From a virus, in IMG/VR virus record IMGVR_UViG_3300028581_003033, positions 1 to 43,808 of that record: 43,808 nt of DNA; one strand, 5' to 3'. The translations under genes were made by a program, and so were the position numbers. The first letter of the stretch is position 1. The number at the start of each line of letters is the position of its first letter. This document shows positions 1 to 43,808 of this stretch, in pieces. The notes under the pieces were generated by a model. The model searched no databases. It was not told the origin of the DNA and saw only the letters and a program-made list of their open reading frames with translations.

Positions 1-109
1 CGACCAGCGATTCGACGACACCGAGTGACAGCAACGCGAAGGATGCGAGCCGTTGTTCCTCGCTGCCGGAGTGCGCCAAGAGCGCTTCGATCTCAACCCG
101 CTGTTTCAT
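1..109 (-). CDS. Hypothetical protein, 5' end only (runs off left edge)
   Basis: An ATG at 109-107 on the minus strand opens a frame with no stop to the window edge, giving 36 residues (begins MKQRVEIEALLAHSG). A GGAAG sequence lies about 7 bases upstream and could be its ribosome binding site. The visible part is a Leu/Ala-rich amphipathic helix with no motif I recognise. It is too short to identify. It lies downstream of the orphan antitoxin on the same strand, where a PIN toxin would normally be found, but the residues seen do not resemble a PIN-domain start. Confidence 0.4.
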   Translation of the reverse strand, partial: MKQRVEIEALLAHSGSEEQRLASFALLSLGVVESLV

Positions 110-223
110 GGCTCGCTTCCATTTGGGAAGAATTTCACCCCGGCGACTTGCCCGGAGGGGTGTTCAAAATAGTGCACGTCACCACCGACCCCGTTACCCG
201 GCTAGGATGCGGTTCCTCTGGTT

Positions 224-276
224 GGTCGACCTTCAGGTCGGCCCCTGCTGCGTCGGTCGGCCTGAAGGCCGACCTA
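224..276. repeat. Palindromic REP-like inverted repeat
   Basis: Two arms, GGTCGACCTTCAGGTCGGCC (224-243) and GGTCGGCCTGAAGGCCGACC (255-274), are near reverse complements. Each is itself a small palindrome around CTTCAG or CTGAAG. This paired layout is typical of dispersed REP/BIME elements. It overlaps the last codons of the minus-strand antitoxin gene. Confidence 0.6.
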
Positions 277-499
277 CACCAAGGAGTCGCCAGTCTTCTA
301 CCGGAGCCAGGAAGCTGCCCAGCGACATGGGTCGGAGCGGTATCGATTCCGGTGCCTGCGATGGCACTGGCGGGTAGACGCGCACGATGTACTCGAGGCC
401 CCTGCGCACGACCTCGGCAAGCGAGATCTCCCGCTCCCACGCGACGCGCTGGGCCTCCCGGTAGGGTTCGTCAGGGAGTTGGATTTTGGTCTTGATCAT
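233..499 (-). CDS. Ribbon-helix-helix antitoxin (VapB/CopG-type), orphan
   Basis: The 88-residue protein starts MIKTKIQLPDEPYREAQRVA, the beta strand plus helix of an RHH antitoxin, followed by a second helix (EISLAEVVRRGLEYIV). RHH antitoxins bind the operon promoter through the paired beta strand and neutralise a partner toxin through the C-terminal part. Residues after about 70 (from LLGVGRPSGRP) are encoded by the REP-like palindrome at 224-276, so the natural C-terminus has probably been replaced. No PIN-domain toxin follows on the same strand, so the gene looks like an orphan. The start at 499 is supported by the conserved RHH N-terminus; no strong ribosome binding site is visible. Confidence 0.7.
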   Translation of the reverse strand: MIKTKIQLPDEPYREAQRVAWEREISLAEVVRRGLEYIVRVYPPVPSQAPESIPLRPMSLGSFLAPVEDWRLLGVGRPSGRPTQQGPT

Positions 500-586
500 G
501 GTGGGAAAATAGCACCATGGGGGACTCGTATCAAACCCGGATCGTTCACGAGGGCAAACTGGAGGCCGAGGCTTTACCGTGAAAGT

Positions 587-656
587 GCGTAGTCAGGCCA
601 TCCGGGCCTGACGGCGTCGGGACTGGAACGGTCAGGGCTGGAAGCCCTGACTACGC
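587..656. repeat. Paired REP/BIME-like palindromes
   Basis: GCGTAGTCAGGCC (587-599) with GGGCCTGAC (604-612) forms one hairpin. GTCAGGGCTGGAAGCCCTGAC (631-651) forms a second. The outer ends GCGTAGTCAGG and CCTGACTACGC are reverse complements, so the whole 70-bp unit is also an inverted repeat. It lies in the gap between the antitoxin and the kinase remnant. Apart from this I see nothing else in 500-720. Confidence 0.65.
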
Positions 657-720
657 AGCGGTCGAGCAGACTTTCATGTTCCGGGGTGGCGCGGGCGCCA
701 TGGTCGTTAGCCGGTCGACC

Positions 721-2229
<1,509 letters not shown>

Positions 2230-2230
<1 letters not shown>

Positions 2231-2310
2231 GTGAGCGCACGCGCGATATTTGGAGGGGGCCGCGCGCGATATTTGCCGGACAACACCGGATTAGAGCGGA
2301 TATCGGCGGA
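2230..2310 (+). other. Candidate prophage left end (attL) with transposase-binding repeats
   Basis: The kinase sense ends at about 2230, where the plus strand reads TGTGAGCGCACGCGCG; Mu-type ends also begin 5'-TGT. GCGCGATATTTG occurs at 2241-2252 and again at 2264-2275, a direct spacing of 23 bp. A weaker match containing GGATATCGG lies near 2298. Tandem subterminal repeats of 22-23 bp are expected for transposase binding at ends of the Tn552/Mu type. The exact terminal base and the target duplication cannot be fixed without the right end. From 2311 to the repressor stop at 2427 I see no gene. Confidence 0.45.
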
Positions 2311-2426
2311 CCGATTGCGGTAACGAGTACCGCAGGGCGCAAACGCGTGGGTCGGCGCTGCGTGGTCGATTCGGTGCGCTTCCGGAGGTCGGCGGTGGGG
2401 TGACGAGACGGGGGAAACCCGATCGG

Positions 2427-2924
2427 TTACGCCCGGCGCTTGGCTTCCTTTTTGAACTGCTGGATGGCCTGCTCCAACTCGGCTAAGCGTTGCGCGTCCG
2501 TAGCGCGAGAGAGGGCATCCGCAATGATCGCTTCCGAGTGATCCGGGTCGATCTGGTCCAGTAGTCCCGCCAGAGCGGCCAGCCGACGACCAAATTCTTT
2601 ACGTGCCGGCGGCTGCGCCGAGGTCGGCAACTCCTCTCCACCACTCTCCTCCGCTACCGCGTCCGCCCGCGCCTCGTCAACTGCGGCGGCGGGCGCTGCG
2701 CGCGACATCTCCCCGATGCCGGTCAGCAACCAGTCGACGCTAATTGATCGTAAGTTGGCGACGCCAATAATCCGGTCCCACGGCACCTTCCCGCGGCCTT
2801 TACGCTGCGAAAAATCACTCGTCGATATCCCAAGGAGCCGCGCCAAGTCAGCATCATGGCGCACGCCGACCGCGCGCGCCAGCCGTTCCATGACTTGCTC
2901 GAATGCTTGCTCTGACGCGTTCAC
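2427..2924 (-). CDS. Phage CI-type repressor (lysogeny repressor)
   Basis: This is a predicted DNA-binding repressor that keeps the lytic operon silent. Residues about 10-70 match the CI-repressor HTH family (Phage_CI_repr): VMERLARAVGV, DLARLLGISTSDFSQRKGRG, VPWDRIIGVA and the family signature SVDWLLTGIGEM. A Pro/Ala/Glu linker and a helical C-terminus (about 125-165, ending in a lysine-rich helix) follow. There is no LexA/S24-type peptidase domain, so RecA-driven self-cleavage is not expected. I chose the GTG at 2924 because an AAGGGGG ribosome site lies 13 bases upstream. The frame stays open to an ATG at 3005, but that start would overlap the divergent gene. The gene faces the early operon, as c faces ner and A in Mu. 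Confidence 0.85.
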   Translation of the reverse strand: MNASEQAFEQVMERLARAVGVRHDADLARLLGISTSDFSQRKGRGKVPWDRIIGVANLRSISVDWLLTGIGEMSRAAPAAAVDEARADAVAEESGGEELPTSAQPPARKEFGRRLAALAGLLDQIDPDHSEAIIADALSRATDAQRLAELEQAIQQFKKEAKRRA

Positions 2925-2942
2925 TTTTTTTACGCAACCCCC

Positions 2943-2988
2943 TTGCGCCGTTTTTTTTTTAGCACATACTATGCACATCATGAGTGCA
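2943..2988 (+). promoter_or_regulatory. Putative early promoter and operator between repressor and lytic operon
   Basis: TTGCGC (2943-2948) and TACTAT (2967-2972) with an 18-bp gap form a weak sigma-70 type promoter. Its start point would fall at about 2979-2980, on the A of the first early gene's ATG. TGCAC-N7-GTGCA (2972-2988) is an inverted repeat over the start codon, and GCACAT is repeated at 2962 and 2973. Both are candidate repressor sites. The run of ten T at 2951-2960 would act as a curved spacer. All of this is inferred from base patterns only. Confidence 0.35.
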
Positions 2989-3369
2989 AACGAATCATAT
3001 GTCATCCGCAGATGTCCGCCCGGTGTGTCAGAAAAATCTGACTCCGTAATGCGGGCTATTCGCGCGGCCCTGGTGGCTGACGGGACATCGTTCCGCGGCT
3101 GGGTCTATCGCTGGGCAAAGACGACCGGGCGCTCTCCGGCGGCTGCCTACCAGACTGCGCGATCCACCATCAACCGGCGCCTGGAGCGCGGCCTAGCCCC
3201 CGCAGGCTCGGAGGGCCAGGCGATTACAGAGGCGTTACGCCGCGAGCTGGGGGCGCACGTCGTGCCCTATCCGCGCCATCAACCAACCCCCGACCGGCCG
3301 CGCAAGGGGCGCGGACGGCGGTCAACACCGGCCGGCGTGCCGGCCGCTCCCGAGGACTGCAAGAGATGA
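2980..3369 (+). CDS. Small putative DNA-binding early protein (Ner/BcepMu gp16-like position)
   Basis: First rightward gene after the repressor, 129 residues. Residues about 23-90 (RAALVADGTSFRGWVYRWAK, then AAAYQTARSTINRRLERG and ITEALRRELG) have the layout of a short helix-turn-helix, an insert with basic residues, and a final helix. This resembles the small phage proteins of the BcepMu gp16 family, and the place corresponds to ner in Mu, which damps early transcription. The similarity is weak. The C-terminal 35 residues are basic and Pro/Gly-rich, possibly DNA-contacting. Start ATG 2980 has no ribosome site and may be leaderless; ATG 2971 in the same frame is the alternative. Its stop overlaps the next ATG. 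Confidence 0.65.
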   Translation: MSANESYVIRRCPPGVSEKSDSVMRAIRAALVADGTSFRGWVYRWAKTTGRSPAAAYQTARSTINRRLERGLAPAGSEGQAITEALRRELGAHVVPYPRHQPTPDRPRKGRGRRSTPAGVPAAPEDCKR

Positions 3370-3716
3370 CGATGACGATGACGACGATGAAGGTGATGAC
3401 CGATCGGCAGGGGTGCCTGCCCATTTACCCGGTCCGCTCGGGTCGGACGGTGCCGCGCGCGGCTGATCCGCGACGGCTGCACGAGCTGCTGCGCGGCAGT
3501 CCGGACGAACGCATGGGCCGCGTGATCGACGCCTGCGGCTGGCTGGCCCGCAACGGCTGCCAGGTGCTGGCGGCGCATGTGATCGACGGGCTGCCGCGGG
3601 TGTGCGCGGCGCCGCCGGTGCCGTTGACCGGGGCGATGCGACGCCGCACGGCGACCGAGACGGTGCTGGTGGGGATCGCCCGCGGGGTGCTGGTGGAGTG
3701 GAGGACGCCGCGATGA
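3366..3716 (+). CDS. Hypothetical early phage protein
   Basis: This 116-residue protein starts at an ATGA overlap with the preceding gene, implying coupled translation. The N-terminus is an unusual run of Met-Thr codons (ATGACG repeats at 3366-3386), with several possible in-frame starts (3366, 3372, 3378, 3387, 3396). The body contains a short helical segment (MGRVIDACGWLARNGCQVLAA) and ends in a small Val/Leu-rich stretch. I do not recognise a family. The place between the first early regulator and the Gam-like gene suggests an early accessory role; function unknown. Confidence 0.6.
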   Translation: MTMTMTTMKVMTDRQGCLPIYPVRSGRTVPRAADPRRLHELLRGSPDERMGRVIDACGWLARNGCQVLAAHVIDGLPRVCAAPPVPLTGAMRRRTATETVLVGIARGVLVEWRTPR

Positions 3717-4309
3717 AAAAGGCGCAGCAATTGAAGACGACCCCGGTGCCGGCGATTCCGGTACCGGCGACCCCGGTGACCGCGCCCACGCATGAGCAGT
3801 TGACCGCGTTGGCGCAGGAATATGCCAGCGCGGTGATTTCCCGACAGGCGGTGGTGGGGGCGCTACGGCGCCGCCTGGCGGACGTGGCCGCCGAGATGAC
3901 GGCGACGGTGAGCGCGGCGGTGGCCGCGGAGCGCGATTGCCGGGATGCGCTGGAGACGGCGGTCGAGGACGCCGCGGTGCTGTTCGTGAAGCCGCGCACG
4001 CGCACGGTCTGCGGTATCCGGTACGGCTGGACGAAGGGGAAAGCCCGCATCGAGATACCGGACGAGGACGAGACGGTTAAGCGCATCGAGCGGCTGCTGC
4101 CCGAAGAGCAGCAAGTGCTGCTGTTGCGCCGCACCGTGAAGGTCGACCGCACCGCGGTGAAGGATCTGACCACGGCCGATCTGCGCCGCCTGGCCATCGT
4201 GCAGCACCCGGGGGAGGACGCGGTGACGGTGAAAGTGGCGGAGGACGCGGTCGCCGCGCTGGTGGACACCTTGCTGGCCGACGCCGGGACGGCCGGGGGG
4301 GTGGCATGA
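3713..4309 (+). CDS. Gam-like host-nuclease inhibitor (DNA-end-binding protein)
   Basis: 198 residues. Mu Gam binds double-strand DNA ends as a Ku-like dimer and shields them from RecBCD-type nucleases. Here residues about 25-90 form a long helical, Ala/Glu-rich coiled coil (ALAQEYASAVISRQAVV onward). A beta segment with GIRYGWTKGKARIEI follows, then a helix-turn DETVKRIERLLPEEQQ and VKVDRTAVKDL. This parallels the Mu Gam C-terminal part (a strand, a VDAVMETLERLGL-like helix, then RTKQEINKEAIL). The N-terminal 25 residues are a Pro/Val/Thr-rich extension. Start ATG 3713 overlaps the previous stop, with GGAGTGGAGG just upstream. In Mu gam lies after B; here it precedes the transposase gene. 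Confidence 0.65.
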   Translation: MKKAQQLKTTPVPAIPVPATPVTAPTHEQLTALAQEYASAVISRQAVVGALRRRLADVAAEMTATVSAAVAAERDCRDALETAVEDAAVLFVKPRTRTVCGIRYGWTKGKARIEIPDEDETVKRIERLLPEEQQVLLLRRTVKVDRTAVKDLTTADLRRLAIVQHPGEDAVTVKVAEDAVAALVDTLLADAGTAGGVA

Positions 4310-4605
4310 GCGCCGCGGTGGAATCGGCCGGGCGGGTGCTGGACGTGCTGGACCTGCTGCTGCGCGCCGACTTCGCCTACGGCATCGCCCCCGGCGACAT
4401 CGTGCGCGAGCTCAAGCTGAGCCCCTCGGCGGTGACCCGCTACGTGGCGACGCTGGAGGGGCGCGACATGCTGGAGCGCATCCCCGAGACCGGCCGGCTG
4501 CGCCCGGCGCTGCGCCTGGTGACACGGCTGGCGGCGATCGTCGCCAGCCTGGACGCGGCCGAGCGGCGGATGCGCGAGCTGGCCACGCGGATCAACACCC
4601 TCTAA
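4306..4605 (+). CDS. IclR-type winged-helix DNA-binding protein
   Basis: The 99-residue protein consists almost only of a winged helix. VESAGRVLDVLDLLLRA is helix 1, PGDIVRELKLSPSAVTRYVA is the helix-turn-helix, and the wing is DMLERIPETGRLRPALRL. A short C-terminal helix (DAAERRMRELATRINTL) follows. This is the layout of the IclR N-terminal HTH without its ligand-binding domain. Similar stand-alone HTH proteins occur in early operons of transposable phages. It overlaps the previous stop (ATGA). A role in early or replication control is inferred from position only. Confidence 0.75.
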   Translation: MSAAVESAGRVLDVLDLLLRADFAYGIAPGDIVRELKLSPSAVTRYVATLEGRDMLERIPETGRLRPALRLVTRLAAIVASLDAAERRMRELATRINTL

Positions 4606-4620
4606 CCCCCGGAGTACCCC

Positions 4621-5880
4621 ATGGGCAGACCAGTACGAGAGACCACCAGCCTGGTGCCGCTGGACGCGGACGCCGAGGCGCGCGGCGTGGCGGTGGTGCG
4701 GGAGATGAGCGACGCGTCCGATGCGATGCGGGAGATCGAGGGCAACTATGTCGCGGAACGGGATCTAGCGAATCAGCTCATCGGGCGGGTGCAGGCGGCA
4801 CGGGCGATAGCTGAATTTTCCATCACCGTCGGGACTTCTCAGTTGGCGCACGTCAAGGAAAACAAGCTCTACCGCGCAATCCGCGGTCGGAAAAGCCCAG
4901 ACGGTCGGGAGTTTTCGGGGACCTGGCAGGAGTTCTGTCAGAGCGTCGGCGTCAGCTTGACGAAGGCCGACGAAGACATCCAAAACTATCACGCCTTCGG
5001 CGAAGCCGCCCTCGACTCCATGCGCACCGTGGGCCTGACCTACCAGCAGCTACGCGCCCTACGCCGCCTCCCCGACGACGACCGCTCGGCCCTGGCCGCC
5101 GTGGCCGGCGACCATGACAGCCTCCTCGATCTCGCGGAGCAACTCATCGCCCGCCAAGCGGCGGAGAAAGCCGCGGCAGCCGAGCGCATCGCGGCGGCCG
5201 AGGAAGACAAGGCCGCCATTGTGCGGGTGCTGGCCGACAAATCGGCCCAGCTCGACCGCGCACAGACCGACCTGGAGAAGGCCCAGGCCAAGCTGCGCGG
5301 CGAGAGCCAGCAGCCGCCCGACGCCGTGCGCGCCGAACTGGCGGGCGAAGTGATGCGCTGCGCGGCGCACGCGCAGATGGCGCTGTCCGCGCACCTCTAT
5401 CACGCCATCGAGGCGTTGCGGGCGCACGAAGAACGCCATCTGTTCGAGACCGGCCACCCGGAAGACTCCAGCAACCTCCTCGCCGGGGCCCTGGGCCAAG
5501 TGGCCGCCGCGGTCGATCACCTGCGGCACCTGTACAACGTGCCCTTGGAGCCGACCGGGCGCTACCCGATGGCCCAGGTGTGGGACGCCCTGGACGCGGA
5601 CGCGCAACTGACCCCCGAGGCGCGCGCGGCAGCCGAGCAGGACAAGGCGGATGCCATCATCGACATGGCGCGGGATGGCGGCCATAGCGATGCCGACATC
5701 GCCAAGATGCACAAGGCGGCCTGGGCCGCCAGTCGCTACGGCCAGGCCGCCGCGGTGGAGCCGCAACCGCAACCCGCCCCCGCGGTCGGCCGCCGCCGCA
5801 CCGCGCCGCCGCCGCCGCTGGCGGTGGTGAAGGGGGACGGGCTGGACGCGTTTTTCGATCATGATCCCGACGCCAAATGA
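4621..5880 (+). CDS. Early phage coiled-coil protein of unknown function
   Basis: 419 residues. A start with a good spacer follows GGAGTACCCC. Residues about 55-135 contain a helical region with TWQEFCQSVGVSLTKADED and LRALRRLPDDDR, which recalls phage proteins with a DUF3102-like sporadic HTH (gene-order companion in such phages). Residues about 165-235 are a strongly charged Ala/Glu/Lys coiled coil. A helical region (AHLYHAIEALRAHEERHLFE) and a Pro-rich linker precede a short terminal peptide LDAFFDHD. That tail resembles peptide motifs that dock onto partner proteins. Its stop overlaps the transposase start, so it is made together with it and may assist transposition or replication. Function not assigned. 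Confidence 0.75.
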   Translation: MGRPVRETTSLVPLDADAEARGVAVVREMSDASDAMREIEGNYVAERDLANQLIGRVQAARAIAEFSITVGTSQLAHVKENKLYRAIRGRKSPDGREFSGTWQEFCQSVGVSLTKADEDIQNYHAFGEAALDSMRTVGLTYQQLRALRRLPDDDRSALAAVAGDHDSLLDLAEQLIARQAAEKAAAAERIAAAEEDKAAIVRVLADKSAQLDRAQTDLEKAQAKLRGESQQPPDAVRAELAGEVMRCAAHAQMALSAHLYHAIEALRAHEERHLFETGHPEDSSNLLAGALGQVAAAVDHLRHLYNVPLEPTGRYPMAQVWDALDADAQLTPEARAAAEQDKADAIIDMARDGGHSDADIAKMHKAAWAASRYGQAAAVEPQPQPAPAVGRRRTAPPPPLAVVKGDGLDAFFDHDPDAK

Positions 5881-7751
5881 TCATGCCCACCCCCGAGCAA
5901 ACGCGCATCGCCATTGCCACCGCCGCCGCGCTCGACCGCGCGGCGCGCGGCACCGGCACGGCCCTGGTCGGCGTCGCGGCGGCGCAGGCCGGATGCAGCG
6001 TGCAGACGCTCTACACCTGGATGCGCCCCTACCGCACCACGGCGCGCAAGCGCCGCTGTGACTATGTGGCCGGCACCGTGCCGGCCGCCGCCCCAGCGGA
6101 TGAGTTGATCCTGTCCCGCGCCGAGGCCGACCTGATCGCCGCGGCGATGGTGGAGAGCACGCGGGCCAACGCCAAGCAGATCCTTAGCCTCAAGCGGGCG
6201 GTGGCGACGCTGCGCCGCGACGGGCACATCGTGGCCGCGCCGGTGGACCCGACGACCGGCGAACTCGGCCAGCCGCTCAGCGACAGCGCGATCAGCCGCG
6301 CGCTGTATCGCTACGGCTGTCACCCGGCGCAACTCACCCGGCCGACCGCGCACCAGCCCAAGCGCAGCCTGCACCCGAATCACGAATGGCAGGTGGATGC
6401 ATCGGTGTGCGTCGTCTACTACCTCCCAGGCGGCGGCACCGGCATCGTCGAGACCGACCAGGCGGTGCACTACAAGAACAAGCCCGACAACGTGGCCGCC
6501 ATCGAGCGCTTTCGCGTGATCCGCTACGTGCTTACCGACCACACCACGGGCTATGTGCGCTGGCGGTATTACCCCCACGCCGAGAGCGGGGCGCATACGG
6601 TGGCATTTTTGGCCTGGGCCATGGCGCCCAAGCCCGACGTGCTCACCGACCCCTTCCAGGGCGCGCCAACCCAGTTGGTGGTCGATCCGGGCGCCACGGC
6701 CAGCGGCACGGTGCAGCGGTTCTGCGACCGGTTGCAGGTCGAATTGATCGTCACCCGGCGCAAGAACCCGCGCGCGAAGGGCAGCGTGGAGAACGCCAAC
6801 AACCTGGTCGAGACCTATTTCGAGAGCGGCCTGCGCTACCAGCGTCAGCGGGTCACCGACTTCGGCGACCTCAACCGCCTGGCTGCCCAAGCCCAGGCCG
6901 AATTCAACGCGACCCAGATCCACACCCGCCACGGCCGCACCCGAATGGCCGCCTGGCTGACCATCGCGCCGGGCCAATTGCGCCTGACGCAAGACGAGCG
7001 CGCCCTGCGCGCGCTGGCCACCGAGAGTCCGGCCAAGCCCAAGGTCCGCGGCGACCTGACCATCGCCTACAAGCGCGGCGACATCGCGCACTGGAAGGTG
7101 GACCGCGTGCCCGGCGCCAACGTCGGCGACACCCTCGCGGTGTTGTGGTCGCCCCTGCTCGGGGCCGATGGCCAGGGCCAAGCCGTCGCGGTCACCACCG
7201 ACCCGGCGACCGGCCGCGAGACCTATCACCCCCTCGAGCCGGTGCGGCTCGACGACTGGGGGTTCCAGGCCGACGCCCCGGTGTCGGGCGAGCGCTATGC
7301 GCGCCATGCCGATACCGCCGTGGAGCGTACCGCCAAGCGGCTCACGCGGCTGGCGTCGGGCACGACGACCGAAGGGGCGGACGAGACCGCGCGGCGCCAT
7401 GCGGACTTCCGGCCGCTCGCCCATCTGGATGAGGGGCGCGGGTTCAATCCCTTCCGGGCGGCCGAAGAGGCCGCGGCCAACCCGGTCAGCTACCTGCCGC
7501 GCCGCGGCGTGGAGCATCGCGCCGACGCCGCGCCCGCGGTGGCCGAGCGAGTGCTCGACCTGGTGGCCGCCGCGCAGGCGTTGCGCGCCGCGGTGGTCGG
7601 AGCGGGTGGGGATTGGGGGCCGGAGCGCTTTGCCTGGCTGGCCGCGCGCTACCCGGACGGCGTGCCGGAGGGCGCGGTGCGGGTGTTGGCGGAGGAATTA
7701 CTGACCGCGGCGGCGCCGGTGGTGCAACCGGTGCGGCTGCGGGCGGTGTGA
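5877..7751 (+). CDS. Phage transposase (DDE/RNase H fold, Mu A / Tn552-type)
   Basis: This 624-residue protein catalyses strand transfer for integration and replicative transposition. Residues about 30-53 hold an HTH (VGVAAAQAGCSVQTLYTWMR). Residues 85-160 form a second helical DNA-binding part. The catalytic core is clear: EWQVDAS with D174, LVVDPGA with D270, and KGSVENANN with E305. The D270-E305 gap of 34 residues is that of IS/Tn552-like enzymes; Mu A has 55. The region after about 360 (RTRMAAWLTI and beta-rich DIAHWKVDRVPG) matches the Mu-transposase C-terminal beta barrel. The C-terminal 120 residues are Ala-rich helices that could bind the partner ATPase. ATG 5877 overlaps the previous stop; ATG 5883 is an alternative. 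Confidence 0.93.
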   Translation: MIMPTPEQTRIAIATAAALDRAARGTGTALVGVAAAQAGCSVQTLYTWMRPYRTTARKRRCDYVAGTVPAAAPADELILSRAEADLIAAAMVESTRANAKQILSLKRAVATLRRDGHIVAAPVDPTTGELGQPLSDSAISRALYRYGCHPAQLTRPTAHQPKRSLHPNHEWQVDASVCVVYYLPGGGTGIVETDQAVHYKNKPDNVAAIERFRVIRYVLTDHTTGYVRWRYYPHAESGAHTVAFLAWAMAPKPDVLTDPFQGAPTQLVVDPGATASGTVQRFCDRLQVELIVTRRKNPRAKGSVENANNLVETYFESGLRYQRQRVTDFGDLNRLAAQAQAEFNATQIHTRHGRTRMAAWLTIAPGQLRLTQDERALRALATESPAKPKVRGDLTIAYKRGDIAHWKVDRVPGANVGDTLAVLWSPLLGADGQGQAVAVTTDPATGRETYHPLEPVRLDDWGFQADAPVSGERYARHADTAVERTAKRLTRLASGTTTEGADETARRHADFRPLAHLDEGRGFNPFRAAEEAAANPVSYLPRRGVEHRADAAPAVAERVLDLVAAAQALRAAVVGAGGDWGPERFAWLAARYPDGVPEGAVRVLAEELLTAAAPVVQPVRLRAV

Positions 7752-7761
7752 GGTGAGAGAG

Positions 7762-7782
7762 GAGAAGTGAGAAGTGAGAAGT
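7762..7782 (+). repeat. GAGAAGT heptamer repeat, 3 copies
   Basis: Three exact GAGAAGT units begin 11 bases after the transposase stop and are followed by GAGA. The same heptamer forms a longer array at 13605-13646. This is a simple tandem repeat, not coding. Confidence 0.85.
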
Positions 7783-7815
7783 GAGATGACGATGCAACCA
7801 GCGGAGACCACGACC

Positions 7816-8151
7816 ATGAACCAACCCATCCACGACGGCATCGCCGCCATGGCCACCGACCTGCTGACGCTCGACGCGCTGATGGATGTGCTGTGCGACT
7901 ACCGCCAGACGGTCGGGGGCGATTGCCCGATCGCCATCCAGTACGGCGACAGCGGCGGCTATGCGGTCGCGGCCGGGCTGATCCACGCCACCTACCTGGA
8001 GCAGCCCGAGGCGCCGCAGCCAGGCGTGGCGCCGCTGCTGCGCCTGGTCACGTTGGGCGCCGATCTGAGCGGCTACGCCGACCCGCCGCGCCTGGCGCTG
8101 TGCCTGCGGCCGCAGTGTCCGAGCGACAACGCCCTGGAGATCGCCCGATGA
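7816..8151 (+). CDS. Hypothetical early phage protein
   Basis: This 111-residue acidic protein lies between the transposase and its ATPase partner. ATG 7816 is chosen because GGAG lies 9 bases upstream. In-frame starts at 7774 (GTG), 7786 and 7792 fall in the heptamer repeat. The sequence reads as alternating helix and strand: LLTLDALMDVLCDYRQ, then PIAIQYGDSGGYAVAAGLI and LRLVTLGADLSGY, a small alpha/beta fold. I recognise no family. Its stop overlaps the next start (ATGA). Confidence 0.65.
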   Translation: MNQPIHDGIAAMATDLLTLDALMDVLCDYRQTVGGDCPIAIQYGDSGGYAVAAGLIHATYLEQPEAPQPGVAPLLRLVTLGADLSGYADPPRLALCLRPQCPSDNALEIAR

Positions 8152-8393
8152 GCGACACCCCCGACACCACGGCCGCCCTGCAAGCCGCGGTCAACCTGGC
8201 CTTGGCCTACGACGACCTGCCCGAGCCCTGGTCCAGCCGGCTGCACGGGCTGTGCGACGCCTTTTGGAGAGCCTACGGCGACCTCCCCGGCACCACGGCA
8301 CCGGGCGCTCCGTCGTGGGTGGTGGTGCCCCCGGCGCCCGCGCTGCCGCCGCTCCCGGAGCCGGGCAGCTACTGGTGGGAAACATGCAATTGA
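8148..8393 (+). CDS. Small hypothetical protein
   Basis: An 81-residue protein starting at the ATGA overlap, with CTGGAGA as ribosome site. Helical first half (TTAALQAAVNLALAYDDLPE), then a Pro-rich tail ending SYWWETCN. The last ten bases overlap the start of the HTH-AAA ATPase gene, so translation is probably coupled. No known domain. Confidence 0.55.
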   Translation: MSDTPDTTAALQAAVNLALAYDDLPEPWSSRLHGLCDAFWRAYGDLPGTTAPGAPSWVVVPPAPALPPLPEPGSYWWETCN

Positions 8394-9559
8394 GCGCCGC
8401 CCCCCTCGCCGCCCTACTGCAACAGCACCGCCTCACCAGTCGGGCGCTGGCCCTGGCCCTGGGCCTGGCGCCCAGCAGCATCAGCCATTGGCTGCGCCAG
8501 GGGCGGCGTCCGCGCGCGGCGGACACCGCGGTGGTGGCCGCGTGGCTGATCGCCCAAGGGGTTCCGGCCGAGGCGGCATGGGCCTGGGATGCCGGGCAAA
8601 AAGAAGCCGGATCAGGCGTGCATTCCCGATCCGGCCAGTCCAGTGATGATGACGATACAGAGGACAACACGATGTTAATGCGTAGACAGCCGCTTGGCCA
8701 GGCCACCCGCGCCTGGTTTCAACTCACCTGCGATCCATTCAGCCGGGATCTGGAACGGCTGGAGGACGTGTTCGCGCCGCCGGACGCGCGCTATGTGACG
8801 CAATCCATGTGGAGCGCGGTGCGCGATGGCGGCCTGCTGGCCGTGGTCGGCGAGAGCGGCGCGGGCAAGACGACGCTGCTCGATGCCCTGGAGGAGCGCA
8901 TCGTGCAGACCGCCGAGCCGGTGGTGCTGGTGCGCCCCGCGGTCGCCGGCATGGAAGCCAGCGAGGGGCGCGGCCAAGTGCTGCGGGTGGCGCATCTGCA
9001 AGAGGCGCTGATCCATGCCCTGGACCCGGCGGCGCGGCTGCGCCAAAGCCCGCAGGCACGCGCCGAGCAACTGCGCCGCGCCCTGATCGGGGCGCGCGAG
9101 GCCGGGCAGCGGGTGTGCCTGGCGATCGACGAGGCCCATGCCATGCCGCAGTCGACGCTGCGCCATCTCAAGCGCCTCTCCGAGATCAAGCGCGGCCTCA
9201 CGCGGCTGCTGTCCATCATCATCCTCGGCCAGCCGGAGCTGGGCGTGCGCCTCTCGGAGCGCGCCCCGGAGCTGCGCGAAGTGGTACAGCGCTGTGCCGT
9301 CGTCACGCTGGATCCGCTCGACGATCGGCTGGAGGCGTATTACCAGCACAAGCTCAAGCCGGCCGGGGTCGATTTGGGCGCTATCGCCGACCGCGGGGCG
9401 CTCGATGCCATCCGCACCAAGTTGGGCATGGGGGTGAAGAACCAGCGCTCCCACGCCTACCCGCTGGCCGCCGGCAACTTGCTGGCGGCCTGTCTGAACC
9501 TGGCGGCCGACATCGGCCAGCCGGCCCCTATCACTGCCGCCACTGTCGGGAGGATTTGA
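8384..9559 (+). CDS. HTH-AAA ATPase, transposition partner (MuB/ExeA-like)
   Basis: 391 residues. In Mu-type phages this ATPase binds target DNA, brings it to the transposase and stimulates strand transfer. Residues about 8-60 are a lambda-like HTH (LALALGLAPSSISHWLRQG), a place where MuB also has an HTH. An acidic linker (about 85-96) leads to an AAA+ domain. That domain has Walker A GESGAGKT (156-163), Walker B VCLAIDE (244-250) followed by AHAM, and sensor-1-like IILGQPEL. A C-terminal helical lid ends at NLAADIGQP. The family is AAA_22/ExeA-like. I chose ATG 8384, overlapping the previous gene. An internal ATG at 8672 would give the ATPase without HTH. Confidence 0.88.
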   Translation: MQLSAAPLAALLQQHRLTSRALALALGLAPSSISHWLRQGRRPRAADTAVVAAWLIAQGVPAEAAWAWDAGQKEAGSGVHSRSGQSSDDDDTEDNTMLMRRQPLGQATRAWFQLTCDPFSRDLERLEDVFAPPDARYVTQSMWSAVRDGGLLAVVGESGAGKTTLLDALEERIVQTAEPVVLVRPAVAGMEASEGRGQVLRVAHLQEALIHALDPAARLRQSPQARAEQLRRALIGAREAGQRVCLAIDEAHAMPQSTLRHLKRLSEIKRGLTRLLSIIILGQPELGVRLSERAPELREVVQRCAVVTLDPLDDRLEAYYQHKLKPAGVDLGAIADRGALDAIRTKLGMGVKNQRSHAYPLAAGNLLAACLNLAADIGQPAPITAATVGRI

Positions 9560-9561
9560 CC

Positions 9562-10293
9562 ATGCCCAACCATCCCATGACGCCCGCCGAACTGCGCGCC
9601 GCCGCCGCCGGGCTGCGCGCCAGCGGCGACGCCCATAGCCGCGACAGCCAGTATGCCGACAGCGCCCAGGTGCGCGGCGGCGATCTGGACCGGGCCGCGC
9701 GCTGCTGGGCTGATGCCGCCGACCTGGAAGCGCTGGCCGAGCAGCTGGAGGCCGCGGCCGCGGACCTGAAGGCCGCCGCCCAGTCGCCGGCAGCGCTCCC
9801 CGTCGAGGCGGCGCCGGACCCCAAGGCGGCCGCCCAGATCAAGGCCATCAAGGCGCAGACCCGCCGTGAAGGCATCGACGAGGACACCCACCGCGCCATG
9901 GTCCGGCGGGTCAGTCGCGGCCGGTCCGAGCGGGTGCGCGACCTCACCGGCCCGGAGCGCCAGATGCTGCTGCGCGAGCTGGGCGGCAAGGACGGCGGGC
10001 CGCGGCGCGCGCGTACCCCGACCCCATCGCGGGCCGGGGACCCCAGCGCCGCGGCGATGGACCGCACCCAAATGCTCAAGCGCGCCGAGGAACTAATACG
10101 ACAGCAAGACCTGCCATGGAGCTATGCCGAGGCCATCCTGCGCCGCCAGCGCGGGCTCGATCCGACCCCGCCCGGCGCGGTGCCGGTGGCCTGTCCGCTG
10201 GGCGCCGCGACCGAGCCCGAGTTGCGCGGCGTCATCGCCGCCCTCTACCGGCGCGCCAACCCCAGCGCCCCGCGGCGCGGAGGTGCAGCATGA
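9562..10293 (+). CDS. gemA: GemA-family early regulatory protein (DUF1018, Mu gp16-like)
   Basis: 243 residues. GemA of Mu modulates host gene expression and DNA supercoiling. The first about 75 residues are an Ala-rich coiled-coil extension (LRAAAAGLRASGDAHSRD onward). The GemA/DUF1018 core begins at about 92: IKAIKAQTRREGIDEDTHRA, then VRDLTGPERQMLLRELG. The C-terminal half has a helix typical of the family, MLKRAEELIRQQDLPWSYA with ILRRQ. Ribosome site GGAGG lies 8 bases upstream. The N-terminal extension is longer than in Mu and could have an independent role. Confidence 0.85.
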   Translation: MPNHPMTPAELRAAAAGLRASGDAHSRDSQYADSAQVRGGDLDRAARCWADAADLEALAEQLEAAAADLKAAAQSPAALPVEAAPDPKAAAQIKAIKAQTRREGIDEDTHRAMVRRVSRGRSERVRDLTGPERQMLLRELGGKDGGPRRARTPTPSRAGDPSAAAMDRTQMLKRAEELIRQQDLPWSYAEAILRRQRGLDPTPPGAVPVACPLGAATEPELRGVIAALYRRANPSAPRRGGAA

Positions 10294-10781
10294 GCGCCGG
10301 ACCGATCGAGACGGCGCCCAGTCGCGCCATCCTGCTCAGTCGGCTGCTGCGCAAGATGGAGCCCGGCCATGAGCGGCTGTTTTTCGACGGCTGGCAAATC
10401 CAGCGCTTCGACGCCGAGCGCTGGCGCGTCTGCGCCGATGTGTTTGGCACCGTGCGGGCGTTCGAGGACGCGACGCCCCAGACGCTCAGCACCGTGCTGC
10501 GCACCGTGCTGGGGTCGACCGCGGCCCCGCCGGCCGCCGATGAGCTGATCCCCGGCGAGGCCCTCGCCGCGGCCCTGGTCGACCTGCTGGATTCCGGGCA
10601 ATTGGTGGCGGAGGTGGTACAGCGCGAGCTGATCGCCCGCGGGATCACCGGCGGCGCAGTGCTGCACGCCTGCGCCTGCTGGGAGCGCTCGGCCCGCACC
10701 ATGCTCGGGCTGATCGCCGGGGAGATCGGCGAGATCGGCAAGCCCGGTGCGGCGGCGCCGGCGGAGGTGCGCCATGCATAG
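10290..10781 (+). CDS. Hypothetical early phage protein
   Basis: A 163-residue protein with an ATGA start overlap and GGAGG just upstream. Two parts are visible: an alpha/beta N-terminal half (ERLFFDGWQIQRFDAERWRV) and a helical C-terminal half from about 85 (LAAALVDLLDSGQLVAEVV, then ARTMLGLIAGEIGEIG). No family is recognised. The next gene starts inside its last codons. Confidence 0.65.
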   Translation: MSAGPIETAPSRAILLSRLLRKMEPGHERLFFDGWQIQRFDAERWRVCADVFGTVRAFEDATPQTLSTVLRTVLGSTAAPPAADELIPGEALAAALVDLLDSGQLVAEVVQRELIARGITGGAVLHACACWERSARTMLGLIAGEIGEIGKPGAAAPAEVRHA

Positions 10782-11337
10782 CACCCCCTTCCCCTCCGAC
10801 TACGAAGCGGTCCACGCCCCGGTCGGCGGCGGCGCCTGGGCGTGTGCCGACTGGCAGCCGCCGCCGGCGTTGTGCGCGCCGCCCGGTGCGCTGCCCAGTG
10901 CGGCGCCGGTCGGCGCGCTCAAGGCGCAGCTCAACCTCCCCGAGGCCCTGGTCGCCGCCCTGGCGGTGCGCTATCCGCCGGGCCAGTGCGGGGGCGTGAT
11001 CAGCGAGCAGACCCGCCGCGCCCAGCGGGCCAGCGTCAACGGCATCGCCCGCGGCAGCGCGCGCGTGCGCCGACTCAACGGCCGGGACACCGCCGCCGGC
11101 CGACTGCGCGATTGGCTGGCGGCGCAGCCGCTGGGGGTGACCTTCACCACCGTCCGGATCCGCGTTAAGCTGAAAATCCAGCGCGACATCTTCAACAAGG
11201 AATTGAATCGCTACACCGACATTGGCGCCTTGGTCCGCACCTGGGGCTGGGTCGGCCCCCTGCCGAAATCGTTCGGCTACCACTACACGGTGGTGAAGCC
11301 GCAGCGGCTGCGGTTGCCGGAGAAGGGTGGGTTATGA
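10774..11337 (+). CDS. Hypothetical early phage protein
   Basis: 187 residues, start at ATG 10774 overlapping the previous stop by 8 bases, with GGAGG 7 bases upstream. The first 50 residues are Pro/Ala-rich. The rest has a basic region (ISEQTRRAQRASVNGIARG), a strand-rich segment with FTTVRIRVKLKIQRDIF, and ends with FGYHYTVVKPQRLRL. It may bind nucleic acid, given the many Arg and Lys, but there is no motif to name it. It directly precedes the Mor activator gene. Confidence 0.65.
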   Translation: MHSTPFPSDYEAVHAPVGGGAWACADWQPPPALCAPPGALPSAAPVGALKAQLNLPEALVAALAVRYPPGQCGGVISEQTRRAQRASVNGIARGSARVRRLNGRDTAAGRLRDWLAAQPLGVTFTTVRIRVKLKIQRDIFNKELNRYTDIGALVRTWGWVGPLPKSFGYHYTVVKPQRLRLPEKGGL

Positions 11338-11759
11338 GTCTGCAGGGCGACCTGCCGGCCGCCGCCGAGACGCTGGCCGACGAGCTGGGGCGCTGGCCCG
11401 AGCGGCTGGCCGAGATCTCGGATTGGCTGATCGACGAGATCACCGCCGCGCAGGTCGGTTTGGCGGCGCCCGTGGCGCGGCGCTTGGCGGTGCGGCTGAC
11501 CACGCGGCTCGCGCAAGAACTGGGCGGGCAGCAATGGTATTGGCCGATGATCACCCGCATCGAGCGGCTGCTGCGCGATCAGTCGATCTGGGCGGAGCAC
11601 GACGGCACGGTGGCTGGGCCGCATGGCATCGAGGCGCTGGCGCGGCGGCATGGGGTGTCGACGGTGCACATCTGGGCGGTGCTGCGCCGCGAGCGGGCGC
11701 GGCGTCGGCGGCGGGTGCGGCCGGAGTTGCCGGGGATACCGCCGGCGTCGTCGATGTAA
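11334..11759 (+). CDS. mor: Mor-family middle/late transcription activator
   Basis: 141 residues. Mor and C of Mu activate middle and late promoters by binding upstream DNA as dimers and contacting RNA polymerase. The dimerisation part is at about 5-75 (LAEISDWLIDEITAAQVGL, then RLTTRLAQELGGQQWYWP; the GGQQ.Y.P stretch is the family hallmark). The HTH follows (LLRDQSIWAEHDGT, then GIEALARRHGVSTVHIWAVL). A basic tail ends the protein. It is the last gene of the early operon, as in Mu, so it probably switches on the lysis and morphogenesis genes. Only one such gene is seen; a separate C homologue is not found in the window. ATGA overlap with the previous gene. Confidence 0.88.
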   Translation: MSLQGDLPAAAETLADELGRWPERLAEISDWLIDEITAAQVGLAAPVARRLAVRLTTRLAQELGGQQWYWPMITRIERLLRDQSIWAEHDGTVAGPHGIEALARRHGVSTVHIWAVLRRERARRRRRVRPELPGIPPASSM

Positions 11760-11787
11760 TCTCTCGGCTCAAAATTGAGCCGAGAGA
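11760..11787. terminator. 28-bp perfect palindrome after mor (terminator-like or operator)
   Basis: The 13-base arms TCTCTCGGCTCAA and TTGAGCCGAGAGA are separated by AA and start directly after the mor stop. As RNA it would be a strong hairpin ending the early transcript, although only ATT follows and there is no U-run. The symmetry also fits an operator for a dimeric protein. Either reading is an inference. Confidence 0.5.
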
Positions 11788-11803
11788 ATTCTGCGGAGTG
11801 AGT

Positions 11804-11911
11804 TGCAAAACGTGCCGCGGTGGTCTAGCGTAAGCCTGTCCCGACCGCAGTCGGGATCGGGTTTAGCAGCCTGACCACCGTTTTGCACGGGCCGCCGACG
11901 TGCGGCTTTTT
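11804..11911 (+). ncRNA. Structured leader RNA resembling the P4-type antisense immunity RNA
   Basis: TGCAAAAC (11804-11811) pairs perfectly with GTTTTGCA (11880-11887). Inside, GGTGGTC (11819-11825) pairs with GACCACC (11873-11879), and CCCGAC (11840-11845) with GTCGGG (11850-11855). The single-stranded part carries TTTAGCAG (11862-11869). An intrinsic terminator follows. Downstream CTGCTAA (11979-11985) is complementary to this box, which is repeated at 12011-12018. In phage P4, immunity depends on a small RNA that pairs with repeated leader boxes and causes early termination. The layout and the following ash-like peptide frame fit that scheme, but function is inferred. Confidence 0.5.
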
Positions 11912-12055
11912 CATGCCCCCTGTTTTGGCGGGGCGTGTAGGGGCACCCTCGGGTGCGCCGGGTCCCAAAACGGCCGGTCTGCTAACCCTGCACGTCCCGC
12001 CGCCCCCTCGTTTAGCAGCGAGCGCGGCGGTTATCCACCGTTTTGGAGACTGCCC
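11883..12055 (+). other. Leader segment with ash/Icd-like peptide frame and complementary boxes
   Basis: From ATG 11883 a frame reads MHGPPTCGFFMP then APSGAPGPKTAG, a composition and order seen in the Ash/Icd-like short proteins encoded over P4-type immunity leaders. The frame continues past 12056 into the next gene out of phase, so I do not call it a certain gene. The segment also holds the CTGCTAA box (11979-11985), a second TTTAGCAG (12011-12018) and GGAG at 12045-12048 before the next start. The DNA is probably selected for its RNA pairing rather than for protein. Confidence 0.4.
11891..11911 (+). terminator. Intrinsic terminator of the leader RNA
   Basis: GCCGC (11891-11895) and GCGGC (11902-11906) form a hairpin with a 6-base loop followed by TTTTT (11907-11911). 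This is a compact rho-independent terminator placed upstream of the 12056 and KilA-N genes, so read-through would control them. Confidence 0.6.
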
Positions 12056-12292
12056 ATGGCCCTGTCTGCCGCCCTCGAACACCACCTCTCCGCGCTGCAC
12101 GAGCTGCGTCTGTGCCTGCAATGCCTGGCCGACCTCACCAGCCCCGACCTACTGCGGGCGGACCGCCCCGACCCCGCGCTCGACCTGGTGACCCGCGAAT
12201 CCCTGTGCGCGCTGTTCAGCGTCCTGGGGCGCGCGCACACCGCCGCCTACACCAACCTGGAGGCGGCGCTGACCGCCGGGAGTGACGTATGA
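12056..12292 (+). CDS. Small hypothetical protein preceding KilA-N gene
   Basis: 78 residues, ATG 12056 with GGAG at a good distance. All-helical: ALEHHLSALHELRLCLQCLA, then LVTRESLCALFSVLGRAHT and a final helix. Short helical proteins of this type are common directly after P4-like immunity leaders, and the gene overlaps the KilA-N start (ATGA). Function unknown; a role as antirepressor or regulator is only suggested by position. Confidence 0.65.
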   Translation: MALSAALEHHLSALHELRLCLQCLADLTSPDLLRADRPDPALDLVTRESLCALFSVLGRAHTAAYTNLEAALTAGSDV

Positions 12293-13101
12293 ATGATCTG
12301 ATGGCCCTGACCGTCGTCAACACCAGCATCCGTCGCGATGCCCTGGGGCGCTATTGCCTGAACGATTTGCACCAGGCAGCGGTCGCCGCCGGGTACAATC
12401 AGCGCGCCACCGAACCCGGGCAGTTTTTCCGGTCGAAGCGGGTTCAGATGGTCTTTGATCGGTTGTGGGAGCCGTTCGGAGGGCGTCCGGAAACTACGGC
12501 AAATTGCCGTAGTTTAGGCGTCGTCGGTGAGGCGCAAACTAACGCAAATTGCGTTAGTTTAGCCATCGTGGGCGATGCGGAAACTACCCCAAGACGGGGT
12601 AGTTTAGCCGTCGCGGGCGATGCGGAAACTAACTCAATTTGGGGTAGTTTAGGCCCCGTCCCGATCATCACAATCGAGGGCCGTGCCGGCGGCACCTGGG
12701 TGGTCGAGCGCCTGCTTTACCACTACGCAAGCTGGGTCGATCCGCTGTTCTTGGACAAGGTGGTCAACGCGCTCGATCACGCCATCGCCGGCCGCCTCGC
12801 GAGCGCGGCCGCCCAGGATCGGTTCAGCGACCAACACGCCAACCAGGCGCAACGCTACTGGTTCGCCCGCTACCCGCGCTGGGCGCGGATCAACGCCGGG
12901 GCGCGCGTCGGGGAGCCCTACGCCAGCATCGCGCGCGCCTTGGGCTGCAAGCCGGCCAGCGTGGCGCGCGCCGTGCGCAGCCAAATCCGCATCGGGCTAC
13001 TGCACCCGCGCGTGGTCGCGGTCGCCCAGTGCGGCCCGGCGCGGCGCGCGGCACAGCGGCTGATCCCCGGCTGGGGGCAGCAGTTGGCGCTTGATCTCTA
13101 G
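12289..13101 (+). CDS. KilA-N domain protein with an in-frame palindromic repeat insert
   Basis: 270 residues. KilA-N is a DNA-binding domain of phage and viral proteins, often in antirepressors. The N-terminal half of the domain is at about 8-60 (TSIRRDALGRYCLNDLHQAA, PGQFFRSK). The second half resumes at about 128 (PIITIEGRAGGTWVVERLLY, ASWVDPLFLDKVVNAL). Between them, residues 68-127 are four 15-residue repeats (pattern E/Q-T-x5-S-L-x3-G-x-A) encoded by palindromic DNA. The C-terminal part (about 165-270) carries an HTH-like PYASIARALGCKPASVARA and a basic tail. The frame is open through the repeats, so the insert is tolerated, probably as a loop. It sits after the structured leader and before lysis genes. 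Confidence 0.8.
   Translation: MNDLMALTVVNTSIRRDALGRYCLNDLHQAAVAAGYNQRATEPGQFFRSKRVQMVFDRLWEPFGGRPETTANCRSLGVVGEAQTNANCVSLAIVGDAETTPRRGSLAVAGDAETNSIWGSLGPVPIITIEGRAGGTWVVERLLYHYASWVDPLFLDKVVNALDHAIAGRLASAAAQDRFSDQHANQAQRYWFARYPRWARINAGARVGEPYASIARALGCKPASVARAVRSQIRIGLLHPRVVAVAQCGPARRAAQRLIPGWGQQLALDL
12491..12650 (+). repeat. Four tandem 45-bp units, each with a 25-bp inverted repeat
   Basis: Inverted repeats start at 12491, 12536, 12581 and 12626, an exact 45-bp period (15 codons). All begin AAACTA and end TAGTTT. The inner arms differ between units yet stay self-complementary: ACGGCAA/TTGCCGT in unit 1, AACGCAA/TTGCGTT in unit 2 and ACCCC/GGGGT in unit 3. Unit 4 is imperfect (AACTCAA with TTGGGGT), its right arm ending like that of unit 3. 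The 20-bp spacers between them are similar (GCGTCGTCGGTGAGGCG, GCCATCGTGGGCGATGCG, GCCGTCGCGGGCGATGCG). Confidence 0.9.
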
Positions 13102-13210
13102 GGCCAGGCGGTTCTGGGCTCACTTTCGCTTACCGGGAACGGACTCCCGGAATCTTTCGTCTCCCCCTGCTAAACCCCTTTAGTCGCTGACCCTCATCCT
13201 GGGCGCCATC
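13102..13210 (+). promoter_or_regulatory. Intergenic region before lysis genes with small palindromes
   Basis: A 109-base gap separates the KilA-N stop and the endolysin. It holds CCGGGAACGGACTCCCGG (13118-13155 area), CTAAACCCCTTTAG (13170-13183) and GGGCGCCATCATGGCGCCC (13201-13219). The last covers the endolysin start and could hide it in a hairpin. A Mor-activated late promoter would be expected here, but I see no clear -10 or -35 boxes, as expected for activator-dependent promoters. Confidence 0.3.
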
Positions 13211-13606
13211 ATGGCGCCCATGAGCTACGCCCTTTCCGCCCTCTCCAGAAAGCACCTCACCGGCGTCCACCCCGACCTGGTGCGCGTGGTCGAGCGCGCG
13301 ATCACGCTGACCGACACCGATTTTCGCGTGCTGGAAGGGCGGCGCACGCGGGCCCGGCAGCAGCAGTTGGTGACCGCTGGGGCGAGCAAGACCCTGAAGT
13401 CGCGCCATCTGACCGGTCATGCGGTCGACCTCGGCGCCTTGGTCGGCGGGAAAATCCGCTGGGACTGGCCGCTCTATCACCGGATCAGCAAGGCGATGAA
13501 AGCCGCGGCAATCGAGCTCGGCGTTGCCGTGGTGTGGGGCGGGGATTGGAAAAGCTTCAAAGATGGCCCGCACTACGAGCTGGAGCGCCGCCGTTACCCC
13601 GTATGA
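13211..13606 (+). CDS. Endolysin, M15-type L-alanyl-D-glutamate peptidase
   Basis: 131 residues. It should cleave peptide cross-links of peptidoglycan at lysis. The zinc site of the M15 (VanY/phage T5-like) family is complete: SRHLTGHAVDLG gives H66 and D73, and KDGPHYEL gives H121. The N-terminal substrate part includes VLEGRRTRARQQQLV. No signal peptide is present, so release needs a holin, for which a candidate lies downstream at 14117. Start is ATG 13211 or ATG 13220 in the same frame. The first lies inside a 19-bp palindrome and neither has a strong ribosome site. The stop falls on the first base pairs of the heptamer array. Confidence 0.9.
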   Translation: MAPMSYALSALSRKHLTGVHPDLVRVVERAITLTDTDFRVLEGRRTRARQQQLVTAGASKTLKSRHLTGHAVDLGALVGGKIRWDWPLYHRISKAMKAAAIELGVAVVWGGDWKSFKDGPHYELERRRYPV

Positions 13607-13646
13607 GAAGTGAGAAGTGAGAAGTGAGAAGCGAGAAGCGAGAAGC
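13605..13646 (+). repeat. GAGAAGT/GAGAAGC heptamer array, 6 copies
   Basis: Three GAGAAGT units (13605-13625) and three GAGAAGC units (13626-13646) start within the endolysin stop codon. A CT-rich stretch (13657-13700, CTCTCTCTCCTC and CTCCTCACTCC) that is roughly complementary follows. The remainder up to 13765 holds no gene that I can support. Confidence 0.85.
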
Positions 13647-13765
13647 GAGGGGGTGCCCTCTCTCTCTCCTCTCTCCTCACTCCTCTCCCCTAACACCTCT
13701 CCTATGTTTCCCTGGCCTCGCCGCGGCGGGGCTGTTGTTGTCACTCACCGTGAGATCGCTCGACT

Positions 13766-14113
13766 ATGTTTGCTATCCCTCAACTCGCGGCGGCCGTGTC
13801 CGCCAATCGTTCGGTCATCAACTCCGCTGTGCTGCTGCTCGGCGCGCTCGCGGCCGGTCTGCGCGAGGCCATTGCGCAGCAAGACATGGCCAAGGTCCGT
13901 GAACTCGCGGACACGCTGGATGCGCAGACCGGCACCCTGGCCGCCGCTGTGGCTGCCAATACGGTCGCCGACCCGGTGGATGATCCCGTTGTCGATCCCG
14001 TTGTCGATCCCGTTGTCGATCCCGTTGTCGATCCCGTTGTCGATCCCGTTGTCGATCCCGTTGTCGATCCCGTGATCGATCCGGCCATCGACCCAGAGCA
14101 TCCGGAGGCCTAA
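13766..14113 (+). CDS. Lysis-region protein with DPVV tandem repeat
   Basis: 115 residues. The first half is helical with a hydrophobic stretch (SVINSAVLLLGALAAGL, about 16-32) and then a charged helix (QQDMAKVRELADTLDAQ). The second half consists of Asp-Pro-Val-Val tetrapeptides, encoded by an array of identical 12-bp units. It lies between endolysin and holin-like genes, so it may belong to lysis, but no spanin lipobox is visible. The start ATG 13766 has only a weak ribosome site. Copy number of the repeat is likely variable. Confidence 0.6.
   Translation: MFAIPQLAAAVSANRSVINSAVLLLGALAAGLREAIAQQDMAKVRELADTLDAQTGTLAAAVAANTVADPVDDPVVDPVVDPVVDPVVDPVVDPVVDPVVDPVIDPAIDPEHPEA
13982..14077 (+). 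repeat. 12-bp tandem repeat, 8 units
   Basis: Seven identical GATCCCGTTGTC units (13982-14065) and one GATCCCGTGATC unit (14066-14077) lie in frame, encoding DPVV repeats. Identity at synonymous sites shows recent expansion by slippage. Confidence 0.95.
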
Positions 14114-14116
14114 GTC

Positions 14117-14371
14117 ATGGCGATGCCCCCGCTGCAGGTTCCGCAGGCGCTCCCGATCCCCGAGGCTGATCCGAAAGCCTGGTACAAAAGCCGGGGCATC
14201 GTCGGGGCGCTGATGGTGATGTTGGCCCAGTTGGGGGCCGGCATCGGGTATTCGGTGGATGCCGGGATGCTGACCGAGCTGGCCATGCAGGCGGTCACGC
14301 TGAGCGGCGGGCTGCTCGCCTTCGTCGGCCGGTTGCGCGCGGCGCAGCCGATCGCGCCGCTGGGAGGCTGA
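14117..14371 (+). CDS. Holin-like small membrane protein
   Basis: 84 residues with a hydrophobic segment at about 29-48 (GIVGALMVMLAQLGAGIGY) and a second weakly hydrophobic helix at about 52-70 (LTELAMQAVTLSGGLLAF), then a short basic tail GRLRAA. This size, two-helix layout and the WYKSRG start resemble holins of transposable phages. The position right after the endolysin block supports export or release of the M15 enzyme. The assignment is by topology and context only. Confidence 0.6.
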   Translation: MAMPPLQVPQALPIPEADPKAWYKSRGIVGALMVMLAQLGAGIGYSVDAGMLTELAMQAVTLSGGLLAFVGRLRAAQPIAPLGG

Positions 14372-14372
14372 G

Positions 14373-14798
14373 ATGCCCGGCGCGGAGTGGGTGAAGATCG
14401 CGTCGGACTGGTTGCAATTTGGCGTCGCCGGCGCGGCAGGCGGGGCGATTGCGATCTGGGCCTCGCTGGGGCGGCGCGACAGCTCGCTGGCATCCACCCT
14501 GGCGGCATTGCGGGCCGATCTGGATACCCGGCTGTCGAACGTGATGGAGCGCCTGACGCGCATCGAGGCGGGCGGTGTGCCGGCCGGGCAGTGCGCCTCG
14601 CACATCGCGCGCATTGTGGCGCTGGAGACCGCGGGGCGGACTGGCGTCACCCATGATGACATTGCGCGCGCCCATCATCGGATGGATGTGTTCGAAGGGC
14701 AGGTCGGGCGCATGACGGGTCTGCTCGAAGGCATTTCGCACTCCATGGATCGGTTGGAGACGCACATGATGCAGCACGGGCCGCGGGCGGGTGATTAG
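14373..14798 (+). CDS. DUF2730 family protein (Mu gp25-like)
   Basis: 141 residues. One N-terminal membrane helix at about 13-32 (DWLQFGVAGAAGGAIAIWA) is followed by a long coiled coil (LASTLAALRADLDTRLSNVM onward). That is the layout of the DUF2730 family, which lies just upstream of the terminase genes in Mu-like phages. GGGAGG precedes the ATG. The role is unknown in Mu as well; a membrane-anchored coiled coil could be lysis-related. Confidence 0.75.
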   Translation: MPGAEWVKIASDWLQFGVAGAAGGAIAIWASLGRRDSSLASTLAALRADLDTRLSNVMERLTRIEAGGVPAGQCASHIARIVALETAGRTGVTHDDIARAHHRMDVFEGQVGRMTGLLEGISHSMDRLETHMMQHGPRAGD

Positions 14799-15101
14799 AT
14801 GGCCACCCTGCCGCGGGACTATCGCGCGGCGTTGATCGAGGATCAGCGCCGCATTGTCTTGAACACCCTGCTGGGCGAGCCGGAGCAAACCGCCATGGTC
14901 GGGCGGCTGCGCGAGGCGTTGCGGGGATTGCGGCATCAGGTCAGTGCTGATCAGTTGACCGCGTTGCTGACCTGGCTCGACGAGGCCGGGCTGCTGACGC
15001 TGCTGGGCAGCGAGGTGCGGGTGGTGCGCCTGACGGTGCGCGGTGAGGACGTGGCGCGCGGGGATGCGAAGCACCCCGGCGTGGCGGATGCGTGGACCTG
15101 A
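14799..15101 (+). CDS. Mu gp26-like small protein (VpaChn25_0724 type)
   Basis: 100 residues. It contains a winged-helix-like fold: DQRRIVLNTLLGEP, then HQVSADQLTALLTWLDEAGL and the wing LGSEVRVVRLTVRGEDVARG. The order, the RGEDVARG end and the place directly before DUF3486 match the small phage family seen there. A DNA-binding role near packaging is possible but not shown. Its stop (TGA 15099-15101) overlaps the next ATG. Confidence 0.75.
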   Translation: MATLPRDYRAALIEDQRRIVLNTLLGEPEQTAMVGRLREALRGLRHQVSADQLTALLTWLDEAGLLTLLGSEVRVVRLTVRGEDVARGDAKHPGVADAWT

Positions 15102-15673
15102 TGCCGTCCGTCTCCTGGTACGCCAAACTGCCGGAGGCGTTTCGCCGCGCCTTCGTGGATGAGGCCGCGGCGCGCGGCTGGGGCGATCTCGACGGCCTGG
15201 TGGCCTGGCTCCAGGGCGAGGGCTATGACATCCGGCGCTCCGCCGTGGGCGAGGCCGTCAAGAAGCTCCACGATGAGTACGATGAGACCATGTCGGAGAT
15301 GCGCGCCATGGCGGAGTTGGCGCGGCAGATCACGGAGCAGGACAGCGACCCAACCGCCGCCTTGAACGATTTGGCCGGCCGGTTGATGACGGATCAGTTA
15401 GTGCGGGCCGCAAAGGAGTTGCGCGCGGCGGAAGACCTGGACATCAGTGACCGGATCAAGCTGCTGCAGAAGCTCGCGATGCCGATCACCCAGAGCCAGC
15501 GCGCGGCGGTCTACGCCCGGCGCTGGAGCCAGGAGCAGCGCCGCGAGGCGGAGGCCGCGGTGCGCGAGGCCGCGCTGGCCGCGGGGCTGGACGATGCCAC
15601 GGCCGAGCGGGTCGCCTCCGGGGTGAAGATCTATCTGCCCGATAACGGCCGCCGCGGAGCGGGCGGTGGCTGA
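15101..15673 (+). CDS. DUF3486 family protein (Mu gp27-like, candidate small terminase)
   Basis: 190 residues. An HTH-like N-terminus (AFVDEAAARGWGDLDGLVAW, then IRRSAVGEAVKKLHDEYDE) is followed by a helical region (DPTAALNDLAGRLMTDQLV) and a long charged helix. This matches DUF3486, next to the large terminase in Mu-like phages and a good candidate for the DNA-recognition subunit. I prefer ATG 15101 (TGATG overlap). GTG 15092 in the same frame is an alternative. Confidence 0.8.
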   Translation: MPSVSWYAKLPEAFRRAFVDEAAARGWGDLDGLVAWLQGEGYDIRRSAVGEAVKKLHDEYDETMSEMRAMAELARQITEQDSDPTAALNDLAGRLMTDQLVRAAKELRAAEDLDISDRIKLLQKLAMPITQSQRAAVYARRWSQEQRREAEAAVREAALAAGLDDATAERVASGVKIYLPDNGRRGAGGG

Positions 15674-17156
15674 CGCGGCGGTCGAGTTCCGCCCGCAACC
15701 GGGACCGCAGGAACAGTTCCTGTCGTCCGCGGCGGATATCTGCATTTATGGCGGCGCCGCCTATGGCGGCAAGACGTTCGCCCTCCTGCTGGAGGGCGCG
15801 CGCTTTTCCGGCGATGCCGACTTCGGTGGGGTGATCTTCCGGCGGACCGCGCCGCAGATCACGGCGGAGGGCGGTCTGTGGGATACGGCGGAGAAAATTT
15901 ACCCCTTGCTGGGGGCCGAGCCGTATGGACAGAAGCAGTGGCGGTTCCCGTCCGGCGCCAAGCTCTCATTCAGCCACCTGCAGCACGAGAAAGACAAGTT
16001 CAGTTGGCAGGGCGCGCAGCTCCCGCTGATCGGCCTGGACGAGCTGACGCACTTCACCGAGGGCCAGTTCTGGTACCTGGTCAGCCGTAACCGCGACCCC
16101 TCCGGCACCGTCAAGCCCTACATCCGCGCCACGACCAACCCGGACCCGGACTCGTGGGTGGCGACGCTGATCGAATGGTGGATCGACCAGGACACCGGCT
16201 ACGCCATCCCCGAGCGCTCGGGCGTCATCCGCTATGTGGCGCGCATCAATGATCAGTTGGAGTGGGCCGACACCGCGGCCGACCTCATTGCACGACATCC
16301 GGGGTGTCAGCCGCTGAGCCTGACCTTCGTCGCCAGCTCCTACAAGGACAACCCGCTGGGCCTGGCTGCCGATCCGGGCTACATGGCGCGCTTATCGAAC
16401 CTGCCGAAGGTCGAGGCCGAACGCCTGAAGAATGGCAATTGGCTGATCCGCGCCGCGGCCGGCGATTATTTCCGCGAGTCCGACTTTCAATTTATTTACG
16501 CGACGGAGCTCCCGGCGCGGCGCCTGCGCGCGCGCTTCTGGGACCGTGCCGCGACGCTGCCCAGCGAAGCGAATCCGGATCCCGACTGGACGGCCGGCGT
16601 GCTGCTGTCGCTGGACCCCGATAGCGGCATGATCTATATCGAGCATGTCGACCGCTTCCGCGGCCGGCCCGGCACGGTGCAGGCGCGCATCCGGCTGCGG
16701 GCGGAAGAAGACGGCCACCCGACCGCGGTCGGGCTGTTCCGCGATCCGGGCCAGGCCGGTATCGCCGACGTGGATCATCTCATCCGGCGGCTGGCCGGCT
16801 ACCGCACGATTGTGGTTCCGGAGACCACCTCGAAGGAGACCAAGGCCGGACCGCTCTCCAGCTATGCGGCCGGCGCCGGGCCGGGCCAGGGCAAGGTGTG
16901 CATCGTCCGCGGCGCCTGGAACGCGGCCTTGATCGCCGAGTTGGAAAATTTCCCGAAAGGCCGTCACGACGACCAGGTGGACGGCGCGGCCGGGGCCTTC
17001 AACTGGCTGGCCACGCAACTCGGCGCGGTCGACTACCGCTATCTGCCGGTGCCCTTGCCGCGCTTCGGCGCGCGACCCGCGCCGGGCGCCTTCCTGGGTG
17101 CGCCGCGCCGGGCGGCGGCCACCACCGTGCGCCCCGCGCGCCGAGGAGTTTACTGA
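15666..17156 (+). CDS. Terminase large subunit (packaging motor, Mu gp28-like)
   Basis: 496 residues, GTG start overlapping the previous stop. It pumps DNA into the prohead and cuts it at the headful. Walker A is GGAAYGGKT (29-37) and Walker B LIGLDE (121-126, D125 and E126). The C-terminal RNase H-like nuclease has its acidic residues in FWDRAAT (about 290), in FRDPGQAG and in the HDDQVDG stretch near 436. The last 45 residues are an Arg/Pro-rich tail. Length and order (DUF3486, terminase, portal) are as in Mu. Confidence 0.92.
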   Translation: MADAAVEFRPQPGPQEQFLSSAADICIYGGAAYGGKTFALLLEGARFSGDADFGGVIFRRTAPQITAEGGLWDTAEKIYPLLGAEPYGQKQWRFPSGAKLSFSHLQHEKDKFSWQGAQLPLIGLDELTHFTEGQFWYLVSRNRDPSGTVKPYIRATTNPDPDSWVATLIEWWIDQDTGYAIPERSGVIRYVARINDQLEWADTAADLIARHPGCQPLSLTFVASSYKDNPLGLAADPGYMARLSNLPKVEAERLKNGNWLIRAAAGDYFRESDFQFIYATELPARRLRARFWDRAATLPSEANPDPDWTAGVLLSLDPDSGMIYIEHVDRFRGRPGTVQARIRLRAEEDGHPTAVGLFRDPGQAGIADVDHLIRRLAGYRTIVVPETTSKETKAGPLSSYAAGAGPGQGKVCIVRGAWNAALIAELENFPKGRHDDQVDGAAGAFNWLATQLGAVDYRYLPVPLPRFGARPAPGAFLGAPRRAAATTVRPARRGVY

Positions 17157-18799
17157 TGCCTGAGCAAGCCGGCCTGGTCGATGTGCGCGGCGAACCGCTG
17201 CGCCGGTCCCGTGCGGACCTGGAGCGGCCGATCGCGGTGGCGACGCTCACCGGCATTCATCAGGTGTTCAGCGGCGCGGTGTTCACCGGCGGGTTGGACC
17301 CCGAGCGCCTGGGGAGCCTGTTGCAGCAGGCCGATGCCGGGGAGGCCGAGGCCTACCTGTCGCTCGCCATCGAGATGGAACGGCGCGAGCCGGTCTACCG
17401 CTCGGTGCTCGGCACGCGCAAGCGGGCGGTGACCCGGCTGCCGGTCACGGTGGAGTCGGCGACCGATGCCGCTGCCGATGTCGCACTGGCCGATGAAATC
17501 CGCTCGCTGATTCGCGCGCCCGGCTTCAGCCGTGCGCGCGGGGATCTGCTCGATGGGCTGGGCAAAGGCTTTGCGGCAGTGGAAGTGGCCTGGGACACCC
17601 GCCGCGCGCCCTGGGTCCCGCGCGATCGGGTGGACTTCAAGACCGGGGCGAAGGTGCGCGGCTATCAGTGGATTGACCCCCGGTGGTTCCGCTATGACCG
17701 GCTATCCGGCCGCGAGCTGCGCCTGCTCACCGACACGGATCAATTGGACGGCATGGCGCTGCCGCCCTACCGCTACATCATCCACGAGCCCTATTTGATG
17801 AGCGGCCTGCCGCTGTGGGGCGGCCTGGCGCGCGTCGCGGCCGTGGCCTATATGGCCAAGAGCTTCAGCTTGGGTGATTGGCTGCGCTTCGCCGCGACCT
17901 ACGGGATGCCGTTGCGCCTGGGGAAATACGGCGTCGCGGCCAAGGAGGAAGACATTGCGGTGCTGGCGCGCGCGGTCGCCAACCTCGGCACCGATTGGGG
18001 CGCGGTGGTGCCCGACTCGATGATCATCGAGCTGCTGCAAGCCGCCGGCAGCAGCGGCACCGGCGGCGCGGAGGTGTTCCGCGCGCTGGCGAACTGGGCC
18101 GATGAGGCGCTGTGCATCCTGGTGTTGGGGCAGACCGCCAGCACCAAGGGTACGCCCGGCAGCCTGGGCAATGACCAGGCGCGCGCCGACGTGCGCGAGG
18201 ACATCCGCGATGCCGATGCGGCGGACCTCGCCGAGACCTTGAACCGGGATCTGGTCGGCGCCTATCTGGCGCTGAACCATGGCGCCATGGATCCGGACGC
18301 GGCGCCGCGCATCGTCATCGCCGAGCCGGATGCGGAGGACATCACGGCGCTGACCGACTCGCTGAAAGCGCTGGTGCCGCTGGGGATGCGGGTGGGTGCG
18401 AGCGTGGTGCGTGATCGGCTGGGCTGGCCCGACCCGGAGGACGGCGAGGAGGTGCTGGGCGCCGCGGCGGAGCCGGAGCCGGACCCCGACGCGCCGCCCC
18501 CGCGGCCGACGCCGGCGCTGAATCGCGCCGCCGGGCCGGCCGCGGCCGACGTGCCCGACGTGGACCCCGCGGTGCTGGCCCGCCTGAGCGCGCAGGGTCA
18601 GGACGCGCTGGGCGGGATGATCGCGCAGGTGCGCGCCATGCTGGCCGCCGCCGGCTCCATGGAGGAAGCGGCGGCGATGATCGAGGCGGCCTATCCGCAG
18701 CTGGATGCCGGGCCGCTGGCGGCGGCGCTAGCCGAGGCGCGCGCGGTGGCACATCTCGCCGGGCGGGCGGATGTGGTGGACGAGGCCGCGGCGACATGA
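17156..18799 (+). CDS. Portal protein (DUF935, Mu gp29-like)
   Basis: 547 residues, ATG overlapping the terminase stop (TGATG). The DUF935 portal forms the dodecameric ring at the capsid vertex. Family features are SLAIEMERREPVYRSVLGTR, a WIDPRWFRYD strand, LPLWGGLARVAAVAYMAKSF and the TKGTPGSLGNDQA loop. A Pro-rich linker (about 440-462) and a C-terminal helical part (IAQVRAMLAAAGSMEEAAAM) follow. This is somewhat longer than Mu's, mostly from the linker. Confidence 0.92.
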   Translation: MPEQAGLVDVRGEPLRRSRADLERPIAVATLTGIHQVFSGAVFTGGLDPERLGSLLQQADAGEAEAYLSLAIEMERREPVYRSVLGTRKRAVTRLPVTVESATDAAADVALADEIRSLIRAPGFSRARGDLLDGLGKGFAAVEVAWDTRRAPWVPRDRVDFKTGAKVRGYQWIDPRWFRYDRLSGRELRLLTDTDQLDGMALPPYRYIIHEPYLMSGLPLWGGLARVAAVAYMAKSFSLGDWLRFAATYGMPLRLGKYGVAAKEEDIAVLARAVANLGTDWGAVVPDSMIIELLQAAGSSGTGGAEVFRALANWADEALCILVLGQTASTKGTPGSLGNDQARADVREDIRDADAADLAETLNRDLVGAYLALNHGAMDPDAAPRIVIAEPDAEDITALTDSLKALVPLGMRVGASVVRDRLGWPDPEDGEEVLGAAAEPEPDPDAPPPRPTPALNRAAGPAAADVPDVDPAVLARLSAQGQDALGGMIAQVRAMLAAAGSMEEAAAMIEAAYPQLDAGPLAAALAEARAVAHLAGRADVVDEAAAT

Positions 18800-19014
18800 G
18801 TACCGACGCTTGCGTGGGAAAAGACACGGTGCCGCCGCGGCGGCATACGCACGCGCGGGCCTGCTTTTGGTGTCGGCATTTCAGCGAGCGGGGCGGCCAA
18901 TCGGCGTGCACCCATCCGGCCTATGGGGTGCCGACCCCCTGGCGCGAGGCGATCCGCGACGGCCAGCCGTGCGGTGGGGCGAATGCGCCGTTGTGGGTGG
19001 CGCGTCATGGCTGA
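18796..19014 (+). CDS. Small Cys-rich protein, possibly metal-binding
   Basis: 72 residues starting at an ATGA overlap with the portal gene. CFWCRHF, SACTHP and PCGGANAPLW place four Cys in a C-x2-C...C...C order near His residues, as in a small zinc knuckle. It overlaps the methyltransferase start by 8 bases. Function unknown. It belongs to the non-Mu cargo between portal and MuF. Confidence 0.6.
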   Translation: MSTDACVGKDTVPPRRHTHARACFWCRHFSERGGQSACTHPAYGVPTPWREAIRDGQPCGGANAPLWVARHG

Positions 19015-19801
19015 GCCCTGGGTCGAAAAGCGCGAGATTGGGCCGTGCACGTTGTATTTGGGGGATTGCCGGGACATCGCCCCCCGCCTCGATGCGCCCG
19101 ACCTGGTCTACACCTCGCCCCCGTATCTGAATCGCCGTACCTACGGCAAGGCGCGGATCGGTTGCTGGGATGATCTGGTGCCGCCGGCGATTGCCGCCAT
19201 TCCGCGCAAACCGTCTACGCAACTGTTGATCAACCTGGGGCTGGTGCGCATCCACACGGTCGTCCCGTACTGGAACACGCTGATCGCGCGCCTGGCCGCC
19301 GATGGGGTCGGCTTGCGCGACTGGTATGTCTGGAACAAGCAAACCCCCATGCCCGGAAACTTCTCCGGCAGGTTGTGGCCGCAGCATGAGTTCATTTTCC
19401 ATTTCGGTACGCAACCGGGCTATCTGCGCGCGACGGTGCCATGCAAAACAGCAGGTGCCGCTGCAAAAAAGAATGCCCACCGTTATCCGAACGGCAGCGT
19501 GAAACTGCGCTCGAACATGGAGCCGACACGACCCAACCGAGTCCTGGGGTCGGTGATCTGCGCAGAACCGGAGCAAGGGCGAATCCGATCGCACCATCCT
19601 GCCGTGCAATGCCAATCGGTGCCCAGTCAGTTGCTGGCCGCCTTCGCGCCGCAGCGCATACTAGATCCCTTCGTGGGCTCAGGCACCACGTGCGTGGCCG
19701 CCATGGCGCTGGGCATCGCATCCGTCGGCATAGAGATCGACCCCGCCTATTTCGCCGTCGCGTGCGAGCGCATCGCCCGCGCCTGGGCGGCCCACTCATG
19801 A
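19007..19801 (+). CDS. DNA methyltransferase (N6-adenine/N4-cytosine type)
   Basis: 264 residues. It should transfer a methyl group from S-adenosylmethionine to an amino group in DNA. Catalytic motif IV is TSPPY (36-40), and SAM-binding motif I is DPFVGSGTT (220-228), followed by GIEIDPAYFAVACERI. Motif IV precedes motif I, the beta-type order of the N6_N4_Mtase family. The TSPPY form is commonest in N4-cytosine enzymes. The target domain is at about 75-200. The gene lies in the head operon and has no restriction enzyme beside it, so protection of phage DNA against host restriction is the likely role. Confidence 0.9.
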   Translation: MAEPWVEKREIGPCTLYLGDCRDIAPRLDAPDLVYTSPPYLNRRTYGKARIGCWDDLVPPAIAAIPRKPSTQLLINLGLVRIHTVVPYWNTLIARLAADGVGLRDWYVWNKQTPMPGNFSGRLWPQHEFIFHFGTQPGYLRATVPCKTAGAAAKKNAHRYPNGSVKLRSNMEPTRPNRVLGSVICAEPEQGRIRSHHPAVQCQSVPSQLLAAFAPQRILDPFVGSGTTCVAAMALGIASVGIEIDPAYFAVACERIARAWAAHS

Positions 19802-20553
19802 CCGACCCCCGCGCCCGCTACATCCGCGACCACGCCCCGACGTTGCTGTTGGTGCAAGCCAGCCGTGCCGAGCCCGGCGCCAAGCTGGATCTGGACGCCG
19901 CCATCCGCCACGCCGCCGCGCTCTATGACCGGCTCACCGTCGCCGGCTACACCGCCGACAGCCGCCCGGCCGCCGACACCGCGCGCGTCGCCAAGACCCG
20001 GTCTACCGTCGATCACCGGGCCGCCCTCAGTCCCGAGCAGGCGGCCGACTTCGACCGCTTCTATCAGGTCTATGGGGTGCTGAAGGGCAAGCAGCGCGCC
20101 GCCGCCCGCTGGGCGGAACTGGCGGCCGATGCGGCTTTGAGGCAGCGCATCATCAAGGCCGCCGCGCAGGACGCGGCGACCCCGCGGCCGGCCGATGCGG
20201 TGCGCAAGTACCCCGAAGGCTGGCTCAGTGAACGGCGCTGGGAGGATCAGCCGCTGTCCGGCGAGCCGGCCAGCGCCGATCCGGCCGCCGCGCGCGCGGC
20301 CGAGGTCCGCGAGCTACTGGCCGAACGGCGCACCGTGGCCGCCCTGTATCAGGCGCATCCGGACCCCGCGCTCGGCGTGCAGTTGGCCGGGCTGGACGCC
20401 AGCCTCGCCGCGTTGGGGGTGACGGCCGACCTGCGCGCCGTGGCCGCCGCCCGGTCCGTTCCCGCGGGCCTGACGCAGGTGGCGGCGCTGCTGGGGCGCG
20501 GGGTCATCGCCGCCGCCGGCACGCGGCCGGCGGAGGACCACGATGCCGCGTGA
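19798..20553 (+). CDS. Protein with phage replication-protein-like C-terminal module
   Basis: 251 residues, ATGA overlap with the methyltransferase. Residues about 78-155 (FDRFYQVYGVLKGKQRAAAR, then AVRKYPEGWLSERRWEDQPL) match the helical module found at the C-terminus of phage replication-initiation and DnaT-like proteins: a FxxFW.xYP-like start and a P..WL..RRWED end. There is no HTH or helicase domain. The N-terminal part is helical and the C-terminal about 85 residues are Ala-rich. It overlaps MuF by 11 bases. Its location in the morphogenesis operon is unusual. Confidence 0.6.
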   Translation: MTDPRARYIRDHAPTLLLVQASRAEPGAKLDLDAAIRHAAALYDRLTVAGYTADSRPAADTARVAKTRSTVDHRAALSPEQAADFDRFYQVYGVLKGKQRAAARWAELAADAALRQRIIKAAAQDAATPRPADAVRKYPEGWLSERRWEDQPLSGEPASADPAAARAAEVRELLAERRTVAALYQAHPDPALGVQLAGLDASLAALGVTADLRAVAAARSVPAGLTQVAALLGRGVIAAAGTRPAEDHDAA

Positions 20554-21931
20554 CCCGGTGCGCTACGGGGATCTGCCGTTCGCCGAGGCGATTGCGTTCC
20601 TTACGGACAAGATCGACCTGGCCACGGAGCATTGGGACGACATCCGCGGCGAGGAGAACGACCATAGTTTCATCGTCGCCGGGGCGGCCAAGGCGGACCT
20701 GTTAGCCGATCTGCATGGGGCGGTGCTGAAGGGCCTGGCGCAGGGCACCACCATTGAGGAGTTCACCCGCGACTTCGAGGCCGCGGTGGCCACCCACGGC
20801 TGGACCGGCTGGACCGGCAGCGACACCGCGCAAGGCCGGGCCTGGCGCACCGCGACGATTTACGAGACCAATCTGCGCACCAGCTACCAAGCCGGGCGGC
20901 GGGCGCAGCATGTGGCAGGGGCGGCCCAGCGGCCGTACCTGCAATATCACCATGCCGATGGGTCGATCCATCCGCGGCCGTTGCATGTGAGTTGGAACGG
21001 CAAGATTCTCGCGGCCGATGATCCGTGGTGGGACAGCCATTACACGCCCAATGGCTGGCGCTGCCGGTGCTACATCACCAGCCTCGCCGACCGCGACCTC
21101 AAGCGCCTGGGCAAGACCGGCCCCGATCCCACCCCGGACGATGGCACCTACATCCACAAAGACCGCCAGGGCCGCGAGCACGTGCTGCCGGCGGGCATCG
21201 ACTACGGGTGGGACCATGCGCCGGGAGCGACGCGCAACCTGGTCAAGGAGGTCCAGGCCAAGGCGGCGGGGCTGCCGGGGGGGATTGGGCGGGACCTGCG
21301 GGCGGACGTGGCGCGGTTAGACCGGCCCACCTTCGCGTTCTGGGGCGCGCGGCCAGGACTCGCGGACCTCCCGCCGGCCACTATCACCGCACTCAGTGGC
21401 GTCGAGTTCGGGGCTGATCTGACCCGCCCGCAGTTGGCGCTGCACGCCGATGCGTTGCTGCGGGGGTGGCAAGGCGGGGCCGGGCTCTACAACACAGACA
21501 CCGGTTGGATGCTCGGCATCAATAAAACCAGTCGCAAGAAGATGGGAGATAACGCCGGCCAGGCCGCGGCAGACTCCAAGATTGTGGCCGGGTTAGGCGA
21601 TGTGGTCCGCCATGCGGTGGTGGCTGAGCGTCATCCCGATACCGCGCACCACAACCCGTTGGTGAAGGCGATCCTGCGGCTCTACGCGCCGGTGACGATT
21701 GGTCGGAGCGCGTATCGCGTCAAGTTAACGGTGAAAGAGTATCAGGCGGGCGCCCCGATCCTGCATGCCCTGGAGTCGGCGGAGATAGAGAACGCCCCGC
21801 CGGGGATCTTCCCGACCTCTACCGCTGCGGCAGGACAGTCAGGCCAGCCGACCACGGGGCGCCTCATGAGTATAGCGGACCTGTTACGCGGCGTGACAAC
21901 GCAAGATGGAACGCCGGTGATGCAGCGATGA
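20543..21931 (+). CDS. MuF head-morphogenesis protein with C-terminal effector-like domain
   Basis: 462 residues. The MuF minor head protein domain occupies about 10-210: TATIYETNLRTSYQAGRRAQ, then QYHHADGSIHPRPLHVSWNG, then WWDSHYTPNGWRCRCYI, all hallmarks of the family. After a linker, residues about 285-440 form a separate domain. It has GLYNTDTGWMLGINKTSRKK, VAERHPDTAHH, and a strand YRVKLTVKEY with LHALESAEIE. This looks like the LPD3-type polyvalent-protein domain found with toxins and mobile elements. MuF proteins are packaged in the capsid, so this domain could be delivered to the cell. That role is inferred. Confidence 0.88.
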   Translation: MPRDPVRYGDLPFAEAIAFLTDKIDLATEHWDDIRGEENDHSFIVAGAAKADLLADLHGAVLKGLAQGTTIEEFTRDFEAAVATHGWTGWTGSDTAQGRAWRTATIYETNLRTSYQAGRRAQHVAGAAQRPYLQYHHADGSIHPRPLHVSWNGKILAADDPWWDSHYTPNGWRCRCYITSLADRDLKRLGKTGPDPTPDDGTYIHKDRQGREHVLPAGIDYGWDHAPGATRNLVKEVQAKAAGLPGGIGRDLRADVARLDRPTFAFWGARPGLADLPPATITALSGVEFGADLTRPQLALHADALLRGWQGGAGLYNTDTGWMLGINKTSRKKMGDNAGQAAADSKIVAGLGDVVRHAVVAERHPDTAHHNPLVKAILRLYAPVTIGRSAYRVKLTVKEYQAGAPILHALESAEIENAPPGIFPTSTAAAGQSGQPTTGRLMSIADLLRGVTTQDGTPVMQR

Positions 21932-21983
21932 ATGTCAATCGACCGCGATGCGATGACGACAACGATCATGCGGGAGCCCCCTG

Positions 21984-22532
21984 ATGGCCGGCGCCGGTCT
22001 CCACCTCGAGGTCAAGGTCGACGACGCCGAACTGCGCGCCAAGCTGGCGCAGCTCATCCGTAAGTGCCGCCACCCGGCCCCGGCGCTGGAGGAGATCGGC
22101 GAAGTGCTGTGGAAGAGCACGCGCCAGCGCTTTGAGACCGAGAGCGGCCCGGACGGCGCCAAGTGGGCGCCCAACAGCGCGGTCACCCTGGCGCGTAAGC
22201 TCGGGGTGATCATGGGCAAGAAGAGCAACGTGACCAAGTCCGGGGGCCTGAGCGCGCGCGGACGCCGCGCGGTGGGGGTGCAGAAGGTGCTGACCCAGAG
22301 CGGCATCCTGGCCGACACCATCGCCCGGCAGTTGATCGACGGCGGCCATGGGGTGGAGGTCGGCACCAACCGGGTGTATGGCGCGGTGCAGCAGTTCGGC
22401 AACCCGGCCAACCGCTTTTACAACACCCCCGGCGGCGCCCCGGCGCCGATCCCGCCGCGGCCGTTTTTGGGCATCTCCGACGAGGATCGGACGCGGATCA
22501 TCGAAATTCTTGAGGACTATCTGCGCCCCTAG
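21984..22532 (+). CDS. Virion morphogenesis protein (Mu gpG-like)
   Basis: 182 residues. It belongs to the phage_tail_S/gpG family, involved in tail completion and joining. Family features are the N-terminal helix VDDAELRAKLAQLIRKCRHP, WKSTRQRFETESGPDGAKW, VLTQSGILADTI, then VYGAVQQFG and PPRPFLGISD near the end. Start ATG 21984 follows a 52-base gap after MuF in which I see no gene. Confidence 0.88.
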   Translation: MAGAGLHLEVKVDDAELRAKLAQLIRKCRHPAPALEEIGEVLWKSTRQRFETESGPDGAKWAPNSAVTLARKLGVIMGKKSNVTKSGGLSARGRRAVGVQKVLTQSGILADTIARQLIDGGHGVEVGTNRVYGAVQQFGNPANRFYNTPGGAPAPIPPRPFLGISDEDRTRIIEILEDYLRP

Positions 22533-22543
22533 CGCCTGACCAT

Positions 22544-22564
22544 GGTGCGCACGTGTTGCGCACC
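22544..22564. repeat. Inverted repeat after gpG gene
   Basis: GGTGCGCA (22544-22551) and TGCGCACC (22557-22564) with a 5-base loop. A strong hairpin without a T-run; it may add to the terminator that follows. Confidence 0.5.
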
Positions 22565-22584
22565 TAGCTAGCAGCCCGCGACAG

Positions 22585-22612
22585 CCGCTCGGGGTACCAT
22601 CGGAGCGGTTTT
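22585..22612 (+). terminator. Intrinsic terminator between gpG and gpI genes
   Basis: CCGCTC (22585-22590) and GAGCGG (22603-22608) enclose a 12-base loop and are followed by TTTT (22609-22612). The remaining bases to 22720 hold AATAAA near 22671, which may be part of a promoter; nothing else is visible. Confidence 0.5.
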
Positions 22613-22720
22613 GCCGGCGGGCCGTCTACGGCCTTCCTAGCGCCGCTGTCGCGCGCGGGCACGGCAGCGCAATAAAGGGCGTTAGTCGCCCCGACCGGAC
22701 AGCGCGCGCACCATGCGCCC

Positions 22721-23740
22721 ATGTCGCACCCCACCCATCCCCCCAAGCACGCGCCTCTCCCCCCCGGCAATCCGGCCGGGGGGCCAGTGGTGATGCAAGC
22801 CGAATGCTGTCGTGAGCTGCCGCTGGTCGATGGCGCACCGCCGGCCCGGTTGTTGCTGGCGCCGGCCGGCCCCTTTGTGGGGCGCGACGGCCGACGCTAC
22901 CGGCTGGACGATCCGCCGGCGTTGGCGGCGGCGCTCAATGCCACGGGCGCCGATCTGCCGGTGGACTGGGAGCACGCTACCGAATTGCTGGCCCCGCTGG
23001 GGCAACGCGCCGATGCCGCGGCCTGGCTGTCGGATTTCCGTGCCGACCCCGAGGGCATGACCGCGGCGGTGGCCTGGAATGCCCAGGGCGCCGACTCGGT
23101 GCAGTCGCGCGGTTACCGCTACTACTCCCCTGCGTATTACGTCGCCGCGGATCGCTCGATCACGGGGCTCAGCTCGGTCGGGCTGACCAACAAACCGAAT
23201 CTGCGCCAGTTGCCGGCGCTCAATAGCGAGAACTCCACTATGCCGGACCTCCTCCCCGCGCCTTTGGCGCACGCGCTGGCGCTGCCGGCGGACGCTGACG
23301 CGGCGACCGCGGTCGCGGCCGTGAGCGCCTTGCAGACTGAGCTCAATGCCCTGCGTACGGCGACCCCGGACCTGTCGCGCTTTGTCCCCCGCGCGGATTA
23401 CGACACCGCAATCAACCGCGCGGCGGCGGCCGAAACCGCGTTGCGCACCGCGCAAGCGGCAGAGCTCAACCGGCAGATCGATGCGCTCCTGGAGCGCGGT
23501 CTGCGCGAGGCGCGCATCACGCCGCCCACGGTGGAGTATCACCGGGCGCAGGCGCAGTCGGCGGGCGGGCTGGAGCGGTTGACCGCGTTCCTCGCCGCCG
23601 CGCCCGCGGTGCTGGACCCAGAGACCCGGACGGTGAAGCCGCCGCAGGGTGCGGCGGAACTCAATGCCGAGCAGCGGGCCATCATGGACGCGTTCGGTAA
23701 CGCGCCTGAACTGCTGGCGAAATACGGAGCATCGGCATGA
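22721..23740 (+). CDS. Head maturation protease and scaffold (Mu gpI-like)
   Basis: 339 residues. The N-terminal part (about 30-165) is the gpI protease domain: RDGRRYRLDDPPALAAALN, then ADLPVDWEHATE and SRGYRYYSPAYY, with a conserved GLSSVGLTNKPN. The C-terminal part (about 170-339) is a helical scaffold with coiled coils and ends in AFGNAPELLAKYGASA, like Mu gpI. In Mu the scaffold is also made from an internal start (gene Z). Here ATG 23239 (MPDLLPAPLAHALAL) is a candidate, with only a weak ribosome site. It overlaps the next gene by four bases. Confidence 0.88.
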   Translation: MSHPTHPPKHAPLPPGNPAGGPVVMQAECCRELPLVDGAPPARLLLAPAGPFVGRDGRRYRLDDPPALAAALNATGADLPVDWEHATELLAPLGQRADAAAWLSDFRADPEGMTAAVAWNAQGADSVQSRGYRYYSPAYYVAADRSITGLSSVGLTNKPNLRQLPALNSENSTMPDLLPAPLAHALALPADADAATAVAAVSALQTELNALRTATPDLSRFVPRADYDTAINRAAAAETALRTAQAAELNRQIDALLERGLREARITPPTVEYHRAQAQSAGGLERLTAFLAAAPAVLDPETRTVKPPQGAAELNAEQRAIMDAFGNAPELLAKYGASA

Positions 23741-24501
23741 CTGCGCTGACTCAAGGCCGCAATGCGCCGCGCATTGCCGGCGGTTCGTTCAACGGCCCGG
23801 TGGCCGCGGCGACCACCTGTTTCGAAGGCGGTCTGGCCTGCCGCGATGCGGCCGGCAACCTGGTGCCGGGGTCGACCGCGCTGGGGCTGACCGCGGTCGG
23901 CGTGTTTATGGACCGGGCGGTCAATGCGGGCGCGGCGGCGGCGCTCACCGTCGACTATGACGCCGGGGTGTTCGCGTTCGAAAACGCGGCGGCGGCCGAT
24001 GCGATCACCAAGGCCGACATCGGCGAGCTGGCGTGGATCGTCGACGATCAGACGGTGGCCAAGCGCCAAGCCGGTACGCGCTCGGCGGCCGGCCAGATCG
24101 TGAACGTGGATGCGCAGTGGGTGTGGGTGGCGGTGGGCTGGACCCCGCCCGCGCGCGCCCAGGCGATCACCTTCGGGGCCCTGAGCAACACGGCGGCCGA
24201 CGCCGCGGTGCTGCGCTGGGTGGCACCGTTCGCCGGGACCATCAGCAAGGGCTTCACCGTGCTCAACGCGGCGCTGGCCGGCGGCGATGCCACGCTGACA
24301 CTGAAGATCGGCGCCACGGCAGTGACCGATGGCGTGATGACGGTGACGCAAGCCAGTTCGGCCGCCGGCGATGTGGACACCTGTGTGCCCAGCGCCGCGG
24401 CGACCTTTGCCGCCGGGGACGTGCTGTCGGTGACCGGCGGCGGGGCCTCGACCGCGACCTCGACCAGCACCGTGGTGCTGCTTGTCACTCCGCACGCGTA
24501 G
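23737..24501 (+). CDS. Capsid decoration protein (DUF2190-like) with extra beta domain
   Basis: 254 residues. The N-terminal about 135 residues fit a small capsid cement protein: GLACRDAAGNLVPGSTALGL, VFMDRAVNAG, FAFENAAAADAITKADIGEL and VDDQTVAKRQAGTRSAAG. Residues from about 140 form a second beta-rich domain (APFAGTISKGFTVLNAAL, then ATLTLKIGATAVTDG and ending TVVLLVTPHA), probably an Ig- or jelly-roll-like surface domain. It lies between scaffold and major capsid, the usual place. The added domain could project from the capsid. Confidence 0.75.
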   Translation: MTALTQGRNAPRIAGGSFNGPVAAATTCFEGGLACRDAAGNLVPGSTALGLTAVGVFMDRAVNAGAAAALTVDYDAGVFAFENAAAADAITKADIGELAWIVDDQTVAKRQAGTRSAAGQIVNVDAQWVWVAVGWTPPARAQAITFGALSNTAADAAVLRWVAPFAGTISKGFTVLNAALAGGDATLTLKIGATAVTDGVMTVTQASSAAGDVDTCVPSAAATFAAGDVLSVTGGGASTATSTSTVVLLVTPHA

Positions 24502-24510
24502 GACCATCCG

Positions 24511-25431
24511 ATGATCATCAACAAAACCAATATCGAGGAGGTCTTCCGGAACATCCGGGCGACCTTCAACGCGTCGCTGGAAGCGACCGAAACCCAGTAC
24601 GGGCGGTTCACCACCACCATCAACACGGCGCAGATCACCGAGGCGATGGACTGGGTTGGCAGCTTGCCCAACTGGCGCAAGTGGGTCGGCGACAAGGTGG
24701 TCAACGCGCTGGCCGGGTTCACTTACAGCCTGACCTGCGAGCCCTACGAGTCGACCATCGGGGTGAAGAAGCGCGATCTGGAAGCTGATCGGCTGGGCAT
24801 CTATCGCACCAAGGCGACCGGCCAGGGCGAATTGGCCGCGTACTTCCCCGACGAGCTGGCCGGGGCCGCGCTCAACGAGGCCTTTACCGGCCTGTGCTTT
24901 GACGGCAAGCCGTTCTTCGCCACCGACCATCCGACCACGGGCAAGAACGGCAAAGCGGCGACTTACAGCAACAAGGGCACGGTGGTGCTGAGCGCGGCCA
25001 CCCAGGCGGCGGCCATTGCCAGCCTGGGCGCGGGGCTCAAGGCGCTGCGCACGATGAAGAACGACCAGGGCCGGCCGGTGCGGGTGCGCAACATCGTGCT
25101 GCTGGTGCCGCCGGCGCTGGAAGACGTGGCCATGGTGTTGGCGATGAACGATCGGCTGGAGGACGGCAAGCCGAACCCCTACAAGGGCCGCATCACGGTG
25201 GTGATGTGGGAGGAACTGACCAGCGAGACCGCGTGGTATCTGCTGGGCGAGGCCGGGGGCATGCGCGCCTTGGTGCTGTTGCAGCGTCAGGCGCCGACCA
25301 CCGCGCAGGTCACCGATCCGAATGACTCGCACGTGGTGATGACCGGCGAGTTCCTGTTCTCGATCGAAGCCGATGCGGTGGTGGGCTATAGCTTCCCGCA
25401 GCTCGCCTGGGCCTCGACCGGCGCCGGCTGA
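24511..25431 (+). CDS. Major capsid protein (Mu gpT-like)
   Basis: 306 residues. HK97-fold capsid subunit of the gpT family: NIEEVFRNIRATFNASLEAT, PNWRKWVGDKVVNALAGF, a segment with VKKRDLEADRLGIY, then FDGKPFFATDHPTT and IEADAVVGYSFPQLAW at the C-terminus. There is no cleaved N-terminal delta domain visible. Length equals Mu T (305 residues). Confidence 0.93.
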   Translation: MIINKTNIEEVFRNIRATFNASLEATETQYGRFTTTINTAQITEAMDWVGSLPNWRKWVGDKVVNALAGFTYSLTCEPYESTIGVKKRDLEADRLGIYRTKATGQGELAAYFPDELAGAALNEAFTGLCFDGKPFFATDHPTTGKNGKAATYSNKGTVVLSAATQAAAIASLGAGLKALRTMKNDQGRPVRVRNIVLLVPPALEDVAMVLAMNDRLEDGKPNPYKGRITVVMWEELTSETAWYLLGEAGGMRALVLLQRQAPTTAQVTDPNDSHVVMTGEFLFSIEADAVVGYSFPQLAWASTGAG

Positions 25432-25432
25432 G

Positions 25433-25864
25433 ATGAGCTACACCACCCGTGAGGCGGTGGCCAACCGCCGCGGCACCCTGCCGCTGGAAGCCTACGGCGA
25501 CGCCGATGCCGATGGCGCCGAGGACCCGGCGCGGGTGGCCGCGACCATCCTGGAGGTCGACGCGCTGATCGACGGCGCCTTGGTCGGCCGCTGGCCGAGC
25601 GCGGTCGGCACGGCCGCGCCGTTGCTCGGGATGATCGCCGTGGATCTGGTGATCGACCGCCTGGCGGTGGGCTTGGCGCGCACGCTGGAGATCGAGGAGG
25701 CCGGCCGCGCGGCGATGCGGCGCCTGCTCGACATCGCCGAGGGGCGGCTGGACCCGCGCCCGCCGGAGCCGGGCGGTGCGGTGGCGCCGGAGCGCGCCGG
25801 CAGTGCGCGCGCCTGGGTCGGCGACCAGCCGCTGACGCGGGCGGCCTTGGGCCGGGTGCTGTAG
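25433..25864 (+). CDS. DUF1320 head-tail connector protein (Mu gp36-like)
   Basis: 143 residues, ATG at 25433 one base after the capsid gene stop. SYTTREAVANRRGT and ATILEVDALIDGALVGRW with IAVDLVIDRLAVGL are the helical features of DUF1320 proteins that sit beneath the portal as head completion proteins. The end has WVGDQPLTRAALGRVL. Confidence 0.85.
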   Translation: MSYTTREAVANRRGTLPLEAYGDADADGAEDPARVAATILEVDALIDGALVGRWPSAVGTAAPLLGMIAVDLVIDRLAVGLARTLEIEEAGRAAMRRLLDIAEGRLDPRPPEPGGAVAPERAGSARAWVGDQPLTRAALGRVL

Positions 25865-25873
25865 GCCGCGCCC

Positions 25874-26386
25874 ATGACACAGGTGCGCATCCCGTATCCG
25901 GCCGCCGCGCCCGGCGAGTTGGGGCCGGTCAGCTTGAAGATCAGCCTGGTCGATGCGGCCGGGGCGCCAGTGCTGGGCTTCGCGCAGGAGGCGCTGCGCC
26001 ACGTGCTGGTCCGCCGCGACCTGACGGCGGATGCGCTGGTGGACCTGCCGCCCAACGCGGGGCTGGCGCTGCCGGAGGGGGCGCCGAGTTATTACGCGAT
26101 CGAGCTCGCCACCCCGCGCTACACCACGCGCTATCGCATCGAGGTGCCCGACAGCGCGCAGGTGCAGGAGCTGCGCGCGCTGGTGGCGGCAGCCCCGCTG
26201 GCCACCGGGCCGCAGGGGCCGGCGGGGCCGATGGGGCCGGCCGGGCCGGCCGGGGCCGCCGGGCCGATGGGGCCGCCCGGCGCGGACGGGGACATGCAGG
26301 CGGTGCTCTACGACCCGCGCGGCGTGCGCGCCGACGTGTTCGCTGCTGAGAACCTGATTGGGGCAATCGACGGCGGCGTTTTCTGA
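25874..26386 (+). CDS. Structural protein with collagen-like segment
   Basis: 170 residues. The N-terminal beta domain (LKISLVDAAGAPVLGFAQEA onward) is followed at about 112-138 by Gly-X-Y triplets (GPQGPAGPMGPAGPAG) that should form a trimeric collagen-type stalk. A short C-terminal part (ENLIGAIDGGVF) follows. The same FDGG-like end (VIDGGTF) closes the next gene, suggesting related attachment tails. A trimeric fibre or head-fibre component is likely; the target is unknown. Confidence 0.7.
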   Translation: MTQVRIPYPAAAPGELGPVSLKISLVDAAGAPVLGFAQEALRHVLVRRDLTADALVDLPPNAGLALPEGAPSYYAIELATPRYTTRYRIEVPDSAQVQELRALVAAAPLATGPQGPAGPMGPAGPAGAAGPMGPPGADGDMQAVLYDPRGVRADVFAAENLIGAIDGGVF

Positions 26387-26404
26387 TTGATGAGGACCTG
26401 ATTC

Positions 26405-26857
26405 ATGGCACGTATTCAACTGCGCGGCGGCCTCAAGTCCGCACTGCCGAACAGCAGCCTGTTGGCGCGCGAGCCGCTGGTCACGACCGACCGCGGCACG
26501 CTGCACCTGGCCACCGGGGGCACCACGCGGATCCCGGTGGTGCCGGCGCTCGACGATCTGGCCACCATCCCCGCGGTCGATGGGGCCGCCGACTTCCTGC
26601 TGATCCACGATGCTTCGGGCGCCGGCCAGAAAGAGACCAAGATCACCGTCAACGCGTTCAAGACGGCGCTCAACATCCCGGCCAGCTCGACCGATGAGAA
26701 GGTGGCCGCGGTGGCCGGCGGGACGGCCGGCTATCTGTGGGGCACCGACGGCAGCGACGGCGTGCTGCGCGGCTCGGCCTCGATCGCCCTGACCAAGGAT
26801 GCGGGCAATGCGTTCATGGCGTTGGCGGTGGATGTGATCGACGGCGGGACCTTCTAG
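26405..26857 (+). CDS. Fibre-like structural protein
   Basis: 150 residues. Begins MARIQLRGGLKSALPNSSL and continues LAREPLVTTDRGTLHLATGG, as in N-terminal modules of phage fibres that carry a repeated GELGIVTDTG-like strand. The middle LLIHDASGAGQKETKITVNA is typical of tail-fibre stem beta structure. It ends VIDGGTF. There is no catalytic motif. Confidence 0.65.
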   Translation: MARIQLRGGLKSALPNSSLLAREPLVTTDRGTLHLATGGTTRIPVVPALDDLATIPAVDGAADFLLIHDASGAGQKETKITVNAFKTALNIPASSTDEKVAAVAGGTAGYLWGTDGSDGVLRGSASIALTKDAGNAFMALAVDVIDGGTF

Positions 26858-26863
26858 CCCATC

Positions 26864-27598
26864 ATGGCGCAGCGGATTCGGGTCAAGCGCGGGACGCGCG
26901 CCCAGCTCGCGGCGGCGGCGGCGGCGAACGCCCTGGCGGCCGGCGAGCCGTATTTGATCACCGATGAGGGCGTGCTGGCGGTCGGCACGGCCGCCGGGGC
27001 CTATGCCGACACCGGCGCGAGCGCGGTATGGGTCGGCCTCAGCGCGCCCACGGCCGCGGCCTATCGGCTGTGGTTCGACACCTCCGACCCGGCGCTGGTG
27101 CCCGGCGGGCTGTGCCTGTATGTGCGCGATCCCACGACCGGTCAGTGGCTGCCCAGCCTGGCCGATGCGCTGCTGTTGGGGGTGCCCACGCAGTGGTATT
27201 GGCCCGCCCTGTTCGCCCCGGCAGTCGCGGTGCCGGCGACCAGTGCGGCGCCTGGCACACGCGGGCAGACGGCCTGGGATGGGATCTATCGGTATGTCGC
27301 GGTCGGCACCGCGGTGTGGATGCGCCAAGCCCCGGAGCGCATGTGGCCGGCGATTGACGGGGCGCCGACGCCGACCGCCCCCGGCACGGTGGGCGATATC
27401 CGCCTGGTCGCGGGGTATCTGTATGAATGCCTGGCCAGCGCCCAGTGGATTCGCTGGGCGGTGGAAACGGTCTGGAGCGACGCGGCGCTGGCGCCGCAGT
27501 CGGTGGGTTGGCCCGGCGGGGCGGCCTGGACCGCGCCGTATTGGTATCGCTATGTCGGCGCGGCCTGGGTTCGGGCCGCGGCGGAATTTACGTTTTAG
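26864..27598 (+). CDS. Fibre-like structural protein with Trp/Tyr-rich repeats
   Basis: 244 residues. The start MAQRIRVKRGTRAQL and GEPYLITDEGVLAVGTA is the short N-terminal module typical of phage fibres and hyaluronidase-type tail proteins. A segment YRLWFDTSDPALVPGG with LYVRDPTTGQWLP and three W.Y.Y repeats follow (WYWPALFAP, IYRYVAVGTAVWMR, YWYRYVGAAWVR). They are aromatic beta-hairpins such as those binding sugars. No catalytic residues are recognised. Confidence 0.65.
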   Translation: MAQRIRVKRGTRAQLAAAAAANALAAGEPYLITDEGVLAVGTAAGAYADTGASAVWVGLSAPTAAAYRLWFDTSDPALVPGGLCLYVRDPTTGQWLPSLADALLLGVPTQWYWPALFAPAVAVPATSAAPGTRGQTAWDGIYRYVAVGTAVWMRQAPERMWPAIDGAPTPTAPGTVGDIRLVAGYLYECLASAQWIRWAVETVWSDAALAPQSVGWPGGAAWTAPYWYRYVGAAWVRAAAEFTF

Positions 27599-27610
27599 GA
27601 GCGCCGCCGG

Positions 27611-29011
27611 ATGGCAGACAAACTTGGCTTGATCGACCCGGACACCGGGGCCGCGGCCCCGGTGAAAGCGGCCGGCTATGCGCTGGCGGTGCAAGAGAAC
27701 GTGATCGACCAGCAGACGGCGCTGGGTCTGAACAGTGCCGCGTTCGAGCCGGTCTCAGCGTTTGCTGATGCGGCAACGGCCAGCATTGCGCGCGCCGCGG
27801 TGACCTGGCAGAACATCGCCGATCTGAAGCTGTTGCACGCCGACGCACAGGGTGAGCTGGACCCTGTGGGCGGGGCCAATTTGCGCACGCTGCCCCCGCC
27901 CTATGCGACGTTGCTGACCGCGGCCCTGCCGATCGTCAACAGCACCGCGCCGACCGTTATCGCGTCCATCACACCGCCGACAGGGGTGGCCCCCACGGTC
28001 GGCGAGGCGGTCACGATCCTCTGTGTCGGCAGCTATTTCAACACCACCGCGGCGGGTGCGACCTCGCAATTCACCCTGTCGATCGCGCTCGGCGGCACCG
28101 TGGTGTTCCAGGACGATGTGAGCAACATCAATGCGCACGCCTCGCAGCGGCCCATGATCATCGAGCTGCAACTGATTCGGGCGGGCGCGGCCACGGCCGT
28201 GCTCTATGGGCAGGCCATCGTCAGCGTGGGGGGGCCGGCCGCCGTGGGCTTCGGCGATCAGAGCACGCTGATCAGTCGCGGCAATCCGCTGGTGGCGCCG
28301 GTGATCCAAGGCAGCCTGCTGACCTATGACTGGAGCAATCCCCCGGCGATCACGATCACGCTGGCGCTCGGCACCGCGCACGCCGAACACCAATATAACC
28401 GTGGGTTCGTGCGGGCCTATGCCGATCGGCTGCACGTGATCGAGGCCACGCCCACGCGCGCGGTGCTCAGCCGCGACACCACGCGGGCGATCGAGGGCAG
28501 CGCCTCGCTGCGGGCGGTGATCACGGCCGACGCGCGGCAGACCAACGATGCGGCGTTTATCTTGGGGCCGAGCGTGACGTTGACTGCCGGTCGCCAATAT
28601 ACGCTGTCGCTCGCGGTGTACGCGGAGCGCGAAGGGCTGCTGTTCCCCCGTTTCGGCAGCCAGATCAGCGGCGGCTTGTTCTGCGGACCGGGCTGGAACA
28701 AATTGCTCTGGACCTTCACCAGCACGGCCAGTGAGACGGTGCAACTACGCTTGGATGTGGGCGCGATGTTTACCAGCACGATCAACATGGATCGGATCAT
28801 GCTGTTCGCGGCCAATGCGGACGTGTTCCGCCGCGACTTCGCCAAGGCGGTGGTGGTGGTGAATGCCACGCCCACCAGCCGCACGATCGCGCTGGGCGGC
28901 ACGTTCCAGCGCATTGCGGGCACCCAGGACGATGTGAATAACGGCGCCGTGCTGACCGAGGTCATCGTGCCGGCCTACGACGCCGCCATCCTCGTGCGGC
29001 CGCAGAGCTAA
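27611..29011 (+). CDS. Large beta-rich structural protein, probable fibre/adhesin
   Basis: 466 residues. Start MADKLGLIDPDTGAAAPVKA, then a helical segment (SAFADAATASIARAAVTWQ) and two beta-sandwich parts: about 105-255 (VTILCVGSYFNTTAAGATSQ) and about 275-405. The latter, with ADARQTNDAAFILGPSVTLTAGRQ and RLDVGAMFTSTINMDRIML, reads like a carbohydrate-binding module of the CBM4/9 type. It ends with a strand-rich tail. No hydrolase motif. A surface-exposed binding protein is the best guess. Confidence 0.65.
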   Translation: MADKLGLIDPDTGAAAPVKAAGYALAVQENVIDQQTALGLNSAAFEPVSAFADAATASIARAAVTWQNIADLKLLHADAQGELDPVGGANLRTLPPPYATLLTAALPIVNSTAPTVIASITPPTGVAPTVGEAVTILCVGSYFNTTAAGATSQFTLSIALGGTVVFQDDVSNINAHASQRPMIIELQLIRAGAATAVLYGQAIVSVGGPAAVGFGDQSTLISRGNPLVAPVIQGSLLTYDWSNPPAITITLALGTAHAEHQYNRGFVRAYADRLHVIEATPTRAVLSRDTTRAIEGSASLRAVITADARQTNDAAFILGPSVTLTAGRQYTLSLAVYAEREGLLFPRFGSQISGGLFCGPGWNKLLWTFTSTASETVQLRLDVGAMFTSTINMDRIMLFAANADVFRRDFAKAVVVVNATPTSRTIALGGTFQRIAGTQDDVNNGAVLTEVIVPAYDAAILVRPQS

Positions 29012-29014
29012 GCG

Positions 29015-30025
29015 ATGGACCTGCCAGCCAATCCCCAACCAGGCGACCGCCTTAACGTCGGCCAGCGGATGCTGGAGTGGACCGGCGCGCGGTGGGTGCT
29101 GGTGGCCGAGCAGGGCACGTTGATTCCGGGACCGGCGGGTCCGGATGGGCCGGCAGGGCCGGCAGGACCCGAGGGGCCGCCCGGCCCCGCGGGCGCGCTC
29201 GACGCGCCCTATCACTGGGAGCAATCCAGCGGCAGCGGCACCTGGACCAAGCCGGCCGGCGCGTACCGGACCGCCATCATCACGCTGAGCGGCGGCGGCG
29301 GCGGCGGCGGTCGGGGCTATGCCCTGGGCGCGGCCGGCACCGCGGTGTCGGGCGGCGGCGGGGGCGGCGGCGGGGGGTGGACCCAGATCGTGGTGCCCTG
29401 GGAGACGCTGCCGGCGACGCTGGCGTGGAGTGTCGGGGCCGGCGGCGCGGGCGGCACCGCGGGGGCGGGCGGCGCCGGCGGGGCCTCGAAAGTCGGCACC
29501 TGGCGGGCCGGCGGCGGCGGCGGCGGCGGGGCCGGTGCGACCGGCATCGCCGCGGCCGGGGCGGCCGGGGCCGCGGTGTTCACCGGCGGGATGGGCGGGT
29601 CCGGGGCCAGCGGGGCGGTCGGCAATACCGGCAATTACGGTGTCGGCCTGGCCAGCGGCGGCGCCGGTGCCGGCGGCGGTCTGGCGACCGCGCCAACGGC
29701 GTACCGCGGCAATGTCGGCCGCGCCGCGGCGCAGTATGTCCTCACTGATGGCAGCGATCAGCCGGTGATTGCGGGCGGCGCCTATGGCGATGTCGGGGTC
29801 GCCGGCACGGCGGGCGGCAGTGCGGTGCTGGCGACGCCCTTTGTGGATGCCGGCGGCGGCGGCGGCGGCGGCGGGGGGTCGAGCCTCAGCGCCAACGGCG
29901 GGGCCGGCGGGGCCGGCGGAGCGGGCGGCGGCGGCGGCGGCGGCGGCGGCGCGGCGATCAGTCCGGCGCTGCCGGGGGCCGGCGGGGCCGGCGGGGCCGG
30001 CCGCGTGGCGATCGACGGGATCTAG
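29015..30025 (+). CDS. Glycine-rich tip protein with collagen-like stalk
   Basis: 336 residues. Residues about 40-62 have Gly-X-Y repeats (GPAGPDGPAGPAG). GTWTKPAGAYRTAIITLSGG then begins a glycine-rich domain with long poly-Gly runs separated by short strands. This pattern is known from tail-fibre tip adhesins (such as the S16/T2 gp38 type) and from Gly_rich_2 domains, in which Gly strands form packed polyglycine helices that display variable loops. The variable parts lie between the runs (ANGGAG, LATAPTAYRGNV). It is a strong candidate for a receptor-binding protein. The DNA is very GC-rich here. Confidence 0.75.
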   Translation: MDLPANPQPGDRLNVGQRMLEWTGARWVLVAEQGTLIPGPAGPDGPAGPAGPEGPPGPAGALDAPYHWEQSSGSGTWTKPAGAYRTAIITLSGGGGGGGRGYALGAAGTAVSGGGGGGGGGWTQIVVPWETLPATLAWSVGAGGAGGTAGAGGAGGASKVGTWRAGGGGGGGAGATGIAAAGAAGAAVFTGGMGGSGASGAVGNTGNYGVGLASGGAGAGGGLATAPTAYRGNVGRAAAQYVLTDGSDQPVIAGGAYGDVGVAGTAGGSAVLATPFVDAGGGGGGGGGSSLSANGGAGGAGGAGGGGGGGGGAAISPALPGAGGAGGAGRVAIDGI

Positions 30026-30028
30026 CCG

Positions 30029-30637
30029 ATGAGTGTCTTAGTCGACATCGAAGACCGCTTGCTGGCCCGCGCCGCGCAACTGCTGGGGCCGCTGCTGCGC
30101 GCCTATGTGCCGCTGCCCGGCGGCTTCGGGGAATTGGCCGCGGTGCTGGCCGCGCACGGCGCCAAGCCGCCCTGCGTGCTGGCGGTGTGGCGCGGCAGTG
30201 CCCGCCCGCCCGACCGCATCCGCGACGGCCGCGTGGAAGGCCCGCCGGGGGCGCGCTTCACCTCCTCCTGGTCGCTGGTGGTGCTGACTCAGGCGAGCGC
30301 CGGGGAGTTGGTGCGGCGGCGCGGCACCGCGGCGGCGCCGGGCGCCTTGGCGTTGGCGGAGGCGGTCGCGGTGGCGCTGCACGATCACACGCTGCTTGGC
30401 ATCGGCACGCTGACGGTGACCGGGCTGGCGCCGCTGGAGGGCACGGCACTGACAGAACTGGCCGCCACGCTGGTGGAGGTGCAGGTGGCGTTGACGCACG
30501 ACCTGGCGGAGACGCTGCCGGACAACCTGGCCGAGTTCGCCCACTTTGCCGCGGACCTGGATCTGGCGCCGGCCGATGGCACGACCGAGGCCGGGGTGAC
30601 GCTGGTGCGGGTGCCGCCGGACGCGTTTGCACCATGA
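30029..30637 (+). CDS. DUF1834 / Mu gp37-like tail completion protein
   Basis: 202 residues. The start VDIEDRLLARAAQLLGPLLR and PGGFGELAAVLAAHG with ARFTSSWSLVVLTQ, then GIGTLTVTGLAPLEG and ATLVEVQVALTH, fits the DUF1834/gp37 family. This gene in Mu lies just before gp38 and the sheath. Four bases separate it from the glycine-rich gene. Confidence 0.85.
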   Translation: MSVLVDIEDRLLARAAQLLGPLLRAYVPLPGGFGELAAVLAAHGAKPPCVLAVWRGSARPPDRIRDGRVEGPPGARFTSSWSLVVLTQASAGELVRRRGTAAAPGALALAEAVAVALHDHTLLGIGTLTVTGLAPLEGTALTELAATLVEVQVALTHDLAETLPDNLAEFAHFAADLDLAPADGTTEAGVTLVRVPPDAFAP

Positions 30638-31269
30638 AGAGTTTGCAGTTGCGCGGGCAGACTCCGCAGTACGTGCTGTACCGCCAGCCCATGACCGGCG
30701 TCATCCGGGTGTGGCCGCCGGCCCCGCGGGTGCCGGTGCGGGTCGGGCCGGCGGCGGCCGGTCCGCAGGTGTTGGCGCCGGTGCGCCTGGCGCCTGGCGG
30801 TACGGTGTTGCGCACGGCGCTGGTCGCGCCGGCGGCGGACGGCCCGCGGCCGGCGCTGGCCGATGAGCTGGGCGCCACGGTGCGCGCGCCCGGCACGGTG
30901 GCGGCGATCAGCGGGTTATGGACGGCGGTGGCCAGCGTCGCGGCGCCCGCCGGGCAGGCGCTGCTGCCGGCGGCGGCCGGGCTGCCGCAGGGGGCGCTGC
31001 TGGCGGTGCGCGATGGCGCCTGGGCGGTGACGACGGCCGCCGGCTGGGCCGCGGTGGGCACGCTGCCGGGCGGTGACCCGTTTCCGGACCCGGCCGGGCT
31101 GCCGGATGGGGCCATGGTGACGGTGCGTGACGGCGTGTGGATGGTGGAGACGGCGGGCGGGTGGGTGCCGACGACCGGGCGGCCGAGCGCGGCGGCCTGG
31201 CCGGCGGTGGGCGATGCGCCGGCTGGCGCGCTGTTGCAGGTGATTGACAACCAATGGGTGCCGACGTGA
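30634..31269 (+). CDS. Hypothetical structural protein
   Basis: 211 residues, ATGA-overlap start at 30634. Strands with short repeats rich in Val and Trp are visible: LPQGALLAVRDGAWAVTTAA, LPDGAMVTVRDGVWMVETAG and APAGALLQVIDNQWVPT. They give three copies of a motif of about 40-50 residues (P-x-GA-x2-x-V-x-D-x-x-W-x-V). This repeat suggests a beta-stalk or a surface-display protein. There is no Mu counterpart between gp37 and gp38. Stop overlaps the next GTG start. Confidence 0.65.
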   Translation: MKSLQLRGQTPQYVLYRQPMTGVIRVWPPAPRVPVRVGPAAAGPQVLAPVRLAPGGTVLRTALVAPAADGPRPALADELGATVRAPGTVAAISGLWTAVASVAAPAGQALLPAAAGLPQGALLAVRDGAWAVTTAAGWAAVGTLPGGDPFPDPAGLPDGAMVTVRDGVWMVETAGGWVPTTGRPSAAAWPAVGDAPAGALLQVIDNQWVPT

Positions 31270-33941
31270 AACGACTGTTGCTGATCCCGGTGGGACTGAC
31301 CGCGCTGGTGCTGGCGTGGCTGCTGTGGCTCAACCCGGCGGCGGCGGCCACGGTGACGATGACCAAGAACGGCGGCGGCAATTGGTCCGACCCCACGCTG
31401 TGGGATACCGGGACGGTGCCGACGGCGGATGACGAGGTGATCCTGGCCTCGACCGGGGGTGCGACGGTGATTGTCGATGTGCCGGTGACGGTGCAGCGCC
31501 TGGAACTGCGCGGCGCGACCATCGGCGGCTGGCAGACGCTCAGTGTCACCAATCAGACCCTCACTGTCACCGACGATCTGTATCTCTACAACTTCGCCCG
31601 GCTCAATCAGGGGCCGGGCGGGATCGTGATCGCCAACAGCTACCGCGTCGGCGGCGTGGCCAGCGGCGGCGCCGTGCTCAGCGAGGTCAGTTGGATCATC
31701 GCCGGCACCGCGACCAACCGGGCGGTGGTGCGCGGGCGCACCGCCAGCAGCGGGATTGCCACCGGTAACAGCAACGCCAACAGCCAGGAAGAGGAAATCC
31801 AATGGGCCTATGCCGATTTCGACCTGGACGGCAGCATCGTGTTGCCGCTCAAGGGCACCAACATCGCGCGCCTGTGGATCGATCACTGCCTGTTCGCCGG
31901 TACCGGCTACCTGGACTTCGGCATCTACATGCAAGGCGCGACCGGCGTGCGCATCACCAACAACGACTTTCGGTTCTCCGGGCAGAACCCGTTGGCGAAG
32001 GGGGTGTACGGCAACCTCGTCATCCGCCGCCAGGTCAGTCACCAGCCGGGCACCGACCAGCGGTTTTGGGGCAATGTGGTGTGGTGGACCCCCTACGGCA
32101 ACGAGGCGGTCGGGCAAATCCAATTCAATTCGATGGGCGGCACCTGGGATATCCAGAATAACGTGTTCCAGGATGTGGTCAGCAACTACATGACCAACAC
32201 GGGGCTATGCATCGGCCCGGACATCTACGACATCCATCACAATCTGTTCTTCTACACGCAGAACGTGCTGATTTCCGGCGCCGAACTCCAGTCCTACTGC
32301 GGCGTGAAGCTGCACGACAATCTGTTTCTGGCCCAGCGCAGCAACAGCCACATCATCAAGCTGCGCGGGGTCGGTACCCCGGTGTGCGAAGGGCCGTGGG
32401 ACTACGTGTATGACAATGTGTTCGACATCGCCGACGGCGGTGCCGACATCATCATGCTGGGGCACTCCGATGTGGAGGTGACCCGTAACCTGTTTCTGGG
32501 CCGGGGCACGGCGGTCAGTGCCGGCCTGTCGATCAGCGGCAGCACCCGCGACATCATCGACCCGGAGAGCGTGAACTGCCAGGTGCTGGTGCGCCGCAAC
32601 ACCCTCTACTCGCAAGGCGCCGGCACCACACCGGGGGCGATGTACTGGAACGGCGAGACCAGCTACCACAACGGCGATCTGCGGTTCGCCAACAACCTGG
32701 TGGCCGACTCCGCCGCCTCGCTCAACTACGGCTATTCGGATCAGAATTTCTGGCTCGGCTCGCACTATGCCGACCTGCTCAAGTACGTCGACTACACCTG
32801 GTGGTGGAACGACAACGGCGGCGACTATGTGAAGTACCGCGTGCTGTCCGATCTGCTGACCGAAGGCGTCAGCGAGGGGTTCGGCAAGTTCGATCGCGAG
32901 GGCGATCCGCGCTTCAAGAACAAGCTGGCCCGCGTCGCGACCATGGACAGCTACCTGCAAGGCGACGAGCTGGGCAGCGAGACGCGGGCGCTGGAGGAGT
33001 TCAAGAAGCGCAACCAGAACGTGCCGGGCGAGGTGTTCAAGCCCTCCTACGTGGTGCAGTCGGCGCTGAACTACCTGCGCAACGCCTTCACCCCGCTGAA
33101 TCTGGATCTGGACGGCAGCGGCCTGGACGGCGAGGACATCGGCGCGATCGACATCCAGGCGATCCCGAGCAGTCCGGCCGCGCCGACGTTGCGCAGCACG
33201 ACCCCGGTGAGCATCAAGCTGGGCTGGCTGGAGCCGGTCGGCAGCGTGATCGAGAACTACGCCGTGGAGTACAAGCTGACCGATGCGGTGAACTGGTCGA
33301 ACTACCCGGCCCTGTCGTATCGGTCCTACCTCACTGAGGCGCTGGAGGGCGGTGTGGAGGGCACGGTCGCCGGCCTGGAGACCGGGTTGTCGTACCAGTT
33401 TCGCGTGATGGCGCTCAGTAGCGCGGGGCAGTCGCCGTGGTCGACGGCCTCGGGCGTGCTGATCCCCTTCGGCCCGGCCGCGGTGCCGACCGGGGTGAGT
33501 GTGATCGAGGGCAATGCCCAGGTCGAAGTCGCCTTTGTGCCGCCGACCAACACCGGCGGCTTGCCGCTCTTGGGGTATCGCATCGACGCCACACCGGGCG
33601 GCGCCAGTGTGACCGGCACGGCCTCGCCACTGGTGTTGGCCGGGCTGACCAACAGCACGCGCTACACCCTGACGCTGCGCGCCTTTCACGAGGGCGGCGA
33701 TGGGGCGGCGGTGACGTTTGCCGTCACCCCGCATGAGCCGATCCCGCCCCATGCGCCGGAACTGCTGACGTTGCGCCGGGCGCCGGGGGCGGCCTTCGAC
33801 TGGCAGTATCAGTACGCCGCTGCGCCGACCGCCCCTGGGGAGACTTGCATCGAAGGCCAGCACGCCTGGGACGATACCTTCTTATATGTCTGCATCCCCG
33901 GCGGGCGCTGGGTCTATGTGCAGCCCAACAAACTGTGGTGA
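31266..33941 (+). CDS. Large beta-helix / FN3 protein with signal peptide
   Basis: 891 residues, GTG start at 31266 overlapping the previous stop. An earlier ATG at 31254 in the same frame would add four residues. Residues 1-28 are a Sec-type signal peptide (KRLLLIPVGLTALVLAWLLW, then ending PAAAATV). WSDPTLWDTGTVPTADDEVI and VPVTVQRLELRGATI look like a G8-type opening. A long right-handed beta-helix (about 60-520; RITNNDFRFSG, IHHNLFFYTQNVLIS) and two fibronectin-III domains (about 633-740 and 742-830) follow. The C-terminus has an aromatic motif (HAWDDTFLYVCIPGGRW). It may be a secreted surface protein or a fibre; a signal peptide is unusual in a virion gene. Confidence 0.8.
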   Translation: MKRLLLIPVGLTALVLAWLLWLNPAAAATVTMTKNGGGNWSDPTLWDTGTVPTADDEVILASTGGATVIVDVPVTVQRLELRGATIGGWQTLSVTNQTLTVTDDLYLYNFARLNQGPGGIVIANSYRVGGVASGGAVLSEVSWIIAGTATNRAVVRGRTASSGIATGNSNANSQEEEIQWAYADFDLDGSIVLPLKGTNIARLWIDHCLFAGTGYLDFGIYMQGATGVRITNNDFRFSGQNPLAKGVYGNLVIRRQVSHQPGTDQRFWGNVVWWTPYGNEAVGQIQFNSMGGTWDIQNNVFQDVVSNYMTNTGLCIGPDIYDIHHNLFFYTQNVLISGAELQSYCGVKLHDNLFLAQRSNSHIIKLRGVGTPVCEGPWDYVYDNVFDIADGGADIIMLGHSDVEVTRNLFLGRGTAVSAGLSISGSTRDIIDPESVNCQVLVRRNTLYSQGAGTTPGAMYWNGETSYHNGDLRFANNLVADSAASLNYGYSDQNFWLGSHYADLLKYVDYTWWWNDNGGDYVKYRVLSDLLTEGVSEGFGKFDREGDPRFKNKLARVATMDSYLQGDELGSETRALEEFKKRNQNVPGEVFKPSYVVQSALNYLRNAFTPLNLDLDGSGLDGEDIGAIDIQAIPSSPAAPTLRSTTPVSIKLGWLEPVGSVIENYAVEYKLTDAVNWSNYPALSYRSYLTEALEGGVEGTVAGLETGLSYQFRVMALSSAGQSPWSTASGVLIPFGPAAVPTGVSVIEGNAQVEVAFVPPTNTGGLPLLGYRIDATPGGASVTGTASPLVLAGLTNSTRYTLTLRAFHEGGDGAAVTFAVTPHEPIPPHAPELLTLRRAPGAAFDWQYQYAAAPTAPGETCIEGQHAWDDTFLYVCIPGGRWVYVQPNKLW

Positions 33942-33952
33942 GGGATCTGACG

Positions 33953-34150
33953 ATGACGACGCAATTCATTCGCCCCAGCGGCGACCCCGCGCACCGGGTG
34001 CTGCACCCGCATGGCCGCGCACTGGCGGCGGCGGGCGAGACGGTGGAGTGGTCGAGCTACTGGCAGCGCCATCTCAAAGCCGGGGCGATCGTGCTGGGCG
34101 CGGCGCCGAGCGCCGCGCCGCGCCCGGTCAAAGACACCAAAGAGGGTTAA
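33953..34150 (+). CDS. DUF2635 family protein (Mu gp38-like)
   Basis: 65 residues. RPSGDPAHRVLHPHGRALAA, then GETVEWSSYWQRHLKAG and the basic end are typical of DUF2635 proteins located between gp37 and the sheath gene in Mu-like phages. A short structural or assembly role is likely. It starts a few bases after the FN3 protein stop. Confidence 0.8.
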   Translation: MTTQFIRPSGDPAHRVLHPHGRALAAAGETVEWSSYWQRHLKAGAIVLGAAPSAAPRPVKDTKEG

Positions 34151-34153
34151 GCG

Positions 34154-35623
34154 ATGGGCGATCTGAGCCTGAACATTCCTTTAGATCTGCGCACGCCGGG
34201 GCAGTACATCGAGATCGATGCGTCGCGCGCGGTCGGCGGCCTGCCGATCCCGGATCGGCGCATCCTGCTGATGGGTCAGCGGCTGGCGACCGGCACGGTG
34301 GCGGCCGAGGTGCCGACGATGATCACCCGCGCGGCCCAGGCCGAGACCTACTTCGGCCGCGGGTCGATGCTGGCGCGGATGGGCGCGGCGCTGTTCGCCG
34401 GGCCGGGCCAGTATCGCGAGGTGTGGGCGGTGGCCTTGGAGGATGGGGCCGGCGGGGTGGCGGCCACCTGGACGGTGACGGTGAGCACGGTGTCGACGGG
34501 GCCGGGAACTCTGGCGCTGTGGGTGGCCGGCACCCGGCTGGCGGTGGCGGTGGATACCGGGCAAGCCGTGGCGACGACCGCGACGGCGCTGGCCGCGGCG
34601 ATCAATGGCCAGAGCGATCTGCCGGTGACGGCGAGCGCCGCCGCCGGGGTGGTGACGGTGACGGCACGCCACAAGGGCGAGGTCGGCAACGGGATTGATC
34701 TGCGCATCGGGTATGCGGTGGGCGAGGCGCTGCCGGCCGGGTTGACGGTGGTGGTGGCCGCTGGAGTTTCCGGTACCGGAAATCCGTCGGTGACGGATGC
34801 GCTGGCGGCAATCGCCGGGGAACCCTTCTACACGCTGGTGATGCCGTGGACCGATGCGACCAATCTGGCAGCCTTGGAGAGCGAACTGGACTCGCGCTGG
34901 GGACCGCTGGAGCAGCGCACCGGCCATGGGTTCGCCGCGGTGTCGGGCACCCACGCGGCACTGATCGCGCTGGGGGATGCGCGCAACTCGCCGCATCTGA
35001 GCCTGCTCGGCACCGCCGGCTCGCCGTCGCTGCCGGCCGAGGCGGCGGCGGCCTGGGCCGGGGTCTGTGAGTATTACGGGTCGATCGATCCGGCCCGGCC
35101 GCTGCAATCACTCGCCCTGCCGGGGTTCCTGGCGCCGGCGGTCGAGCAGCGCTTTAGCCGTACCGAGCGCGATCTGCTGCTGCATCACGGCATCTCGACG
35201 GTGATCTATGGCGCGGATGGGGTGGCCTACCTGGAGCGGGTGATCACCACCTATCAGGGGACGCCCGGCGGGGTGGCCGATACCGCGCTGCTGGACTTGG
35301 AGACCAAGTGGACGGCCGATTACATCCGCTATGCGGTGCGCGCGCGCATCGCCACCCGCTTTCCGCGCCACAAGTTGGCCGATGACGGCACGCGCTTCGG
35401 GCCGGGACAGGCGATTGCGACGCCGCGGCTGATCCGCGCCGAGCTCATTGCGCTGTTCCGGGATCTGGAGGAGGCCGGCTTGGTGGAGGATGCGGCCGGC
35501 TTCGCCGAGGGCTTGCAGGTGGTGCGTAGCGGCAGCGATCCGAACCGGGTGAATGCGTTGTTGCCGCCCAACCTGGTCAACCAGTTCCGCGTCTTTGCCG
35601 CGGCCGTGCAGTTTCGGTTGTAG
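34154..35623 (+). CDS. Tail sheath protein (Mu gpL-like)
   Basis: 489 residues. This is the contractile sheath subunit that surrounds the tube. Family signs are RILLMGQRLATGTVAAEVPT with FGRGSMLARM, then GEPFYTLVMPWTDATNLAAL, then FLAPAVEQRFSRTERDLLLH with GVAYLERVITTYQGTPGG and TPRLIRAELIALFRDLEEAG. The domain order and length equal Mu L (495 residues). It proves a myovirus-type tail. Confidence 0.95.
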   Translation: MGDLSLNIPLDLRTPGQYIEIDASRAVGGLPIPDRRILLMGQRLATGTVAAEVPTMITRAAQAETYFGRGSMLARMGAALFAGPGQYREVWAVALEDGAGGVAATWTVTVSTVSTGPGTLALWVAGTRLAVAVDTGQAVATTATALAAAINGQSDLPVTASAAAGVVTVTARHKGEVGNGIDLRIGYAVGEALPAGLTVVVAAGVSGTGNPSVTDALAAIAGEPFYTLVMPWTDATNLAALESELDSRWGPLEQRTGHGFAAVSGTHAALIALGDARNSPHLSLLGTAGSPSLPAEAAAAWAGVCEYYGSIDPARPLQSLALPGFLAPAVEQRFSRTERDLLLHHGISTVIYGADGVAYLERVITTYQGTPGGVADTALLDLETKWTADYIRYAVRARIATRFPRHKLADDGTRFGPGQAIATPRLIRAELIALFRDLEEAGLVEDAAGFAEGLQVVRSGSDPNRVNALLPPNLVNQFRVFAAAVQFRL

Positions 35624-35632
35624 GAGGTTCTC

Positions 35633-36001
35633 ATGGCGAACGGCTATCAGACGAGCGGGCGGTTTTGGGTGTATGTGAACGGCACCTTACTGCGCGCTAA
35701 AACCGGGATTACGGTCGCCGGCATCGGCGGCACCAGCCGCAAGCCGGTGGTGGGCGCCCAGGTGTGGGGCTTCAGCGAGGAGACGGTGGCCCCGAGCGTG
35801 GAGGGCACGCTGGCCGATACCGCCGACTTGTCCCTGATCGCGCTCAACCAGATCACCGATGCCACGGTGACGGTGGAGCTCGACACCGGCAAGACCTACG
35901 TGCTGCGGCACGCCTGGTGCGAGTCGGCGGTGGACCTGCAAGATGGCGACGGTGGGGTGAAGGTGAAATTTGGCGGGATGTCGATTGAGGAACAGTTATG
36001 A
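35633..36001 (+). CDS. Tail tube protein (Mu gpM-like)
   Basis: 122 residues, AGGAGG upstream. GYQTSGRFWVYVNGTLLRAK, then GTSRKPVVGAQVWGFSEETV, then QITDATVTVELDTGKTYVLR and VDLQDGDGGVKVKFGG match the Mu gpM family beta-barrel that stacks as hexamers inside the sheath. Overlaps the next start by four bases. Confidence 0.93.
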   Translation: MANGYQTSGRFWVYVNGTLLRAKTGITVAGIGGTSRKPVVGAQVWGFSEETVAPSVEGTLADTADLSLIALNQITDATVTVELDTGKTYVLRHAWCESAVDLQDGDGGVKVKFGGMSIEEQL

Positions 36002-36282
36002 GCGACCAAGCGAACGACCAAGAGACGGGGCTGACCCTGGCCTATCCGATCCAGGCGCACGGCGAGGAGGTCACGTACCTGACGCTGCGCCGCCCGCGGG
36101 TGAAGGATCTGAAGCTGCTCGATGCGGCCCAAGGCGACGTGGGCAAGACCGCGGCGCTGATCGGCTCCCTGGCCGGGCTGACGCCCAAGGAGGTGGATCA
36201 GCTCGATGCCGGCGACTTCACCCGGCTGGGCCAGGCGGTGGCGGATTTTTTGCCGGGTGCCCAGCCAACTGGCGTGCCCTGA
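35998..36282 (+). CDS. Tail assembly protein gpE (Mu gp41-like), zero-frame product
   Basis: 94 residues. Starts with LTLAYPIQAHGEEVTYLTLR, then RRPRVKDLKLLDAAQGDVGK and LAGLTPKEVDQLDAGDF, the pattern of the tail assembly chaperone family. It assists building of the tail around the tape measure. The last codons carry a slippery site that gives a second, longer product. The short form stops at 36282. Confidence 0.88.
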   Translation: MSDQANDQETGLTLAYPIQAHGEEVTYLTLRRPRVKDLKLLDAAQGDVGKTAALIGSLAGLTPKEVDQLDAGDFTRLGQAVADFLPGAQPTGVP

Positions 36283-36392
36283 GCGCGGATTTGGCGGGGG
36301 TGTTTCACTGGCCGCCGTCCGAGTTGCTGGAGCTGGAGGTCAGTGAGTTGCTGGCCTGGCATGGGGAGGCCGGGCGGTGGGCGGGGGCGTAG
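35998..36392 (+). CDS. gpE-gpE' fusion by programmed -1 frameshift
   Basis: T TTT TTG at 36246-36252 lies in the correct phase of gpE (GAT-TTT-TTG). Slipping back one base reads on as FAGCPANWRALSADLAGVFHWP, then SELLELEVSELLAWHGEAGRW, to TAG 36390-36392, about 131 residues. The added part fits the GpE family (W..a.lA..fhWpp....m.l.eL..W..eA). P2 and many myophages make E and E+E' by this very slip. The frameshift is predicted from sequence only. Confidence 0.8.
36246..36252 (+). promoter_or_regulatory. Slippery heptamer TTTTTTG for -1 frameshift
   Basis: T-TTT-TTG is the same heptamer used for the P2 E/E' shift. It is in phase with gpE, and the -1 frame has no stop until a family-like C-terminus ends. 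Confidence 0.8.
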
Positions 36393-36460
36393 GTTGGGGT
36401 GAGGAACGAACCCCAACAGGCCCGGTGGCCGCCCGTTGGGGTTCCTGCGTCACCCCAACC
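36389..36460. repeat. Paired REP/BIME-like element in the tail operon
   Basis: Two hairpins of the same arm, GTTGGGGT...ACCCCAAC at 36393-36417 and GTTGGGGT...ACCCCAAC at 36435-36459, differ in the loops. The overall outer ends are TAGGTTGGGGTGA and TCACCCCAACC, complementary to each other. The unit begins on the stop codon of the E' frame. Such a dispersed repeat is unusual inside a phage operon. Confidence 0.8.
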
Positions 36461-36662
36461 GACGGCCCTGCTCGCCGCGGCGCCCTAACAGGGCATCGCC
36501 GATCAGTCCGGCCAGGCCGATCATGATGGCCAGCACCAGCGTGAAGACGCTCCAGCCGACCAGCAGCCCCAGGGCCTCATCGAGGTGGTGGGTCTGGGGC
36601 AGAAAGAACGCCAGTGGGAGTGCCCAGATGAGCACGAGTCCGTAGCGAATGAAGCGCAGCAT
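36450..36662 (-). CDS. Small two-helix membrane protein on the opposite strand (moron-like)
   Basis: 70 residues, minus strand, ATG at 36662. Two membrane segments are at about 3-22 (RFIRYGLVLIWALPLAFFLP) and 31-58 (LGLLVGWSVFTLVLAIMIGL), with a basic C-terminus (GRRGEQGRRLG) whose last codons lie in the BIME element. Nothing like this lies at this place in Mu. It is transcribed against the tail operon. A separately expressed lysogeny gene (superinfection exclusion or the like) is possible; no family is recognised and no clear promoter is visible. Confidence 0.6.
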   Translation of the reverse strand: MLRFIRYGLVLIWALPLAFFLPQTHHLDEALGLLVGWSVFTLVLAIMIGLAGLIGDALLGRRGEQGRRLG

Positions 36663-36671
36663 AGGTTACCC

Positions 36672-38702
36672 GTGAGTTCAGCCCTGACCCTTGGCATTAT
36701 CGTCTCGCTGGTGGATCGCGCAAGCGGTCCGGCGCGGACGCTGGCCGCCAACCTCGACGCGATCGGCGTCAAGGCGGGCGCGCTGGCGGCCGGGCTGGCG
36801 GCCGGGATGGCGCCGATGATCCGCGCCTATGCGGACCTGGACGAGGGGGCGACGCGGTTGCGCGCCACGCTGATGGACAGCAGCGGGAAGGTGCCGGAGA
36901 CCTTCAAAGCGCTGAGTGCCGAGGCGCTGCGCCTGGGCTCCACGCTGCCGGGCACCACCAATGATTTTTACCGCATGTTCGACGTGATGTTGTCGGGCGG
37001 CGCGACAGTGCAAGACATCCTCGATGGGCTGGGCGATTCGACCGCCTATCTGGGAATCGTGACCAAGCAGAACTACGAGGCGATTGCCAAGAGCACCACC
37101 AATCTGCGCGCGAGCTCCGGCGTCGCCGCCAAGGACATGATGCCGTTCCTGGATGTGATCCAGCGCGCGACCAAGATCGGCAGTAGCGTCGCGGACATGG
37201 AGATGACCTTTGCGCGCTCGGCGGCCGGCATCAAGGCCACCAACATCCAAGGGCTGGAGGCGAGCCAATCGCTGACCGTCCTGTACTCGATGCTCAACAA
37301 GATCACCAACTCCGCGGAGGTGACCGGCACCGCCTTTGGCTCGATGCTGATGAAGTCGATGGACCGCGAGACGGTCGATGAGGCCAACAAGGGCCTGAAG
37401 AAGTTTGGTATCACGCTCGACTTCGTGGACAAGAAGACCGGCCAGCACAAGGGGCTTCAGCACTTTATGGCGCAGTTGGAGAAGCTGCGCAAGCTCAACC
37501 CGGAGGAGCGGCTGAAGGTCCTCAACGATCTGTTCGGGGCGGATTCCGGGATTTCGTCGGTCGGCGGGGAGGTGGTGAAGATCGGCGCCAGTGGACTGGC
37601 AGCGGGGACCGCGGAGCTCGCCAAGCAGGCCAACCTGCAACAGCGGGTGAAAGAGATTCTGGGCGACACCAAGAACATCTGGGGGTCCCTGATGGGGACC
37701 ATCGAGACCGTTGCGGCACTGCTGGCCGGCCCGCTGGTGGAGTGGGCCAAGCCGCTGCTCAATGACCTGAACGCGGTCATCGGCAAGGTGGGCGCGTGGG
37801 TGCAGGCCAACGAGCGGCTGGTGTTGATCGGCGGCCAGATCGCCGCGGGCCTGGTGGCGGCGGGCGCGGCGATTGCCGGGATCGCCCTCACGGCCAAGAC
37901 GCTGGGCTTCCTGTTCGGCGGCAAGGGCGGCAAGGGCGGCCAGGGCGCACCGGGCGGTGGACTGCTGGACGCGGCCACCGGGGTGGTGAAGGTGTTTGTG
38001 ACCAACTGGCCGGGCGGCGGGATCGACGGCCCGGACGGCGGCGGCAAGTCGGCCGACAAAGCGGGTGGCGCAGCGGGTACCAAGGCGGGCGCGCAAGGCT
38101 TCGGCCGGGCCATCGGCAATGTCGGCGCGCTGGGGCTGTTGGGCTGGGGCGGTGCGGCGCTGGCGGTCGGCGGCGCGGCCGGCTACGCCACCAACCGCGC
38201 GACCCAAGGCACCAAGTTCATGGACGGCATCGATTCCGGGGTGCGCTACGTGCTGGCGCGCTTGGGCAATACCACCGCCCAACTGGAGGAGCATACCGCG
38301 CAGGTGCGGCGCGCGGCGGCGGTCACCCCGGACGCCAACGCCCAGCGCTGGGAGCCCATCGGCAAGGTCAACCTCGGCCCGGCCGTCCCCACCCTCACCC
38401 CCGACCCCGCCGCCGCCCAGGCGCAAACCACCGCCGCGCAGACCCAGGCGAGCGCCGCGCAGACCCAGAGCACCGCCGCCCAACAGCACGGCACCGCGGC
38501 GCAGACCCAACAGCAAGCGGCGGACGCGGCCCAGAGTGCGGCCAACACCATGCAGTCCGCCGCCAACCAGTTACAGAACATCAACGGCACCATCACGGTG
38601 CGCGTCACCGGCCCGGCGCAGGTCACCGGGGTGAGTGCCACCGGCCCGGTGGAGATCGCCGCCAGCGCCGACCAGCGCGGTCCGACCATGGGGGGCCTCT
38701 GA
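36672..38702 (+). CDS. Tail tape measure protein
   Basis: 676 residues from GTG 36672. Sets tail length and is ejected with DNA. Core of the TP901 type at about 60-330: AEALRLGSTLPGTTNDFYRM, then AYLGIVTKQNYEAIAKSTTN, GVAAKDMMPFLDVIQRATK and ASQSLTVLYSMLNKITNSAE. Hydrophobic helices at about 395-430 (IGGQIAAGLVAAGAAIAGIA) and about 480-515 follow. The C-terminus has an Ala/Gln/Thr-rich coiled coil (AQTTAAQTQASAAQTQSTA) and a strand-rich end. Size equals Mu gp42. The start is a GTG with no strong ribosome site; the preceding frame continues to 36585. Confidence 0.9.
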   Translation: MSSALTLGIIVSLVDRASGPARTLAANLDAIGVKAGALAAGLAAGMAPMIRAYADLDEGATRLRATLMDSSGKVPETFKALSAEALRLGSTLPGTTNDFYRMFDVMLSGGATVQDILDGLGDSTAYLGIVTKQNYEAIAKSTTNLRASSGVAAKDMMPFLDVIQRATKIGSSVADMEMTFARSAAGIKATNIQGLEASQSLTVLYSMLNKITNSAEVTGTAFGSMLMKSMDRETVDEANKGLKKFGITLDFVDKKTGQHKGLQHFMAQLEKLRKLNPEERLKVLNDLFGADSGISSVGGEVVKIGASGLAAGTAELAKQANLQQRVKEILGDTKNIWGSLMGTIETVAALLAGPLVEWAKPLLNDLNAVIGKVGAWVQANERLVLIGGQIAAGLVAAGAAIAGIALTAKTLGFLFGGKGGKGGQGAPGGGLLDAATGVVKVFVTNWPGGGIDGPDGGGKSADKAGGAAGTKAGAQGFGRAIGNVGALGLLGWGGAALAVGGAAGYATNRATQGTKFMDGIDSGVRYVLARLGNTTAQLEEHTAQVRRAAAVTPDANAQRWEPIGKVNLGPAVPTLTPDPAAAQAQTTAAQTQASAAQTQSTAAQQHGTAAQTQQQAADAAQSAANTMQSAANQLQNINGTITVRVTGPAQVTGVSATGPVEIAASADQRGPTMGGL

Positions 38703-40000
38703 TGAGCTGGCGCGACCGCCTGCTGCCGGCCAGCTTCCGCGGGGCGCGTTTCTTCGTCGCCAAAGACACCCGCCAGGGCGGGCGGCGCATCGCCGTGCAC
38801 GAATACCCGTTGCGCGACATCCCCTACGCCGAGGACCTCGGCCGCAAGGCCCGCACCTACGCCATCGAGGCGGTGCTGGTCGGGCCGAATTACGATCGCG
38901 ATCTGGCGGTGCTGCTGGCCGCGCTGGAGGCCTCCGGCAGCGGGCTCTTGACGCATCCGACCTATGGCCTGGTAGCGGTGTGCGTGCAGGGCTTCAGCAG
39001 CGCGCTGTCGAGTGCCGAGGGCGGCGTGGCGCGGGTGCAGTTGGATCTGGTGGAGGCCGGCACCAACACCCATCCGCTGGCGTTGCCCGATTCCCTGGCC
39101 GGGGTGGCAGCGGCGGTCGACCAGGTGATGACGACGATCCAGGCGGTGCTCGACCCGGCGCTGGCCTATGTCGATCAGGCGTTGGCCTATGCCGCGCTGG
39201 CCCAGGGCTATCTGCTGCTGGGCTATCGCATCGTCGGGATGCCCTCGTTGGTGGTGGAGGCGGGGCGCGCCTTGCTGGGGCAGTTCCTGGCCCCGCTGGC
39301 TGATCTGGGCAGCACCCTGGGGATGAGCGACGCCAACCGCGCGGCGCACGTCGCCGGGCTCGGCAGCGCGGTGCGCGAGCTGGACACCCGCGCCGGGTCG
39401 GCCGCCCTGGTGGGGGCCACCATTACCACCGAGCTGACCGCGTTGCGCACCCGCGCCGCCGCGCCCTGGCCGGCCTGGCAGGCGTTGTCGACCTTGACCG
39501 CCTGGGGCGCCGACCTGCCGGTGGTGCCGACCAGCACCGCCGCGCGCTTGGCGCAAGCGCACAATCAAGCGGTGGTGGTGGCCGCGGTGCGCGATGGCGC
39601 ACTCGCCCAGGGCCTGCTGGCCGCCCTGTCGGGGGTGGCCGATGCCGCCGATGGGGCGGCGGTGGCGGCGCTGGAGGCGGGCATTCCGGTGGCGGGTCCC
39701 GAACTCGGCGCGCTGTGCGCGCAACTGACGGGGCTGATCGATGCGCGGCAGGCGGTCGCGTCCGATCCCCTGTATGCGGCGTGGGCGGCGGTGCGGGTGG
39801 CGGTCGCGCAGGATCTGGCGGCGCGGGCGCTGGTGGCGCCGCGTCTCACCACGGTGGTGCCGGCACGCACGCTGCCGGCGCTGGTGCTCGCCTATCAGTG
39901 CCACGGCGATGCCACGCGTGACGCCGAGCTCGTCAGGCGCAATGGCATTGCGCACCCCGGTTTCGTGCCCGGCGGCCAGGCGCTGGAAGTGCGCACATGA
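38702..40000 (+). CDS. DNA circularisation / baseplate protein (Mu gpN-like)
   Basis: 432 residues, TGATG overlap. The N-terminal DNA_circ_N domain (about 1-95) reads WRDRLLPASFRGARFFVAKD, RIAVHEYPLRDIPYAEDLGR and LLTHPTYGLVAVCVQGFS, which are family hallmarks. A long Ala-rich helical region with possible membrane-like stretches (ALAQGYLLLGYRIVGM) and a C-terminal part (GIAHPGFVPGGQALEV) follow. In Mu, gpN belongs to the baseplate hub. The DNA circularisation name is historical. Confidence 0.9.
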   Translation: MSWRDRLLPASFRGARFFVAKDTRQGGRRIAVHEYPLRDIPYAEDLGRKARTYAIEAVLVGPNYDRDLAVLLAALEASGSGLLTHPTYGLVAVCVQGFSSALSSAEGGVARVQLDLVEAGTNTHPLALPDSLAGVAAAVDQVMTTIQAVLDPALAYVDQALAYAALAQGYLLLGYRIVGMPSLVVEAGRALLGQFLAPLADLGSTLGMSDANRAAHVAGLGSAVRELDTRAGSAALVGATITTELTALRTRAAAPWPAWQALSTLTAWGADLPVVPTSTAARLAQAHNQAVVVAAVRDGALAQGLLAALSGVADAADGAAVAALEAGIPVAGPELGALCAQLTGLIDARQAVASDPLYAAWAAVRVAVAQDLAARALVAPRLTTVVPARTLPALVLAYQCHGDATRDAELVRRNGIAHPGFVPGGQALEVRT

Positions 40001-41064
40001 TCATCCCCCGCCTGCTGCTTGGGACCAGCGCCTATACCGGCTGGACGGCGCTGCGCGTGCACACCAGCATCGAGCACTGCGCCAGTGCCGCCGACCTGAC
40101 GGTGACCGAACGCTGGCCGGGCGCCGACCCCGCGCGCGCCACGCTGCGCCCCGGTCTACGGGCGACGCTGCAACTGGGCACCCAGACGGTGCTGACCGGC
40201 TGGATCGATGCCGTGTCACGGGACTTGGGGCCGACCCTGCGCACCATCCAACTGGCGGTGCGCGATGCCACCGGCGACCTGGTGGATTGCTCGGCGCTGG
40301 TACGCCAATACACCGGGCAGACGCTGCTGCAGATCGCCACCGACCAGTGCGGGGCGCTCGACCTCGCGGTCGCCGCGACCCCCAACACCGACCTGGGCGG
40401 CCCCTTCAAGCGGGTGGCCAGCGAACCGGGGCAGAGTGTCTTTGAGTTCCTGGATCAGCTCGCGCGGCAGCGCGCGGTGCTGTTGCTGCCCGATGGCCAG
40501 GGCGGCCTGCTGCTCGGCCGGCCGGGTTTGACGCTGTCCCCGACCGCGCTCGTGGAGGGCGACAACCTGCTCGGCATGCAGGCGGTGGCGGATTGGCGCG
40601 ACCGCTACAGCCGCATCGTGGTCTACGGCCAGAGTGCCGGGGATGATGACTGGCACGGCAAGCAGGCCGCGGAGCTGCGCGCCGAAACCACCGATGCGGC
40701 GGTGGCAGACTCGCGCCCCCGGCTGTTGGTGGTGACCGCCGAGCAGGGCGAGACCGACTTGAGTGCCCGCGCTGACTGGGAGCGCCGCACCCGCGCCGGC
40801 CGCGCGCTCAAAGCGCGCGCGCGGGTGCAGGGCTGGGAAGCCGTTCCGGGGCGGCTGTGGCGGGCCGGCGAGACAGTGCGCGTGCAAGCGCCGGGGATGG
40901 GTGTCAGCGAGACGCTGGTGATCGTCGGCGTGCACTACAGCCTGGATCAGGGCGGCACCACCACCGACCTGGAACTGACCCGCCCGGATGCCTATGCCGC
41001 GCCCGCCGCGCGCGAGCAGCCGCCCACCGACACCGCCAAGGTACCGGCCGGCTGGTGGATGTGA
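39997..41064 (+). CDS. Baseplate hub protein (Mu gpP / gp44-like)
   Basis: 355 residues, ATGA overlap. The four-domain hub fold (T4 gp27-like) is seen as IEHCASAADLTVTERWPGA, then GRPGLTLSPTALVEGDN, ADWRDRYSRIVVYGQS and ARVQGWEAVPGRLWRAGETV with VIVGVHYSLDQGGTTTDLEL. The order with spike and gp46 is Mu's. Confidence 0.9.
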   Translation: MIIPRLLLGTSAYTGWTALRVHTSIEHCASAADLTVTERWPGADPARATLRPGLRATLQLGTQTVLTGWIDAVSRDLGPTLRTIQLAVRDATGDLVDCSALVRQYTGQTLLQIATDQCGALDLAVAATPNTDLGGPFKRVASEPGQSVFEFLDQLARQRAVLLLPDGQGGLLLGRPGLTLSPTALVEGDNLLGMQAVADWRDRYSRIVVYGQSAGDDDWHGKQAAELRAETTDAAVADSRPRLLVVTAEQGETDLSARADWERRTRAGRALKARARVQGWEAVPGRLWRAGETVRVQAPGMGVSETLVIVGVHYSLDQGGTTTDLELTRPDAYAAPAAREQPPTDTAKVPAGWWM

Positions 41065-41681
41065 TGGACGCCGTCAGCCGCCGCCTCGCGCCCCTGGCCC
41101 GGCGCCTGCGCAATCTGGTGGTACGCGCCACGGTCACGCTGGTGGATGACGCGCCCACCATGCAGTCGCTGCAAGTGGCGGCGACCACCGAGGAGACGCT
41201 GGACGCCTGCGAACACTGGCAGGGCTACGGCCTGACGGTGCACCCGCATCCCGGCGCCGAGGCGCTGTTGCTGGCGGCCGGCGGCACCCGCGCCATGCCC
41301 TTGATCATCGCCTGCGCCGACCGCCGCTATCGCCTGACCGGTCTGGCGCAAGGCGAGGTCGCACTCCAAGACGACCAAGGCCAAACCATTGTGCTGCGCC
41401 GTGGGGGCATCGAGATCACCGCGCCCCAGGGGCTGACGATCACCGGTGATGTGACGCTGACCGGCAACCTGACGCAGACCGGCGACACCACCCAGACCGG
41501 CAACTTGACGCAGACCGGCGATCTCACCCAAACCGGGAACGTCAACGTGACCGGCAGCGTGGCGGCGACCACGACCGTGACGGCCGGCGCGGAGTCGCTC
41601 ACGGCGCTGGCCGCGACCTTCGCCGCGCACAAGCATTGGGTCTTCACCACCTCGGCCAAGACCGGACTGCCGCTGACATGA
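41064..41681 (+). CDS. Baseplate spike protein gpV (Mu gp45-like)
   Basis: 205 residues. The tail spike pierces the outer membrane. An OB-fold part (about 1-120; RATVTLVDDAPTMQSLQVA, YRLTGLAQGEVALQDDQGQT) is followed by a triple beta-helix built of 6-residue steps (LTQTGDTTQTGNLTQTGD). The apex has HKH (H189 and H191), the HxH motif that binds an iron ion in P2 and phi92 spikes. TGATG overlap with the gpP gene. Confidence 0.92.
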   Translation: MDAVSRRLAPLARRLRNLVVRATVTLVDDAPTMQSLQVAATTEETLDACEHWQGYGLTVHPHPGAEALLLAAGGTRAMPLIIACADRRYRLTGLAQGEVALQDDQGQTIVLRRGGIEITAPQGLTITGDVTLTGNLTQTGDTTQTGNLTQTGDLTQTGNVNVTGSVAATTTVTAGAESLTALAATFAAHKHWVFTTSAKTGLPLT

Positions 41682-42136
41682 GCGATTTACAGACCGTTTA
41701 TAGCGGGTTTTTAGCGGGTGCCGACCTGGCGCTCGACGGCCTGGGCCTGGCCACCGATGGCGGCCTGGGCACGGCGGTGCTGCTGTCGCTGTTCACCGAT
41801 CGCCAGGCGGCGCCGGACGATGTGCTGCCCGCCGGCGCCACCGACCGCCGCGGCTGGTGGGGTGACGTGGTGCCGCTGGCGGACGGCTATCAACTGGGCT
41901 CGCGGCTGTGGCTGCTGAGCCGCGAGAAACAACGGCCCGAGGTCCTGGAGCGCGCCCGCTTCTATGCCGAGGAAGCGCTGACCTGGCTGGTGACCTGCGG
42001 CGCCGCGGCCGCGGTGCGCGTGGACGCCACCAACCCCGTGCCCGGCGTGCTGGCGTTGGCGGTGACGGTGACCGCCCCGGCCGCCGGCACCCAGACTTAT
42101 CACTATCAATGGGAGTGGATGCGCGATGGCGTTTGA
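41678..42136 (+). CDS. Baseplate wedge protein (GP46 family)
   Basis: 152 residues. GLGTAVLLSLFTDRQAAPDD, GWWGDVVPLADGYQLGSRLW, LSREKQRPEVLERARFYAEE and WLVTCGAAAAVRVDA match the Mu gp46/T4 gp25-like family. Overlaps the next gene by 11 bases. Confidence 0.93.
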   Translation: MSDLQTVYSGFLAGADLALDGLGLATDGGLGTAVLLSLFTDRQAAPDDVLPAGATDRRGWWGDVVPLADGYQLGSRLWLLSREKQRPEVLERARFYAEEALTWLVTCGAAAAVRVDATNPVPGVLALAVTVTAPAAGTQTYHYQWEWMRDGV

Positions 42137-43184
42137 ACGGCCAACCTTGGAGACCCTGATCGCGCGCGCCGCCGCCGATGCCGGCACGCGCCTGGCCGCG
42201 GGGGCGCCGCTGCTGCCGGTGTCCAACCTCGCGGTGTTGGCGCGGGTGCTGGCCGGGGCGGTGCACGGCCTCTATGGCTATCTGGACTGGATCGCCCAGC
42301 AGACCCTGCCCGACACCGCGGACGCCGACGCGCTGGATCGGCACGCCGCACTGTGGGGGCTGGGGCGGCTGCCCGCCGCCTTCGCCGGCGGCCACGTCAC
42401 CCTCACCGGCACCCTGGGCACCGTGGTGCCGGCGGACGTGCGGCTGCGCCGCGCCGATGGCGTCGAGGTCGTCACCACCGCCGCCCTGGCGCTCGACGGC
42501 AGCACCCCGGCGGCGGTCAGCGCCGTGCTGCCGGGCGTGGCCGCGAACACCACGGCCGGCACCGCGCTGACGCTGGTCAGTGCGGTGCCGAGCGTCAGCG
42601 CCGCGGCGGTGGTGGCCGCCGGGGGCCTGACCGGCGGCGCCGATGCCGAGACCGATACCGCGCTGCGCACCCGCGTGCTGTGGCGCTTGCAGCAACCGCC
42701 CCACGGCGGGTGTGCCGCCGACTATCTGGCCTGGGCGCTGGCCGCCCATCCCAGTGTGACGCGCGCCTGGGTCTTTCCCAACGAGGCCGGCGCCGGCAGC
42801 GTCACGGTGCGGGTGATGACCGATGGCGCGAGCAGCGACGGGCTGCCCAGTGCCGAGGTGAACGCGGCCGTGGCGGCCGCCATCGCCCCGCTGCGGCCGG
42901 TGACCGCCCGTGTGGTGGTGGTGGCGCCGGTGGCGGTGCCGTTGACCGTGACGCTGCTGCCGACCCCCGACACCTTGGCGGTACGCACCGCGATCACCGC
43001 CGCGGTGCGCGATCTGATCTTGCGTGAGGCCGCCCCCGGCGGCACCCTGCTGCTGTCGCACCTGCGCGCCGAGATCAGCGCCGCGGTGGGCGAGACCAAC
43101 TATGTGATGGCCAGCCCCGCCGCCGACGTGGTGATGGACCCCGGGTACATCACCACCTTCGGCAGCATGAGTTGGAGCGCCTGA
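42126..43184 (+). CDS. Baseplate protein J (gp47 family)
   Basis: 352 residues. RPTLETLIARAAADAGTRLA, ADADALDRHAALWGLGRLPA, GGADAETDTALRTRVLWRLQ and PPHGGCAADYLAWALAAHPS with RAWVFPNEAGAGSVTVRVM are the Baseplate_J hallmarks. The C-terminus, MDPGYITTFGSMSW, also fits. It joins the wedges of the baseplate. Confidence 0.94.
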   Translation: MAFERPTLETLIARAAADAGTRLAAGAPLLPVSNLAVLARVLAGAVHGLYGYLDWIAQQTLPDTADADALDRHAALWGLGRLPAAFAGGHVTLTGTLGTVVPADVRLRRADGVEVVTTAALALDGSTPAAVSAVLPGVAANTTAGTALTLVSAVPSVSAAAVVAAGGLTGGADAETDTALRTRVLWRLQQPPHGGCAADYLAWALAAHPSVTRAWVFPNEAGAGSVTVRVMTDGASSDGLPSAEVNAAVAAAIAPLRPVTARVVVVAPVAVPLTVTLLPTPDTLAVRTAITAAVRDLILREAAPGGTLLLSHLRAEISAAVGETNYVMASPAADVVMDPGYITTFGSMSWSA

Positions 43185-43808
43185 TGATGGACGCTGCCGC
43201 CTATCAGGACGCGCTGCTGAGCCTGCTGCCCCAGGGGTTGCCCTGGCCGCGCGAGACCGCAACCGTGCTTGGCCAATGGTTGGGCAGTTGGGCCGATACC
43301 CTGGCCCGCGTCGACACCCGCGCCGCCGATCTGCTGGACGAATGCGACCCGCGCACCACGGTGCAACGCCTCGCCGACTGGGAGCGCGCCTACGGCTTGC
43401 CGGACCCCTGTCTCGGCGCCTTGGGGGATGACGCGCTGCGCCGCGCCGCGCTGCTGGTGCGGGTCACCGGCCAGGGCGGCCAGTCGCCGGCCTACTATCT
43501 GGCACTCGCCGCGGCGCTGGGGTTCAGCGCCAGCATCACCGAATTCGACGTCATCCATGACGTGACGCAACCGGTCACCGCCGCGCTCACCGGCACCGCG
43601 TGGGCCTACCGGTGGACGCTGCATCTGGATGTCACCGTGCCGGTGCAGCACTGGCGCGTCGATGGCCGCGTCGACACGGCCCTGGGCTCCTGGGTCGGCA
43701 ACGCCGCCCTGGAATGTCTCCTGCGCCGGCTCAAGCCCGCGCACACCCTGCTCGTCATCAGCTACCAACCCGCAGTCGCGGGCGTGGGCATGCTTTACTC
43801 CGGAGGTT
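43184..43808 (+). CDS. Tail protein YmfQ / DUF2313 (Mu gp48-like), 3' end missing
   Basis: An open frame starts at ATG 43184 (TGATG overlap; ATG 43187 is next) and runs off the right edge with 208 residues and no stop. AAYQDALLSLLPQGLPWPRE is the family opening, then LLDECDPRTTVQRLADWERA, YGLPDPC and GQGGQSPAYYLALAAALGF. The late part holds LRRLKPAHTLLVISYQ, the usual near-C-terminal end of DUF2313 proteins, so only a few residues are missing. It connects the baseplate with fibres that would follow to the right. Confidence 0.92.
   Translation, partial: MMDAAAYQDALLSLLPQGLPWPRETATVLGQWLGSWADTLARVDTRAADLLDECDPRTTVQRLADWERAYGLPDPCLGALGDDALRRAALLVRVTGQGGQSPAYYLALAAALGFSASITEFDVIHDVTQPVTAALTGTAWAYRWTLHLDVTVPVQHWRVDGRVDTALGSWVGNAALECLLRRLKPAHTLLVISYQPAVAGVGMLYSGG

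Follow-up and report, generated by a model that had tools for sequence, protein, structure and literature searches.

KilA-N genes commonly carry palindromic DNA at one fixed, in-frame place, the loop that, in the KilA-N domain, comes after a helix and before the GT[YW] hairpin. The palindrome is translated in frame with the rest of the gene, and the constraint on it lies on the DNA, not on the peptide. We found KilA-N genes with a palindrome at this loop in phages, plasmids and chromosomes, from Pseudomonadota, Bacteroidota and Bacillota as well as from a Myxococcus phage, and between distant genes the palindromes are unrelated in sequence. The four-copy array in the analysed DNA, an IMG/VR record of 43,808 bp that holds a Mu-like prophage (the whole stretch is called the window here), is an amplified form of this general feature.

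A Four-Copy Array in a Mu-Like Prophage

The window prophage contains a transposase region, the activator Mor (PF08765), the KilA-N gene, an M15 endolysin and a terminase. The KilA-N protein scores 36.9 bits against PF04383, above the curated cut-off of 23.8, and its homologues score 47–81 bits. Within the gene, the first-pass annotation had described four in-frame palindromic 45-bp units at 12,491–12,650, and both their sequence and their coordinates proved correct (Table 1). Each unit contains a 25-bp palindrome, AAACTA-N13-TAGTTT. TRF recovers a period of 45 with 3.8 copies over 12,481–12,652 and 0% indels, and the exact-period, head-to-tail copies are those of a tandem duplication (VNTR). 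The inner arms are CGGCAA in unit 1, ACGCAA in unit 2, CCCCAA/CCCCGT in unit 3 and ACTCAA/CCCCAA in unit 4. As had been claimed, they vary and stay complementary: the arms of units 1, 2 and 3 differ from one another and yet pair, which implies two-sided changes among those units and rules out a plain VNTR without arm covariation. Summed over the four units, complementary bases stand at 44 of the 48 pairs, where synonymous recoding of the peptide gives 24.1 (SD 2.8, maximum 33 in 5,000), and the pairing in the window is thus not forced by the peptide. Unit 4 had rightly been called partly broken; its right arm pairs perfectly (6/6) with the left arm of unit 3, which looks like copying from neighbour to neighbour.

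Table 1. Features of the window KilA-N gene and its palindrome array
Feature	Position	Strand	Details
KilA-N domain gene of the Mu-like prophage	12289..13101	+	270 aa; PF04383 E=3.5e-9; phrog_129 transcription regulation
Codons for KilA-N helix residues 50-63, ahead of the loop	12436..12477	+	AlphaFold, high confidence
Palindrome unit 1, AAACTACGGCAA-A-TTGCCGTAGTTT	12491..12515	.	arms pair 12/12
Palindrome unit 2, AAACTAACGCAA-A-TTGCGTTAGTTT	12536..12560	.	arms pair 12/12
Palindrome unit 3, AAACTACCCCAA-G-ACGGGGTAGTTT	12581..12605	.	10/12; two innermost pairs broken
Palindrome unit 4, AAACTAACTCAA-T-TTGGGGTAGTTT	12626..12650	.	10/12; one A-G and one G-T mismatch
20-nt linkers between units	12516-12535, 12561-12580, 12606-12625	.	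partly self-complementary
Codons for KilA-N beta-hairpin residues 126-138, after the loop	12664..12702	+	AlphaFold; homologue alignment

The array motif was found nowhere else in the 43,808 bp. A CRISPR-like array was considered for the repeats and rejected, as were terminators for the palindromes, which lie in frame and have no T-run. Among other features of the window, a perfect 13/13 palindrome, TCTCTCGGCTCAA-AA-TTGAGCCGAGAGA, stands right behind the Mor gene (11,760–11,787); it has a CAA..TTG centre, resembling the KilA-N units in this, and no T-run, and may be a terminator or another site. A 12-bp repeat, GATCCCGTTGTC, is present in 8.4 copies with 97% matches at 13,982–14,082, where it encodes DPVVDPVVD in a small ORF (13,766–14,113), and two gene ends (7,753–7,786 and 13,604–13,691) carry 7-bp repeat runs (GTGAGAA / TGAGAAG / CTCTCCT) that are possibly simple-sequence tracts. 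Positions 1–2,400 hold a flanking hybrid histidine kinase gene whose best DNA match, to Candidatus Thiodictyon syntrophicum plasmid pTs417 (70%), suggests a Chromatiaceae host for the prophage. A degraded copy of the prophage was found in an IMG/VR isolate record (L250), with DNA blocks 92–96% identical, a terminase protein 99% identical and host genes at the junction; this related prophage is without the KilA-N region.

The AlphaFold model of the window protein shows residues 70–121 as disordered (pLDDT <50), between the helix 50–63 and the strands 126–129 and 135–138, with the remainder of the KilA-N domain intact. An E. coli homologue has a confidently modelled KilA-N domain with a helix at 48–60, a loop at 61–67 and strands at 68–71 and 78–81, and its palindrome encodes the end of that helix and the loop. 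The window array had been read as a 60-residue insert splitting the domain. The in-frame repeat stands, but the array, of about 55 residues, lengthens a loop already present in homologues and leaves the fold unbroken. Foldseek matches of the model (Mbp1, 1bm8; PCG2-DNA, 4ux5; DdrC) are all weak (E>0.1) and hence at most consistent with a winged DNA-binding fold; a PDB sequence search gave no solved close relative.

Unrelated Palindromes at the Same Loop

Homologues came from viral contigs, searched with alignments of the window protein to KilA-N proteins of E. coli plasmids and phages; searches with only the DNA pattern or only the window protein were unproductive. Further KilA-N genes, identified through their Pfam family, were drawn from 23 genomes in a set of 369 Gammaproteobacteria, from 27 in a set of 140 Bacteroidia and from named plasmids. 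This sampling involved no selection for palindromes and added a subfamily with GAATTC-centred elements. Outside that subfamily, 31 of 60 representative loops reached a palindrome score of at least 9, compared with 1 of 173 other segments of the same genes, and that lone control match was the loop of one gene (L568) misplaced by the motif finder. Comparable palindromes were found in 40 of 6,000 segments of other ORFs. About one-third of these representatives had no clear palindrome.

Some loop palindromes are perfect, with 20/20 pairs in L571 (GTGCGGGACCGCTCCGGGAATTCCCGGAGCGGTCCCGCAC), 17/17 in L599 and 12/12 in L594, and others are distinct again (CGATGGGGGAATTCCCCCATCG, TGATATGCAAATTTGCATATCA, and AAGTCTGGGAATCCCCAGACTT in Myxococcus phage Mx9). 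Three units, among them AAACTACGCCAAaTTGGCGTAGTTT and CATTACGCCAAaTTGGCGTAATG, lie at the loop of L434 and two at that of coliphage mEp460_4F5. As unrelated palindromes occupy one loop across subfamilies, shared sequence cannot be their source. Stricter patterns gave no second array like that of the window in viral contigs or the 369 Gammaproteobacteria, and a loose pattern, GGAAACTA-N8..24-TAGTTTAG, gave only chance matches in viral and genome contigs, mostly in AT-rich DNA. One candidate member (L160) was rejected as the coincidence of a conserved PfaD-like peptide. In a phage contig, a 386-aa ORF with no match to the KilA-N model holds a 13/13 palindrome with a GCGAATTCGC centre (L263:1556-1581, GTTTGCCTGCGAATTCGCAGGCAAAC).

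Covariation of the Arms in the GAATTC-Centred Subfamily

The element of this subfamily is a 34-bp palindrome, TTTTAA-N6-CGAATTCG-N6-TTAAAA, whose ends and centre are conserved across phyla (alignment A3). A “RhuM-type” label for the subfamily was dropped, Pfam giving L599 no PF13310. In the alignment of 39 distinct elements, 93.4% of cells were paired compared with 76.8 ± 1.0% after shuffling (0 of 500 shuffles), the covariation score was 0.431 compared with 0.135 ± 0.012 (0 of 500), and 105 cells had changed on both sides compared with 34, all these shuffle tests being inflated by kinship among the genes. At the five stem pairs, 174 of 195 were complementary against 77 ± 8 with the right arms shuffled, a number to be read with the same inflation. 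Two controls are independent of kinship. When the partner was shifted by one column, the covariation score fell to 0.16–0.17, and synonymous recoding gave 9.06 complementary pairs of 16 where 14.3 were observed, with P < 0.05 in 39 of 39 genes and P < 0.01 in 34. The refutation proposed in the first-pass annotation, non-complementary arms in related genes, did not succeed: homologues retain complementary arms while their sequences differ. In a Mantel test, the more two proteins differ outside the loop, the more the stems of their genes differ (r = 0.33, P = 0.0005); this correlation fits shared descent and coevolution equally and was given no weight as evidence.

Second Sites and Linkage to the Gene

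An upstream palindrome, with arms of at least 8 and no more than 120 nt from the estimated start, is present at 7 of 56 loci, compared with 1 of 156 control windows; these upstream palindromes end 18–83 nt before the start codon, and the remaining 49 loci lack such a partner. Those of L641, L605 and L619 are 17/17 palindromes with a GAATTC centre and other stems. Two loci (L653 and L648) have a palindrome upstream and none in the loop, and in another (L665) it stands directly behind the KilA-N gene. The stems differ even between copies at a single locus, as in L605 (three copies), L641 (two), the window (four) and L434. Second sites with up to 4 mismatches were absent within a few kilobases of most genes.

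Across the 2.4 Mb of the L605 genome, matches to the pattern (up to 2 mismatches) occur only within the KilA-N gene and 275 nt upstream of it. The sole two palindromes with arms of at least 10 on a 43-kb Pontibacter plasmid lie in, and just behind, its KilA-N gene, and the whole replicons of Pontibacter, Bernardetia and phage mEp460_4F5 hold few or no other comparable palindromes; a Photorhabdus plasmid has no palindrome with arms of at least 10 in its KilA-N gene. In these full scans, which cover one genome and four replicons, the element appears bound to the gene and not to be a dispersed repeat family.

Other observations were made around these loci. Two palindromes about 0.7–0.9 kb from KilA-N genes (L611:3110-3134, AGTCGGTGACAAATTGTCACCGACT; L591:1221-1243, CAGAGCCTCAAATTGAGGCTCTG) share the CAAATTG centre of the window units and are possible remote sites. 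KilA-N genes adjoin recombinase family genes recurrently, on Xenorhabdus, Aureispira and Photorhabdus plasmids (L652, L655 and L658).

The Level of the Constraint

The palindrome centres fall in several codon phases which, together with the recoding results, places the constraint elsewhere than on the peptide. On the sense strand, G·T mismatches number 6 and A·C mismatches 11 at pairs 1–13. Another 12 G·T mismatches fall at pair 14, which is uninformative, since its left base is set by a Phe codon. A stem in the transcript should tolerate G·U, and G·T mismatches do not exceed A·C, so the mRNA is probably not the constrained level. Most palindromes are complementary through the centre, with a loop of 0 or 1 in 27 of 39. 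Together these results point either to a symmetry of the DNA duplex or to the copying of one arm from the other, and the two causes put forward in the first-pass annotation, selected pairing and the rewriting of an arm, are both still plausible.

Explanations for the Fixed Palindrome

KilA-N is annotated as a DNA-binding domain. Symmetric sites within the coding sequence of a regulated operon are well established (lac O2, gal OI and the purB roadblock), and a site in a coding region can serve as operator or elongation roadblock. The explanation that we favour, at roughly even odds and from sequence evidence, is that the palindrome is an autogenous double-stranded DNA site, an intragenic operator whose symmetry is maintained by selection and, probably, by hairpin template switching. 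The palindrome would be a putative two-fold-symmetric binding site for the KilA-N protein itself; by occupying it in the coding sequence and at the promoter, the protein would act as its own repressor, with the site serving as an operator or an elongation roadblock. The control site would be portable, moving with the gene among phages, plasmids and chromosomes. The ends and centre (AAACTA and CAA/TTG in the window, TTTTAA and CGAATTCG in the subfamily) would be the selected contacts, and the variable stems may be matched by hairpin-templated polymerase switching, in which one arm is rewritten from the other whether or not symmetry is needed. DNA binding by KilA-N, the two-fold symmetry, the linkage to the gene and the second site at the promoter in some loci all argue for the autogenous site. 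Against it count the 49 of 56 loci without an upstream partner, the third or so of representatives outside the GAATTC-centred subfamily with no clear palindrome, and the weakness of the Foldseek matches. Unlike but paired stems at one locus also tell against it, since they are not something that a sequence-specific protein would require and are better explained by a structural or copying mechanism; hairpin template switching would match the stems without stem contacts.

The main alternative, which we consider rather unlikely, is a DNA cruciform or single-strand hairpin recognised by its shape, for which only pairing, an A/T-rich centre and the ends would matter. In its favour, the stems vary freely while remaining paired, even among copies at a single locus, and the centres are A/T-rich (AATT, AAATT). 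A perfect centre, found in many of the palindromes, is however needless for a hairpin or cruciform, and arms of 8–10 bp extrude poorly.

Less probable again is a purely mutational origin, with an ancient, functionless palindrome in a tolerant loop held symmetric by quasipalindrome template switching. In that process one arm is rewritten from the other, giving multi-base compensatory changes, homogenising inverted-repeat arms and creating and repairing perfect stems, in coding DNA too (PMC8604942, PMC8794818). The right arm of window unit 4, a copy of the left-arm type of unit 3, and the disorder of the loop in the window protein agree with this. Template switching acts anywhere, however, and alone leaves the fixed location and the conserved ends unexplained. 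Also against a purely mutational origin, such palindromes are scarce in other ORFs, ends and centre are kept across phyla, second copies cluster just before the start codon, and two loci have the upstream site with no loop site.

We judge it improbable that the palindromes are mobile in-frame inserts, like those of Rickettsia, or that KilA-N genes carry them as targets of recombination or homing. Multi-copy arrays (four units in the window, three in L434 and two in L430) and the recombinases or integrases that adjoin KilA-N genes in several plasmids would fit, but the palindromes keep to KilA-N loci and to one loop, and none was seen elsewhere in scans of one genome and a few replicons. The weakest explanation is a transcript hairpin on whose fold the KilA-N protein or a nuclease acts, RNA structure having been one cause offered in the first-pass annotation: covariation in a stem is classically taken to indicate RNA pairing, but against it stand the lack of a G·T excess, the mostly complementary centre, and the copies that lie ahead of the start codon or behind the gene.

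Relation to Known Systems

As in the intragenic operators, the KilA-N palindrome would work as a symmetric site in coding sequence; unlike theirs, it lies in the DNA-binding-domain codons of the presumed regulator, and its position is conserved across phyla while its sequence is not. The Rickettsia palindromic elements, to which the window units had been likened, are also palindromic DNA read in frame in a tolerant protein region. The analogy fails in that theirs is one sequence family dispersed in unrelated genes, whereas the KilA-N palindromes are tied to a single gene family and a single position and are hypervariable in sequence. PARCEL elements likewise are tandem coding repeats with dyad symmetry and horizontal spread, but their unit is an amphipathic DUF285-type repeat of 25 residues, found in surface proteins; the window array has a disordered 15-codon unit inside a DNA-binding domain and no DUF285 match in Pfam. 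REP/BIME sequences, tagged by GTAG/CGTC, are short palindromes whose stems vary (PMC3733652); they are extragenic and dispersed, and in the window GTAG is missing from unit 2 and from the left arm of unit 4. Open-access full text on KilA-N with palindromes, inverted repeats or operators held no description of such sites.

The KilA-N palindrome is a cis element fixed in position and not in sequence within a coding region, and ordinary motif searches would miss it. It offers a handle on the binding targets and regulatory roles of KilA-N proteins, which are common in phages and mobile elements yet poorly understood, and its many independent natural replicates make a system for studying how template switching and selection keep changing palindromes matched at a cost in amino acids. 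More tentatively, and with a low chance of being right, KilA-N proteins may be self-addressed regulators, in which the DNA encoding the loop beside the DNA-binding hairpin is the candidate binding site of the protein and symmetric rewriting by template switching alters operator and loop residues in one step, leading to new regulatory specificities. If this is true, recognition site and recogniser would travel and diversify as one cassette.
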